The position numbers and the translations under genes were made by a program. A model generated the notes under the pieces. It did no database searches. It was not told where the DNA came from and saw only the letters and a program-made list of their open reading frames with translations. Below, piece by piece: positions 1 to 60,369 of a stretch of 60,369 nt of DNA (positions within the stretch are counted from its first letter, which is position 1; every line of letters begins with the position of its first letter). Source of the DNA: Acidobacteriota bacterium (GTDB lineage Bacteria; Acidobacteriota; Terriglobia; Terriglobales; Acidobacteriaceae); NCBI GenBank assembly GCA_021785495.1, contig JAJYFB010000003.1, positions 1-60,369 on the forward strand, read 5' to 3'.

Positions 1-62
1 CATGGAAAACCCCAGCATTCACAGGCGTTTTTCCAACTTTTTCCGGGGCGCACGAAAAAAAC

Positions 63-2909
<2,847 letters not shown>

Positions 2910-2918
2910 CCTTGCGTC

Positions 2919-3704
2919 ATGCCCTGCGCCTGTGAAAGCTGCGCGCAACACGCGCGCCTCCTCGGCCTGGAGCAAGCGCCCCGGACGCGCGCGGTTCTGC
3001 GCAACGCCTATCGCGCGGCGGCGCGGCTTTGGCATCCGGACCGGTTTGAGCGCGATCCGGTCAGGCGCATTGAGGCCGAAGAGCGCTTCAAGCGGATTCA
3101 GGTCGCCTGCCGCGAACTCACCGAGCACCTGGAAAATCCCGTCGCATGGCCCATGGAGCCAGTATCCGCCGCAGTCGGTGCGGTTGCGCCACGCTACACC
3201 GCGCCGGGTCACACCGCGCCCAGTCATGCCGCGACGGGCAGCGCCGATGCGCCGGCCATCTCCTTCGGCGGCGAGCCCGGCTGTTTTGTCGCGCCGGATT
3301 TTTCGCCTGTCGCCGATCGCATCATCGCCGCGCAGTTGCGCGACGCCGAGCGGGCCCTGGCCATCGTCGATCTCTCCGGCCGATACGCCGAGCCGGGCAG
3401 GTTTGCGCGCTTCCTTCTGCTGGCCGATTCCGGACTCTTTTTGCGGGATGAACGCGGTCTCGTCTGCTTGCTTCGGTATGACGATCTGGGCGCGGTGCGG
3501 CTGGTGGAGCGGAGCCGGCGCGGAGTAGCCGGCCTGTGGCGCATGCTCCTGGAGCGGCTTTCGGGCAGGGAGCAGCGATACCGGCTGGAAATCTGGCGAA
3601 ATAACGCAAGCCTCTTTTACACGATCGCCCACCAGACGAGCGACCGCGTCAAGCAAATTCTGTACGAATTCCTGGAGCGGAAGCGGCCGCGGCCCGAACT
3701 GTAA
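2919..3704 (+). CDS. J-domain (DnaJ-like) protein with uncharacterised C-terminal region
   Basis: N-terminal ...LRNAYRAAARLWHPDRFERDP... with HPD motif; starts 10 bp after valS. Confidence 0.75.
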   Translation: MPCACESCAQHARLLGLEQAPRTRAVLRNAYRAAARLWHPDRFERDPVRRIEAEERFKRIQVACRELTEHLENPVAWPMEPVSAAVGAVAPRYTAPGHTAPSHAATGSADAPAISFGGEPGCFVAPDFSPVADRIIAAQLRDAERALAIVDLSGRYAEPGRFARFLLLADSGLFLRDERGLVCLLRYDDLGAVRLVERSRRGVAGLWRMLLERLSGREQRYRLEIWRNNASLFYTIAHQTSDRVKQILYEFLERKRPRPEL

Positions 3705-3713
3705 GCTAGAAGC

Positions 3714-4604
3714 ATGGACTGGAAAACCCATCGCATCGACGCCCTGCTGGAGCAGGCTCTCGAAGAGGATCAGGCCGCGCGCGATACGACGACTCAACTG
3801 ACCGTCGATCCCGCGCTGCGCGCCAGCGCTTCGGTGATCGCCCGCGAAGACCTGGTCGTCGCCGGCCTGGGCGCGATTGCGCGCATTCTCGAAATCTATG
3901 CGCGGCTCGACAAGCGCTCCTCGGCGCACACCCGCTTCGAGGTCGTCAGCCATCCGGAGATCTTCGACGGCGTGCGCTTGCGCAAGGGCCAGGTGCTGGC
4001 CGTGATTCGGCACAATGCGCAGACGCTGCTCAGTTGCGAGCGCGTGATTTTGAACCTGCTGCAACACCTGAGCGGCATCGCCACGCTGACGCGCAAATAT
4101 GCCGACGCAATCGAGGGCACGCATGCCCGCGTGCTCGACACGCGCAAGACCGTGCCCGGAATGCGCCTTCTCGAAAAATACGCCGTGCTTTCGGGCGGCG
4201 GCGTGAACCATCGCATGGACCTGGCCGCGGCCATTCTCCTCAAGAACAATCACATCGCCCTTGGCGGCGGCATTCCGACCGTGCTTGAACGCGCGCTGGC
4301 GGGGCGCAGGCCGGGCCAGCGCGTGCAGGTGGAGGTGCGGACAACGCGCGAGCTCGACGAAGCGCTGGCGCACGGAGCCGAGTCCATCCTGCTCGACAAC
4401 ATGACGCCCGCCGAGGTGAAGGCCGCCGTCGAGCGCATTCATTCCAGCGGCCGCGCGATCCCGATCGAAGCCTCGGGCGGCATCGTGCTCGACAACATTC
4501 GCGCTTACGCCGAAGCCGGCGTCGATTTCATCAGCGTGGGCGCGCTGACGCACTCCGCGCGCGCCGTGGACATCTCCATGTCCATCGTTGCCCAATGGAA
4601 CTGA
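3714..4604 (+). CDS. nadC: Nicotinate-nucleotide pyrophosphorylase (carboxylating)
   Basis: LLSCERVILNLLQHLSGIATLTRKY, LDTRKTVPGMRLLEKYAVLSGGGVNHR, EASGGI. Confidence 0.97.
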   Translation: MDWKTHRIDALLEQALEEDQAARDTTTQLTVDPALRASASVIAREDLVVAGLGAIARILEIYARLDKRSSAHTRFEVVSHPEIFDGVRLRKGQVLAVIRHNAQTLLSCERVILNLLQHLSGIATLTRKYADAIEGTHARVLDTRKTVPGMRLLEKYAVLSGGGVNHRMDLAAAILLKNNHIALGGGIPTVLERALAGRRPGQRVQVEVRTTRELDEALAHGAESILLDNMTPAEVKAAVERIHSSGRAIPIEASGGIVLDNIRAYAEAGVDFISVGALTHSARAVDISMSIVAQWN

Positions 4605-4607
4605 TCC

Positions 4608-5426
4608 GTGCTCGATTCCGTGTTCGATTCCATGTTCGATCTGGCCGCGCTCGACGCCGCGCTGGCCGGTACGATCTTCGCCGGCAAGCAGCAGTACGCG
4701 CGCGTGACCGGCTCAACGAACGCGGACGCGGTCGAGGCCGCTCGCCACGGTGCGCCGCACGGATCGGTCTACTTTGCCGATGAGCAACGGGCCGGGCGCG
4801 GGCGCGGCGATCATCGCTGGGAGTCGGCCGCCGGCGAAGGGCTCTACGTGAGCGTGCTGCTGCGGCCGAGATTTCCCGCCGCGCGTCTGCCGCTGCTGCC
4901 GCTGGCCGCAGGGCTGGCCGCGGCCGGGGCGATTCGCGCCGTCTGCGCGCTCACCGTCGATCTGCGCTGGCCGAACGATCTGCTGATCGGCGCGCGCAAG
5001 GTGGTCGGCATTCTGGCCGAGGCGATTCACGCCGCCAACAGTCCGCACCACGCCGTGGCGGTCGGGATCGGGATCAACGTGCATCAACGCGCGTTTTCGC
5101 CGGAGTTGGCCACGCCGGCCACTTCGCTCGATCTGGAATCGGGCCGGCGTATCGCGCGGCAAGAGCTTCTGGTGGCGCTGTTGCAATCGCTGGAGCGGGA
5201 GGCGCGCGCACTCGAAGAACCCGGAGCGGCAAGCAAGCTGATCGCGCGCGTCGAGGCGGCTTCGACATGGATGCGCGGCCGCGCGGTGGAAGTTCACGGC
5301 CCGCAGGCCTGCTCGGGCGTCACGGCCGGGCTCGACGAGAATGGATTTCTGCGCGTGACGACCGCGCAGGGAAGCGTCACCGTGCAGACAGGCGGCTTGC
5401 GCGCAAGCGGGGCGACGAACCGCTAG
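4608..5426 (+). CDS. birA: Biotin--[acetyl-CoA-carboxylase] ligase
   Basis: GSTNADA, ADEQRAGRGRGDHRWES, LRWPNDLLIGARKVVGILAE; ligase domain, no N-terminal HTH seen. Confidence 0.93.
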   Translation: MLDSVFDSMFDLAALDAALAGTIFAGKQQYARVTGSTNADAVEAARHGAPHGSVYFADEQRAGRGRGDHRWESAAGEGLYVSVLLRPRFPAARLPLLPLAAGLAAAGAIRAVCALTVDLRWPNDLLIGARKVVGILAEAIHAANSPHHAVAVGIGINVHQRAFSPELATPATSLDLESGRRIARQELLVALLQSLEREARALEEPGAASKLIARVEAASTWMRGRAVEVHGPQACSGVTAGLDENGFLRVTTAQGSVTVQTGGLRASGATNR

Positions 5427-5580
5427 CGATCCATTCACGCAATCTGGCCATGCAGCTTGCGCTGCGAGGCGAGCGCGGACCGGAAGACCCGCGTCACAGC
5501 CGATGGATCGTCTCATCGAGAAAGATTGCTCCAGAAGGCACGGTCCGAAGACCCTGCGCGGCGGCGCGTCCTTGCGTCGA

Positions 5581-7671
5581 TCAGCAGCTTCGCAGGCCGT
5601 CGATGTCCTTGAAATCGACGATGCGGACCGCGCCGTCGGCGAGCACGATCTCGGCGCCGAGCACCGAGCCGGAAGGCATCACGTCGAAGATGCGGACGCT
5701 TTGGACAGGGCTCAGCTCCTCGGGCGTCCAGGCCGTGTCGTCGGTTTTGTGCAGCAGGGCCGTAATCATCAGATCCATCGACGGATTTTTCGCCATGCGC
5801 TTGCGGCGCACAAAGAGGACCGTGCTTTCGTCGGCCTCGGCGTTGAAGCCGCGATGCGTCTTGCTTGCGATCGCGTCCCAGCCGGAATAAGCGATCATCG
5901 CCGTCTGCCGGCCGGGGATCGCGGCCGCGATGCCCTGCCCGCCGGTAGTCGCAAAGGCGCGCGTGACGGCGCTCTGGCCGCCCATGTGCGGCAGGCCGAA
6001 GTGGCCGAGGGTGAGTTCGTGCTCGTAGGCGAGCCGGCTGCGATCGACGCGCACCACGCCGCCGGGGATCGTGATTTCAGCAAGGTCGATGATGTAGCCC
6101 ACGCCGTTGTTCGGCGGCTTGCGCAGGATCAGTTGCCGGTAGAGGACGCCGTCGCGCTCGCCGTTGAAGAGCGTGCTCTGCGCGCCCGTGAAGCCGGCCT
6201 CCTTCGCGGCCTGGTTATCGACGGCGCGGCCGGTGAGATAGAAGTTGATGTCCACGCCGCCGAGGTCGCGCGGGTCGAGCGAGCGGAAGGTGTACTCCTG
6301 CGCCGTGCCGCCCTCGGGGTCGCGATCCTCCCACGGAAAATGCGTGTTGAAGACCAGCTTGGCGTAGTTCGGATCGTCGTCGTAGATCTTGCCGGAGACG
6401 ATCTCCGAGCTGCCGCTGGAGCCGTGATTGACGAGCGCGAGACCGGGCTTGACAAGCACGGTGCGCTGCGATTGCCGGCCCAGCCCGGTCCACATGCCGT
6501 CGTTCTCCTGCGCTGTCCAGAAGGGCGAATCCTCCGGCAGGGCCAGCGCGATGAAGGGTAGAAACATGATGAACGGGCTGGCCGGGCAACTGTAGTTCTG
6601 GATGGCGAATTCGCGGTGGGGATAGAAGCCCAGGCTGGGAATGTCGTTGTCGTAAAAATCTTCGCGCGCGGTGAACTGCAGGATCGAGCCCGAGCAGAGA
6701 CGCCGCGCCCAGCCGGGATCGAGCGGCGGCGCGCCGGCGAGCAGAAACGAGACCGGAAAACCGCCCGCGATCCAGAGCCGGTAACAGATGCTGCGCGCCC
6801 ACATGTTGATGTAGCCGTTGCGCCCGAAGAATCGGGTGTACGTCTGGAACAATTCCTGAAAGCTGCGTTCGAGAACGGCGGCGATCTCCGGGTAATGCTC
6901 GCGGCCGAAGGCCCGGCTCCAGATGGTTCCGTACACCACGAAGAGGCTGATGGTGTAGTAGTTGTAGCTCTGTTCGAGGTACCAGCCATTGCCCGCGTGA
7001 TAGGAGGCGACCCACTGCAGATGACTCTTCAGCAGGTCATCGTCGATGGTGTAGCCGTTCATCTTCAGCAACGAGAGGGCGCAGATGTTGAAGACCCGCC
7101 AGTTGTTTTGCGTGGTGCGGTGGTGCACCCATTTGGAGATGGTGACGGCCATTTCGTCGCGCTGGTGCTGCGTAAAGTGCGGCCACAGAACGTCGGGCAG
7201 CAGCAGCAGGGTCTTGGCCAGCCCGCCGAACTCGCAGGTGAACTGGTAGGTCGCATCCGGCAGATCCTCGGGCATCGGCAGGCTGTTGGCGTGGCCGGGC
7301 GTCAAGGCGTTGTAAAAATGGTGGCAATAGTATTCGCGCAGCTTGATGCCGTTGAGGACGACCTCGGGATCGACGTGGATCAGCGGCGCGGCCAGATTGT
7401 AGGTGCGCTCCAGAGCCTCGAACTCATGCGAGCGATGCCGCCAGTCGGGGGCGTTCGGCTGGGGATAGGATTTGCCGGGAACCAGCGGAAAGACGATCGG
7501 CTGGTCGAAGGACTTCACGTGTCGAAAGGCGCGGCCGAGAACGTACTTCGCGCAGTCGATGTAGTGCTGGCGGGTCATGCCCGTCCGCGGGCTGCGCTCG
7601 AAGTCGGGATTCTGGACGAGATAAGCGCCGTGTGCGGGCGCGAGATCGGCGTGCGACGAGAACGAGGTCAT
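5581..7671 (-). CDS. DUF2264 domain-containing protein
   Basis: Family-like motifs (YCHHFYNALTPGHANSLPMPEDLPDATYQFTCEFGGLAKTLLLLPD; NNWRVFNICALSLL); start taken at MTSFSSHADL. Confidence 0.75.
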   Translation of the reverse strand: MTSFSSHADLAPAHGAYLVQNPDFERSPRTGMTRQHYIDCAKYVLGRAFRHVKSFDQPIVFPLVPGKSYPQPNAPDWRHRSHEFEALERTYNLAAPLIHVDPEVVLNGIKLREYYCHHFYNALTPGHANSLPMPEDLPDATYQFTCEFGGLAKTLLLLPDVLWPHFTQHQRDEMAVTISKWVHHRTTQNNWRVFNICALSLLKMNGYTIDDDLLKSHLQWVASYHAGNGWYLEQSYNYYTISLFVVYGTIWSRAFGREHYPEIAAVLERSFQELFQTYTRFFGRNGYINMWARSICYRLWIAGGFPVSFLLAGAPPLDPGWARRLCSGSILQFTAREDFYDNDIPSLGFYPHREFAIQNYSCPASPFIMFLPFIALALPEDSPFWTAQENDGMWTGLGRQSQRTVLVKPGLALVNHGSSGSSEIVSGKIYDDDPNYAKLVFNTHFPWEDRDPEGGTAQEYTFRSLDPRDLGGVDINFYLTGRAVDNQAAKEAGFTGAQSTLFNGERDGVLYRQLILRKPPNNGVGYIIDLAEITIPGGVVRVDRSRLAYEHELTLGHFGLPHMGGQSAVTRAFATTGGQGIAAAIPGRQTAMIAYSGWDAIASKTHRGFNAEADESTVLFVRRKRMAKNPSMDLMITALLHKTDDTAWTPEELSPVQSVRIFDVMPSGSVLGAEIVLADGAVRIVDFKDIDGLRSC

Positions 7672-7754
7672 GTGTCTGCCTTCGCGAGTCCGTTTTATCT
7701 GGACTAAATTGATTTTCCTATGGAAGAATAGCAAAGTTTTCTCGCCTTGCGCCC

Positions 7755-9914
7755 TCAACGGACCGATTGAAGAACGTGGGTGGCGCGGTTCAGCGCCGCG
7801 GCGAGCGCCTCCAACTGCTGCACGGCCAGGTTCCGATTCTGCGCGTCGATGGCTTCATTGACGCCGGGCAGGACGACGGCGGCATAGCCGGTTGCCTCGC
7901 CGGGCGCGAAGATCGTGTGTTTGTACCAGGGGCGGCCCGGCAGTCCGGCTTCGGTCAGCAGGGAGGTCTCCACCTTGCGCAAGGCCAGATTCAGCCGTTC
8001 GGGATCGCCCGACGGGGACGATTCGAGAGGAGTCACGCGCTGTGCCTCTGCCAGAAAGCGCGCCGCAGCAGCCTGCGCCGGAGCAAAGTCGAGCGCATCG
8101 AGTCCGGCCTCGGCGGCGCGCTGGCGGGCAGCCTCGAGTTGCGACGCGATCTGGCGCGCATAGGCGGTGTAATCGTACGGCAGCACGTCGGCGTCGGCCA
8201 TGCGCAGGACTTCGAGGCCCAGAATGCGCGCCATTTGCTGCAAATACAGAAAGTGCGGATCGGCGTTCGTCGTGAACCACGCGAAGTCGTCGAAGGCCGA
8301 GTGGTAGACGCCGTAGGGGCCGCTCGATTCAATGTCGGTGGAGGGCACGCCGGCGTGCTGCAGGAAGGGCGTATAGTCCGACCCAGAGCCGAGATTGCCC
8401 ACGGGGGGCTCATCCTTCGACACGGTCGAGCTGGCTGACTTTTGCCCTGAATTTTCCGTACGATTTCGGTTGCGCCAGACCTGGTACACCGAGCCGCCCA
8501 GCGGGCTGGGAACCGACCGGGTGACGCTACGCACGAATTCCTTGAGCGAGGGCACGGCGGCGGCGGAAAAATCCGGCCCGGAGACGGCAATATCGACATT
8601 GAAGTAGGCGACGGCATGGTCGAGGGCGCGATCCTGCTCTTCGACCCACTCGGTTGAGCCGATCAGACCCTGCTCTTCGGCGTCCCAACTGCAAAAAAGA
8701 ATCGTGCGCCGGGGCCTCCAGCCTGCGCGCAGAAGCGCGCCAAGGCCGCGTGCCGCTTCGAGCATCGCGGCCGTGCCACTCGATGGATCGACCGCGCCGT
8801 AAACCCACGCATCGCGATGATTGCCGGCGATCACCGACTCGTCCGGTTCGTCTGCGCCGGGAATTTTGCCGATCACGTTCCAGATGATGCGGCGCTTGGA
8901 CTCCTGCCGCGAGACCAGATGCACGCGCACGCCGCCCGGGCCCATGCGATAGGAAAAAGGCAGGCCGCCCTGCCAGCTTGCCGGCGTTTTGGGGCCCTGG
9001 AGCGCGCGCAGAATCGGTTCGGCGTCGTGAGCGCTGAGGGGGATCGAGACGATGTGCGGCTCATTGCCGCCGGGGCCGTCTGGATGGGCGATGCGCGCCG
9101 AATCGGGCAGATCAAGCGTCGAGGCGACGCCGGGCGTCTCCGGGTCGCCGGGATACTTGAAGAGATACTGCACGGAGCCGCCCTGCACCGCGGCTGCCGG
9201 CCGCCACGGGCCCTTTGGCCAGGTTTCTCCTCTGGTAAAACCATCGTCCCGCGGATCGGAATAAAGAATCACGCCCGCGGCGCCGCGCTGCTCGGCGAGA
9301 TAGACTTTGACGCCGCGAAAGTTCTCGCCGTAGCGGCAGAGTACGATCTTGCCGCGCACGTCGATGTGACGCGCGGCCAGCTCGTTGAAGTCCTCGCGGC
9401 GGCCATAGTTCGCGTAGACCACCTCGCCCGTCACATCGCCTGACCCCGATGAACCATTGAAAGGCATGGTGACGCGGGGATCGTCCGGGGCCGGGTCACC
9501 GGCGGCATGCTCGCGCGTGGGACCGCTGAGCAGCAGATGCCCCTTCGCGTCCCTGGCTTCGACGCGCTGGACAATTGGCCAGTTGAGCAGTACGCGATCG
9601 GGAACAATCTGCGTCTCAAAGCCGTCGGCGCGGAACTGGCTCGCCACGTACTCGGCGGTCTTCCCGTCTTCGGGCGTAGCGGCCAGGTGCGGCTCGGCGG
9701 TGAGCGTCTTCAGCTCCTCGCCTGCGCGCTGCGGGTTGGGAACCGCGAGAAATTTCGTTTCGAGCCTGGTCTCGGCGGCAAAGTTCGCGTACCCGATCGC
9801 ATCCGAACCGAAGTCATTCTGCGGCGGCGCGGTTTGTGCGCGCAGAAGGCCGCTGGCGAAGACGGTGGAAACAGCGGCCAGCAGCAGCGCGGCGCGCGGC
9901 GCGCGGAGGTTCAT
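7755..9914 (-). CDS. M28 family metallopeptidase, glutamate carboxypeptidase II (PSMA)-like, secreted
   Basis: Signal peptide MNLRAPRAALLLAAVSTVFASGLLRAQ; PA-domain-like region; VIAGNHRDAWVYGAVDPSSGTAAMLE, SWDAEEQGLIGSTEW metal-binding motifs. Confidence 0.9.
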   Translation of the reverse strand: MNLRAPRAALLLAAVSTVFASGLLRAQTAPPQNDFGSDAIGYANFAAETRLETKFLAVPNPQRAGEELKTLTAEPHLAATPEDGKTAEYVASQFRADGFETQIVPDRVLLNWPIVQRVEARDAKGHLLLSGPTREHAAGDPAPDDPRVTMPFNGSSGSGDVTGEVVYANYGRREDFNELAARHIDVRGKIVLCRYGENFRGVKVYLAEQRGAAGVILYSDPRDDGFTRGETWPKGPWRPAAAVQGGSVQYLFKYPGDPETPGVASTLDLPDSARIAHPDGPGGNEPHIVSIPLSAHDAEPILRALQGPKTPASWQGGLPFSYRMGPGGVRVHLVSRQESKRRIIWNVIGKIPGADEPDESVIAGNHRDAWVYGAVDPSSGTAAMLEAARGLGALLRAGWRPRRTILFCSWDAEEQGLIGSTEWVEEQDRALDHAVAYFNVDIAVSGPDFSAAAVPSLKEFVRSVTRSVPSPLGGSVYQVWRNRNRTENSGQKSASSTVSKDEPPVGNLGSGSDYTPFLQHAGVPSTDIESSGPYGVYHSAFDDFAWFTTNADPHFLYLQQMARILGLEVLRMADADVLPYDYTAYARQIASQLEAARQRAAEAGLDALDFAPAQAAAARFLAEAQRVTPLESSPSGDPERLNLALRKVETSLLTEAGLPGRPWYKHTIFAPGEATGYAAVVLPGVNEAIDAQNRNLAVQQLEALAAALNRATHVLQSVR

Positions 9915-9946
9915 GCGGTCTTCCCTTTCTGTCGGACGGACTCCGT

Positions 9947-10351
<405 letters not shown>

Positions 10352-10452
10352 CGCTTCCTCCGGTACGGAACGATTTCGGCCGCCTCTGCGAAAAGACGCA
10401 GGATGCAGCGGCAATCTCCGCACTCAGCCATGCTACACGGCGGCGCGGGCAG

Positions 10453-11181
10453 TCATCGCGGTCTTACGATGAGAATTGCCTCCGTCTTCATTTGCACGAA
10501 CTGACAATCGTACCTGCTCTCCAGCACGGTGATGGCAACGCGCCAGATGTGGAAAAAGCAGGGCATGATGTCCTCGACAACCACCGCACCATTTTTCTTC
10601 AGCAGGGGCAAGGCAAAGCGAATCGTATTGAGGTTCGCCAAAGGCAGATGCAGGCCATCATCAATCACCAGATCGAGCGGAGGAAGTTTTGCCGCAAGCT
10701 CTTGGAACGTTTCCGGCTTTGTCTGGTCTACATAAAACGTCTGGATTCTGTCTTCGGCGAATAAGATGCTTTTGTCTATATCCGCACCATACAAATTGGC
10801 CTTGGGCGCCCAGTCTCTGAAGGCCCTTTCGGCAGCTCCTGGACTTCCACCGGTGCCCATGTTGGAATGAACGCGCGTGTGATTGGTTCCCAGACCAATT
10901 TCAAGAATGTTGAGCGGAATATCCCGTCGCAAGAGCGAGGCGTAGGCCACATCGTAATTATGCTTGCTGGATTTATCCGAGCCGTATTTGCGAAAAAGTT
11001 CCGCAAGACTTCGGGAGTCTTCCGTTTCAGAAAACATGCTTTCCCAGTTTTTCAGGTCGATTTGAGTGAAACCGTCCAGCACGGTGATGAATTCCGACTG
11101 GTCCTGAATCGGGATTCGTTTGACCTCAATACCCAAAAGGCCAAACAGCCACTTGATCGAAGCTTTCAGCGATGCCATCAT
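10453..11181 (-). CDS. Class I SAM-dependent methyltransferase-like protein
   Basis: LNILEIGLGTN... glycine motif, YGADIDKS, DLVIDDGLHLP, GAVVVEDIMP. Confidence 0.7.
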   Translation of the reverse strand: MMASLKASIKWLFGLLGIEVKRIPIQDQSEFITVLDGFTQIDLKNWESMFSETEDSRSLAELFRKYGSDKSSKHNYDVAYASLLRRDIPLNILEIGLGTNHTRVHSNMGTGGSPGAAERAFRDWAPKANLYGADIDKSILFAEDRIQTFYVDQTKPETFQELAAKLPPLDLVIDDGLHLPLANLNTIRFALPLLKKNGAVVVEDIMPCFFHIWRVAITVLESRYDCQFVQMKTEAILIVRPR

Positions 11182-11280
11182 GCGTCTCGATCCTTGCCCA
11201 CGCTTTCGTTTTGAATCTCCGATTGAAAGAAGTATAAGCTGGCATCATGATTGCGTGGATGAGAAATCAAATTTCCAGTC

Positions 11281-11394
11281 AGGGCCAACGCATTTGGATT
11301 TCGCATTGCCGCCCGGAACAGCTTGGAAAGGGCACGGCTGAAGCCGTGCCCATTCCAAACAAAATCATCCCGCAAGCTGCAATGGGTTTGCCCT
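11281..11394. repeat. MITE-like nested palindromic element, copy 1 (114 bp, inverted relative to copy 2)
   Basis: Reverse complement nearly identical to 38760-38873; ends AGGGCCAACGCATTT / GGTTTGCCCT; central GGGCACGGCTGAAGCCGTGCCC palindrome. Confidence 0.9.
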
Positions 11395-11562
11395 GCATTT
11401 CCAGTTTGATTGTATGGATACTTCCCCATCAAGCGATCGCCACGCGGCGGATGCGCCGGTTTTCGGTTTGGACTCGACAGCCCGTGGTTTCATTCATTGG
11501 CCGAGCGAAACCGCGGACGCATGGTGTCCCTGGGCAATGCGTCAATCCATCCGGGCGGAGCG

Positions 11563-12639
11563 CTAATTGCCCGCGTGCGCTTCGGGGGCCAGATTCAGAG
11601 GCTCGCTCAGGGTAAACAGCAGCACCGAGCCGTCATCGAGCGCCGCCTGCGGATGGTCCGCCAGCAGATGGACGGTGATCACACTGGCGCCGACAAGCGT
11701 TCCGGCCAGAGCGCCTCCGGGACCGGCCAGGAGCGCGCCCGTCACCGCGCCCGCGCCCACGGCCCCGCCGTACTCGATGCCATCCTTCCTGAAGCGCGAA
11801 CCGGCCAAGACCTTTCCTTCGTACCCGATCTTGTCTTTGGAGCCGGGTGCTTCGGAAAGCTGGGCGTAGAGCCGGAAGCGCGATCCGTCGGGCATCGTCA
11901 GCGTTTCGGGATGCAGGCGCATGGAACCTCGGCCCAGCGGGCGTCCGCTGGAAACCGCAAGGACTTTGCCCTCGATCATCGAGCCGGCGGGAATCAGCAC
12001 CTGACCGTCGCGCACGACGCCCGTGGCGACGCGGGCGCGGAACGGATCGCCTGGCCGATTCTCGGTTGTAGAAAGCCGGTCCAGAAGCCGGACGCGAATC
12101 GTCGTGCCCTCGGCCAGTTCCCCGGAGGGCAGCGGGGCCGGATGCACGATGTCGCCATCGGGATTGGGCGTTGCGTCGCGCCGGTGAAGTTCCGGATCCG
12201 GGCTGCTGCCGGCGGCAACCTCTACCAGGCCTGCGTCGGTTCCGTCGACAGGGCCGCAGTTTGCCGCAGCGTCTGCGGCCGTCGCGCGGGACGTCTCCTC
12301 TTCATGGGCCGGAACGGAGCTGGTCGCCGTGTCGTTGGCCGGAGCCGAAGAGGTCTCGCCGGGAACCGTCTCGGCGGCGTACGTCGGCGGCGCGGGCTGG
12401 GGCGCAGGTGCGGCGTTCGATTGCTGCGGCGCGGGCCTGGCGGCGTGATGACTTGGCGACGGTTTCGGTTTGGCCAGGGGCGCAGCCTGAGGCTGGTCCG
12501 CCGGCGCGGGCGTCGTGATGGCGCTGTCGGAAGGCGGGTTCGACGCGCCCTCGTACGGATTCGCCGGGGCCGACTCCTGCGCTCCCAGCGCGGCAGCCGC
12601 AGCCGCCAGCCATGCACACACAAGCAGCGTCCGTTTCAT
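11563..12639 (-). CDS. Secreted hypothetical protein with Pro/Ala-rich linker
   Basis: Signal peptide MKRTLLVCAWLAAAAAALGAQ; low-complexity linker; C-terminal LAEGTTIRVRLLDRLST...GSMIEGKVL domain. Confidence 0.6.
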   Translation of the reverse strand: MKRTLLVCAWLAAAAAALGAQESAPANPYEGASNPPSDSAITTPAPADQPQAAPLAKPKPSPSHHAARPAPQQSNAAPAPQPAPPTYAAETVPGETSSAPANDTATSSVPAHEEETSRATAADAAANCGPVDGTDAGLVEVAAGSSPDPELHRRDATPNPDGDIVHPAPLPSGELAEGTTIRVRLLDRLSTTENRPGDPFRARVATGVVRDGQVLIPAGSMIEGKVLAVSSGRPLGRGSMRLHPETLTMPDGSRFRLYAQLSEAPGSKDKIGYEGKVLAGSRFRKDGIEYGGAVGAGAVTGALLAGPGGALAGTLVGASVITVHLLADHPQAALDDGSVLLFTLSEPLNLAPEAHAGN

Positions 12640-12927
12640 GCCGATCTCCTCTCGAAGGGCCGGATTTCACCGCGGGTTGGCAGGAATCTCGCCGCGCGGC
12701 GAAAACCGTCCCCCGGCCGGGCCATGGCGAAAATCCGCCTACGATAAGCGTAAAGCGCAATCGGTCCCGCCGGGCGAACCATCCGTTTGACAGGAGCCTC
12801 GAAGGGCAAGAATCAAAAGAGTTACCGGAAGCGTCCGTTGGCGCGCTGGCGATGGACGCCGCCAGGCGGCGGGGATCGTCGCGAAAACCGTCTGCGCGGA
12901 GTCGCTGTGTGTATTTTTAGTTGTCGC

Positions 12928-13728
12928 TCAATGGAGCCAGCGCACGCCGGTGGCCGGCTGCGGAGGCAGAGGCAAAACGATGAAGCCCTCGCGCCAGTGG
13001 CCCTGCTCGCGCCGCGGAGGATGGCCCACGATGCGCAGCGCGCCCGGGTCGTGCTCTTCCAAAGCCAGACCCGGCAGCCCGCCGACGATGGCCTGCAACT
13101 GGTCGTGATTGGGAGGGCGATTGACGGTGAGGGGAACCACCGCGCGCAGAGCCGCAAAGGCTTCGGCCAGATCGCTGACGCGGGTGCGGCGCTTTGCGGG
13201 CAGCGGCTGCAGGCCGAGCGAGCGCCAGGCGGCGTGCGGAGAACTCTCCACGAGAACGCGCTCCTGCTGCGCGACGCCCGGATCGGGCGAAGCCGGTTGC
13301 GGCCGCGTCTCCAGCCGTCGCCAGCCGCGGCGGCAGAGCCCGTCGTAGACATCCATGCAAAACTCGGCGAAGTTGCGGCAGGTCGACGGCTTGACGCGGC
13401 CCGGCAGGCCGGTTTTGGCGGTGGTGTTCAGTTGCCGCTCGCTGACGCGCGCATGGTCGAGACCGCTTGCTTCCGACTTCCACGCCTGCGGCCCGTCGAG
13501 CATCAGCACGCGAATGCCGCGCACCGCGCAAAGATGGTTCAGGCGCCCGGCGAGATTTTCTGGATCGACGGGGCCGCAATCTCCCGCCGCATCCAGGCCG
13601 GGGGGATCGAAGGGAAGAATCTCGCAGGTGACCGCAGAAATAGAAAGACGCGAGGGCGCGTGGCTGAGAACCACCACGCCCAGATCGGACCAGCGCCGAA
13701 AGGCAAGATCGACAGAGAGCACGGCCAT
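12928..13728 (-). CDS. DUF429-like (predicted RNase H-like fold) protein
   Basis: MAVLSVDLAFRRWSDLGVVVL, VLMLDGPQAWKSE, LVESSPHAAWRSLGL. Confidence 0.5.
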   Translation of the reverse strand: MAVLSVDLAFRRWSDLGVVVLSHAPSRLSISAVTCEILPFDPPGLDAAGDCGPVDPENLAGRLNHLCAVRGIRVLMLDGPQAWKSEASGLDHARVSERQLNTTAKTGLPGRVKPSTCRNFAEFCMDVYDGLCRRGWRRLETRPQPASPDPGVAQQERVLVESSPHAAWRSLGLQPLPAKRRTRVSDLAEAFAALRAVVPLTVNRPPNHDQLQAIVGGLPGLALEEHDPGALRIVGHPPRREQGHWREGFIVLPLPPQPATGVRWLH

Positions 13729-13907
13729 GACTTTTTCAACGTAGCGCAGAAACAGGCCGTGCGGGCGCAGAGAATGAGGGCGCAGGGACGATTCTGTCCT
13801 AATCTGAAACAGTCGTCGGAATGGGAACGGTTGGCTGTGCGCGGAAAGCCCATCTTGGCCGTGGTCGTTCACGGTCTCCGCTTGGTTCGGACCGAAATTT
13901 TGTCGCG

Positions 13908-15593
13908 TCAATCGCCGGTTTCCAGAAGCGCGCGCGCCTCATGCGCGCCCAGAGTGCGCAGTTTGCAGTCGGGTGTTTTCCCTGTCTGCGCCTCGCAATG
14001 GACCTCGACGCGCCGCACCACGCGCTCCGGGCCGGCGTCCGGCAGGGCAAAGCTCGATTTTTCCTGTTGCGCCACGATCGGGAGCAGCGTGCGCAACGGC
14101 TCCGCGCCACTGGCGAAGGCTGCCGTGGGGCTGCCGACTCCGGAAAAGTAGGTGAGGTCGAAGAAGGCCGATCCGGTGAGCTTGCCTGCGTTCGGAATCG
14201 TCTCTTCCGTGTCGTCCGTAGGCGCTGCGGAATCCCCAGCCAGCGCGGTGACCCGCTCGCGAAGCATCTCCTTCAGGTGGTCGCCCCCCTGGGCCTGCAG
14301 CGCGGCGCGATAAACGGCGACGGCATCGCCGGTGTCTCCGGCTTGTTCGAGAATTCTGCCCAGGTGGGAAGCGTAATACGCATGCGGATCGAGCTTCCAG
14401 GCGCTTTCGATATAACTTCTGGCGGTTTCGGTGTTCCCCTGCCGGTTGTAGACGGCGCCGAGCGTGTCCCAGTCGCGCGCCAGCGTAATTTCAGCGGTAA
14501 ATTGCGATCGCCCCGCGGGAGAAGCCGGCTGCGTTGCGCACTCGTGCTCGGCGCTTCCGACCGCCGTGCCGGCGAGCGAGAGCGCCTCGCTCATTCCCAC
14601 GTTGGCGCGTTCCAGACGGTAGGCCACGTCGTCCTTCAGGGCCGGATCGTCGCTGGCCTGCGCTTCTTTCACGAGCGCGGCGGCGGCCGTTTTCCGCTGC
14701 TCCCGGTCCGGCGAGGCCAGCATCGCAATGGCCTCCTGATGAGAGAGCGCCGTGGCATGCGCCAGATCCAGAGCCGCGTCTTCCTGGGCGACTTCATTGG
14801 CCGCTCCGGGCTGCCCCATCTCATGCACGGTGTACCCCGAGGGCATGTGAAAACGGGAAAGGTCCGGCTCGCCGGGATGAATCGAGACCAGTTCGTTGGT
14901 GCTTTCTCCGTGCGCTGGGTCGTCGCGAATCTCCAGCGCCTTCACCTGCAAGTCGTTGTCGATCCACCATTCATGGCGCGTAACGATGGGCGCGGCATTG
15001 CCCATTTTTCCGGCCGGGATGGTCTTCTGCACGCTGAAGCCGGCGCAGAGCAGGCCGGCAATTGTGCGATTTCCCAGAGAAACCGCGCCCTCATTCGGCG
15101 CGGGCGGCAACTTCCCGTTCAGCGGCAAAGGCGGCCGAGGCGGAAGATGAATGAGATTTCCCGTTTTCGACAGGCTGTTCCAGAGCAGCATAGTTCTTGC
15201 CGCGGGGTCGAACAGACTTTCGACGACGAAGTGAACCGGAGGTTTGCCGGAAGCCGCGGGAAGGTCGGTGTCGACCTCTTCGAGAACGCGGCCGCTGCTG
15301 TCGCGCGCTTCGCGGATCGAAAAGTCGTGGGTGGTGAATGTGCCGTCGGCGAGTGCGCGCCGCGTATTCAGGATGCGCTCCGCCTCGTAGGGCTTGCCTT
15401 GGACGACGGCATCCGTGCTGACGTCGGCTGGCTTCGAAACGATCTCGGCAGGTCGCGCAAGGGAAGAGCCGGAGTTGCTGTCACCGGCCCATGCTGGCCG
15501 GAGACCGATGGATAGAGAAAGAAAAATCCATGCCGCGGCTCGGAAACATCCTGCGGCTGCCATGCACCCAAACCGCGCCTGCCCTTGATTCAT
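13908..15593 (-). CDS. Secreted TPR-containing hypothetical protein
   Basis: Signal-like N-terminus MNQGQARFGCMAAAGCFRAAAWIFLSLSIGLRPAWA; TPR-like DTLGAVYNRQGNTETARSYIESAWKLDPHAYYASHLGRILEQAGDTGDAVAVYRAAL. Confidence 0.6.
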   Translation of the reverse strand: MNQGQARFGCMAAAGCFRAAAWIFLSLSIGLRPAWAGDSNSGSSLARPAEIVSKPADVSTDAVVQGKPYEAERILNTRRALADGTFTTHDFSIREARDSSGRVLEEVDTDLPAASGKPPVHFVVESLFDPAARTMLLWNSLSKTGNLIHLPPRPPLPLNGKLPPAPNEGAVSLGNRTIAGLLCAGFSVQKTIPAGKMGNAAPIVTRHEWWIDNDLQVKALEIRDDPAHGESTNELVSIHPGEPDLSRFHMPSGYTVHEMGQPGAANEVAQEDAALDLAHATALSHQEAIAMLASPDREQRKTAAAALVKEAQASDDPALKDDVAYRLERANVGMSEALSLAGTAVGSAEHECATQPASPAGRSQFTAEITLARDWDTLGAVYNRQGNTETARSYIESAWKLDPHAYYASHLGRILEQAGDTGDAVAVYRAALQAQGGDHLKEMLRERVTALAGDSAAPTDDTEETIPNAGKLTGSAFFDLTYFSGVGSPTAAFASGAEPLRTLLPIVAQQEKSSFALPDAGPERVVRRVEVHCEAQTGKTPDCKLRTLGAHEARALLETGD

Positions 15594-15723
15594 GCGAGCC
15601 TCCTGCGGAATTGCGTTACGAAGCGTCATGCGATGGCCGTGACGCGGCCTGCACCGTCTTTTGTGCCGCCCGTCACAGCCTGCGCCGGCCACGCGCCCAT
15701 AGGCTGACTGCCGAAGAGGAGGA

Positions 15724-16308
15724 ATGCCCATGTCTTCTGTTGCCGCTGAGAACGCCAAGACCGTCGAGAACCTGCTGGCTGCCTTTGAAGGCGAGTCGAA
15801 TGCCAACGCAAAGTATACAGCCTTTGCGGCCAAGGCCGACGCCGAGGGCTGGCATGGCGCGGCCAGCCTCTTGCGCGCCGCCGCGCGGGCCGAGCAGATT
15901 CATGCCGCCAATCATGCCCGCGTCATCCAGCAGTTGGGCGGCGAGGCCAAGTGCGAGATTCATGCCGTCGCGGTGAAGGGCACGCTCGAAAATCTGAAGA
16001 CGGCTCTGGCCGGCGAGCAGTACGAGATCGACACCATGTATCCCGGCTTTCTGGCCGAAGCGACGGAGCGGAAGAACAACGCCGCCATCCGCACCTTCAC
16101 CGGCGCGCTGGAGGCCGAGAAGACGCACGCGCGGCTTTACGGCGAGGCGATTGCGCTCGTCGCAGCCGGAAAGAAGGACGCCTGGGTGGGCGCGGCGCGG
16201 CCGTTTTACGTCTGCCCGGTCTGCGGCTACACTTCGGAGACGCCCGAGGAGCACGATCGCTGCCCGGTCTGCAACTGCCCCTGGGACCGGTTCGAGACGA
16301 TTCAGTAA
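15724..16308 (+). CDS. Rubrerythrin
   Basis: Ferritin-like diiron ExxH motifs; C-terminal rubredoxin CPVCGY...CPVCNCPWDRF. Confidence 0.95.
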   Translation: MPMSSVAAENAKTVENLLAAFEGESNANAKYTAFAAKADAEGWHGAASLLRAAARAEQIHAANHARVIQQLGGEAKCEIHAVAVKGTLENLKTALAGEQYEIDTMYPGFLAEATERKNNAAIRTFTGALEAEKTHARLYGEAIALVAAGKKDAWVGAARPFYVCPVCGYTSETPEEHDRCPVCNCPWDRFETIQ

Positions 16309-16469
16309 TCCGCATTGCGCCGAACGGGAAATCGCCCGGCGCGAAAGTGGCCGGATCGCCGCTTGTCATCGCGCAAGAGTGGGAGTGTGTCTTCGCGAGA
16401 GGAGGTCGCGAACTCAAAGACCGTGAGGAAGTCCGGATTGAAACTCGCGAAGCGGCGTATGGCGATCAA

Positions 16470-16727
16470 TTATGCCGCAAATGTGTTGTTGTTTTCGCTC
16501 TGGTCGCCTAGTCCGGCGAGCAGCCCCGCAATGGAGATGTCCTCATCCAGGGACTCCCAGTGCAAACCTCTGCTGGTGATCCTGACCTGCTCGCGCTGCT
16601 CCGGGGCTCCGCGCAACAGACGAGGAAACCAGGCGAGCGGAATCCCGATGGTTCGCCCGTCGCTCAGATCGATCCACATGCTGTTTGGATCGAACCGCAC
16701 CGCCTTTGCGCTAACCAAAGAACTCAT
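16470..16727 (-). CDS. DUF2442-like protein
   Basis: MSSLVSAKAVRFDPNSMWIDLSDGRTIGIPLAWFPRLLRGAPEQREQVRITSRGLHWESLDEDISIAGLLAG. Confidence 0.8.
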   Translation of the reverse strand: MSSLVSAKAVRFDPNSMWIDLSDGRTIGIPLAWFPRLLRGAPEQREQVRITSRGLHWESLDEDISIAGLLAGLGDQSENNNTFAA

Positions 16728-16836
16728 CCCATGCCCTCTCAATCCGGTTTCGGTTTGCCTCGACAATCTCCGTAAGCTCGCGAAGAGCGCGTGCGCTGTA
16801 GCCATCATTGTCATCGTACAGCCGATTACGCTCCAT
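16711..16836 (-). pseudogene. DUF4160 C-terminal fragment (41 aa)
   Basis: DGYSARALRELTEIVEANRNRIERAWDEFFG matches the DUF4160 C-terminal half; N-terminal half absent; ATG overlaps the upstream kinase stop; followed by DUF2442, the usual partner. Confidence 0.6.
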
Positions 16837-17731
16837 TGCGCCTTTCGACTGGGTGGGAGAGCGAGAGGTCAATCGGATGCCGCATCCATTCTCTGGTTCC
16901 CGGCCAGCGGCAGGACTCCGAAGCGATCTTTGCCGCCTCGGCCAGAGCCTCCGCAAAGCCGCGCCCCATGGAGGCAAAGTAACAATAAGCGCCGTGGAGA
17001 AGATCGCCCGCGCCCATGGTGTCGACCGCGTCGACGCGCGGAACGGGCACGGTCGCCGTGGTGACTCCGCTCATGATGCGGATGGGCTCGCCGCCGCGGG
17101 TGATGGCGACGTTGCGGACACCCGCGTTCTTCAGGAAGCGAAAGACGTCGTCGGCCGAAGCGCATCCCGGCGGCAAAAAATCGGCCGAGCAGATGGCCGC
17201 GTCGACGCTCTTCAGCAGTTCTTCGGTTCCGCTCTTCCAACTGCCGCCATCGAGAACGACCGGCGTTGCGCAGGCGCGCGCCACGGCGGCCCACGCCTGG
17301 CAGGCGCTCATGAAGTGGCCATCGACCAGCAGCAGCCGCGCCTGCGCGCAGAGGCTGCGATCAGCCTCGGCCGGAGCCGCCGGAATGCGCACGGCGTTGG
17401 CCGAAACGATGTTGCGGTTGCCGGCCGGATCGACCGCAATCGACGAGACCGCCGGAAGGCCGTCGAACTCCGGATTCAGATCGACGAGGCGAATGGAAAA
17501 TTGCGCCAGTTCGGCGCGGAGGACTCCAGCGAGCGCATGGCGGCCGGCGACGGTCGCAAGCGTCGCCGCGCCGCCCAGGTGCGCGCAGGCGATGGCCGCA
17601 TTCGTGGCCGGCCCGCCCACGTAAATCCTTTGATCGAGCGCGGCGACTTTTGTATTGGCCGCGGGAAACTCCGCGACGCGATAGACGATGTCGAGGGTTG
17701 AGAGGCCGGCGAAGAGGACGTGCGTCATCAT
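16826..17731 (-). CDS. PfkB-family carbohydrate kinase
   Basis: VGGPATNAAIACAHLGG and DTMGAGDLLHGAY catalytic signature. Confidence 0.92.
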   Translation of the reverse strand: MMTHVLFAGLSTLDIVYRVAEFPAANTKVAALDQRIYVGGPATNAAIACAHLGGAATLATVAGRHALAGVLRAELAQFSIRLVDLNPEFDGLPAVSSIAVDPAGNRNIVSANAVRIPAAPAEADRSLCAQARLLLVDGHFMSACQAWAAVARACATPVVLDGGSWKSGTEELLKSVDAAICSADFLPPGCASADDVFRFLKNAGVRNVAITRGGEPIRIMSGVTTATVPVPRVDAVDTMGAGDLLHGAYCYFASMGRGFAEALAEAAKIASESCRWPGTREWMRHPIDLSLSHPVERRNGA

Positions 17732-17784
17732 GAAGGTTGGGCGTAACGACCGCCTGCCGTCATTCTACTGTTCGACGCGGAGAG

Positions 17785-18528
17785 CTACTCCAAATGCGAG
17801 GCGACCACGGCCAATGCGGCGATGGCCGCGGTTTCAGCGCGCAGGATGCGCGGTCCGAGCGAGACGGAGCGCCATCCGTTGGCGTCGAAGAGCGCTTCTT
17901 CATTCGGCGCCCATCCGCCTTCGGGGCCGATGGCGATCTCGATCGCCGGCATCTCCGCACCGCTGGCCGCCAGCGCTTCAAGAATGGCGGCGCGCAGCGT
18001 GGTGGTGCGCTCCTGCTCGGCCAGCACGATGCGCGTGACGGCGGATTCAGCACGAACGCGGTTGGCGAGCGGAGTTGGATCGTCGATCGCGGGCACGTCC
18101 GCGCGGCGCGCCTGCTGCGCGGCCTCGTGCGCGATGCGCCGCCAGCGTTCCACGCGCTTGGCGGCGGCCTGCGCCAGATGCTTTTCGGTTCGCCGCGCGA
18201 CGACGGGCGCAATCGCGCGCACGCCGAGTTCGGTGGCCTTCTCGATGGCCCACTCCATGTGATCGAACTTGTAGATCGAGAGCACCAAAGTAACGGGCAG
18301 CGCGGGATCGGCCTCCAGTTCGGCGAGAAGGTTGAAGCGCACTTCGCGCGTGTCTCCGTCGAGCGCAACAGCAGCCACCTGCGCGTGAAAGACGCGCCCG
18401 CCGGCCACCACGTCGGCTTCCATGCCGGGCTCGGCGCGCAGCACGCGCGCCAGGTGCTCGGCCTGCGCGCCTTCGATGGTTGCGGTGGCTTCATCCCAAC
18501 GTTCGGCGATCCAGCGGCGGCGGGTCAT
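17785..18528 (-). CDS. rsmE: 16S rRNA (uracil1498-N3)-methyltransferase
   Basis: HLARVLRAEPGMEADVVAGG, IEKATELGVRAIAPVVARRTEKH, IAIGPEGGWAPNEEALF, SLGPRILRAETAAIAAL. Confidence 0.95.
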   Translation of the reverse strand: MTRRRWIAERWDEATATIEGAQAEHLARVLRAEPGMEADVVAGGRVFHAQVAAVALDGDTREVRFNLLAELEADPALPVTLVLSIYKFDHMEWAIEKATELGVRAIAPVVARRTEKHLAQAAAKRVERWRRIAHEAAQQARRADVPAIDDPTPLANRVRAESAVTRIVLAEQERTTTLRAAILEALAASGAEMPAIEIAIGPEGGWAPNEEALFDANGWRSVSLGPRILRAETAAIAALAVVASHLE

Positions 18529-18602
18529 CGTCTCCTCGCGGTGTGCTCCTTAGGAAGTGTACGGCCTGCGCCGGCCTTGCGCAGCGATGCCTGCGCGCAG
18601 AA

Positions 18603-18640
18603 ACGCCGGGGGGAACGCTTTGCAGCGTTCCCCCCGGCGT
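18603..18640 (-). terminator. Strong intrinsic-terminator-like hairpin
   Basis: 17-bp perfect stem ACGCCGGGGGGAACGCT-TTGC-AGCGTTCCCCCCGGCGT between the Lys/Ala-rich ORF and rsmE. Confidence 0.75.
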
Positions 18641-18663
18641 TGCCTTTCGTGGTGTTCGATCCG

Positions 18664-18756
18664 CTACTTTTTCTTCGCGGTCTTCTTGGCGGCCGTCTTC
18701 TTCGCGGGCGCCTTCTTCGCAACTGCCTTCTTGGCGGGTGCCTTCTTGGTTGCCAT
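18664..18756 (-). CDS. 30-aa Lys/Ala-rich histone H1-tail-like microprotein
   Basis: MATKKAPAKKAVAKKAPAKKTAAKKTAKKK; upstream AAAAGGGAGAATAGGCAAATG supplies a GGGAG Shine-Dalgarno. Confidence 0.7.
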   Translation of the reverse strand: MATKKAPAKKAVAKKAPAKKTAAKKTAKKK

Positions 18757-19098
18757 TTGCCTATTCTCCCTTTTCGATGGGTTGCATCGATGCTGCAATC
18801 CGTAAACTGCAGTTGAAGAATGTATAGATTCAAGCGTCATCGATGTCAAGAAAAAAACGACGGAAACGCAAAAAAAATCTTCACCGCAGTTGCCGCGGGA
18901 ATTTCGCGCGGTGGAAATCGAAGACGAATTGCGGTGCGCGACAGAGTTTCGCGTTGCCGTTCGTCGCGCTTGCGCGCGCGGCGAGCACTGTTTTCGCAAC
19001 CTGCTTCGACAGTGCGGCTGCGCCGATCTTCGCTGCACAGCGACGTTGCGCATCGATTGGCGCGTCGATCGATCGGCAAAGCGCACGGCGGCGCGCCT

Positions 19099-20523
19099 TC
19101 AGCAGGCGATTGTGTTCAAGGCGAGGCCGGCGAGGCTGGTTTCCTTGTAGCGCGATTGCATATCGAGACCGGTCAGGTACATGGTGCGGACGATCTGGTC
19201 GAGCGAGACCTTGTGCGCCGACGGCTCGTTCATCGCCAGGCGCGCGGCCTGCACGGCCTTGGCCGCGGCCATGGCGTTGCGTTCGATGCAGGGAATCTGC
19301 ACCAGTCCGCCGATGGGATCGCAGGTCATGCCGAGGTTATGCTCCATGGCGACCTCGGCCGCGTGCTCGATCTGTCCGTCGTTGCCGCCCAAAGCCGAGA
19401 CCAAACCGGCCGCCGCCATTGAACAGGCAACGCCCACCTCGCCCTGGCAGCCCACCTCGGCGCCGCTGATCGACGCATTTTCCTTGTAGAGAATGCCGAT
19501 GGCCGCCGAAGCGAGAAAGAAGCGCGCAATTCCCTCGTCGCTGGCGTCCGCGACAAAGTTCCGGTAGTAGAGCGCAACGGCGGGAATCACGCCGGCGGCG
19601 CCGTTGGTCGGCGCGGTCACCACGCGCTGGCCGGCGGCATTCTCTTCGTTCACAGCCATCGCGTAAACGGTGATCCAGTCGAGAGGCGCCAGCGGATCGC
19701 GGCGCTCACCGCCTGCGTCGCGCGCGCGCAGACGCTCGGCCAGCCGATGCGCGCGCCGGCGCACCGCAAGGCCGCCGGGCAGAATGCCATCGGTCGCTAT
19801 GCCGCGCTCGACCGAAGACTGCATCGTGCGCCAGATCGCCGCGATGCCCGAACGCACGCGCGCCTCGCACGCAGCCTCGCTGGCCTCGGGATGCAGCGCC
19901 TGCTCGCGCGCACACTCATTGGCCAGCATGAGGCGATCGACGGTGAGCCCATGCGCTTCGGCGGTTTCAAGAAGTTCGACGGCGCTGCGAAAGGGATAGG
20001 GCAACCGCGCCTGCGGCGCGATCGACGGCCGGCCGGTCTCTCCGTCTTCGACGATAAAGCCGCCGCCGATGGAAAAATAGATGCGCTCGGCCAGCAGCGC
20101 CCCCTCGGCGTCGAAGGCCGCAAGGCGAAGACCGTTCGGATGCTGCGACTGCGCGCCGGGAGGGTGCATCTGGTCGCGATGAAAGACCAGATCGCGCGGC
20201 TCGTCGAAGCCGATCGGCTGTTTGCCCGCGAGCGCGAGACTGTGCGCGGCGCGGATCGCAGCCACCGTAGTCTCGATAGCCGCCGGCTCGATCGACGCCG
20301 GCTCGTTGCCGGCCAGTCCCAGCAGGATGGCGCGATCGGTCGCATGGCCCAGCCCGGTGAGCGCCAGCGATCCGTAGAGATCGGCCGCGACACGCGCCGT
20401 GCGCGCCAGCAGCCCTTCCTCGTCGAGACTGCGCGCAAAGCGGCAAGCCGCGCGCATCGGCCCCATGGTGTGCGAACTGGAGGGGCCGACGCCGATTTTA
20501 TAGAGATCGAAAAGGCTCGTCAC
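19099..20523 (-). CDS. sdaA: L-serine ammonia-lyase (iron-sulfur type)
   Basis: [68 protein letters not shown] start inferred. Confidence 0.96.
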
Positions 20524-20759
20524 AGATGGGATTGTAGCGAAAATCCATGAAACCCGGACAGACAATCGCCGATTGTCACAGCCCGCTTCAACGGGTGAAA
20601 AAACCTCTTGCCCGCGTCCGAAGCGAGGAAACTTTCGGGCGATTGCTCGCCGCAAATTCTTTTCATCAACCTGTAAAGCCCCGCGTGTCGAATGAAACGC
20701 AGCGGCGTTTCTTCCAACCGCGCCGCGCCCGGAGCAATGGGGCTACGGCCCTCGATTTC

Positions 20760-21992
20760 ATGCCTTCGCCAAGCCGCCCCTCACCGGAAGACACCGCCGA
20801 CGCCAACGCGCCCCCTCGCGTGGCCTACTTTCCCGACTCGTTTCACGAGGTCAACGGAGTAGCGCACACCAGCCGTCACTTCGAGGCCTTTGCGCGGCGG
20901 CGCGATCTTCCGTTTCTCTCTGTTCGCGCCGGCAGCCGCTCGCGGGCGCTCGTCGAAGAGGGCAACCAGTGGAGCCTCGAACTGTCGCGCAGCCGCTTCT
21001 CCATCCCGCTCGAAAAGGACCTGCGCTTCGATCCGGCCTTTGCGCGGCACCGTGCGCGTGTCGCCGATGCGCTCCGGCGCTTTCGGCCGGATTGGATTCA
21101 CATCACCGGCCCCAGCGAACTGGGATTGATGGGCGCATACTTTGCCCATCGCATGAAGTTGCCGCTGGCGGCAAGCTGGCACACGAACGTGCATGAGTAC
21201 GCTGCCCGCCGCGCGGAATGGCTGCTGCGGCCGTTGCCGAAGCCGCTGGCCGCCGCCGCCCGCCGCGGAATCGAGAGCCTGTCGCTGGCCGCCGCCGCCC
21301 GCTTCTATCGGCAGGCGAAGGTGCTCTTCGCGCCGAATCCCGATCTGTGTTCGCTGCTGGCGCACACGGCCGGCCGGCCCTGCTTCCTCATGCCGCGCGG
21401 CGTCGACGCCGAACTCTTCCATCCTGCCCGGCGCACGCGCCCAGCCGGCGATGCGGAGCGCATCCTCGGCTTTGTCGGCCGCCTCTCGATCGAAAAAAAC
21501 ATCAGGCTGCTGGTGGAGATTCAGAAGTCGCTCGATCCGGAGAAGGAAAAGTTTCTCATCGTGGGCCACGGCGGCGACGAGGCCTGGTTGCGCACGCGAT
21601 TGCATCGCGCGGAGTTCACCGGAGTCTTGCGCGGCGAAGCGCTGGCCTGCGCTTACGCCAAGATGGACCTCTTCGTTTTTCCATCGCACACGGACACGTT
21701 CGGCAACGTGGTGCTGGAGGCGCTGGCCAGCGGGGTTCCGGCCGTGGTGACGCCCGACGGCGGCCCCGCCTCGATTGTGCGCGACGGCCAGACCGGCAGC
21801 ATCGCGCGCGACGAGGAGTTTCCGTCGGCGATTCGCGCCATTCTCGACGATCCCGCCCGCCACGCCGCCATGCGCGAGGCCGCGCGCGCCTACGCCCTCA
21901 CCGCCAGTTGGGATGCGGTCTTCGAGGGCGTCTATAGCGGCTACCGCTCATGTTTTTCCGCGCACGGCGAAAGGCAGTCGTCTGAACGGTAA
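20760..21992 (+). CDS. GT4-type glycosyltransferase
   Basis: PDSFHEVNGVAHTSRHFEAFARRR, FVGRLSIEKNIRLLVE, FPSHTDTFGNVVLEALASGVPAVV. Confidence 0.92.
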   Translation: MPSPSRPSPEDTADANAPPRVAYFPDSFHEVNGVAHTSRHFEAFARRRDLPFLSVRAGSRSRALVEEGNQWSLELSRSRFSIPLEKDLRFDPAFARHRARVADALRRFRPDWIHITGPSELGLMGAYFAHRMKLPLAASWHTNVHEYAARRAEWLLRPLPKPLAAAARRGIESLSLAAAARFYRQAKVLFAPNPDLCSLLAHTAGRPCFLMPRGVDAELFHPARRTRPAGDAERILGFVGRLSIEKNIRLLVEIQKSLDPEKEKFLIVGHGGDEAWLRTRLHRAEFTGVLRGEALACAYAKMDLFVFPSHTDTFGNVVLEALASGVPAVVTPDGGPASIVRDGQTGSIARDEEFPSAIRAILDDPARHAAMREAARAYALTASWDAVFEGVYSGYRSCFSAHGERQSSER

Positions 21993-22103
21993 AACCTTTG
22001 GCGGTTGATGCCGAAGCTGACACGCTTGGAGCGAAATGCTCAAAAAGGATTGTCGAGTTCATCCGCAACCGAACAAAGATCGCCGGGCGGCGTAACGCCA
22101 TCG

Positions 22104-22292
22104 TCACCATCGCCACCACCCCGCAGGAAAGATCCAGCCGGGGTGGGTGTGCAGAAGCCGCCAAAGGCAGACGATGCCCGCAAGAATCATGAGCCCGAAG
22201 ATCTGATTGCGCCGGAAGGCGCGCACCTGCCGCTGGCGTGCTGCGGCCTCTGCGGCCAGCTGGGAATACGGCTTGATGCGGACGGCGGCCAT
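22104..22292 (-). CDS. Small putative single-pass membrane protein
   Basis: MAAVRIKPYSQLAAEAAARQRQVRAFRRNQIFGLMILAGIVCLWRLLHTHPGWIFPAGWWRW; basic N-terminus then TM segment. Confidence 0.5.
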   Translation of the reverse strand: MAAVRIKPYSQLAAEAAARQRQVRAFRRNQIFGLMILAGIVCLWRLLHTHPGWIFPAGWWRW

Positions 22293-22415
22293 GTTTTCTG
22301 CGTTTCGGAGCAAGGAGCATGCAAGAAACAGTATAGGCGGTTCTGTGCCCTGCAGGCTTGGCCGTGCAGGCTCGCCGACGCGCGTTTCGAGCGTGAATGG
22401 CTTCCGGCCTGTGGC

Positions 22416-25400
22416 TCAGCGATAGCGCCGGGTATTTTTGATCACCATGGAAAAAACGCCGGACTCGTCGCGGGCGACGACGAGCGAAAGGTGACGATTG
22501 ATGGCGACTTCGGCCTGGAGCAACTGCTCGCTGGCGGTGTCCACGTCGGTGGCGAAGGTGAGCGTGACGATGCGGCCGATCTGCTCCTGCACGGTGATGC
22601 GCGAGGTGGAGTAGCCGAAGGCGCCGAGATAGTTGGGATCGACCTTGACCGAGCCGGCGCCGAAGAGCTTCTGGATGCGGCTGCTGACGGTGGCGTTGAG
22701 CGCGCCGCCGAGAATCGCGTCGGTGGGATTGGCGAGGGTCTGCTCTTGTTGCTGCTGCGTGTAAAGACGCTGCTGGCTGGCCGTGTGGCCAAGGGCCAGC
22801 AGCGAGACGACGTCGGCTTCGGGCAGCGGCGGATCGCTGCGATAGCTGATGGAGAGCTTCTGCGGCGATCCGTGCAGGCCCAGGGCGATGTCGTAGTCCT
22901 CGACGCGGGCGGTGGCGCTGAGATCGACGACGGGCTCGATACGCACCGGATTGGTGAAGGTAACGTCGCCGCGTTCGAGATCGTAGCGGGTTCCGGCGAT
23001 CAGGGCGCTGCCTTCGACAATCGAAACGCGGCCCAGCAGCGAAGGCGCGGCCAGTGTGCCGCGCAGATGCAGATCGACGTTGCCGGCCAGCTTGGCAAAG
23101 GCATTCTGAAAATTCAACTGCGGTGAAGAGGCGATGCGTACGTCGAGGCGCAGATGGTTGGACGGTGCGTCGGGAGGGGCGACGGCTTGTGTGGCCGCAC
23201 TCGCCTGATTGACCAGCGAGGCAAGGTCAAGATCGGGGCTGACCGAAAAGCGCGTGATGAGAACGTCGCCGCTCAGAAGCAGGTTATTTTGCGGACCGCG
23301 CAGATGGAGGGTCGCGTCGGCCAGAGAGCTGACGCCGTCTGGGTAACGAATGTGCACATCTTTGCCCGTAACCGAAAGGTCGGCAAAAATTCCCTGCCGA
23401 TAGGAGAGAAATCCGCCCACGCTCAGCAGGCCGCCGCCGCTCATCGCCGTGAGCGATTGCACCTCCAGCCGGTTCTGATTGAAGACGAGCGTGCCGTGCA
23501 GTTGGCTCAGTCCGTTGGGGAGATCGCCGAGCGAGAGCGCGCCGTTCGCACATTCGATGCGTCCTTGCAGAGTCGGGCGATCGAGCGGTCCATGCGCTTC
23601 CACCTGAAAAACCGTGGTTCCGCTGGCGGTCAGATCGGGATCGAGGGTTTCGGCCAGCTTGAGGTTGATGGCTCCTTGGGCGGCAAGATCGAGCCGCCGT
23701 TCGCCTTCGATCGACAGTGCGCCCTCCATGCGCAGATCGGTGTTTTCGCCGGTGACGTGCAGCGGGTCGAGATGAATGCGGCCATGGGCGAGCGTTGCAT
23801 GCAGCCCGCCTTCGCCCCGGAGCGCTACGCCGGAGAGGGTCAACGCAAGATCGCGAAGCTGAGCCTCACCGCGTAACTGGCTGGGATGCGCAAGTGGGCC
23901 GTCGATGGCGATCGTCCCGTCGAGCGCGGATTGACCGTTGAAGGCGTCCACATGCGCCATGCGCAGCACCGCGCCGAGATCGAAACGCGAAAAGGCAAGC
24001 TGCGCGCGAGTGGGATCGTCGCCGCGGAGAAGGGTTTCGCCACGCAGCGCGAGCACGGCCCTTTGCCGCTGTGTTGAAGCACTGTATTGAAGCGTGGGGC
24101 CGGCGGCGTGCGCGGTAAGGTGCAGCGTGCCGAAAGGCTCGCCACGAAAGGTCGGCTCCGTAATGGCGCCCTGGCCGTCGAGATGAGGATTGCTCAATGT
24201 ACCCGATCCGGTCAGCGTAAAGGCAAGTTTCCCTGCGGCTTCGAGCCCGCGCATGCAAGCGAAGCCCATTTGCGCAAGCTCGATTTTTTCTGCGTGCGCC
24301 GCGATCTGGAATTGACGGGTTTTGAAGTCGTAACTTCCCGACGCAGCGAGCTCGCCGCCGGCCACCTTCAGTGCAGCCGGCGAGAGCTTGAGCCGTTGGC
24401 CGTCGAACGCGCCCCGAAGATGCAGGCCGGAGACCGGTTCGCCGTTGAGAACGCCGTGCGCCATGGCGAGGGATCCAGAGACAAATGGCGCTTGCAGAGA
24501 GCCGTCGGCGTTGATCTGCGCGTTGAAGAGGCCGGAGAGCTGAAGCGGCTCGCCGACGCGCGCCGCGAGGAATGGTTCGACCTCCGCCGCGTCGAGATTG
24601 GTTCCATCAAAGCGCGCATGGAGCAGGGAATTTGCGCCGAACTCCGGCGAGCGGTTCGGAGCGGCGTCGAGTGCGCCCTCGATCGTGATGCGCGTGCCGC
24701 CGTGTAGAAGCTGCGCATGTCGAATTGTGATGCGGGCGGGCGAGTAGATGCCCTCGGCCGAGACGGAATCGAAGCGCAACTGCCGCAGCGGAGCGGAAGT
24801 TGCGGCGGTGGATGGCAGCGCCACCGAAAGCTGCGTGGCGGCAAGGATGCCTGCAATCTGTGGCCGGGCCAGCGAACCGGTCCATGCACCGTGAAAATCG
24901 GCCCGCCCCGCCAAGGCGACGGGCAGGGCCGCGATTCCGATTTTGCCGTTGCGCTGGAAACCAAGGCTGCGCAGGGCAGGATCGAATTCGGCCAGATTGC
25001 GCGAGTGAACATCGAGGGTAAGCGCCGAAGGGCCGTCCACGGGATAGGCGCCCAGCGCGCCATGGGCTTCCAGGTCGCTCGCCGGGGTGTGCAGTTCGAG
25101 CCTGCGCAGTTGCACGGCGCCATTGCGATGCGCGTAGCTGGCCTCGATCGCGCCGCTGGCGGGCACTTCGCCGGCGGGGGTCTGCCGCGAAGGGCTCAAC
25201 GCAAGCTGCGCATCGACGACGACGGTGCGGCCATCGCCGTGCGACCAGGCGGCGGCGGCCGATCCGTTCAGGCGCGTATCCAGCCCCAGCCTCCGGTAAG
25301 CGCGTGGGCTGACCATGTCGAGCAGCGAGTCGAGAGCGACGTTCTTGAAGTCGGCAGTGACCTTGCCGTTGACGGGAATCATCCAGTCCGGCGCACGCAC

Positions 25401-26675
25401 AAGAGCGTTGCGGTCGGTGGAAGGCGTTTGTGCCGGGCTTTTTTGCGGATGCGCGGAGGGATCGAGCGGCAGCCAGGGCGAAATCGCGAGCGATCCGTCG
25501 ATCTGGCCGCCCTGACGCAGACGGGCGGAGATCTGCGGAATCAGCAACTGCTTTTGATCGGCATGGACATGCGTCGCAAGCGCAATGTCTCTTGCATGGA
25601 TTCCCTCGCCGATATACGAACAGTCGTCGATGTGAACGCCGCCGTCGATCGTGAACGCGCTTCCTTCGCCGGAGGCGGTCAGGTCGAGATGCGCCAGACC
25701 CGCGGGCGCATCGGCATAGCCTGTCGCCGGCTCGATCAGCCGCAGATCGAGATCGCCCAGCAGGCGCGCATGCCAGCGTGGATGCGCGAAATCCTCGATA
25801 CCTCCCGTGACGTTGAGTGCGTGGGTCGCGCTGCCGCGTCTTGCGGCGGCAAGGCGCAGCGAACGCAAAACGACCCGCGAGCGCTCCAGGTCGAGCGTTG
25901 CCTGCATCGCGCCATGCACGGCGAGGCTTTTGCGCGGAACGGAGCGAGCCAGGTCAAGATCGGTGACGCCGACTTCGATGCGATACGAGGCCGGCATGCG
26001 CCACGGTCCGGCAACGTGGCGCATGGCGAGCGAGAGGTCGTCGGCGGCAAAGTCGAACGGAAGATAACGATCCTGATAATCGAACTCGGCGGCGCGAACG
26101 TCGTAGTGAATTCGTCCCTCTTCGATCGCGATGCGGCTGGCGTGCAAAGCAAACAGCGTATCGATGGACGGCCTGGACGAGGTTTTTCGTTGCTTCGGCG
26201 CCGGCAGGTTTGTCGTCCCGTTGGGATAGACGATCAGGTGCAGGCAGGGCCGGCCGATCTCCAGGCTGCGCAGGCGCACGGTGGGACTGAAGAGATTGCG
26301 CAGGCTCAACACCACGCGCAGGGTTTCGATCGTGGCCAGCGGCGCTTCGCCGGGATCTTCCAGACCGTGAATCGTTACGCCGCCGGCTTCGGCTTCCAGA
26401 TGGAGCAGATGCCAACGAAAGGATGCGATCTCAACCCGGCCTCCAGTCAGATCTTCTATCGACGCGGCCAGCCGCTTGCGGACCAGGTTTTCAAAACGCG
26501 CGGAACTGGCGGCGAAGTAAAGGCCCGTGACCGCAAGCGCCAGCAAAACCACGGCGCCTGCAACGGCCAGCGGAAGATGACGCAGGAAGAAGCGGCGCAG
26601 ACGGCGGCGCGCGCCACGCCGTGGAAGCGGCGGCAGGGCCGACCCGTTGTTCGCAGGATTTTCCCGATCGCTCAA
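22416..26675 (-). CDS. tamB: Translocation/assembly module TamB-like protein (AsmA-like N-terminus)
   Basis: N-terminal TM; long repetitive beta-rich region; C-terminal DUF490-like LSISYRSDPPLPEADVVSLLALGHTASQQ ... GSVKVDPNYLGAFGYSTSRITVQEQIGRIVTLTFATDV; TTG start with GGAGG upstream. Confidence 0.88.
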   Translation of the reverse strand: MSDRENPANNGSALPPLPRRGARRRLRRFFLRHLPLAVAGAVVLLALAVTGLYFAASSARFENLVRKRLAASIEDLTGGRVEIASFRWHLLHLEAEAGGVTIHGLEDPGEAPLATIETLRVVLSLRNLFSPTVRLRSLEIGRPCLHLIVYPNGTTNLPAPKQRKTSSRPSIDTLFALHASRIAIEEGRIHYDVRAAEFDYQDRYLPFDFAADDLSLAMRHVAGPWRMPASYRIEVGVTDLDLARSVPRKSLAVHGAMQATLDLERSRVVLRSLRLAAARRGSATHALNVTGGIEDFAHPRWHARLLGDLDLRLIEPATGYADAPAGLAHLDLTASGEGSAFTIDGGVHIDDCSYIGEGIHARDIALATHVHADQKQLLIPQISARLRQGGQIDGSLAISPWLPLDPSAHPQKSPAQTPSTDRNALVRAPDWMIPVNGKVTADFKNVALDSLLDMVSPRAYRRLGLDTRLNGSAAAAWSHGDGRTVVVDAQLALSPSRQTPAGEVPASGAIEASYAHRNGAVQLRRLELHTPASDLEAHGALGAYPVDGPSALTLDVHSRNLAEFDPALRSLGFQRNGKIGIAALPVALAGRADFHGAWTGSLARPQIAGILAATQLSVALPSTAATSAPLRQLRFDSVSAEGIYSPARITIRHAQLLHGGTRITIEGALDAAPNRSPEFGANSLLHARFDGTNLDAAEVEPFLAARVGEPLQLSGLFNAQINADGSLQAPFVSGSLAMAHGVLNGEPVSGLHLRGAFDGQRLKLSPAALKVAGGELAASGSYDFKTRQFQIAAHAEKIELAQMGFACMRGLEAAGKLAFTLTGSGTLSNPHLDGQGAITEPTFRGEPFGTLHLTAHAAGPTLQYSASTQRQRAVLALRGETLLRGDDPTRAQLAFSRFDLGAVLRMAHVDAFNGQSALDGTIAIDGPLAHPSQLRGEAQLRDLALTLSGVALRGEGGLHATLAHGRIHLDPLHVTGENTDLRMEGALSIEGERRLDLAAQGAINLKLAETLDPDLTASGTTVFQVEAHGPLDRPTLQGRIECANGALSLGDLPNGLSQLHGTLVFNQNRLEVQSLTAMSGGGLLSVGGFLSYRQGIFADLSVTGKDVHIRYPDGVSSLADATLHLRGPQNNLLLSGDVLITRFSVSPDLDLASLVNQASAATQAVAPPDAPSNHLRLDVRIASSPQLNFQNAFAKLAGNVDLHLRGTLAAPSLLGRVSIVEGSALIAGTRYDLERGDVTFTNPVRIEPVVDLSATARVEDYDIALGLHGSPQKLSISYRSDPPLPEADVVSLLALGHTASQQRLYTQQQQEQTLANPTDAILGGALNATVSSRIQKLFGAGSVKVDPNYLGAFGYSTSRITVQEQIGRIVTLTFATDVDTASEQLLQAEVAINRHLSLVVARDESGVFSMVIKNTRRYR

Positions 26676-27475
26676 CGGACGCCTCCTTGCATACGATCCG
26701 GCCCGGCCGCGGCTTGCGGCGCGGGCACAGGTCCGGTGGCGAGCGAGGGATCGAGAATCTCGACATTGCCCTGCTGGCGGAGATTGGCCAGCCAATTGTC
26801 AAAAAGATCATTGACCTGCTGCTCCAGCAGAATTTCGCGAATTCGCGCGGCCACTTCGTCGAGCGGCGGAACCGTTTCTCCAGGCGCGTACTGCGGCAGC
26901 ATGGTTTTGCGGTAGTACTGCTCGACCTGCTGCGGTTCGATCTGAATGCCCTGACGAAAACGCTGTTCGATGAAGCGCAGAATCTCCATCCGGGAGCGAA
27001 GATAGGCTTCGACGCGCTGCTCGGTTAGTCCCTGAGCGGCCAAAAATGCGCTCCAGCCTGCTGCGTTGGAGCAGTGCGCGCGTACGCAGGCCGGCAAATC
27101 CGTGCGCAGTTCGTGGAGCCGGCTTTCCACCTCTTTCTGTGCGGGTTCAATGGACGACATGTCCTCCTGACGCATCTGTTCTTCAACGAGCGTACGGCTG
27201 ACGAGTTTCGCGAGCGCCTGCGTGGGCGTGAGCGCTTGGGATGAATTGTTGCTCGGTTCGAGAATCGAGAGACGCATCTCGTCGTCGAGATCGCTGGCCA
27301 GAAGAACGCGCCTGTTGACGACGGCGACCACGCGGTCAAGCACGATGGACGAGCTGGCGGGTTGTTGTGCGAAGACCGCCGCAGCGCAGAGCGCGACCAT
27401 CGCCAGGGCGACGAACAGCCGCGTGCGCACGCCGTGCGATTTTTTCCATCGGGTTGTGACGCGCGTCGTCATCAA
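26672..27475 (-). CDS. SurA N-terminal-domain periplasmic chaperone-like protein (no parvulin domain seen)
   Basis: Signal peptide; VLDRVVAVVNRRVLLASDLDDEMRL; EAYLRSRMEILRFIEQRF. Confidence 0.8.
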   Translation of the reverse strand: MMTTRVTTRWKKSHGVRTRLFVALAMVALCAAAVFAQQPASSSIVLDRVVAVVNRRVLLASDLDDEMRLSILEPSNNSSQALTPTQALAKLVSRTLVEEQMRQEDMSSIEPAQKEVESRLHELRTDLPACVRAHCSNAAGWSAFLAAQGLTEQRVEAYLRSRMEILRFIEQRFRQGIQIEPQQVEQYYRKTMLPQYAPGETVPPLDEVAARIREILLEQQVNDLFDNWLANLRQQGNVEILDPSLATGPVPAPQAAAGPDRMQGGVR

Positions 27476-30400
27476 AATGCCTGTCCCAGGCTGAAAAAGA
27501 AGTTGATGTGCGGCGCCTGATCCAAAAATGGAGCAGAATACGGGCCATATGGAGTCGCGCTCGCTTTGGGAATCGCATAGTTGATATTGACCGGGAAGAT
27601 GGGCGGATTCAAGTTGTAGCTGAAGTCGAAGCGAATGGGGCCGACCGGCGTGTGATAGCGCAGGCCAGCGCCGAGCGAGTGTGAGAAATCATTGTAGCTG
27701 CATGGACCTTGCTGACCGGTCGAAGTGACAGGCCCCGTGGGATTGTAGCCGCCGGCCGGGTATGCCACGCCCGGATCGGTAATGACCGCGCTTCGACATG
27801 CCGCGCTATCCGGCTGGCGCACGCGCAGCAGGCTGGCCCATGCGTCGCCGGCGTTAGTGAAGACGTTGCCCATGTCGTGAAAGAGAACGAAGCTCACTGT
27901 GTTGCCAAACCAGGGCAGCGTGGGTGGCGGCAGGCGCAGTTCGGTGCTGTTGATCAGAGCGCCCGCGCCGCCGATCTGATAGCCGGTTTCCGGGTCGCGC
28001 GGGCCTGCCGCATTTTGCGCAAAACCGCGCAGCGAAACGGGGCCGCCGGCGAAGAGCCGCTCGGGGAGCGGAATCAGCTCGCTGGATCCGTTGCCGAAGG
28101 CGCGAATCTGGCCATAGCGCGTGTTCCGCGCCACGACAAAGCGTTTTTTGTCGAAACTGTAGTAGCTGGAGTTCGATGTGTCAATGCGGTTAAACTCGGC
28201 CTGCGCGCCGAAGAGCCGGTCGGAGAGAAACTCCTGAAAGCTGGTGTATGTTCCGCGATGCGCGTCCAGCGGCACGTCGCGCGTATCGCGAATCCAGGTG
28301 AAGGCCGGTCCGCCGACGCGCGTTGCCGTCGAGAGCAAGGAGATCTCGCCGGGATAGACCTGCAAGCTGGGCGCGGCCACCTTCACTCTGCGGAAATCAA
28401 TCTCGTAAATGAAGGTGTTGGCGCGGGAGATCCACGAGCCGGGACGGTTGAAGTTTTCGGTCAGGCGGAACGAGCCTTCCAAACGCGACGCGACGTATGT
28501 CGAAACATCCTGGCTGTTGGCGTAACCGCCCGAAAAGGTAAGGCCGAAGTCGGGACTTCCCTGAAGGTGCGGAATCTGGTACTGAACGCCGATGCTCTGT
28601 TCGAGCAGACCGTAGGTGCCGCGCAGCGAAGCCGACTGTTCGCGGCCGAAGAGATTGTTGCGCGTGATGTCGGCCAGTACGCGCGGGCTGACGCCGGTTT
28701 TACCGTTGGGATTGCAGGGGACGCCAGCCGCGGAGGCGCCGGCGCAGTTGTTCTGCGGCTGGCCGGTCTGCGCCTCGAAGCCGAAGCCGTAGGTCAGCGT
28801 CCAGCGGCGCGCTTCGCTGGCCTGAAGCAGAACGGTCTTCTGCGCCGCGCCGCCGTTGGGATCGACGACCGCCGTGTTGACCTCGTTGAACAGCCCGAAT
28901 GCGTAAAGGTTGCTCTGCGTCGCCGTAAGCGCGTTCTGATTGAGCGGGTCGCCGGCATGAACCGCGATGGCCCGCGCCACGGTTTGCGGGCGTACCTCTT
29001 CGAGGCCTGTCAGCAGCACATTGCGTACGAAGGTTTGCGGTCCCTCGTCGATATGAAAGACGACATCGACCTTGCCGCGCCCAGCCGATTCCGGTTGTTG
29101 AACGGCTTGAACGGCCACCTGTTCAAAGCCCTGGCGCAAATATTGCGAAACGATGGCGTCGTGGTCGCCGGCGAGGCTGCGCGGCGAAAGCATCTGGCCG
29201 GGTTCGGTATTCAGCAGGGGAAGCAGCGCCGTGGCGGGCAGGTGCGCATTGCCCTCGATACGCACGGCGCCGACGCGGGTGGGCGATCCTTCGTCGATGC
29301 GATAGAGAACGCGCAGCGAAGCCGCATGACGCCGGCCGATCGTGCTCTGCGCCGTTTCGCGATGCGCCTGTCCGGCTGCGGTTCCGGTCTCGGCCGTCAC
29401 TTGGACCTGCGCAAAGCCGTTATTGCGATAGACGTTTTCGATCGCATGGATGTCGGCGGTGACCAGCGCCTGGCTGTACACACCGTGCGGATCGAGCAGA
29501 TCGGCCACGTGAACATTGAGCAGAACTTTGAGCGTGGCCGTCGAAAAATAGCGATTTCCCACGATGGAAACCTGCTCAACGCGACGCCGTTGGCCCAGTT
29601 CCACGTTGTAGACGATGGTCACTTCCTGGCCGCCGGTCGCGCGTAGCGTGTGCGCGATGCTTGCGTCGAAGTAGCCCAACCGCTGATAGTAGTCGCGCAG
29701 GCGGCGATTGCCCTCATTGAGCAGATCCTCGTCCACGCTACCCTCGCGATAGATGGGAACAAGGGCGCGAATACGCTCGGGATCGAGGCTGGCGCCGCGC
29801 ACTTCGACATGCACCACCGGACCGCGATGGGCGGTGAACCGGTAGTTGACGGCCCTTGCGGCGCGGTCGTAGGCGGACGATTCGAGTTTGACCTCGGCTT
29901 CGAGCCGGTCCTCTTTCTGGTAGAAGCGCAGTACCCCGTCCAGAGCGCGATTGACGGTGTCGCGGCTGACGTGACCGATTTTCCAGAGACGGGCGTGAAG
30001 ACGGAATTCGTCCACGGTCATTCCCGAATCGCCTTCCACGAGGACCTGGCCGACGTGCGCGCGCGGCCCGGAGACAACGCGAAATGCGACGTCGGCAAGC
30101 TGCTGGCGCGGGTGCGGCGTAACGGCAGGAGCAATCGTCGATTCGTAGTAGCCGCTTTGCTCGATTGTCGCGCGCATCTGCGCGATGGCCCTGCGCATTT
30201 TTTCCGCGGTCAGCCGGGTTCCGGCGTCGAGTTGGCTGGCGCGCTGCAACTGCATGTTCATGGCTGCGCCGGTAGCGCCGCTCACGCTCACGATTCCGAT
30301 GAAGGTGCGCGGCTGGCCGGCAAAGGTCAGCGCCACGCCGCCGTCGATCGGTGCGCCTTGTACCTCCAGCGTGTCATAGAGGCCCGTGGCGTACAGTTGG

Positions 30401-30753
30401 CGCAGACTCTGCTGTAGATCCTCTTCGCGGAGCGGTTTTTCTTCGGCCACAGGCAGATGACTGGCCAGCGGCTGCAGGCGATCGGCGGAAACACCCTCGA
30501 AGGCGATGCTGCGCACCGGCAGACCCTCCCAGCGAAAGATGCCGACGAGGGGCAAGGCCGTTCCGGCGGTTGCGCCCTGCCGAACGGCGGAGGTCGACGC
30601 CGTGGGCAACGAGGACAGATCCGGGCGCGGCTGCTGGCAGACGCCGGATTGCGCACCGCCGACCGCCCATACAGCGGATGCAAGCAAAACTCCGGCCCAC
30701 GCCGCTCGACGCGCAAGACGACGCCAACGGGGAAGGTGTCGATGCACGACCAT
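27472..30753 (-). CDS. Omp85/BamA/TamA-family outer membrane protein with POTRA domains
   Basis: Multiple POTRA-like repeats (VRSIAFEGV; VRIEGNAHLPATALLPLL; GPQTFVRNVLLTGLEEV); C-terminal barrel ending LGAGLRYHTPVGPIRFDFSYNLNPP...FFFSLGQAF. Confidence 0.92.
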   Translation of the reverse strand: MVVHRHLPRWRRLARRAAWAGVLLASAVWAVGGAQSGVCQQPRPDLSSLPTASTSAVRQGATAGTALPLVGIFRWEGLPVRSIAFEGVSADRLQPLASHLPVAEEKPLREEDLQQSLRQLYATGLYDTLEVQGAPIDGGVALTFAGQPRTFIGIVSVSGATGAAMNMQLQRASQLDAGTRLTAEKMRRAIAQMRATIEQSGYYESTIAPAVTPHPRQQLADVAFRVVSGPRAHVGQVLVEGDSGMTVDEFRLHARLWKIGHVSRDTVNRALDGVLRFYQKEDRLEAEVKLESSAYDRAARAVNYRFTAHRGPVVHVEVRGASLDPERIRALVPIYREGSVDEDLLNEGNRRLRDYYQRLGYFDASIAHTLRATGGQEVTIVYNVELGQRRRVEQVSIVGNRYFSTATLKVLLNVHVADLLDPHGVYSQALVTADIHAIENVYRNNGFAQVQVTAETGTAAGQAHRETAQSTIGRRHAASLRVLYRIDEGSPTRVGAVRIEGNAHLPATALLPLLNTEPGQMLSPRSLAGDHDAIVSQYLRQGFEQVAVQAVQQPESAGRGKVDVVFHIDEGPQTFVRNVLLTGLEEVRPQTVARAIAVHAGDPLNQNALTATQSNLYAFGLFNEVNTAVVDPNGGAAQKTVLLQASEARRWTLTYGFGFEAQTGQPQNNCAGASAAGVPCNPNGKTGVSPRVLADITRNNLFGREQSASLRGTYGLLEQSIGVQYQIPHLQGSPDFGLTFSGGYANSQDVSTYVASRLEGSFRLTENFNRPGSWISRANTFIYEIDFRRVKVAAPSLQVYPGEISLLSTATRVGGPAFTWIRDTRDVPLDAHRGTYTSFQEFLSDRLFGAQAEFNRIDTSNSSYYSFDKKRFVVARNTRYGQIRAFGNGSSELIPLPERLFAGGPVSLRGFAQNAAGPRDPETGYQIGGAGALINSTELRLPPPTLPWFGNTVSFVLFHDMGNVFTNAGDAWASLLRVRQPDSAACRSAVITDPGVAYPAGGYNPTGPVTSTGQQGPCSYNDFSHSLGAGLRYHTPVGPIRFDFSYNLNPPIFPVNINYAIPKASATPYGPYSAPFLDQAPHINFFFSLGQAF

Positions 30754-31061
30754 TGGACGCGACAGACGAGAAGAAGGCTTCGATCGGGGCCTGCATCGGA
30801 AAGCCGGTTCGGCGCTGCTTCGTGCTCCCGGCTTTGTCCTCAAGTCCATATCTCAAAAAGTATGCGAGTCTTGAACGCTCAGAGGAATCCTGTCGCGCCT
30901 GAGTTGCCTGTTTCGGCTCGTTCGCCGCCGCCGAGCCCTGCCGCGGCCGTTCAGGTCCCCTTCAATCGCGTGAATCCTTCCTTTTTCCATACTAACGAGG
31001 AAAGAGTTTGGAGCGAAACCAGAGGGCCGCCAGCGTTTCTCCTTGCGCGCGAGAAGAAACC

Positions 31062-34000
31062 TTACGGCGCGGCCTCGGTCAAAGCCTCGGTTTGCTTGCT
31101 CATTTTCGCGGTGCGCTCGATCTTGTCCCAGTTGAAGGGCTTGCCGTCGATGGCGCGCTTGAGCGTTTTGGCAAGCACAATCGAAAAGACCTGCCGGTAC
31201 GCAAAGCGCTGCAACCAGATGTGGAAGAGCAGCCATCCATCGCCCTTGTTGGCCGGGTGACGGCGCTCCAGGCTGAAGGCCAGCGACGAAGTGACAAAGT
31301 CGATGACCAGGAAGCCGAGGAAGTACACGATGAGCTTTTCCAGGCTGGCCGTCGAGGCCGCCTCCGGGTGATAGTGGCGATTGATGAAATAGTTGCCCAC
31401 ACCGGCCAGGAACATGATGTCGATGAAGGGCGAAACCAGCGGCAGGAACATCTGGAAGATGAGAATGTTCGGCAGGGCGAACAGGCCCATCGCCAGGCTG
31501 CGGAAGAAGGCGGCGCGATGCTTCCAGACCGCCTGCAAGGTGCCGAAAGACCAGCGGAAACGCTGGCGCATGAGGCCGAGCATGTCGATCGGCGCTTCGG
31601 TGAAAGCCAGCGCGCGGTCCTCGTAATCGACCCTCCAGCCCTTTTCGAGCAGGCCCATGGTCAGGTCGGCGTCTTCGGCGACCGTATTGAGCGGATAGCC
31701 GCCGAGGGCTTTGACCGGAGCCGTGCGCCAGGCGCCGATGGCGCCGGGGACCACCGTAATAACGTGGAAAAGATCGAGGGCGCGGCGCTCGAAGTTCTGG
31801 CTGGTGATGTATTCGAGCGCCTGCCAGCGGGTCCAGAGGTTGACGCGGTTGCCCACCTTGGCGTTGCCGGCGATGGCGCCGATCGAGGGGTTCTGAAAGT
31901 GCGGAATCAGCCGCGAGATGGCGTCGGCGGCGATGACCGTGTCGGCGTCGATGCCGATGTAAATCTCCTCGTCGATGCGCGCGAGCGCGTAGTTGAGCGC
32001 CGCGGCCTTGCCGCCGTTGGGCTTGGTGAGCACTTGCAGGCGGCCCGAGGCGATCTCCTGGGCGTAGGCTGCGGCGGCCACCTCGGCGGTGCGGTCCGTC
32101 GATCCGTCGTCGATGACGATGGCGCGCAGGTTTTTGTAATCGGAGTTGAGCACCGAGCGGATGGTGCGCACGATGACTGTTTCTTCGTTATAGGCCGGGA
32201 TGAGCACGGCGACGTGCGGCGCGAACTCCGGCGAGCTGCGGTAGCGCGGCCGGCGCAGCCGATCGAGGATGGCGAAGACGCCGACGAGAATCAGACGCGC
32301 GCTCATCAAAATGTCGCCCACGAAGAAGACGAGAACGATAAAATTGGCGACCAGCTCGGCGATGGAAAAAGCGATCGAGTCGGGAAGGGTGCGCACGCGC
32401 TGCCAGAAGCCGAGCGGAGGCATGACCTGCGCGGTGGTTTTGCCCATCAGTGCGGAGACGGGAACGATGGTGTAGCCGTGGGCGCGCAGGGCGTCGATGA
32501 GCGGACCAAGCGACGCGACGGTCTCCGAGCGGTCACCTCCGCCGTCGTGCATGAGAATGACGGAACCGCGAAACTGCGGCTTGGTCTTCATCGTTTCCAG
32601 TTGATTGAAGACCGACTGGATAATTTCCGGGGTGGTTTTGCGCGGGTTTTCGTCCCAGTCGTTGGTGTCGATCTTGCTGCCGATGATGATGAGGCCGTCC
32701 TGCTGGATGCGCCAGGCGGGCGCGGCTTCGTCGTCCGTGTCCGGCTCTTCGTCGATGTCGTAGGGCGGACGGAAATAAAGCGGCTGCACGCCGAGCTTGC
32801 TCTCGAAGAGGCGCTCGGTCAGATTGACCTCCAGATCGAGCTGACGCCGGGAGATTTCGCTGATGTCCGGATGGGTCCAGGTGTGATTGCCGATCTCATT
32901 GCCTTCGCGGACGATGCGCTGCAGCAGCCCGATGTGTTCCGCAGCTTCCGAACCGATGGCCATGAAAGCCGCGTGAACGTGCTTGGCTTTGAGAATATCA
33001 AGAATCTTCGGCGTCCACTGGGGGTCCGGGCTGTCATCGAAGGTGAGCGCGACTTCGTTGGGATGGTAGCCGTACTGCTGGATGGTGTAGCTGTGCGGAT
33101 ACACATCCATGTGCTCGTCGACGATGAGCTTTTTGCGCGGGTCGGGCTCGTCGGTGTCCACCTCGACGGAGCGCTGGCCGGACTGCGGAAGGCCCGTAAT
33201 GCGAATGATGTCGCCTTCGCCCTCCGTATCCACGTCGTGGCCGGGTTGCACCGTGCCGAGCGCCGAGAGCGCCTCCGGGCTGCTGGGCTTATCCCAGATC
33301 TTCCACACCGAGCTGTCTTCCTCGCCCAGCCGCCAGATTGCGAAGGTTTGCAGACCGAGCTGCTGCGCGGCGCGCATCTCGTTGAGCACGGTGACGGCGT
33401 CGAGAAACCAGACGATGTGGCGCTGGTTGGCGTCCTCGTCGATGTACTCGTAGTGCGGATTGAGCGAATCGCTGTCGAGATCGAGATCGGCGCCGGCGTC
33501 GGAGGCGCGCTGCCAGGCGTCGGAGACCGCGAGATCCTCGGTATCGACCACCACCGGCTTGCGATGCGGACGGCCGTGCGGATCGGGGATGGTCAGCGTC
33601 CAGTCGTAGCCGTAATTGCCGACGGCGCAGATGATCTTGTTTTTGGGAACAATCTTGAGCACCCGCTGCAGATTGGCCACAAACCATCCCTGCGCGGCCA
33701 CTGGACCGGGATCGGAGGTGGTCTGGTGCTGATCGTAGTTCATCAGCACGATGCCGTCGGAGTTGGCGGCGATCGCCTTCAGATCGGCATCGCTGGCGGC
33801 GACGGCCACGTTCACAAAAAGCCGCCGGTTGTGCGCGTGCATCTGGGCGTAGAGCGCCTCGATGAAGGCGATATACGACGGATCGGCCGCGTCGGGAATG
33901 CTCTCAATGTCGAGCGACAACCCGCGATAGACCGGAAAGGCCAGCAGGAAGCGCAGGATCTGCTGGCGCAGCGCGGCGCTTTTGACTGGGTCCTGCAGCA

Positions 34001-34598
34001 CCGCGCCCATGCCCTCGTCCCAGCTTTGCGTGTGCGGATTGAAGTTGTTCAGATGCGGAAAAATGTCGGTCTCGACCGGCGGCGCCAGCACCACGTGCTT
34101 CACCTTGTTGAGGCTGTCGGGATCGTGAACGGTGTTGCCTTCGATGAGCGGGTACTCGCGCAGATTGTCGTCGCTCATGGCCATCAGCGCGCCATTGGGC
34201 GAGTCCACGTGCAGCCATTGCGGGAAGAGCAGGTCGATCTGGTGGATGTGCTCCTTGAGCGAGGTGTAGCTGGCGGCGTCGTCCTGCACATAGTAAGCAG
34301 CGCGCAATCCCTCGCCCGCGTTCAGCGGAATATCGGCCGGACGCCGGTTGGTCTTGCGCCGCGCGGGCCGCTGTTTTTGCGCCTTGGTCTTGTGGAGCAG
34401 GGTCGTGCGGTCGGGCAGGGCGTGGAAGTTGTGCCGGGGCACCGGCAGCAGAATCTCCGGCAGGCGCTGGCCGCGCAGAACGTTGAAGACAAAACCGGCC
34501 AGCACAAGCGTGGACAGCACCGCCGTAATATCGATGACACGGCGCAGGCGCTTCCAGCGCTTCCGCTCCGGGTCGTAAAAAATCTGCCGATCGGGCAT
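31062..34598 (-). CDS. Trimodular GH18-like / NodB polysaccharide deacetylase / GT2 processive glycosyltransferase
   Basis: GH18-like YRGLSLDIESIPD and GIVLMNYDQHQ; NodB EVALTFDDSPDPQWTPKILDIL and IGNHTWTHPDIS; GT2 VAVLIPAYNEE, IDDGSTDRT, GIDADTV, RQRFRWSFGTLQ; several TM segments. Confidence 0.9.
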   Translation of the reverse strand: MPDRQIFYDPERKRWKRLRRVIDITAVLSTLVLAGFVFNVLRGQRLPEILLPVPRHNFHALPDRTTLLHKTKAQKQRPARRKTNRRPADIPLNAGEGLRAAYYVQDDAASYTSLKEHIHQIDLLFPQWLHVDSPNGALMAMSDDNLREYPLIEGNTVHDPDSLNKVKHVVLAPPVETDIFPHLNNFNPHTQSWDEGMGAVLQDPVKSAALRQQILRFLLAFPVYRGLSLDIESIPDAADPSYIAFIEALYAQMHAHNRRLFVNVAVAASDADLKAIAANSDGIVLMNYDQHQTTSDPGPVAAQGWFVANLQRVLKIVPKNKIICAVGNYGYDWTLTIPDPHGRPHRKPVVVDTEDLAVSDAWQRASDAGADLDLDSDSLNPHYEYIDEDANQRHIVWFLDAVTVLNEMRAAQQLGLQTFAIWRLGEEDSSVWKIWDKPSSPEALSALGTVQPGHDVDTEGEGDIIRITGLPQSGQRSVEVDTDEPDPRKKLIVDEHMDVYPHSYTIQQYGYHPNEVALTFDDSPDPQWTPKILDILKAKHVHAAFMAIGSEAAEHIGLLQRIVREGNEIGNHTWTHPDISEISRRQLDLEVNLTERLFESKLGVQPLYFRPPYDIDEEPDTDDEAAPAWRIQQDGLIIIGSKIDTNDWDENPRKTTPEIIQSVFNQLETMKTKPQFRGSVILMHDGGGDRSETVASLGPLIDALRAHGYTIVPVSALMGKTTAQVMPPLGFWQRVRTLPDSIAFSIAELVANFIVLVFFVGDILMSARLILVGVFAILDRLRRPRYRSSPEFAPHVAVLIPAYNEETVIVRTIRSVLNSDYKNLRAIVIDDGSTDRTAEVAAAAYAQEIASGRLQVLTKPNGGKAAALNYALARIDEEIYIGIDADTVIAADAISRLIPHFQNPSIGAIAGNAKVGNRVNLWTRWQALEYITSQNFERRALDLFHVITVVPGAIGAWRTAPVKALGGYPLNTVAEDADLTMGLLEKGWRVDYEDRALAFTEAPIDMLGLMRQRFRWSFGTLQAVWKHRAAFFRSLAMGLFALPNILIFQMFLPLVSPFIDIMFLAGVGNYFINRHYHPEAASTASLEKLIVYFLGFLVIDFVTSSLAFSLERRHPANKGDGWLLFHIWLQRFAYRQVFSIVLAKTLKRAIDGKPFNWDKIERTAKMSKQTEALTEAAP

Positions 34599-34719
34599 CT
34601 GTCGTTCCTGTTCGCTCCAGTGTCAAAACGCGCAAACGCGCGCAATCCTGCCGAGGGCCACCGGAGCCAGTACCGGCAAAGTACACGCCCACCAGGGAAT
34701 GCTTTACAGTACAAATCGT

Positions 34720-36246
34720 ATGAAAGCCGAGCCAGAGAGTCAAACCGCCGTGCCGTGGCGCCATGCCGCCGTGCCGTGGCGCCGGATTGCGCCCGTGGCC
34801 CTGCCTTTGCTGGCAGGGCTTGTGCTGCGCCTGTGGCTGCTTGGCCCGGTCTTCAATGTCGATGGAGATTCGCTCATTTATGGCGGCATCGCCAAAAATC
34901 TTCTGCGGCAAGGCCGCTACGCTCTCGGCTCGCCCGGTGGCGCCGTCGATCCGACGCTGATCCGCCTGCCGGGCTATCCATTTTTTCTCGCTCTCTGCTT
35001 CCGGCTTTTCGGCATGGAAAACTACTTTGCCGCAGCGCTGGCGCAAATCGCGCTCGATCTGCTGGGTTGTTTGCTACTCGCCGCTTTCGTGCGCCGCATC
35101 GCGCCCGCGCCGTTCGGCCGCAGGGCTGCGCTGGCCGCGCTCTGGCTGGCCGCGCTTTGTCCGTTCACCGCCTCGTACGCGGCGATGCCGCTGGCCGAGA
35201 CGCCGACGCTCTTTGCGATTGCGCTGGCCCTGTGGTCGATGGCGCGATTTCAAGAGGATCCCCGCTGGGCGAATGCCCTTTGGTGGACTCTGGCGGTTAC
35301 CGCCGCCGCTTTGCTGCGCCCCGATGGCGCACTGCTGGCCATCGCGCTGGCTCCCGCATTTTTTGGGGGTCTGGAGCCGGTTTCGGGCCAGGGCGCATCT
35401 GCCCTGCGCGCGCGCCTTCGCATGGCTGCCGTCTGCCTCCTGCTGGCATTGCTGCCCTTTGCTGTCTGGACCCTGCGCAACTGGAGGGTCTTTCACGTCT
35501 TCGAGCCCTTGGCGCCGCGCCTGGCCAACGATCCCGGCGAACCGGCGAATTCCGGCTGGGAGCGATGGGTGGCGAGCTGGTGTCTTGATTTTCAATCCAC
35601 CGCGGAAGTCTACTGGAACGTTCCGGACAACAAACTCGACGTCCATGCGCTGCCCGCGCGCGCCTTCGATACTTCTGCCGAACGCGCTGCAACCATGGCG
35701 CTCGTCAGGGACTACAACCACAACGGCATGAAACTGACCCCGGCCATCGACGCGCGTTTTGGCCAGTTGGCCCGCCAGCGCATCGCCGCCCATCCCCTGC
35801 GTTTTTTTCTATGGCTGCCGCTGGGCCGCCTGGCCGACATGGGTCTGCGCCCACGCGTCGAGAACCTCGACATCGATCTCGACTGGTGGGTGTACGCGCA
35901 TCACTGGCAGGAGACCGTGTTTTGCTGGGCCTATGCGGGGCTGAATGCGCTGTATCTGCTGCTGGCCGTTGCGGGGCTCGCGATGCGGCCGCGGTTTGGG
36001 CGCGCGCTCCTTGTCTATCTGCTCTTGCGCAGCGCGCTTCTGCTGACCGTGTCCGCTCCGGAGACGCGCTACACGATCGAGTGCTTCCCGATGTTTTTTG
36101 CTCTGGGCGGGCTCGCCATCGGGCGATGGATGGACCGGCGCAATGCGGAGGAACACGCCGCATCGATGCCTGCATCCAGAGCGCGCCGGCTTTCGGCCGG
36201 CCTCACTTTGCGAAATCGAAGGCGGTCTTCGGCAGCGGGCGATTGA
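34720..36246 (+). CDS. ArnT/PMT-like polytopic glycosyltransferase (GT39/GT83-type)
   Basis: VDGDSLIYGGIAKNLLRQGRYALG...LIRLPGYPFFLALCFRLFG; multiple TM segments. Confidence 0.8.
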   Translation: MKAEPESQTAVPWRHAAVPWRRIAPVALPLLAGLVLRLWLLGPVFNVDGDSLIYGGIAKNLLRQGRYALGSPGGAVDPTLIRLPGYPFFLALCFRLFGMENYFAAALAQIALDLLGCLLLAAFVRRIAPAPFGRRAALAALWLAALCPFTASYAAMPLAETPTLFAIALALWSMARFQEDPRWANALWWTLAVTAAALLRPDGALLAIALAPAFFGGLEPVSGQGASALRARLRMAAVCLLLALLPFAVWTLRNWRVFHVFEPLAPRLANDPGEPANSGWERWVASWCLDFQSTAEVYWNVPDNKLDVHALPARAFDTSAERAATMALVRDYNHNGMKLTPAIDARFGQLARQRIAAHPLRFFLWLPLGRLADMGLRPRVENLDIDLDWWVYAHHWQETVFCWAYAGLNALYLLLAVAGLAMRPRFGRALLVYLLLRSALLLTVSAPETRYTIECFPMFFALGGLAIGRWMDRRNAEEHAASMPASRARRLSAGLTLRNRRRSSAAGD

Positions 36247-36886
36247 CCTCGATGTGCGTATACAGGCAGACGCGCGATTGGCCCTCGCCCTCGTCGAAGA
36301 CCTGCTTGAGGCTGACGGCGCGCGCGGTGTCCATCCAGATGGTCACCTTGGGAAAGAGCTTGAGCACCTTCGGATCCCTGGCGATCAGCTCGAACTTGTC
36401 GGCAACGATGCCATCGATCTTTTCCTTGCCGCGATAGACGATCTTCCACTTCGCTTCCAGGTCTTTACCGCTGGCGCCAAAGCCGAGCATCAGGTAGCTT
36501 TCGTACTTGCTGGCTTCGTCGTAGGTCCGTGCGTCCTTTTCCTTGCCGGTGTCGGAGATGCGCAGCTTGCCCTGCGAGAAGATATACGCCCTTGCAGCCG
36601 GCCGGCCGTTGTGCGCGGCGATGTGCGCCGCCATCGCAAACCGGCCGCCGTTGCGCTCGTAGTACGCGACGCCGGTCATCGCGTCCTTGTCCGGAATCGG
36701 ATCGATCTGGATGCTGTCAAACTCGAAGTTCGCCGTCGCGGTGTGGAAGCTGGCGGCTGCGGCGTCGAGCCGGGCCAGCGCGCCCGCCTTCTCCGCGCTG
36801 ACTGGGTCCGCGGCCTGCGCGGTCCGGACGAAAAAAAACGCCGCCGCAACCAGCGCGAGCAATGCAAAAAATCTGCGTGCCTGCAT
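36203..36886 (-). CDS. LolA-like outer-membrane lipoprotein carrier protein
   Basis: Signal peptide MQARRFFALLALVAAAFFFVRTAQA; LDAAAASFHTATANFEFD; KFELIARDPKVLKLFPKVTIWMD. Confidence 0.7.
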   Translation of the reverse strand: MQARRFFALLALVAAAFFFVRTAQAADPVSAEKAGALARLDAAAASFHTATANFEFDSIQIDPIPDKDAMTGVAYYERNGGRFAMAAHIAAHNGRPAARAYIFSQGKLRISDTGKEKDARTYDEASKYESYLMLGFGASGKDLEAKWKIVYRGKEKIDGIVADKFELIARDPKVLKLFPKVTIWMDTARAVSLKQVFDEGEGQSRVCLYTHIEVNRPLPKTAFDFAK

Positions 36887-36942
36887 GAAATTCCTCATTG
36901 ATTGGACGCACGACAACATCGCGAAGACGCAAGAAAACGCGC

Positions 36943-37358
36943 CTAACGGTGCGCCCAGACCTTCCAGGCCAGATTGCCCTGGGCGTCACGCACCGTCTCC
37001 CATTTTTCGACATAGACGGCGTCGCCCATCACGGGCTCGATGGCTTTGCGCAGCGTCTGCTTCACCTGGCCTTCGGAGGCGTCGGCCGGAATCGCGACAT
37101 CGGCCGACGCAACGGTAACGATCACGCCCACGCCGCTCGGCTCGACCTGGAACGGATGCACGGAGCCGGCGACCGGCGAGGGCTTCGCGCCGTAGTCCCA
37201 CAGGCGCGGCGTGACGAAGAGAAACGCCAAAATCAGCGTCACCATCACGTCATAGTGAAACGATCCGCGCGGATAGGTCCAGTAGAAATAACTCTTCAGC
37301 ACCTGGCCAGCGCCAGGCCTGGCCGTGCTCGCCGCGCCACTCGATGAAATTGCCGCCA

Positions 37359-37359
<1 letters not shown>
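36943..37359 (-). CDS. Hypothetical membrane-anchored protein
   Basis: Single TM YDVMVTLILAFLFVTPRLW plus extracytoplasmic domain; ORF abuts serS stop. Confidence 0.6.
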
Positions 37360-38714
<1,355 letters not shown>

Positions 38715-38759
38715 TTACCCGATGGCCACATCGATCCGACCGTGCCGCTATGGATCGCC

Positions 38760-38873
38760 AGGGCAAACGCATTTCAGCTTGCGGGATGATTTTGTTTGGA
38801 AAGGGCACGGCTTCAGCCGTGCCCTTTCCAAGCTGTTTCGGGCGGCCATGCGAAATCCAAATGCGTTTGCCCT
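38760..38873. repeat. MITE-like nested palindromic element, copy 2 (114 bp)
   Basis: Perfect 15-bp TIRs AGGGCAAACGCATTT / AAATGCGTTTGCCCT; central perfect palindrome TTGGAAAGGGCACGGCT-TC-AGCCGTGCCCTTTCCAA. Confidence 0.92.
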
Positions 38874-38928
38874 GACGAAAAAATTGGCTCGGGATCGTCC
38901 TGCCCCGTTGCTGGCGTAAAATGATGGC

Positions 38929-39504
38929 ATGGCGACCACTGTGGAGCGCGACCGCTATCTCTTCGGGGCTCTCGAAAGCAGCGCAAAAAACCGCCTCAAG
39001 GTGCGCGAGACCAACTACGGCATCGAGGCGCCCGAAGGCGTCATCCTGACCACCCTCGATTTCGCGATCAACTGGATTCGCAAGAACTCCGTCTGGCCGG
39101 TGACCTTCGGTCTGGCCTGCTGCGCCATCGAGATGATGTCCACCGGCGCCGCGCGTTACGACATCGCCCGCTTCGGCGCCGAGGTCTTCCGGCCCTCGCC
39201 GCGCCAGTCCGATCTGATGATCGTGGCCGGCCGCGTCTCGCAGAAGATGGCTCCGGTTCTGCGCCGGCTCTACGACCAGATGCCCGAACCCAAGTGGGTG
39301 ATCTCGATGGGCGCTTGCGCCACGTCAGGCGGCGTCTTCAACAACTACGCCGTCGTGCAGGGCGTCAATCAGGTCGTCCCCGTGGACGTGTACGTTCCCG
39401 GCTGCCCGCCCCGGCCCGAACAGCTTCTTTACGCCATCTCGCTCCTGCAGGAGAAGATGCAGCACGAACGGCGCAGCCTGCTGAAGACCCTCAACCTCGG
39501 TTGA
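38929..39504 (+). CDS. nuoB: NADH-quinone oxidoreductase subunit B
   Basis: [63 protein letters not shown]. Confidence 0.97.
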
Positions 39505-39696
39505 GCCGGCGCATCGCGCCTGCGCGCTAGAAGCGCCCCAACTGTGCGGCGTCTCTCCGGGGTGAGCGGGCGAACTTGCTGAAAGAACGCCTGGCGCGGA
39601 AAACTTTTTCGGCGCGGATGTGTCTACGCATCCAGTTCGTCTCGATTTCCGTCGTTTGAACGATCTCGTCTTCGCAATCAACGAAAGGAGAATGCG

Positions 39697-40413
39697 ATGC
39701 AAAGGGTTTCATTGCATTGGAGCCGCTCATGGACCCAGGCGATCGCTTGCGCCGCCCTGGCGGTGAGCGGCGGCGCGCTCGCTGCGGCGCAAACCACCGT
39801 GGCGGCCAGCCTCTATGGGGCGTTCAACCAATCGACCACCGGCAACGGCGCAGTGCAAAGCCCGGCCAACGCGGCCGGAGCGCTGCTGGAACTGCGGCGC
39901 ATCTCCAGCCCGCTCTTCGGCTACGAGGTGACGTACGCCTACAACCGGGCAAACCAGGGGCTTGCTTCGGCGAGCTTTGTCAGCCCCGTTGCTGGCTGCC
40001 CCACCTCCGGCTGCACCGCCAGTTTTTCGACGGCCGCCATCTCGTCGAACGCTCATGAGGTTACGGGCGACTGGGTGATTTCGGCGAAAATCGCCAACCT
40101 GCGGCCTTTTGTGCTGGCCGGCGGTGGACTTCTTCTCGACGTGCCTGCGGGCGGGACGGTAACGAACACGACTTGCCTTCCTTTAAGTCCGAGCTGTGCG
40201 CAGACCACCACGGCGGCCGCAACCCGCACTTCGACCCAGGGCGTCTTTGTCTACGGCGGCGGCCTGGACTGGGGCCTGCTGCCGCACATCGGCCTGCGCT
40301 TGCAGTACCGCGGCAATCTGTACAGGGCGCCGGCGCTTGCCAACGCATTCTCGTCCACCGGCGCGTTTACGCACACGGCCGAGCCGGCGATCGGCGTTTA
40401 TTTCCGCCTTTGA
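39697..40413 (+). CDS. Putative outer-membrane beta-barrel protein
   Basis: Signal peptide; alternating hydrophobic strands; GLRLQYRGNLYRAPAL ... TAEPAIGVYFRL, terminal aromatic/Leu. Confidence 0.6.
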   Translation: MQRVSLHWSRSWTQAIACAALAVSGGALAAAQTTVAASLYGAFNQSTTGNGAVQSPANAAGALLELRRISSPLFGYEVTYAYNRANQGLASASFVSPVAGCPTSGCTASFSTAAISSNAHEVTGDWVISAKIANLRPFVLAGGGLLLDVPAGGTVTNTTCLPLSPSCAQTTTAAATRTSTQGVFVYGGGLDWGLLPHIGLRLQYRGNLYRAPALANAFSSTGAFTHTAEPAIGVYFRL

Positions 40414-40595
40414 TGCGCAGCTTCGATGCGCACTTTTCATGTGCGCCCAAGCGCCTGGGGGGGACAAGTGCATGAGATTGCGGCGGCTCGCCGTTTTCAG
40501 TCCCCCACCGGCGTTTCCGCCCCGCAACGCATGAAGCGCCGCGGTTGCGGCTTGTGTTCGCTGTCCCCGATCGCTATTTTCCCGATCGCTATTTT

Positions 40596-41216
40596 TTAGA
40601 GTTGCACCGCTCGTCCCCACTCGGAAAAGACGATCTCGCCCAGCGCCTTGCGGCTGCGCGGCGCCAGTTCGCGCTCGATGAGCGTGGCGTCGCCTAATCC
40701 TTCAGGTTCACCCTGGTAGCCGAGCGCGATGGCGATCTCCGGCGTGTATTCGGCGGGAACGCCAAAGGCCTGGCGCGCGGCCTCACGGTCGAAGCCGGCC
40801 ATCTGGTGCGCTCCGAGTCCCAGCGCCGCCGCCTGCAAGACCAGGTGCGCGCTGGCCGCGCCCAGATCGTAGCTTGCGTAGGCATTCTCCGTTTCATTGT
40901 GGCTGAAGCGGACGCGGGCGACGCCCAGAATCAGCACCGGCGCCGACTGCGCCCACGTCTTGTTGAATCCGGCGAGCGTGGAAAGAATGTTGCTCCAGGT
41001 TGCATCGTCCTTGCGCCCCACCAGGAACCGCCACGGCTGCTCGTTAAAGGCCGAAGGCGCCCACCGCACCGCCTCAAACAGCTTCTTCAGCGTTTCGGCT
41101 CTCACCGCGCGCGCGGCAAACGCGCGCGGGCTCCAGCGCTCGTGAAAGGCCGGCAAAACCCCCTCGACCGGGGGCGCTTTCTTCAGTGCATTCACTTCGT
41201 TCGCAGTCAAACTCAT
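40596..41216 (-). CDS. Nitroreductase family protein
   Basis: ERWSPRAFAARAVRAETLKKLFEAVRWAPSAFNEQPWRFLV; ALGLGAHQMAGFD; IAIALGYQGE. Confidence 0.92.
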   Translation of the reverse strand: MSLTANEVNALKKAPPVEGVLPAFHERWSPRAFAARAVRAETLKKLFEAVRWAPSAFNEQPWRFLVGRKDDATWSNILSTLAGFNKTWAQSAPVLILGVARVRFSHNETENAYASYDLGAASAHLVLQAAALGLGAHQMAGFDREAARQAFGVPAEYTPEIAIALGYQGEPEGLGDATLIERELAPRSRKALGEIVFSEWGRAVQL

Positions 41217-41436
41217 CGGGGTTCCGCTCCTCGGAGATCGCATCTCTTCGTCTTGTTCGATTCATCGGTCCGGCGCGTGGATTCGTCCGGCAGAAAAAAA
41301 TAGTTGTTGCAACAGGGAAATGGCGGATTCCATCGCAGATCGCCTGCGCCGCCCGAAGGGCAGCACGGCGCGCCAAAACTCCGTGCGATGGCCCTCGTGC
41401 GCGCACGTACTTCGCACGCATGCCCCGTGCACAGCC

Positions 41437-42438
41437 TCACCGCAGCAGCCGGGCCGCATCCTTGGCGAAGTAGGTCACGATGAAGTCGGCCCCGGCGCGG
41501 CGAATGCCCACCAGCGACTCGATCATGGTGCGGTTCGGGTCGAGCCAACCGCGCTCGAAGGCCGCGTGGAGCATCGAGTACTCGCCTGAAACCTGGTAGG
41601 CTCCCAGGGGCGCATCCACACGCTCACGCGCCGCGCGCACCACGTCGAGATAGGGCATGGCCGGCTTCATCAGGATCATGTCCGCGCCCTCGTCGAGGTC
41701 GAGCGCGATCTCGCGCATGGCCTCGCGGAGATTGGCCCCGTCCATCTGATAGCTGCGCCGGTCGCCGAACTGCGGCGCCGAATCGGCGGCCTCGCGGAAG
41801 GGTCCGTAAAACGCCGAGGCGAACTTCGAGGCGTAGCTGAGGATGGGCGTCTCGGCGCATCCCGCCGCGTCGAGCGCCTTGCGGATCGCCGCGACGCGCC
41901 CGTCCATCATGTCGCTGGGCGCGACCACGTCGGCTCCGGCGCGGGCCTGGCTGACGGCCGTCCGCGCCAGTAGTTCCAGGGTCGGATCGTTCGCCACGTC
42001 GAAGCTCGCATCGGGGCCGTCGCCGGATTGCGCGATCACGCCGCAGTGGCCGTGGCTCGTGTACTCGCAGAGGCAAACGTCGGCGATGAGCACCAGCTTT
42101 TTTGCCGCCGGCGAAGCCTTGAGCGCGCGCAGCGCCTGCTGCACGATGCCGTCCTCGGCCCATGCGCCCGTGCCCTGTGCATCCTTGGCTGCGGGCAAGC
42201 CGAAGACGAGCAGCCCGCCGATGCCGAGCGCGGCGGCCTCTTCGGCCTCGCGCACAGCTTCATCCACCGAGAGATTGAAGACGCCGGGCATGGAGCCGAC
42301 CGGCGTGCGCACGCCCTCGCCAGGACAGACAAAAAGCGGGTAAATCAGATCACCAGGCTCGATCGAGGTCTCGCGCACCAGCGCCCGCAACGGCTCGCTA
42401 CGCCTCAGCCGACGCATTCGCTGCACAGGAAAGCTCAT
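41437..42438 (-). CDS. hemB: Delta-aminolevulinic acid dehydratase (porphobilinogen synthase)
   Basis: [60 protein letters not shown]. Confidence 0.98.
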
Positions 42439-42499
42439 GGCTCGATTGTACGGCAGCGAACAGGAGCCAGGAGTCAGCCGATCGCAGGACGATCGCATG

Positions 42500-42665
42500 A
42501 ACGCAGCCTGGGAACACCATTCCCCGGCTTTTGATCGATCCGCCGGTTGCGTCCCGTAGGGACGCTGCGAAAGTAGCCCAGGGGGAAGCGCAACGGAACC
42601 CTGGAGGACGGAGCCCATCGACGTGTCCGCCCCGCAGGGGCGATGCGATCCCCTGGATAGAAATG
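42500..42665. repeat. Intergenic element with CGTCCCGTAGGGACG and CGCCCCGCAGGGGCG palindromes
   Basis: Hairpins at 42549-42565 and 42628-42642 with paired CCCAGGG / AACCCTGG between; boundaries approximate. Confidence 0.65.
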
Positions 42666-42715
42666 AAAAAATCCTCTTGCGATGTCGCCGCAACCAATCG
42701 CGCCAGCGGCGCAGT

Positions 42716-43429
42716 TTAGTCGGAAACCATCAGCTCGCCGGGAACGATGGGGCGGGTGCGCGGCAGCCTGCCGCGCGCGGCCGCCCCGCCGAAGAGCGCG
42801 AGCGCCGCGGCAAAGGCCACGAGCTTGACGAGGCTGCCGGTCGCGTTCTCCGGCAGCGTCTTCCAGAGCACCAGCAGAACGGTTTGCCCTGCCGTAACAG
42901 CCCAGACCGATCCGTAAAAATAGCGTCGCTCCCACCCTTCGCCCTTGGTCGAGCGGCCGACCCGCGGCAGTTTGCCGAGCAGGCCGAGCAGCAGAATCAG
43001 CGCGCAGAGCGGGGCGTAGCCATAGAAATAAATCTGCTTCATCCGCCAGACGCCCGTGGCCACGGCGTAGACCAGCGCCGCCATGTTCAGCAGCGCGTAA
43101 CTCAGGATCGCGTTCCAGGCGAAGGTGTAACAAACGCGGCGATACAGCGGATTGGGCTTGTCCTCGTCGAAGCGCAAAATGTACGGGCGATGTTCGGAGC
43201 CGGGCAGTTGCGCGTGGTAGCAGGCAAGGCCGGTGCCGGCCAGCACCACGGCCAGCCACGCCCAGTTGAACCAGTGAAAGCCGCCGGAAAACAGGCTGAA
43301 CGTCAGCGGTCCCGGGGCCAGGAAAAACACCCAAATCCAGATGGGCCAGTGCGCAAGACGGTAGCGGCTGGTGTTCCGCTCCCGGATCTTGCGCTCTCCG
43401 GCGTATTCAAGCTTCCCGTTGTATCCCAT
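42716..43429 (-). CDS. Hypothetical polytopic membrane protein
   Basis: [19 protein letters not shown]... followed by several TM segments. Confidence 0.6.
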
Positions 43430-43483
43430 GGCCGGAGTCTCGCAAAACGGACGGGAAAGAGTCAAATAGGGACGCAGGGACCA

Positions 43484-43535
43484 GGGCAAACGCCTTTGGA
43501 TTTTGCATGGCTGGCAGGAACAGCCTTGAAAGGGA
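43484..43535. repeat. MITE-like element, copy 3 (diverged half)
   Basis: AGGGCAAACGCCTTTGGATTTTGCATGGCTGGCAGGAACAGCCTTGAAAGGG aligns to the outer half of copies 1/2; right end not found. Confidence 0.75.
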
Positions 43536-43693
43536 ACAGCTTCGCGCCGCGCCGAAAGAGAACGCGAGGCGCAAGGCCGATGGGGTCTTTGCTGGTCCGG
43601 TCTTCGGAGGAGATGCGGCGCTCGCGCTGGTTTGGCTGCGCTGCTCGCCGCCAGTTATGATGATGCTTCATGGGAACCGCGCCGCCAATCGCG

Positions 43694-44170
43694 ATGGCCA
43701 ACATCGGCATGGCCGATACGCTGATTCTAGCGGTGTTGGCGCTGGTGGTCTTCGGGCCGCGGCGGCTGCCGCAGATCGGCCGACAGCTCGGCCGGCTGAT
43801 GTACGAGTTCCGCAAGGCCTCGAACGACTTCAAATTCCAGATGGAAGAAGAGCTGCGTCAGGCCGAGGAGGCCGACCGCCGCAAGCGCGAGGAACTGGAG
43901 CAACTGCGAGCGCTGACGGCCCGGCCGGCGGCCGATTCCACAAGCGCAGCGGAGGCCGCGACGGAGTCGCCCGCGTTGCTTGCCGAGCCGTCCGATTCGC
44001 ACCCTGAGCCCTCCGCCGCCGCGCTGCCGGATGCGCCCGCCGCAAGTCCGTATCCCGGCGAACTGACCTATCCCAACCTTGCCGGCGAAAGCGCGCTGGC
44101 AGAAGACGCGCGGCAAAGCGCTGCCGCCCACCCGACAGAACCCGCCGAGCCGGCCGCCCACCATGGTTGA
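43694..44170 (+). CDS. Sec-independent translocase TatA/TatB
   Basis: MADTLILAVLALVVFGPRRLPQIGRQLGRLMYEFRKASNDFKFQMEEELRQ; directly upstream of tatC. Confidence 0.9.
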   Translation: MANIGMADTLILAVLALVVFGPRRLPQIGRQLGRLMYEFRKASNDFKFQMEEELRQAEEADRRKREELEQLRALTARPAADSTSAAEAATESPALLAEPSDSHPEPSAAALPDAPAASPYPGELTYPNLAGESALAEDARQSAAAHPTEPAEPAAHHG

Positions 44171-44954
44171 TCCCGAACAAGCCGTCGAAAAGGCCCGCAA
44201 GGCCGTCACCGAGCGCGTCGAGCTGCCGGGCATGACGCTCATGGAGCACCTCGAAGAGCTGCGCCGGCGCATCGTCCACTCGGCGATGTATCTGGCTGCC
44301 GGCTTTTTCGCCTGCTGGTTTTTTCGCCAGCACATCGTCGACTTTTTTCAGTCGCCGCTGAACCGGTTGGGCATCAAGCTGAGCTACACCCACCCGATGG
44401 ACCCGCTGAACTTCAACCTGCAGGTGGCGCTTTTGGGCGGAGCCATCGCCGCTTCGCCTTTCATCCTCTATCAGGTCTGGCTGTTCATCGCGCCGGGGCT
44501 GTATCAGCGGGAAAAGCGTTTCGTGATTCCGTTCATGGCGGCCACGGTGGGCCTGTTCCTCACCGGCGCCGGCTTCGGCTACTTTTATGTGCTGCCGGGC
44601 GCGCTCAAGATTCTCATCGTGCAGTTTGGCCACGGCTTCAACCCGATGGTCACCATCGAGGAGTACACGGGCTTCTTCCTGTCGATCATTCTGGGCCTGG
44701 GCATCAGCTTCGAGCTGCCCATTCTGATCTTTTTCCTGGCCTTGTTCGGCATCGTCAGCCCGCGTTTTCTCTGGAAGAACATTCGCTACGCCATTCTCGC
44801 CGTTTTTGTGGTGGCGGCGATCATCTGTCCCAGTCCCGATCCTTGGACGATGTGCATCTACGCCCTGCCGATGCTGGCCCTCTACATTCTGGGCATCGGC
44901 GTCGCCTGGTGGGTGCATCCCAACCGCAAGAAGAAAAAGGAGGCGGCCGGTTGA
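44163..44954 (+). CDS. tatC: Sec-independent translocase TatC
   Basis: MTLMEHLEELRRRIVHSAMYLAAGF; FGIVSPRFLWKNIRYAILAVFVVAAIICPSPDPWTM. Confidence 0.97.
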   Translation: MVDPEQAVEKARKAVTERVELPGMTLMEHLEELRRRIVHSAMYLAAGFFACWFFRQHIVDFFQSPLNRLGIKLSYTHPMDPLNFNLQVALLGGAIAASPFILYQVWLFIAPGLYQREKRFVIPFMAATVGLFLTGAGFGYFYVLPGALKILIVQFGHGFNPMVTIEEYTGFFLSIILGLGISFELPILIFFLALFGIVSPRFLWKNIRYAILAVFVVAAIICPSPDPWTMCIYALPMLALYILGIGVAWWVHPNRKKKKEAAG

Positions 44955-44970
44955 TTTTTTTCTGGTTTTG

Positions 44971-45006
44971 GAAGAGAGTTGCGGTGATGAAGAGAGTTGC
45001 GGTGAT
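44971..45006. repeat. Perfect 18-bp tandem duplication over the start region of the M28 peptidase gene
   Basis: GAAGAGAGTTGCGGTGAT x2. Confidence 0.95.
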
Positions 45007-45886
45007 TTTGCTGGTCGTTGCGCCGATTGCCGCGCAGGCCCAGCATTTTCCCGGCGCGCGCGCCTATGAATACGCGCGCCAGTTTGCCGCCATCGGTCCG
45101 CGCTGGCCCACCGGCCCCGGCCACGTGAAGGCCGAGGAGTTCCTCCGCGGGCATTTTCTGGCGGCGCACGACGCGCTCGAAGAGGACAGCTTCACCGCCG
45201 ATACGCCCATCGGCCCCGTGCTGATGCACAACTTCATCGTGCGCTATCCGGGGACAAAGCCGGGCGTCATCGTCCTCGGCACGCACTACGAGACGAATTA
45301 CCCCTTGCGCACGATCCATTTCGTTGGCGCCAACGACGGCGCCTCGACGACGGGTCTGCTGATGGCCATCGGCGACGAACTGCGCACGCAGGCCAGTCAT
45401 TCGCCCACGAACAAACTCAACGGCTATTCGGTCTGGCTGGTCTTTTTCGATGGCGAGGAGGCCATCGATCAGTGGTCGCAATCCGACTCGACCTACGGCA
45501 GCCGCCATCTGGCCGCCAAGTGGGGACGCGAGGGCGTTCTCAGCCAGATCAAGGCCTATCTCCTCGCCGACATGATCGGCGACCGGGATCTCGACATTCA
45601 GCGCGACACCAACTCCACGGCCTGGCTCGTCGATCTGGTCGCGCAGGCGGCCAAAAAGTCTGGCGATCAGCGCTACTTCTTCAAGCAGCAGATGGACATT
45701 GAAGACGATCAGTTGGCCTTTGTCCATCGCGGCGTGCCCTCGATCGACATCATCGACCTCGACTACGGGCCGAACAACAGCTATCACCACACCGCGCAGG
45801 ATACGATGGATAAAATCAGCGCCCACAGCCTGACCATCGACGGCGATGTCTTTATGGAATCGATCAGAATGATCGATCAGCGATAA
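44987..45886 (+). CDS. M28 family peptidase (glutaminyl cyclase-like), secreted
   Basis: Signal MKRVAVILLVVAPIAAQAQ; VIVLGTHYETNY, GANDGASTTGLLMAIGDEL, WLVFFDGEEAI, LADMIGDRDLDIQRD. Confidence 0.88.
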   Translation: MKRVAVILLVVAPIAAQAQHFPGARAYEYARQFAAIGPRWPTGPGHVKAEEFLRGHFLAAHDALEEDSFTADTPIGPVLMHNFIVRYPGTKPGVIVLGTHYETNYPLRTIHFVGANDGASTTGLLMAIGDELRTQASHSPTNKLNGYSVWLVFFDGEEAIDQWSQSDSTYGSRHLAAKWGREGVLSQIKAYLLADMIGDRDLDIQRDTNSTAWLVDLVAQAAKKSGDQRYFFKQQMDIEDDQLAFVHRGVPSIDIIDLDYGPNNSYHHTAQDTMDKISAHSLTIDGDVFMESIRMIDQR

Positions 45887-45892
45887 AGAGTA

Positions 45893-46000
45893 GCTTTCAG
45901 CTTCTAGCTCCTAGCTTCTAGCTTTGCATCGCGGCGCCCTGATAAGGTCTCCTCGGTAAGAACAAGCTAGAGGCTGGAAGCTAGCAGCTAGAGGCTTGCG
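45893..46000. repeat. Imperfect inverted array of CTAGCTTCTAGCT-type units
   Basis: AGCTTTCAGCTTCTAGCTCCTAGCTTCTAGCTTTGC ... AACAAGCTAGAGGCTGGAAGCTAGCAGCTAGAGGCTTGC. Confidence 0.75.
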
Positions 46001-46019
46001 GTAATTGAAGGAGCATGAT

Positions 46020-46892
<873 letters not shown>

Positions 46893-46972
46893 GGCGCGCG
46901 GTCGCGCTTCTTGTATCATCGTAGAGGCCCCTTCCTTGTTGTTGCCGCGACGAGGGCCTCTACGGATCGACG

Positions 46973-48058
46973 ATGAAAACCGGAATTATCGGCCTGCCGC
47001 AGGTGGGCAAGACTTCGCTGTTCAAAATTCTGACCAAAGCGCGGATCGAGGAGCACGGCTTCTCGAATCCCCGCGAGGCCCACATCGGCGTGGCGCGCGT
47101 GCCGGACGAGCGGCTGGACAAGCTCTCCGCGCTCTACGCACCGAAGAAGACCACCTACGCCGCGGTGGAGTACGTGGACGTGGCCGCGGTTGGGCAGGAA
47201 TCGCTGAAAGAAACCGCCTTTTTGACCAACCTGCGCAACGTGGATGCGCTCATTCACGTGCTGCGCGTCTTCGACAACGACGCCGTGCCGCACGTCGGCC
47301 CGATCGATCCGCTGCGCGATGCAAAGAACGTCGATTTCGACCTGATCGTCAGCGACCTGGGGCAGGTGGAGAAACGCATCGAGCGCGTCGAAAAAGACCT
47401 GAAGAAGGCGCGCACAGCCGATCTGGAGCGCGAACACGCGCTTCTGCTGCGCTCAAAGGAGTGCCTCGAAAAAGAGACGCCGCTGCGCGAGCTGGAGATG
47501 ACGCCCGAGGAGAAGAAACTCCTCCGTGGCTTCATGTTCCTTTCGCAAAAGCCCATTCTCTACGCGCTCAACCTGAGCGAAAGCACGACGCTCGGCGACG
47601 ATCTGGACTCCGCCGTCAGCCGTTTCCATCTCGACGAAATCGCCGGCAGGCCGAACGCCGGAGCCACGGCGATCTGCGGCAAGGTCGAGGCCGAGCTGGC
47701 CGAGATGGACGACGCAGAGGCCGCCGATTTTCTGGAAAGCTACGGATTGCGCGAGAGCGGCCTGGTGCGGCTGATCCGCAAGAGCTACGAGCTGCTGGGG
47801 CTGATCAGCTTCTTTACGGCGGGCGAGGACGAGTGCCGCGCCTGGACGGTGCCGCTCGGCTCGAAGGCCCCGCAGGCGGCCGGCGCGATTCACTCCGATC
47901 TGGAGCATCACTTCATCCGCGCCGAGACCATTCGCTGGGACGAGCTGCTCGACGCCGGCTCCGAGGCCGCCGCCCGTTCGCGCGGCACGCTGCGCCTGGA
48001 AGGCAAGGAATACATCGTGAAGGATGGCGACGTGATGCACATTCGCCACAGCGGATGA
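46973..48058 (+). CDS. ychF: Redox-regulated ATPase/GTPase YchF
   Basis: MKTGIIGLPQVGKTSLFKIL; FFTAGEDECRAWTVPLGSKAPQAAGAIHSDLEHHFIRAETI. Confidence 0.97.
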   Translation: MKTGIIGLPQVGKTSLFKILTKARIEEHGFSNPREAHIGVARVPDERLDKLSALYAPKKTTYAAVEYVDVAAVGQESLKETAFLTNLRNVDALIHVLRVFDNDAVPHVGPIDPLRDAKNVDFDLIVSDLGQVEKRIERVEKDLKKARTADLEREHALLLRSKECLEKETPLRELEMTPEEKKLLRGFMFLSQKPILYALNLSESTTLGDDLDSAVSRFHLDEIAGRPNAGATAICGKVEAELAEMDDAEAADFLESYGLRESGLVRLIRKSYELLGLISFFTAGEDECRAWTVPLGSKAPQAAGAIHSDLEHHFIRAETIRWDELLDAGSEAAARSRGTLRLEGKEYIVKDGDVMHIRHSG

Positions 48059-48163
48059 CGAGATCAGCCACGATGGGCCGCCGATAGGCCACCGATGGGC
48101 GCGGTTCGTTCGGGTGATGCTGCCGCGTTGCTTGCGCTTGCCACTCAAATCCTCGCTGCGCGC

Positions 48164-48976
48164 CTACCAACTGTGCAGCCATGCGGCGTCGTGGCCGATG
48201 CGCACCGGCGTGCGAAACAGCTCGCTCAGCCGCGCCTCGGTGAGCAGCTCTTCGCGCGGGCCATCGGCGACGATACGGCCGTCGCGCATCAGCACGATGC
48301 GCTCGATCTCCGGCAGAATGTCGCCCAGGTGATGCGTGACCATCACGAGGCCGGTGCCTTCGCGCGCCAGGCCGCGCAGGGTCTCGCGCAGTTCGCGCTG
48401 CGCGGCCAGATCGAGCGCGTTCGAGGGCTCGTCGAGAAGCAGTTGCCGCGGCCGGTGCACGAGGGCGCGCGCGATGAGGATGCGCCGTTTTTCGCCGGCC
48501 GACATGGCGCCGACAAGCTGCGCGGCCAGTCGCGTCGCCTCCATGCGTTCGAGCGCCTCCCAGGCGCGTGCGCGCATCTCCTCGGTCACGTGCAGATTCG
48601 GCCAGAGCGAGGAGGCGGAAAAGAAGCCGGCAATCACAGCGTCCAGACCGGTTGTCACCGCGGTGCGCTCGCCGGGCAGTTCGTTGCCGAGCGGTCCGCC
48701 GCTCACCACGCCGAAGTGACGGCGCAGTTCCGTCAGATCCCACCGCTGCCGGCCGAAGATGCGCACCGTGGCGCCGGGCTCGGCAATGGGATAAATCTGG
48801 CAGGTCATGGCGAGGATCAGCGTGGATTTGCCGCAGCCGTTGGGGCCGAGAATGGCGAGATGCTCGCCGGTGCGGATGTCGAGGTTCACATCGTGCAGCA
48901 CCACGCGGTCGCAGCGCGCGACGCTGGCATGGCGCAGGACAAGAAATTCCGTAGTGGAGGATTCGTTTTGTAACAT
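48164..48976 (-). CDS. ABC transporter ATP-binding protein (single-domain; no adjacent permease)
   Basis: Walker A LGPNGCGKSTLILAM; MSAGEKRRILIARALVHRPRQLLLDEPSNALD. Confidence 0.92.
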   Translation of the reverse strand: MLQNESSTTEFLVLRHASVARCDRVVLHDVNLDIRTGEHLAILGPNGCGKSTLILAMTCQIYPIAEPGATVRIFGRQRWDLTELRRHFGVVSGGPLGNELPGERTAVTTGLDAVIAGFFSASSLWPNLHVTEEMRARAWEALERMEATRLAAQLVGAMSAGEKRRILIARALVHRPRQLLLDEPSNALDLAAQRELRETLRGLAREGTGLVMVTHHLGDILPEIERIVLMRDGRIVADGPREELLTEARLSELFRTPVRIGHDAAWLHSW

Positions 48977-49095
48977 GGGCTCGCCGGTTTGCCTTCCAGG
49001 CACAGTGCGGTGATCGCCGCATCCTTGTTTGGAATCGTTGGGCCGAAGCGCGTCTCTGCACGCGCCCTAGCTGTTAGAGTAATTGCATTCACGTC

Positions 49096-50307
49096 ATGAG
49101 CGAACTGACTCCACTCAGCATCCCTCGCGGATTCCGTTTTGCGGCAGGCACGGCGGGCCTGAAGGCCAGCGGGCGGCCAGACCTGGCCCTCATCGTCGCT
49201 GACCAGCCGGCCAGCGCGGCTGCGGCCTTCACGTCGAACCGCGTCACGGCTGCGCCGCTGATCGTTGACAAAGAGCATCTGAGCGCAACCGGCGGGCGCG
49301 TGCGCGTGGTCGCCGCCAACGCGGGCAACGCCAACTGCGCCGCGGGCGCGGCCGGACTGGCCGCCGCGCGCGCCACCTGCGAGGCCGCCGCGCGCGCCTT
49401 CGGCTGCCGCGCCGAAGAGGTTTTCCCTTCCTCCACCGGCGTCATCGGCGTGCCGCTGCCGGCGGAAAAGATTGCCGCCGTGCTGCCCGCTCTGGCCGGG
49501 GCGATTGGCGCCGGGCCGGATCACTTCCACGCCGCCGCACGGGCCATCCTGACTACGGACACGGTCGAGAAGGTCGCCTGCGCGCGCCTGGAATCGGATG
49601 GCCGCACGGTGCGCATTGCCGCCTTCGGCAAAGGCTCGGGCATGATTCATCCGCAGCTTGTGCCGCACGCGACGATGCTCGTCTACGTGCTCACGGATGC
49701 TGCGATCACGCCTGCCGATCTCAAAACCTATCTCGGCCCCGCCGTCGAAATCAGCTTCAACCGCATCTCCGTCGACGGCGACACCTCAACGAACGACACG
49801 GTTCTGCTGCTGGCCTCGGGCGCGAGCGGCGCGCGCATCGGCGCCGGCGACACCGCCTTTGCCGCGGCCCTCGCCGAGGTCTGCACCTCGCTGGCGCGGC
49901 AGGTGGTCGCCGACGGCGAAGGACTCACGCACGTGGTCGAGCTGCGCATCGCGGGCGCGGCCAGCGATGCCGATGCCTTGCGCGTGGCCAAGGCCATCGC
50001 CCACTCGCCGCTGGTCAAAACGGCGTGGGCTGGCTGCGATCCCAACTGGGGACGGCTGGCCGCGGCCATCGGCTACTCGGGCGCGGCCATCGATCCTGGC
50101 CGCATCGACATCGACTTCGGCTCCCTGCCCATCTGCCGCGACGGCGGACGCGCGCCGGAGTTCGACAAGGACGCCGCCCACGCCTACGTCTCGCAACGCG
50201 AGTTTTCGATCGCGATCCAGTTGCACCAGGGCGCGGGCTCGTGCGTCTTCTGGACCACCGACCTGACGCACGAATACATTCACATCAACGCGGATTATTC
50301 GACCTAG
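49096..50307 (+). CDS. argJ: Bifunctional glutamate N-acetyltransferase / amino-acid acetyltransferase
   Basis: VVAANAGNANCAAG; FPSSTGVIGVPLP; KGSGMIHP; CDPNWGRLAAAIGYSGA. Confidence 0.97.
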   Translation: MSELTPLSIPRGFRFAAGTAGLKASGRPDLALIVADQPASAAAAFTSNRVTAAPLIVDKEHLSATGGRVRVVAANAGNANCAAGAAGLAAARATCEAAARAFGCRAEEVFPSSTGVIGVPLPAEKIAAVLPALAGAIGAGPDHFHAAARAILTTDTVEKVACARLESDGRTVRIAAFGKGSGMIHPQLVPHATMLVYVLTDAAITPADLKTYLGPAVEISFNRISVDGDTSTNDTVLLLASGASGARIGAGDTAFAAALAEVCTSLARQVVADGEGLTHVVELRIAGAASDADALRVAKAIAHSPLVKTAWAGCDPNWGRLAAAIGYSGAAIDPGRIDIDFGSLPICRDGGRAPEFDKDAAHAYVSQREFSIAIQLHQGAGSCVFWTTDLTHEYIHINADYST

Positions 50308-50324
50308 CGAAAGAGGCTCTTCCC

Positions 50325-51029
50325 TTGAGCGCCACGCGAGTGCGTCGATCAAAGACCACGCCAAAGCAAAGACGGCGCAGCGGCCGCAGCGTTGCACCCA
50401 AACGCCGGCGGCTGCGCTGGAGATGGCGTGCGCTGCTGGTCTGCGCGGCCATGGCGGCTGGCCTGCTGGGATGGGCGGCAGCCGAGCGCGCGCTTGCGCC
50501 CCCGGCCAACACCGCGCAGCACCGCTTCGACGCCCTCATCGTGCTCGGCAGTCCGGCCGACAGCGACGGCAATCCCCGCCCGGCGGCGCTGGCCCGCGTC
50601 ACCGAGGCCGTTCGCGAATACGAGCGGGGCGCAGCGTCGCGCATCGTCTTCACCGGCGGCGCGGTGAGAAACCGCTTTGTGGAGGCTTCGGCGATGGCGC
50701 GCACCGCCGAGGCGCAGGGGATTCCGTCCTCGGCCGTCTTCGAGGACCGCTCGTCGCGCAGCACCGTCGAGAACACCTGCAATGCCTTCGGCATCCTGCG
50801 CCGCCACGGCTGGCAGTCGGCCGAGGTGATCTCTAGCGCCAGCCAGTTGCCGCGTGCGGCGCTCATCCTGAGCCGATTGCCGCTGCGCTGGCGCGTCCAC
50901 GCAGCTCCCTCGCTCGAACCCGTTGGCGCGGCCACGAGCGCCTACCGCACTGCGGAAGAGATTCTCAAGACGGCCTACTACCTGACCTGGACGCGGCAGA
51001 TGGAGCCCTGCGCAAGCGCGAATCGCTGA
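50325..51029 (+). CDS. YdcF/DUF218 family protein
   Basis: FDALIVLGSPADSDGNPRPAALARVTEAVREYERGAASRIVFTGG; FEDRSSRSTVENTCNAFGIL; TTG start with AGAGG upstream. Confidence 0.85.
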   Translation: MSATRVRRSKTTPKQRRRSGRSVAPKRRRLRWRWRALLVCAAMAAGLLGWAAAERALAPPANTAQHRFDALIVLGSPADSDGNPRPAALARVTEAVREYERGAASRIVFTGGAVRNRFVEASAMARTAEAQGIPSSAVFEDRSSRSTVENTCNAFGILRRHGWQSAEVISSASQLPRAALILSRLPLRWRVHAAPSLEPVGAATSAYRTAEEILKTAYYLTWTRQMEPCASANR

Positions 51030-51213
51030 CCTGCACGGGCCATTCGGTCCTGCGTTTTCCTGTTGTTTCCTGCGGCGGCGCCGTTTTTGGGGTTCGTGCG
51101 TCTTCAGATCGGGCCTCTGGCGCTGGATCAATCTCCCGAAGAGCGGCACGGTCCATTGATTCTGGCATTCTGATCTGGCCCAGCAGTGGCATCCACCATT
51201 CCCGGTTTTCTGA

Positions 51214-51369
51214 AGAGCCACTTGCAAAATTCGATAGACGTGCGCAGGAATTAAAAGGGCACGACTTGAGTCGTGCCGTAAGTCGCCTGGAATGAATGAG
51301 GGCTTTAGCCCCTGAGGGATGATCTTCTGCTTGCGGATGCGCCGGCACGGAATTTTGCAAGTGGCTCTG
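51214..51369. repeat. Second nested-palindrome MITE-like element (156 bp)
   Basis: Perfect 19-bp TIRs AGAGCCACTTGCAAAATTC / GAATTTTGCAAGTGGCTCT; internal GGCACGACT-TG-AGTCGTGCC and GGGCTTTAGCCCC; GGGATGAT motif shared with copies 1/2. Confidence 0.9.
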
Positions 51370-51593
51370 AAGGTCAGAGATATGTCGAAAAGATCGATCG
51401 ATCGAGTCGGCTTCACCCGCCCCGCATTTGAATTCAACGTGCTGTCGCATGGATCGTCCGGTGTACAATTCGAGACAACCTTGCACGGCGGCACATTGCC
51501 GGCAGGAATGCGACGCTTGCCTTGAGGCTTCGGAACCATAGCAAAAAAGCAGGTTGGCGCAGCCGGAACGAATCGAACAAACAAAGGAGAATC

Positions 51594-52145
51594 ATGCGAA
51601 CCCTTGCGATCGGTTGGAGCGCCTGTCTTGGCGCCATGCTTGCTGTTGGCAGCGCCTGCCAGGCGCAGATGTCAGCCTCGATGCAGCCCGGTCCGATCCC
51701 TCCGGCTCTCACCACGGCAAAAACCGTCTTCGTCTCGAACGCCGGCGGCGACAGCGGACTCTTTACCGAGCCGTTTTTCCTCAGCAGGGAGTACTTTAGC
51801 GGAGATTCCAGCCGCGCCTATACCGAATTCTTTGCGGCGCTCCAATCCACCCGGAAATTTACGCTGGTCGCCGATCCCTCCCAGGCCGATCTGGTGGCCC
51901 AGATCAGCGTCATCACCGGCCGCAGCCTGGACTTCGATTATCTGCCCACCTTTCGCCTGGTGATTTACGACGCCAAGACACGTTACATCCTCTGGACGAT
52001 CAACCGGTCCATCAAGCCCGCCAACCTGCGTCACACGGCGGACAAAAACTTCGACGAGGCTCTCCACGACACGCTGCACCGGTTTTTGCAGATCACCGGC
52101 AGGGAGACGGTCTCTTCCGCGCCTGTCTTTCCTCGCAGCCGCTGA
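51594..52145 (+). CDS. Secreted hypothetical protein
   Basis: Signal MRTLAIGWSACLGAMLAVGSACQAQ; FTLVADPSQADLVAQISV, LVIYDAKTRYILWTINRSIKPA. Confidence 0.65.
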   Translation: MRTLAIGWSACLGAMLAVGSACQAQMSASMQPGPIPPALTTAKTVFVSNAGGDSGLFTEPFFLSREYFSGDSSRAYTEFFAALQSTRKFTLVADPSQADLVAQISVITGRSLDFDYLPTFRLVIYDAKTRYILWTINRSIKPANLRHTADKNFDEALHDTLHRFLQITGRETVSSAPVFPRSR

Positions 52146-52605
52146 GCCTTGCGCAGCAGCGCGGAACCCCGCTGCGTCAGGACGCCGGAGCGGTTCCGCG
52201 CGGGGAGCCGCCCGTTTCTCCGCAGAGGTGTCAAGCCCCCGCGGGGCAAACCGTCTCGGAGAGAGAAATGCGCGCGCAAAATCGATAAAGATCGCATTTT
52301 CTATGACTTTCATTGCGACCGATCGGCCGCATTCCTCTCTGCGCCACCCCGTTTGCACCTGATTTTCCAGCGTTTTCCGGCGGCCGGGGTTAAACTTGTT
52401 TGTAACCCGGTTTTCAACTCCTCGTAACCGGGAAAACAGCCGTGAGCGACTGCGGTTGTTGAGGTTTTATGAGCGTCTTTTTCTCCGGCTCGTCTCTCTT
52501 CAAACAGCAGCCATCCTTATTTCCATCGACAATTCAAGCAGATCTCGTTCCCGCAAGGAGGTCCAGGCGGACACGGAATGGTTCCGGCCGCACTGGAGAA
52601 CTCTG

Positions 52606-54225
52606 ATGGCCGATCTTGCGACGGCAGTTCCCGTCATTTCCACCGGCCGCACGACCCGGCTTGAGCAGCGGCAAAGAGGCCGCCGCAGCCGGGTGGGGCG
52701 CTGGGTCTTCCTGCTGGCGCTGGCGGTCGGCCTCGCTTACATTGGCGTCCACCTGGCCAACGACCTCGACAGCGCCACCATCCGCGGTGTATGGCCCTAT
52801 TTTCTGCTGGGCTTGGCGCTGACGATCGCGCTCGGCTTCGAGTTTGTGAACGGCTTTCACGATACGGCCAACGCCGTAGCCACGGTGATCTATACCAACT
52901 CGCTTTCGCCGCACAGCGCCGTGGTCTGGTCGGGATTTTGCAATCTGGCCGGCGTGCTGCTTTCCTCGGGCACGGTGGCCTTCGCCGTGGTCGCGCTGCT
53001 GCCTATCGACATGATTCTCAAGGTCAGCTCAGGCACGGGCTTCGCCATGGTCTTTGCGCTGCTGATCGCCGCCATTCTGTGGAACCTGGGCACCTGGTGG
53101 TTCGGGCTGCCGGCGTCGAGCTCGCACACGATGGTCGGTTCCATCCTCGGCGTGGGGCTGGCCAGCCAGCTGATGAACGCGCACAGCGCCGCTTCCGGCC
53201 TCGATTGGAAACAGGTGCGCACGGTTCTCGAAGCCCTGTTCTTTTCTCCGCTGCTGGGATTTTTCCTGGCGGCTTTTTTATTGCTGCTGTTGCGGCGGCT
53301 GGCGCGTTACCCGCAGCTTTTTCAGGCGCCCGTTGGCAATGAGCGGCCGCCGTGGCCGATTCGCCTGCTCATGATCGGCACCTGCACCGGCGTCAGCTAC
53401 TTTCACGGGTCGAACGACGGGCAAAAGGGCATGGGCCTGATCATGCTGATTCTGATCGGCACGGTGCCCACGGCCTACGCGCTCAATCACGGCGCGAGCC
53501 AGGCCGAAGTACGGAGTTTCGTCGCGGCCTCCGCCCAGGCGGGACAGATTCTTGGCCGCCACGTGCCGGCGAAGACGTCGGATCCGGAGCCGCGCGCCGA
53601 GGTGACCCGCTACATCGAGACCGGTCAGCTGCGGCCAACGACGCTTCCGGCCCTGAGCCAGTTGGTCGACGAGCTGAACCGCGAAGTCTCCGCGTATCAA
53701 ACGCTGCGGGAGATTCCGGCGCAAAAGCAGGTTGCCATCCGCAACGACATGTACATGGCCGGCCGCGCGCTGCGCGCCCTGAATCCGGCTCACGACCCGG
53801 CCTACACCCCCGAAGAGCGGGTTACGCTGGTGGAGTATGAACGCCGTCTCGACAAGGCCACCAAGTTCATTCCCGACTGGGTGAAGGTGGCCGTGGCGCT
53901 GGCGCTGGGACTGGGCACGATGGTCGGTTGGAGGCGCATCGTCGTCACCGTCGGCGAGCGGATCGGCAAGGAAGACATGACCTACGCCCAGGGCGCCGCC
54001 GCGGGTCTGGTCACGATGGCGACCATCTTTGCCGCCGACGCCTGGAGCCTGCCGGTCTCGACCACGCACATCCTCAGCTCGGGCGTGGCGGGAACCATGG
54101 CCGCCAACGGCAGCGGCCTGCGCCTGGCAACCGTGCGCAACATCGCCGCCGGGTGGATTTTCACGCTGCCGGCAGCGGCGCTGCTTTCTGGGCTGCTCTA
54201 CATCCTCTTTCACGCAATCGCCTAG
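52606..54225 (+). CDS. pit: PiT-family inorganic phosphate transporter
   Basis: FEFVNGFHDTANAVATVIYTNSLSP; LPASSSHTMVGSILGVGLA; FHGSNDGQKGMGL; PVSTTHILSSGVAGTM. Confidence 0.95.
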   Translation: MADLATAVPVISTGRTTRLEQRQRGRRSRVGRWVFLLALAVGLAYIGVHLANDLDSATIRGVWPYFLLGLALTIALGFEFVNGFHDTANAVATVIYTNSLSPHSAVVWSGFCNLAGVLLSSGTVAFAVVALLPIDMILKVSSGTGFAMVFALLIAAILWNLGTWWFGLPASSSHTMVGSILGVGLASQLMNAHSAASGLDWKQVRTVLEALFFSPLLGFFLAAFLLLLLRRLARYPQLFQAPVGNERPPWPIRLLMIGTCTGVSYFHGSNDGQKGMGLIMLILIGTVPTAYALNHGASQAEVRSFVAASAQAGQILGRHVPAKTSDPEPRAEVTRYIETGQLRPTTLPALSQLVDELNREVSAYQTLREIPAQKQVAIRNDMYMAGRALRALNPAHDPAYTPEERVTLVEYERRLDKATKFIPDWVKVAVALALGLGTMVGWRRIVVTVGERIGKEDMTYAQGAAAGLVTMATIFAADAWSLPVSTTHILSSGVAGTMAANGSGLRLATVRNIAAGWIFTLPAAALLSGLLYILFHAIA

Positions 54226-54415
54226 CGCAGCCGCCCGGATGGACCGGGCCGGGAGACGAGACCTGCTGCGCGTTCTTGCGCATGCACGTAGAATCCTGTC
54301 GAGCAAACGGCTTCGCCCAAAATAACCCTCCCGCGGCGTGCGCCTTGTTGCGGCGAACAAAACGAGCGAACTGGCGCGCGTTTCCGCTACCATACAGACT
54401 GGTGCCGAGCAAAGA

Positions 54416-55519
54416 ATGAGCCTGAAAGCGAAGCTGGAAGCTGTAATTTATGCCGCCGAGGAGCCGGTCTCCCTGGCGCAACTGGCCACCTTGTTTGCCG
54501 AGGAGGCTTGGGAGTGGAAGGCAGAACAGACGGTTGTCGAACCGATGGAGGCCGCGTCTGCCGAGACGGTTGAACCTGCGACGCCGCTGCAGGAGGTGCT
54601 GCCCGATCTGACTGCGCCGACTGCCGGGGCGAACGGCGTGACCGCAGTGCCCGAAGACGGAGCGGGGAACGTGGAGACAGATGGCCCCGCGGCGGGCGAA
54701 AGTGAAGCCGACGCTGCCGAACCCTCCGGCGCGGAAGTTGCCGAGCCCGATCCTGCGCAGGCTGAGGCCGAGGTCCGGCGGCTGGCGCGGCAGCGCGAGC
54801 GCGAGGCCCGCGACGCGATCAAGAGCCTGCTGGATGAGTTGATCGCCGACTATGCCGCCGACAGCCGGGGCATCGAGATTCGCGAGATCGCCGGCGGCTA
54901 TCGCATGGCGACCAAACCCGAGTGTCATGACGCGGTTCGCGCCTTCATCAAAGGGCAAAAGCCGCCGCTCAAGCTCTCGCTGCCCGCCCTGGAAACGCTG
55001 GCCGTGATCGCCTACAAGCAGCCGATCACCGCGCCCGAGGTGAACGAGATTCGCGGCGTGGACTCTTCGGGCGTCTTCGGCTCGCTTCTGGCGCGGAAGC
55101 TGATCGCGACCGCCGGCCGCAAGCAGGTGCTCGGCCGGCCGATTCTCTACAAGACGACGCGCGAGTTTTTGCTGCGTTTCGGCCTCAAGGATGTCTCCGA
55201 GCTGCCGTCGATGGAGGAGTTCGAAAAGATGGCGGCAAGCGAACTGGAGGAGCCGGAGGCCGCAAGCGAAGGGAGCGCAATTGGCGCGGCGGAGTTCAAT
55301 CCCGACCCGAGCGTGGAGAACGACGAAAACGAAGCGGAGGCTGGCGACAAAACAGAATCGACGGCCGCGGCAGAGCCGTTGTCTACTCAGGATCCGGAAC
55401 CATCGCCGGAGATTCAGCCTGCAACCGAGCCCGAATCCAGAGCCGAATCCGAATCCGAACGCGCACCCGAACCGGCGGCTGATGCCGCTTCCGCAACGCC
55501 GCATCGCGGCGCGGAGTAA
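54416..55519 (+). CDS. scpB: Segregation and condensation protein B with acidic insertion and acidic C-terminal tail
   Basis: MSLKAKLEAVIYAAEEPVSLAQLATLF; RGIEIREIAGGYRMATKPE; LSLPALETLAVIAYKQPITAPEVNEIRGVDSSGVF; GRPILYKTTREFLLRFGL. Confidence 0.93.
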   Translation: MSLKAKLEAVIYAAEEPVSLAQLATLFAEEAWEWKAEQTVVEPMEAASAETVEPATPLQEVLPDLTAPTAGANGVTAVPEDGAGNVETDGPAAGESEADAAEPSGAEVAEPDPAQAEAEVRRLARQREREARDAIKSLLDELIADYAADSRGIEIREIAGGYRMATKPECHDAVRAFIKGQKPPLKLSLPALETLAVIAYKQPITAPEVNEIRGVDSSGVFGSLLARKLIATAGRKQVLGRPILYKTTREFLLRFGLKDVSELPSMEEFEKMAASELEEPEAASEGSAIGAAEFNPDPSVENDENEAEAGDKTESTAAAEPLSTQDPEPSPEIQPATEPESRAESESERAPEPAADAASATPHRGAE

Positions 55520-55533
55520 AGAGAGGTTTCCCC

Positions 55534-57858
55534 ATGGCGATAAAAAAGACGGCAAAAACGGCGGCTGCGAGCGAATCCGCAGCGAAGACAAAAAAGACAA
55601 AAACGACCGTGGTTACGGAAAAACCGGCTGCGGCCAGAAGCAAGAAAAATGCCGCTGGCGAAGAAACCGTTGCGAAAGCGGCCCGGCGGAGCGCGGCCAA
55701 AACGCCGGCGAAAACCACACTGAAGACGACAGCGAAAACGTCGAAGGACGCCGCCAGCAAAGCAAAGGCCGCCACAAAGGCGAAGACCGCGAAACCGCGC
55801 AAAGCCAAGGCGAAGATCGAAGAGCCTGCCGAAGTGGAGGCGATTGCGACTGGCGAGGCTGCGGCCGAAGATCCATCGTTGCTGCGCGAAGCTGTGAACT
55901 CTGGCGCAATCGATCAAGCGGAAGACGACGTGATTCTCGCGAGCGAAGACGCCGAGGAGGACTTCGACGACGAGGCGAGCGACGAAGAGGATGTGGACGA
56001 CTCTGCTGGACTCGAAGAGGAAGCGGACGCCGCACTCGACGAAGAGGACGGCGGCGAAGCGGAAGAGGATGAGGCCGCGCCGCGTCCCGCAGCAAAGCTC
56101 GAACGTTTGCAGAAGATTCTTTCGCAGGCGGGCATCGCCAGCCGCCGCCACGCCGAGGAGTTGATCGCCGCCGGCCACGTGATGGTGAATGGCCAGATCG
56201 TGACAGCGCTCGGCTCGAAGGCCGATCCCGCGCGCGATCACATCCGCGTGGACGGCAAGCTGTTGCACGGAGCCGAGCGGCATCGCTACTTCCTGCTGAA
56301 CAAACCACGCGGCTACGTGACCACGCTGAACGATCCCGAGGGACGGCCCACGGTGATGCAGTTCTTCGCCGGTGCGCGCGAGCGCGTCTACCCCGTCGGG
56401 CGGCTCGACTTCCAGAGCGAGGGCCTGCTGCTGCTGACGAATGACGGCGAGCTGGCCAACCAGCTTACCCGCGCCGGATCGGGCGTTGAAAAAACCTACC
56501 TGGTGAAGGTGGCCGGCCAGCCCAGTGAGGAGCAACTGGAAAAACTGCGCGCGGGTGTGGCCATTGAAAAGGGTGCGCCCGGATCGGCGCGTGTGCGCAC
56601 GGCGCCGGCCGTCATCCGCCAGGTGCGCGCGGGCGAGAATCCCTGGTTCGAGGTGGTGCTCATCGAGGGCCGCAACCGCGAGTTGCGCAAGATGTTCTCG
56701 GCCATCGGCCACTTTGCCGAGAAGATTCGCCGCGTGGGCTACGGGCCGCTCGCGCTCGATGTGGAGCCGGGCAAGATGCGCGAGCTGACGGCCGAAGAGG
56801 TCGAGGCGCTGCGTCGCACCGCCGCCGGCAAGATGAAGCCGCGCCGCCTCAAGACCACGCTGATGCTTCCGAAGGAGGCCGGCATTCCGGCCGAGATGCG
56901 CGCACAGTCGCGCACGGAGAAACGCGGCCGTCGCGACTTTGCCCGCCGCGAATCCGGCCGTTCTTTCGACCGGCCCGCTCCACGCGAAGACCGCGGCGAA
57001 GGCCGTTCCGAGCGGCCCTTTGCGGGCAATCGGGAGTTTCGCGGCGGCGGCAAGGCCCGCCCGGAGTTTGGCGGCAACAAGCCGTTTGGGCGCGGAAAGC
57101 CCGGCTTTGAGCGGCGCGATCGCGGCCCCTTCCAGCCGCGCAACGAGGAATTTGGAAGAGAGTCGAAGGGCCGCAATGCGTTTGGCGGCGAGCGGCGGCA
57201 GAACTTCGGCGAACGGCGGCCGAGCCCTGGAGACAGACCCCGGCGCGAAGGCGGCGAACAACGATTCGACAGAGGCTCACGCCCGCCCTTCAAGCCCAGC
57301 GGCCAGCGGCCGGCATGGAAACGGAACGGCGAGGCGCGGCCGCAAGGCGAGTTCAAGCCGCGTGGTGAATTCCGTCCACGCAGCGAGTTTCCACCGCGTG
57401 GAGAGTCCCGCGCGCGCGAGGACTTCAAACCGCGAAGTGAATTCAAACCGCGCAGGGACTTCAAACCGCGTGGTGAATTTCAACCGCGCAATGCGGCGAA
57501 GCCACGCGGAGAATTTCCGCCTCGTGACGACTTCAAGGCGCGCAGCGAGTTCAAGCCGCGTGAGAATTTCAAGCCGCGCCGTGAGCCCGATGGCCGGCCG
57601 GAAGGCGCACGCGGCGCAGGCTTCGGCAAGAGCGGTTCTTTCGGCAAGAGCAGCGGCTTCGGCGGCGGTAAGCCGCCCTTCGGAAGCAAACCTTCCTTCG
57701 GCGGAAGGCCAGGCTCTTCGGCTAAACCGGGCTTCCAAAGCAAGCCGGGCTTCAAGCGGAAGCCAGGAGGCTCTGGAAACTTCGGCGGCAAAGGCGGTGG
57801 GGCAAAACGCGGCTTCTCGCGGCCCGGAGCGCAACGCGGCGGCTGGAAGCGCAGTTGA
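55534..57858 (+). CDS. RluB/RsuA-family pseudouridine synthase with long disordered N- and C-terminal extensions
   Basis: LQKILSQAGIASRRHAEELIAAGHVMVNGQ; VYPVGRLDFQSEGLLLLTNDGELANQLT; EGRNRELRKMF; K/A-rich and D/E-rich N-terminus; R/F/G/P-rich C-terminus. Confidence 0.93.
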   Translation: MAIKKTAKTAAASESAAKTKKTKTTVVTEKPAAARSKKNAAGEETVAKAARRSAAKTPAKTTLKTTAKTSKDAASKAKAATKAKTAKPRKAKAKIEEPAEVEAIATGEAAAEDPSLLREAVNSGAIDQAEDDVILASEDAEEDFDDEASDEEDVDDSAGLEEEADAALDEEDGGEAEEDEAAPRPAAKLERLQKILSQAGIASRRHAEELIAAGHVMVNGQIVTALGSKADPARDHIRVDGKLLHGAERHRYFLLNKPRGYVTTLNDPEGRPTVMQFFAGARERVYPVGRLDFQSEGLLLLTNDGELANQLTRAGSGVEKTYLVKVAGQPSEEQLEKLRAGVAIEKGAPGSARVRTAPAVIRQVRAGENPWFEVVLIEGRNRELRKMFSAIGHFAEKIRRVGYGPLALDVEPGKMRELTAEEVEALRRTAAGKMKPRRLKTTLMLPKEAGIPAEMRAQSRTEKRGRRDFARRESGRSFDRPAPREDRGEGRSERPFAGNREFRGGGKARPEFGGNKPFGRGKPGFERRDRGPFQPRNEEFGRESKGRNAFGGERRQNFGERRPSPGDRPRREGGEQRFDRGSRPPFKPSGQRPAWKRNGEARPQGEFKPRGEFRPRSEFPPRGESRAREDFKPRSEFKPRRDFKPRGEFQPRNAAKPRGEFPPRDDFKARSEFKPRENFKPRREPDGRPEGARGAGFGKSGSFGKSSGFGGGKPPFGSKPSFGGRPGSSAKPGFQSKPGFKRKPGGSGNFGGKGGGAKRGFSRPGAQRGGWKRS

Positions 57859-57866
57859 GCCAAACT

Positions 57867-57908
57867 CCGAGCGCTCCACGCTTCTGAGTCGGGACGTGGA
57901 GCGCTCGG
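57867..57908 (+). terminator. Hairpin downstream of the RluB-like gene
   Basis: 14-bp perfect stem CCGAGCGCTCCACG ... CGTGGAGCGCTCGG 9 bp after the stop; no clear U-tract. Confidence 0.55.
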
Positions 57909-58267
57909 CACGATCGTCTTCGCCCGTTGATGCCTCCGGCCAGTAAATCCCAGTAAATCCTGGACAGTGCCGGGTTCTCTCATCGCCTCCATGCGGCGCC
58001 CTCCGAGCAGGAAGCGTTGATGTGTGCGGTGTTTTGTGTCTTCCCTCTGGCGGCGGAGAATCATTCTCCGTTGGCACGGGAGCGCGTCAGACTGGAGAAA
58101 TTCCGGCTGGGCCGCGCGCAGCGTACAGGCCACGATCCGTTCCGAAGGCGGCTGGGCGGAATTCATGGTGCGCAGCCAACTGCGGAACAAGCGCCGGGCC
58201 TGGGCGGTGTGATGCAAGGCCAGGCGCTGAAACGGCGATAGCCTGCCGATCCAATCCAGGTTTGACG

Positions 58268-60369
58268 CTACTTCGTGTTTTGCGCCGGGGTTGCAGCCGC
58301 GTCCGCGCTCATCGCCTTCAGCCGCATCTGCGCCAGTTTCCACGTTGAGGTCGGCAGCGCGACCGGATTTTTCGGCTTTGTGAGCTTGCCGTAGTCGGCC
58401 AGGGCGATCTCGCGCGCGCCGTACTGCTCGGCGATACGTCCGAGCACGTACCAAACTTCGTCGTTCGGCTCGTCCAGATTCCAAAGGTCCATGGCGCGCA
58501 ACAGCACCGCGCGCGCATCCCGCGTGTTGCCCGCTTCGGCGTAGAGACAGGCCAGCGTATGCAGAATCGACGGCGCATCCTTGCGCAGTTCGGTGGCGCG
58601 GATGGCGATGGCGATGTCGTCCTGATCGACCTTGCCGCTGAACAGCGCGTACCACGCTTCGTTATTCAGCATCATGGCGTCTTCCTTGCCCATGCCGGCC
58701 AGCTTCTGCGTCAGGGCGCGGGCCGCGGCGAAGTCGCCGCGATTGGCCTCGACCTGAATCTTCATCTGGAGCGCGTCGGTGTCGTTTTCGAGCAGCTTCA
58801 ACCGCGCATCGGCCAGCGCCTGCGCTGGTGCGTAGCGGTTCAGTCCCATCAGCGCCAGCACGTTGTCGATAAAGGCCGTGCGCGACTCCGGCTCCTCCTT
58901 GAGCAGCGCTGAAGAAACCGCGAGCAGGCCCGCGTAGTTTTGCTGAATTGCGTAGCCGGCCGTGAGCGCGAGCTGGATGTTCGTGCGTTCGCGGCCGCTC
59001 GTCGCGGTTTTGAGCGCTTTCTGCAAGATCGACACACCCTCAGCCGCCGTGGGCTTCGACCCGGCGAGGATCGCGGCGGCGGCCAGCTTCATCCGGTGCG
59101 CGGCGGGCGCTTCGCCGCGGGTCCAGAAGCGCGGAAAGACCGGCCCGCCCAGCGGATCGTCGCCGCCCTCCATGTGTACATCCTCGCGCAGCCAGTCGAG
59201 CAGCGCTTTGGCGCCGCGCAGGTTGCCGGCCGCAATGCGATCGAGCATCTCCAGCGCAATGGCGTTCGGCCGCTCCTCGGTGTCGAGCAGCTTGTATTGC
59301 CCGTTCTCCTTGACGACGAAGACAGTCAACGTGCTTCCGCCTAGCGTCTGCACGCGCTCGCGGTAGCCGTTCTGGTCGTCGCCCTCGCCTTTGGGGTCGA
59401 GAGCCTGCAAGACGAGATCTTCGGTCACGTTGAGCGAACTGCCCTGGCGGGCAAGCTGGCTGTTCATCTTCTTGCCGCCCTCAAACACCTCTTTCTGCTC
59501 GTCAGCGTCCATCGCGTTCAGCACCTGGAGGCCGTTGCGGCTGAACAGGGCGACAAGGTTTTCCTTGGTCAGATTGAGATCGAAGGGGACGAGCACGAAG
59601 CGCTTGACCACATCAGCTGGTGTGTTGGCGAAATGCACATCCTCGTGACGCCGTGCGCTACGCAGCATGTTGGCCAGGCTGAGGGAGCGCGTGGCGTCGT
59701 CGCCGCCGGCGCCGGCCTGGAAAAACTCCGCCGCCTGCGGATACTGCCGCAGATTCATCAGCATCTGGCCGGCGATACGCGCGGTTTCCTTGAAGCTGGC
59801 GTCGTCGGTGGCGCTGCGATTGGCCTCGGCCAGGCCGGCTTTACTGCCTTGCATCCGGGCCATCGCCGCCGCCATCAGCGCCCTGGGCTGCGGGTCGAGC
59901 GCCTGCGCGGCTTGATAAGCGCCTGCATCATCGCCGCCGTAGAAAAGCGCGAAGGCGAGATTGTTCGCCAGCCCCATTTCGGCGAGCTTGTCCTGGCCAA
60001 TCGCTTTGTACTCGGCGATCGCCTCCTTCATGTGCGCTTGGCTGCCATAGCGGCGTCCCACGGAATCGTATTCGAGCAGGATGGCCAGATTGGCCTTGGT
60101 CGAGTCGTCGTCGGGATCGAGCTGAATGGCCGCGCGGTAGGCCGCGGCCGCGCCTGTCCAATCGCTGCCCGCGCGCAGTTCGCGGCCGACGATGTCATGC
60201 TTGAGAATCTCCGCCAGCGTCTTTTCGGCGAGAGCGGATTTGGGATCGAGCTGAACGGCCAGCCCTTCGGCGAGGTCGACCCGGGCCAAGACATGAGCTT
60301 CGACTTCGGGACCTTGATCGCCCATGCGGCGAAGACGCGGAGCCTCTCCGCCGGCTCGATCGTCGGCTC
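58268..60369 (-). CDS. TPR-containing protein, possibly DUF3857-like; 5' end probably outside window
   Basis: TPR-like AAAYRAAIQLDPDDDSTKANLAILLEYD, ILHTLACLYAEAGNTRDARAVLLRAMDLWNLDE; frame stays open upstream of the ATG at 60325 to the window edge. Confidence 0.6.
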   Translation of the reverse strand, partial: ADDRAGGEAPRLRRMGDQGPEVEAHVLARVDLAEGLAVQLDPKSALAEKTLAEILKHDIVGRELRAGSDWTGAAAAYRAAIQLDPDDDSTKANLAILLEYDSVGRRYGSQAHMKEAIAEYKAIGQDKLAEMGLANNLAFALFYGGDDAGAYQAAQALDPQPRALMAAAMARMQGSKAGLAEANRSATDDASFKETARIAGQMLMNLRQYPQAAEFFQAGAGGDDATRSLSLANMLRSARRHEDVHFANTPADVVKRFVLVPFDLNLTKENLVALFSRNGLQVLNAMDADEQKEVFEGGKKMNSQLARQGSSLNVTEDLVLQALDPKGEGDDQNGYRERVQTLGGSTLTVFVVKENGQYKLLDTEERPNAIALEMLDRIAAGNLRGAKALLDWLREDVHMEGGDDPLGGPVFPRFWTRGEAPAAHRMKLAAAAILAGSKPTAAEGVSILQKALKTATSGRERTNIQLALTAGYAIQQNYAGLLAVSSALLKEEPESRTAFIDNVLALMGLNRYAPAQALADARLKLLENDTDALQMKIQVEANRGDFAAARALTQKLAGMGKEDAMMLNNEAWYALFSGKVDQDDIAIAIRATELRKDAPSILHTLACLYAEAGNTRDARAVLLRAMDLWNLDEPNDEVWYVLGRIAEQYGAREIALADYGKLTKPKNPVALPTSTWKLAQMRLKAMSADAAATPAQNTK

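Follow-up and report, generated by a model that had tools for sequence, protein, structure and literature searches.

Insertion sequences of the ISAs1 family, together with the MITEs derived from them, are a well-known type of mobile element, with CAGGGC...GCCCTG ends and 10-bp target duplications and, in the MITEs, a short and gene-less interior. The lengths of ends and duplications are general knowledge for this family, and the ISAs1-family element of a relative, G077, described below, agrees with them. A comparable case is the Nezha MITE of cyanobacteria, which Zhou and co-workers, as cited in the review PMC10969869, are said to have described in 2008 and which is reportedly a short element with terminal inverted repeats (TIRs) mobilized in trans. 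A second system for comparison is that of the REPs and REPINs (BIMEs) with their RAYT genes (Bertels and Rainey 2011, PMC3116915), and in Acidobacteria the tyrosine transposases with flanking inverted repeats have been termed 'TIRYT' (Di Nocera et al. 2013, PMC3733652).

The window analysed here is the whole 60,369-nt stretch from an acidobacterial MAG (G000; 2.94 Mb in 218 contigs), and it carries a palindromic element between serS and nuoB. This element is very probably an ISAs1-type MITE filled with a RAYT-class REP palindrome and transposed in trans, present at serS/nuoB as a passenger of a rearrangement junction or an assembly join. It shares with ISAs1-family elements and their MITEs the ends, the 10-bp duplications and the short gene-less interior, and its genus harbors full-length ISAs1 elements whose ends are the same or nearly so. 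Unlike ISAs1-derived MITEs, its interior is a REP-type palindrome and not a deleted ISAs1; it resembles the insertion sequences over no more than their terminal 14-17 bp. The interior resembles REP/REPIN-RAYT systems in its 20-bp palindrome core, its high copy number, its inverted doublets and the occurrence of the same palindrome class at similar distances on either side of RAYT genes of the genus; unlike those systems, it would have travelled inside a DDE-type MITE that is flanked by target duplications. Such a combination with a REP-type filling is unusual: two kinds of miniature mobile DNA, a DDE-type MITE and a RAYT-type REP, are combined within a single unit, in a phylum that has received little study. 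A palindrome that lacked an explanation becomes an element whose ends are known and whose engine can be tested.

Structure and copies of the element

The window copy extends over 116 bp at 38759-38874 (plus strand, A-end on the left), is gene-less and has perfect TIRs, as a MITE does. The original prediction had proposed 114 bp with perfect 15-bp TIRs; the repeats at 38760-38774 and 38859-38873 are indeed perfect, but these ends were too short, one additional C/G base extending each repeat to 16 bp. The resulting CAGGGCAAACGCATTT lies at 38759-38774 (plus strand), identical to both ends of the ISAs1-family element of G025, and at 38859-38874 when read on the minus strand. The anticipated 36-nt palindrome, with its perfect 17-bp stem and 2-nt loop, was confirmed by direct reading at 38796-38831, and contains the 20-bp REP-type core GGCACGGCTTCAGCCGTGCC at 38804-38823. 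The RNA fold of the element reached -67 kcal/mol (z = -8.5) and was equalled in stability by none of 200 shuffles, which, with copies of 88-100% identity across the genome, argues against a chance palindrome.

Two further copies had been predicted in the window. The inverted one, placed at 11281-11394, was found at 11280-11395 (minus strand, opposite orientation) and is 95% identical, so that its description as near-identical was fair; its TIRs are imperfect (AGGGCCAACGCATTT / AGGGCAAACCCATTG) and its hairpin stem has one mismatch. It is flanked by the target-site duplications aatttccagt (11270-11279) and catttccagt (11396-11405), which match at nine of ten positions. The half copy, placed at 43484-43535, does exist, but it is decayed and its limits are 43482-43541 (minus strand, 83% over 60 nt), comprising the B-end, or right-hand half, and the start of the palindrome.

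In the whole of G000, similarity searches recovered about 27 full-length copies with 88-100% identity, plus many halves (E down to 1e-54), while extraction by both ends yielded 30 copies, 24 of them with 114-119 bp and six with 214-247 bp. This is a lower bound, and the true number exceeds 30, because several contigs begin or stop inside a copy. When CAGGGC...GCCCTG was taken as the pair of ends, the 10-mers on the two sides differed at no more than one position in 10 of the 30 copies versus 0 of 870 mispaired flanks, and at no more than three positions in 14 of 30 versus 12 of 870; a clear 10-bp duplication was absent in about half of the copies. Four copies (L011, L012, L020 and L022) presented direct repeats of similar length that were displaced because terminal bases were missing. 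Moreover, an empty site was detected in the relative G019, whose locus L337 aligns through the insertion point of copy L005 with the target present once; L005 was the only informative query among the joined flanks, the others matching one flank only. The suggestion of a dispersed mobile family is thus borne out by at least 30 copies, 10-bp duplications and an orthologous empty site in a relative, and the opposite outcome, few copies at positions conserved across species, did not occur.

ISAs1-family insertion sequences with matching ends

The statement that no transposase was visible holds for the window, but the same genome harbors fragments of ISAs1-family transposase genes. In a profile search, PF13808 (DDE_Tnp_1_assoc) began at C1:11450, some 60 bp inward from an end CAGGGCAAACGCATCT, and at C120:20253-20687 the C-terminal part of NF033564 (transpos_ISAs1; 143.6 bits) ran directly into an end GATGCGTCGGCCCTG. 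The G000 assembly contained no intact ISAs1 copy, only fragments, several of them at contig ends. NF033564 was matched above its cut-off in 14 of 59 genus genomes. The full-length insertion sequence with the same ends that had been sought was found in G025 (L187), an element of 1218 bp with a 384-aa frame (NF033564, 383 bits) and both ends exactly CAGGGCAAACGCATTT; in a second element, of 1177 bp in G077 (L184), the ends are near-identical and the 10-bp duplication is perfect. When the window element was compared with known insertion sequences, the subterminal match spanned just about 17 bp.

These matching ends suggest that resident full-length elements would supply in trans an ISAs1-family DDE transposase, which would recognize the CAGGGCAAACGCAT... 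ends and drive insertion elsewhere in the genome, leaving the 10-bp target duplication. Where a deleted transposase gene might be expected, the interior holds the REP-type palindrome. The mobilization of the MITE by the ISAs1 transposase is, in this form, a reading of the sequences.

Other arrangements of ISAs1-family ends were observed in G000. A derivative of about 495 bp in contig C87 (L045, 1375-1870), internally deleted and retaining both ends (CAGGGCAATCGCAYTT), is an intermediate step from insertion sequence to MITE. At the end of contig C120 (L052, 2034-2075), two ISAs1-family elements form a tandem pair with 10 bp (ctgggccccc) between their ends.

Position of the copy between serS and nuoB

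The window copy is placed between the divergent serS (37359-38705, minus strand; PF00587 and PF02403) and nuoB (38929-39504, plus strand; PF01058). An ortholog or paralog match to nuoB was present in all 59 genus genomes searched, and serS was found beside nuoB in none of the 29 relatives in which about 1.5 kb upstream of nuoB, less at contig ends, was fetched. For example, in the one-contig genome G080 the coordinates of serS and nuoB are 3.82 Mb and 6.36 Mb, a distance of about 2.5 Mb, and in the single contig of G002 the distance is about 0.5 Mb. The gene ancestrally upstream of nuoB, as in G025, had no match in the window genome in a search that was weak, being run without a positive control. 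The window copy has no target duplication, nine of the ten flank positions being mismatched.

This copy is most probably a passenger located at a rearrangement junction or an assembly join. Recombination between insertion sequence copies has been documented to leave no duplications (PMC11708052), and for this locus the chances are about even that the serS-nuoB junction reflects a real recombination between two MITE copies and not an assembly join. The missing duplication and the lineage-specific adjacency of the two genes fit such an event, as does copy L010, whose left and right flanks pair perfectly with the duplications of two other copies at the ends of contigs C79 and C60, a pattern indicating either assembly joins or real recombination at these repeats. 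Against it, the assembly is in 218 contigs and C79 and C60 stop within the element, so that a chimeric join would look the same, and a comparison with 94 ends gave no partner flanks for the window copy. In draft genomes, neighborhoods joined through these copies, including serS-nuoB, may be assembly joins.

Long and short forms

Each of the six long copies (214-247 bp) carries two inverted palindrome cores, and the copy length minus the core-to-core spacing gave 116 every time (spacings of 98, 128, 130, 131, 131 and 131), so that the 116-bp form is the expected product of a deletion between the cores. Otherwise identical 116-bp copies show the loop in either orientation, TTCA or TGAA. The ancestral element probably measured about 247 bp, with two inverted palindromes separated by about 111 bp; as the 20-bp core is near-identical on both strands, the inverted palindromes would double as direct repeats, and a deletion between them would generate the abundant 116-bp form.

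The opposite course, in which a 116-bp form gained a second palindrome and a spacer to become the 247-bp form, would agree with the greater abundance and uniformity of the shorter form. It is nevertheless unlikely, given that the arithmetic is exact in the six long copies, whose spacings take four different values, that both loops occur in otherwise identical short copies, as expected if the deletion can fall on either side of the core, and that inverted palindrome doublets with a spacer are also known from relatives. A change from 247 to 116 bp is accordingly the direction that these observations favor.

The same ends in other phyla

A scan of 84,980 species with the pattern CAGGGCAAACGCAT-N74..104-ATGCGTTTGCCCTG detected 93 miniature elements with the same 14-bp ends, 63 of which presented a target duplication, mostly of 10 bp. 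Their hosts were cyanobacteria, Synergistaceae, Riflebacteria, Spirochaetes, Phycisphaerales, Nitrospirae, Anaerolineae, Bacteroidia and others. Among the 93, only L140, from Acidobacteria bacterium SKS5.bin87, had the interior of the window element; the cyanobacterial CAGGGCAAACGCAT elements have other interiors. A strong short-loop hairpin is not typical of these elements, the best perfect short-loop stem among the 93 being of 8 bp, and the central hairpin of the window element is not an ISAs1 feature.

A 127-bp MITE with ISAs1 ends, its 10-bp target duplications mostly perfect, has undergone a large and recent expansion in the cyanobacterial MAG Gloeocapsa sp. UFS-A4-WI-NPMV-4B04 (L068, L073, L074, L079, L083, L084, L088, L093, L094, L104, L109, L112-L115, L124, L127, L130, L134, L137, L141, L146 and L147). 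In Phycisphaerales, 122-bp ISAs1-ended MITEs (L095, L097 and L139) have as interior a long inverted repeat, AGAGCCGCGACCGTAAGGGAGCG..., with no occurrence elsewhere among the stretches fetched.

The palindrome as a REP-type repeat

The palindrome of the window element is a separate, genus-wide REP-type repeat, which was overlooked in the original prediction. Its core GGCACGGCTNNAGCCGTGCC occurs 135 times in the 2.94 Mb of G000 (up to two mismatches) versus 0 for the reversed control, and the unit TTTTGAAAGGGCACGGCTTCAGCCGTGCC-N-GGGCTTTAGCCCCTGAGGGAY is spread across the genus. For one subfamily of the Y1 transposase genes of the genus, inverted GGCACGRCTTNAGYCGKGCC palindromes of the same class lie roughly -120 to -180 and +113 to +188 from the genes, and 18 of the 32 loci examined have them on both sides. 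G000 itself has such a gene in contig C115, identified as a REP-associated tyrosine transposase (NF047646, 107 bits against a cut-off of 80), with GGCACGRCTTNAGYCGKGCC-class palindromes on each side. The best-scoring Y1 loci, from a different subfamily, lacked such a palindrome.

The window palindrome does not end in the GTAG tag of REP/REPIN systems; its leader is TTTTGAAAG, whereas the RAYT-linked palindromes have leaders such as TTTGTAACAAG or TGTGTCAG. None of the Y1 loci examined was bracketed by the exact TTTTGAAAG-led palindrome, so the RAYT of this variant is missing, lost or unsampled. The shared palindrome class suggests that the filling was acquired from RAYT-linked REPs.

It could be argued that the whole element is a REP or REPIN moved by a RAYT through single-strand transposition, the CAGGGC ends being incidental, since its palindrome class brackets RAYT genes and also occurs in relatives without these ends. 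Transposition of the IS200 type leaves no target duplication. The 10-bp duplications located exactly at the CAGGGC ends, and the same ends and duplications around unrelated interiors in many phyla, make this interpretation very improbable and favor an ISAs1-type MITE with a REP-type filling.

The same REP unit was also found within unrelated ends. In G016, it lies inside a 123-124-bp element with ends TAGAAGCTGTTTCATAACCC/GGGTTATGAAACCACTTCTA, for which eight two-ended copies were recovered (L164-L167 and L347-L350), and in G021 inside a 118-119-bp element with ends GTAGTGGGTCAGTTTGAA (L169, L353 and L357). The unit is surrounded by ISAs1 ends in G000, G018 and G019, by TAGAAGCTGTTTCATAACC in G016 and by GTAGTGGGTCAGTTTGAA in G021; as the G016 and G021 loci were sampled via the palindrome, they indicate that the packaging recurs and do not imply enrichment. 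It is tempting, though still doubtful, to propose that a RAYT-linked REP unit has been repeatedly packaged as MITE filling, that these packages would be two-engine elements, whose ends a DDE transposase could use and which a tyrosine transposase could move as REPs, and that the hairpin was perhaps selected as a transcription insulator making the insertions tolerable. If packaging across unrelated ends holds, it would provide a route for REP spread without the repeat's own transposase and would allow selection of the hairpin filling to be tested directly. As to the flanks of these elements, the TAGAAGCTGTTTCATAACCC-ended MITE of G016 has a possible TA target duplication, and L169 of G021 is flanked by ccatttcaag/ccatttcagg.

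Regulatory potential at serS/nuoB

An effect on the serS and nuoB promoters had been considered possible. Putative -10 hexamers were recognized by eye for serS (TAAACT, 38712-38717, minus strand; the relatives shown have a TAAACT/TAAAAT-like hexamer immediately upstream of serS) and for nuoB (TAAAAT, 38917-38922, plus strand; TAGAAT at the same place in G025). On this by-eye reading, about 40 bp separate the element from each putative -10. It lies beyond both putative -10/-35 regions, on their upstream side, and so is probably outside both core promoters and would be expected in neither transcript. A scan for the sigma-70 consensus upstream of the two genes revealed no consensus promoter, and terminator and promoter scans revealed no such site. 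The only Rfam match of the element was sub-threshold (SpF25, 29.5 against a gathering score of 48).

The very stable fold and the position between two divergent genes would suit a fixed cis-regulatory element or RNA hairpin controlling serS and nuoB, a very improbable explanation in view of the copies elsewhere in the genome, the separation of both genes in all 29 relatives (G080 among them), the place of the copy upstream of both putative -10 hexamers, its missing target duplication and the scan and Rfam results. A conserved regulatory role at this locus is not supported, and the proposed effect on both promoters was not sustained. A conserved cis-regulatory RNA was likewise rejected on synteny, the gene adjacency existing only in this assembly.

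Elsewhere in the window, degenerate direct repeats of 18/36 nt were observed at 57340-57580, within a long ORF at 55534-57858.
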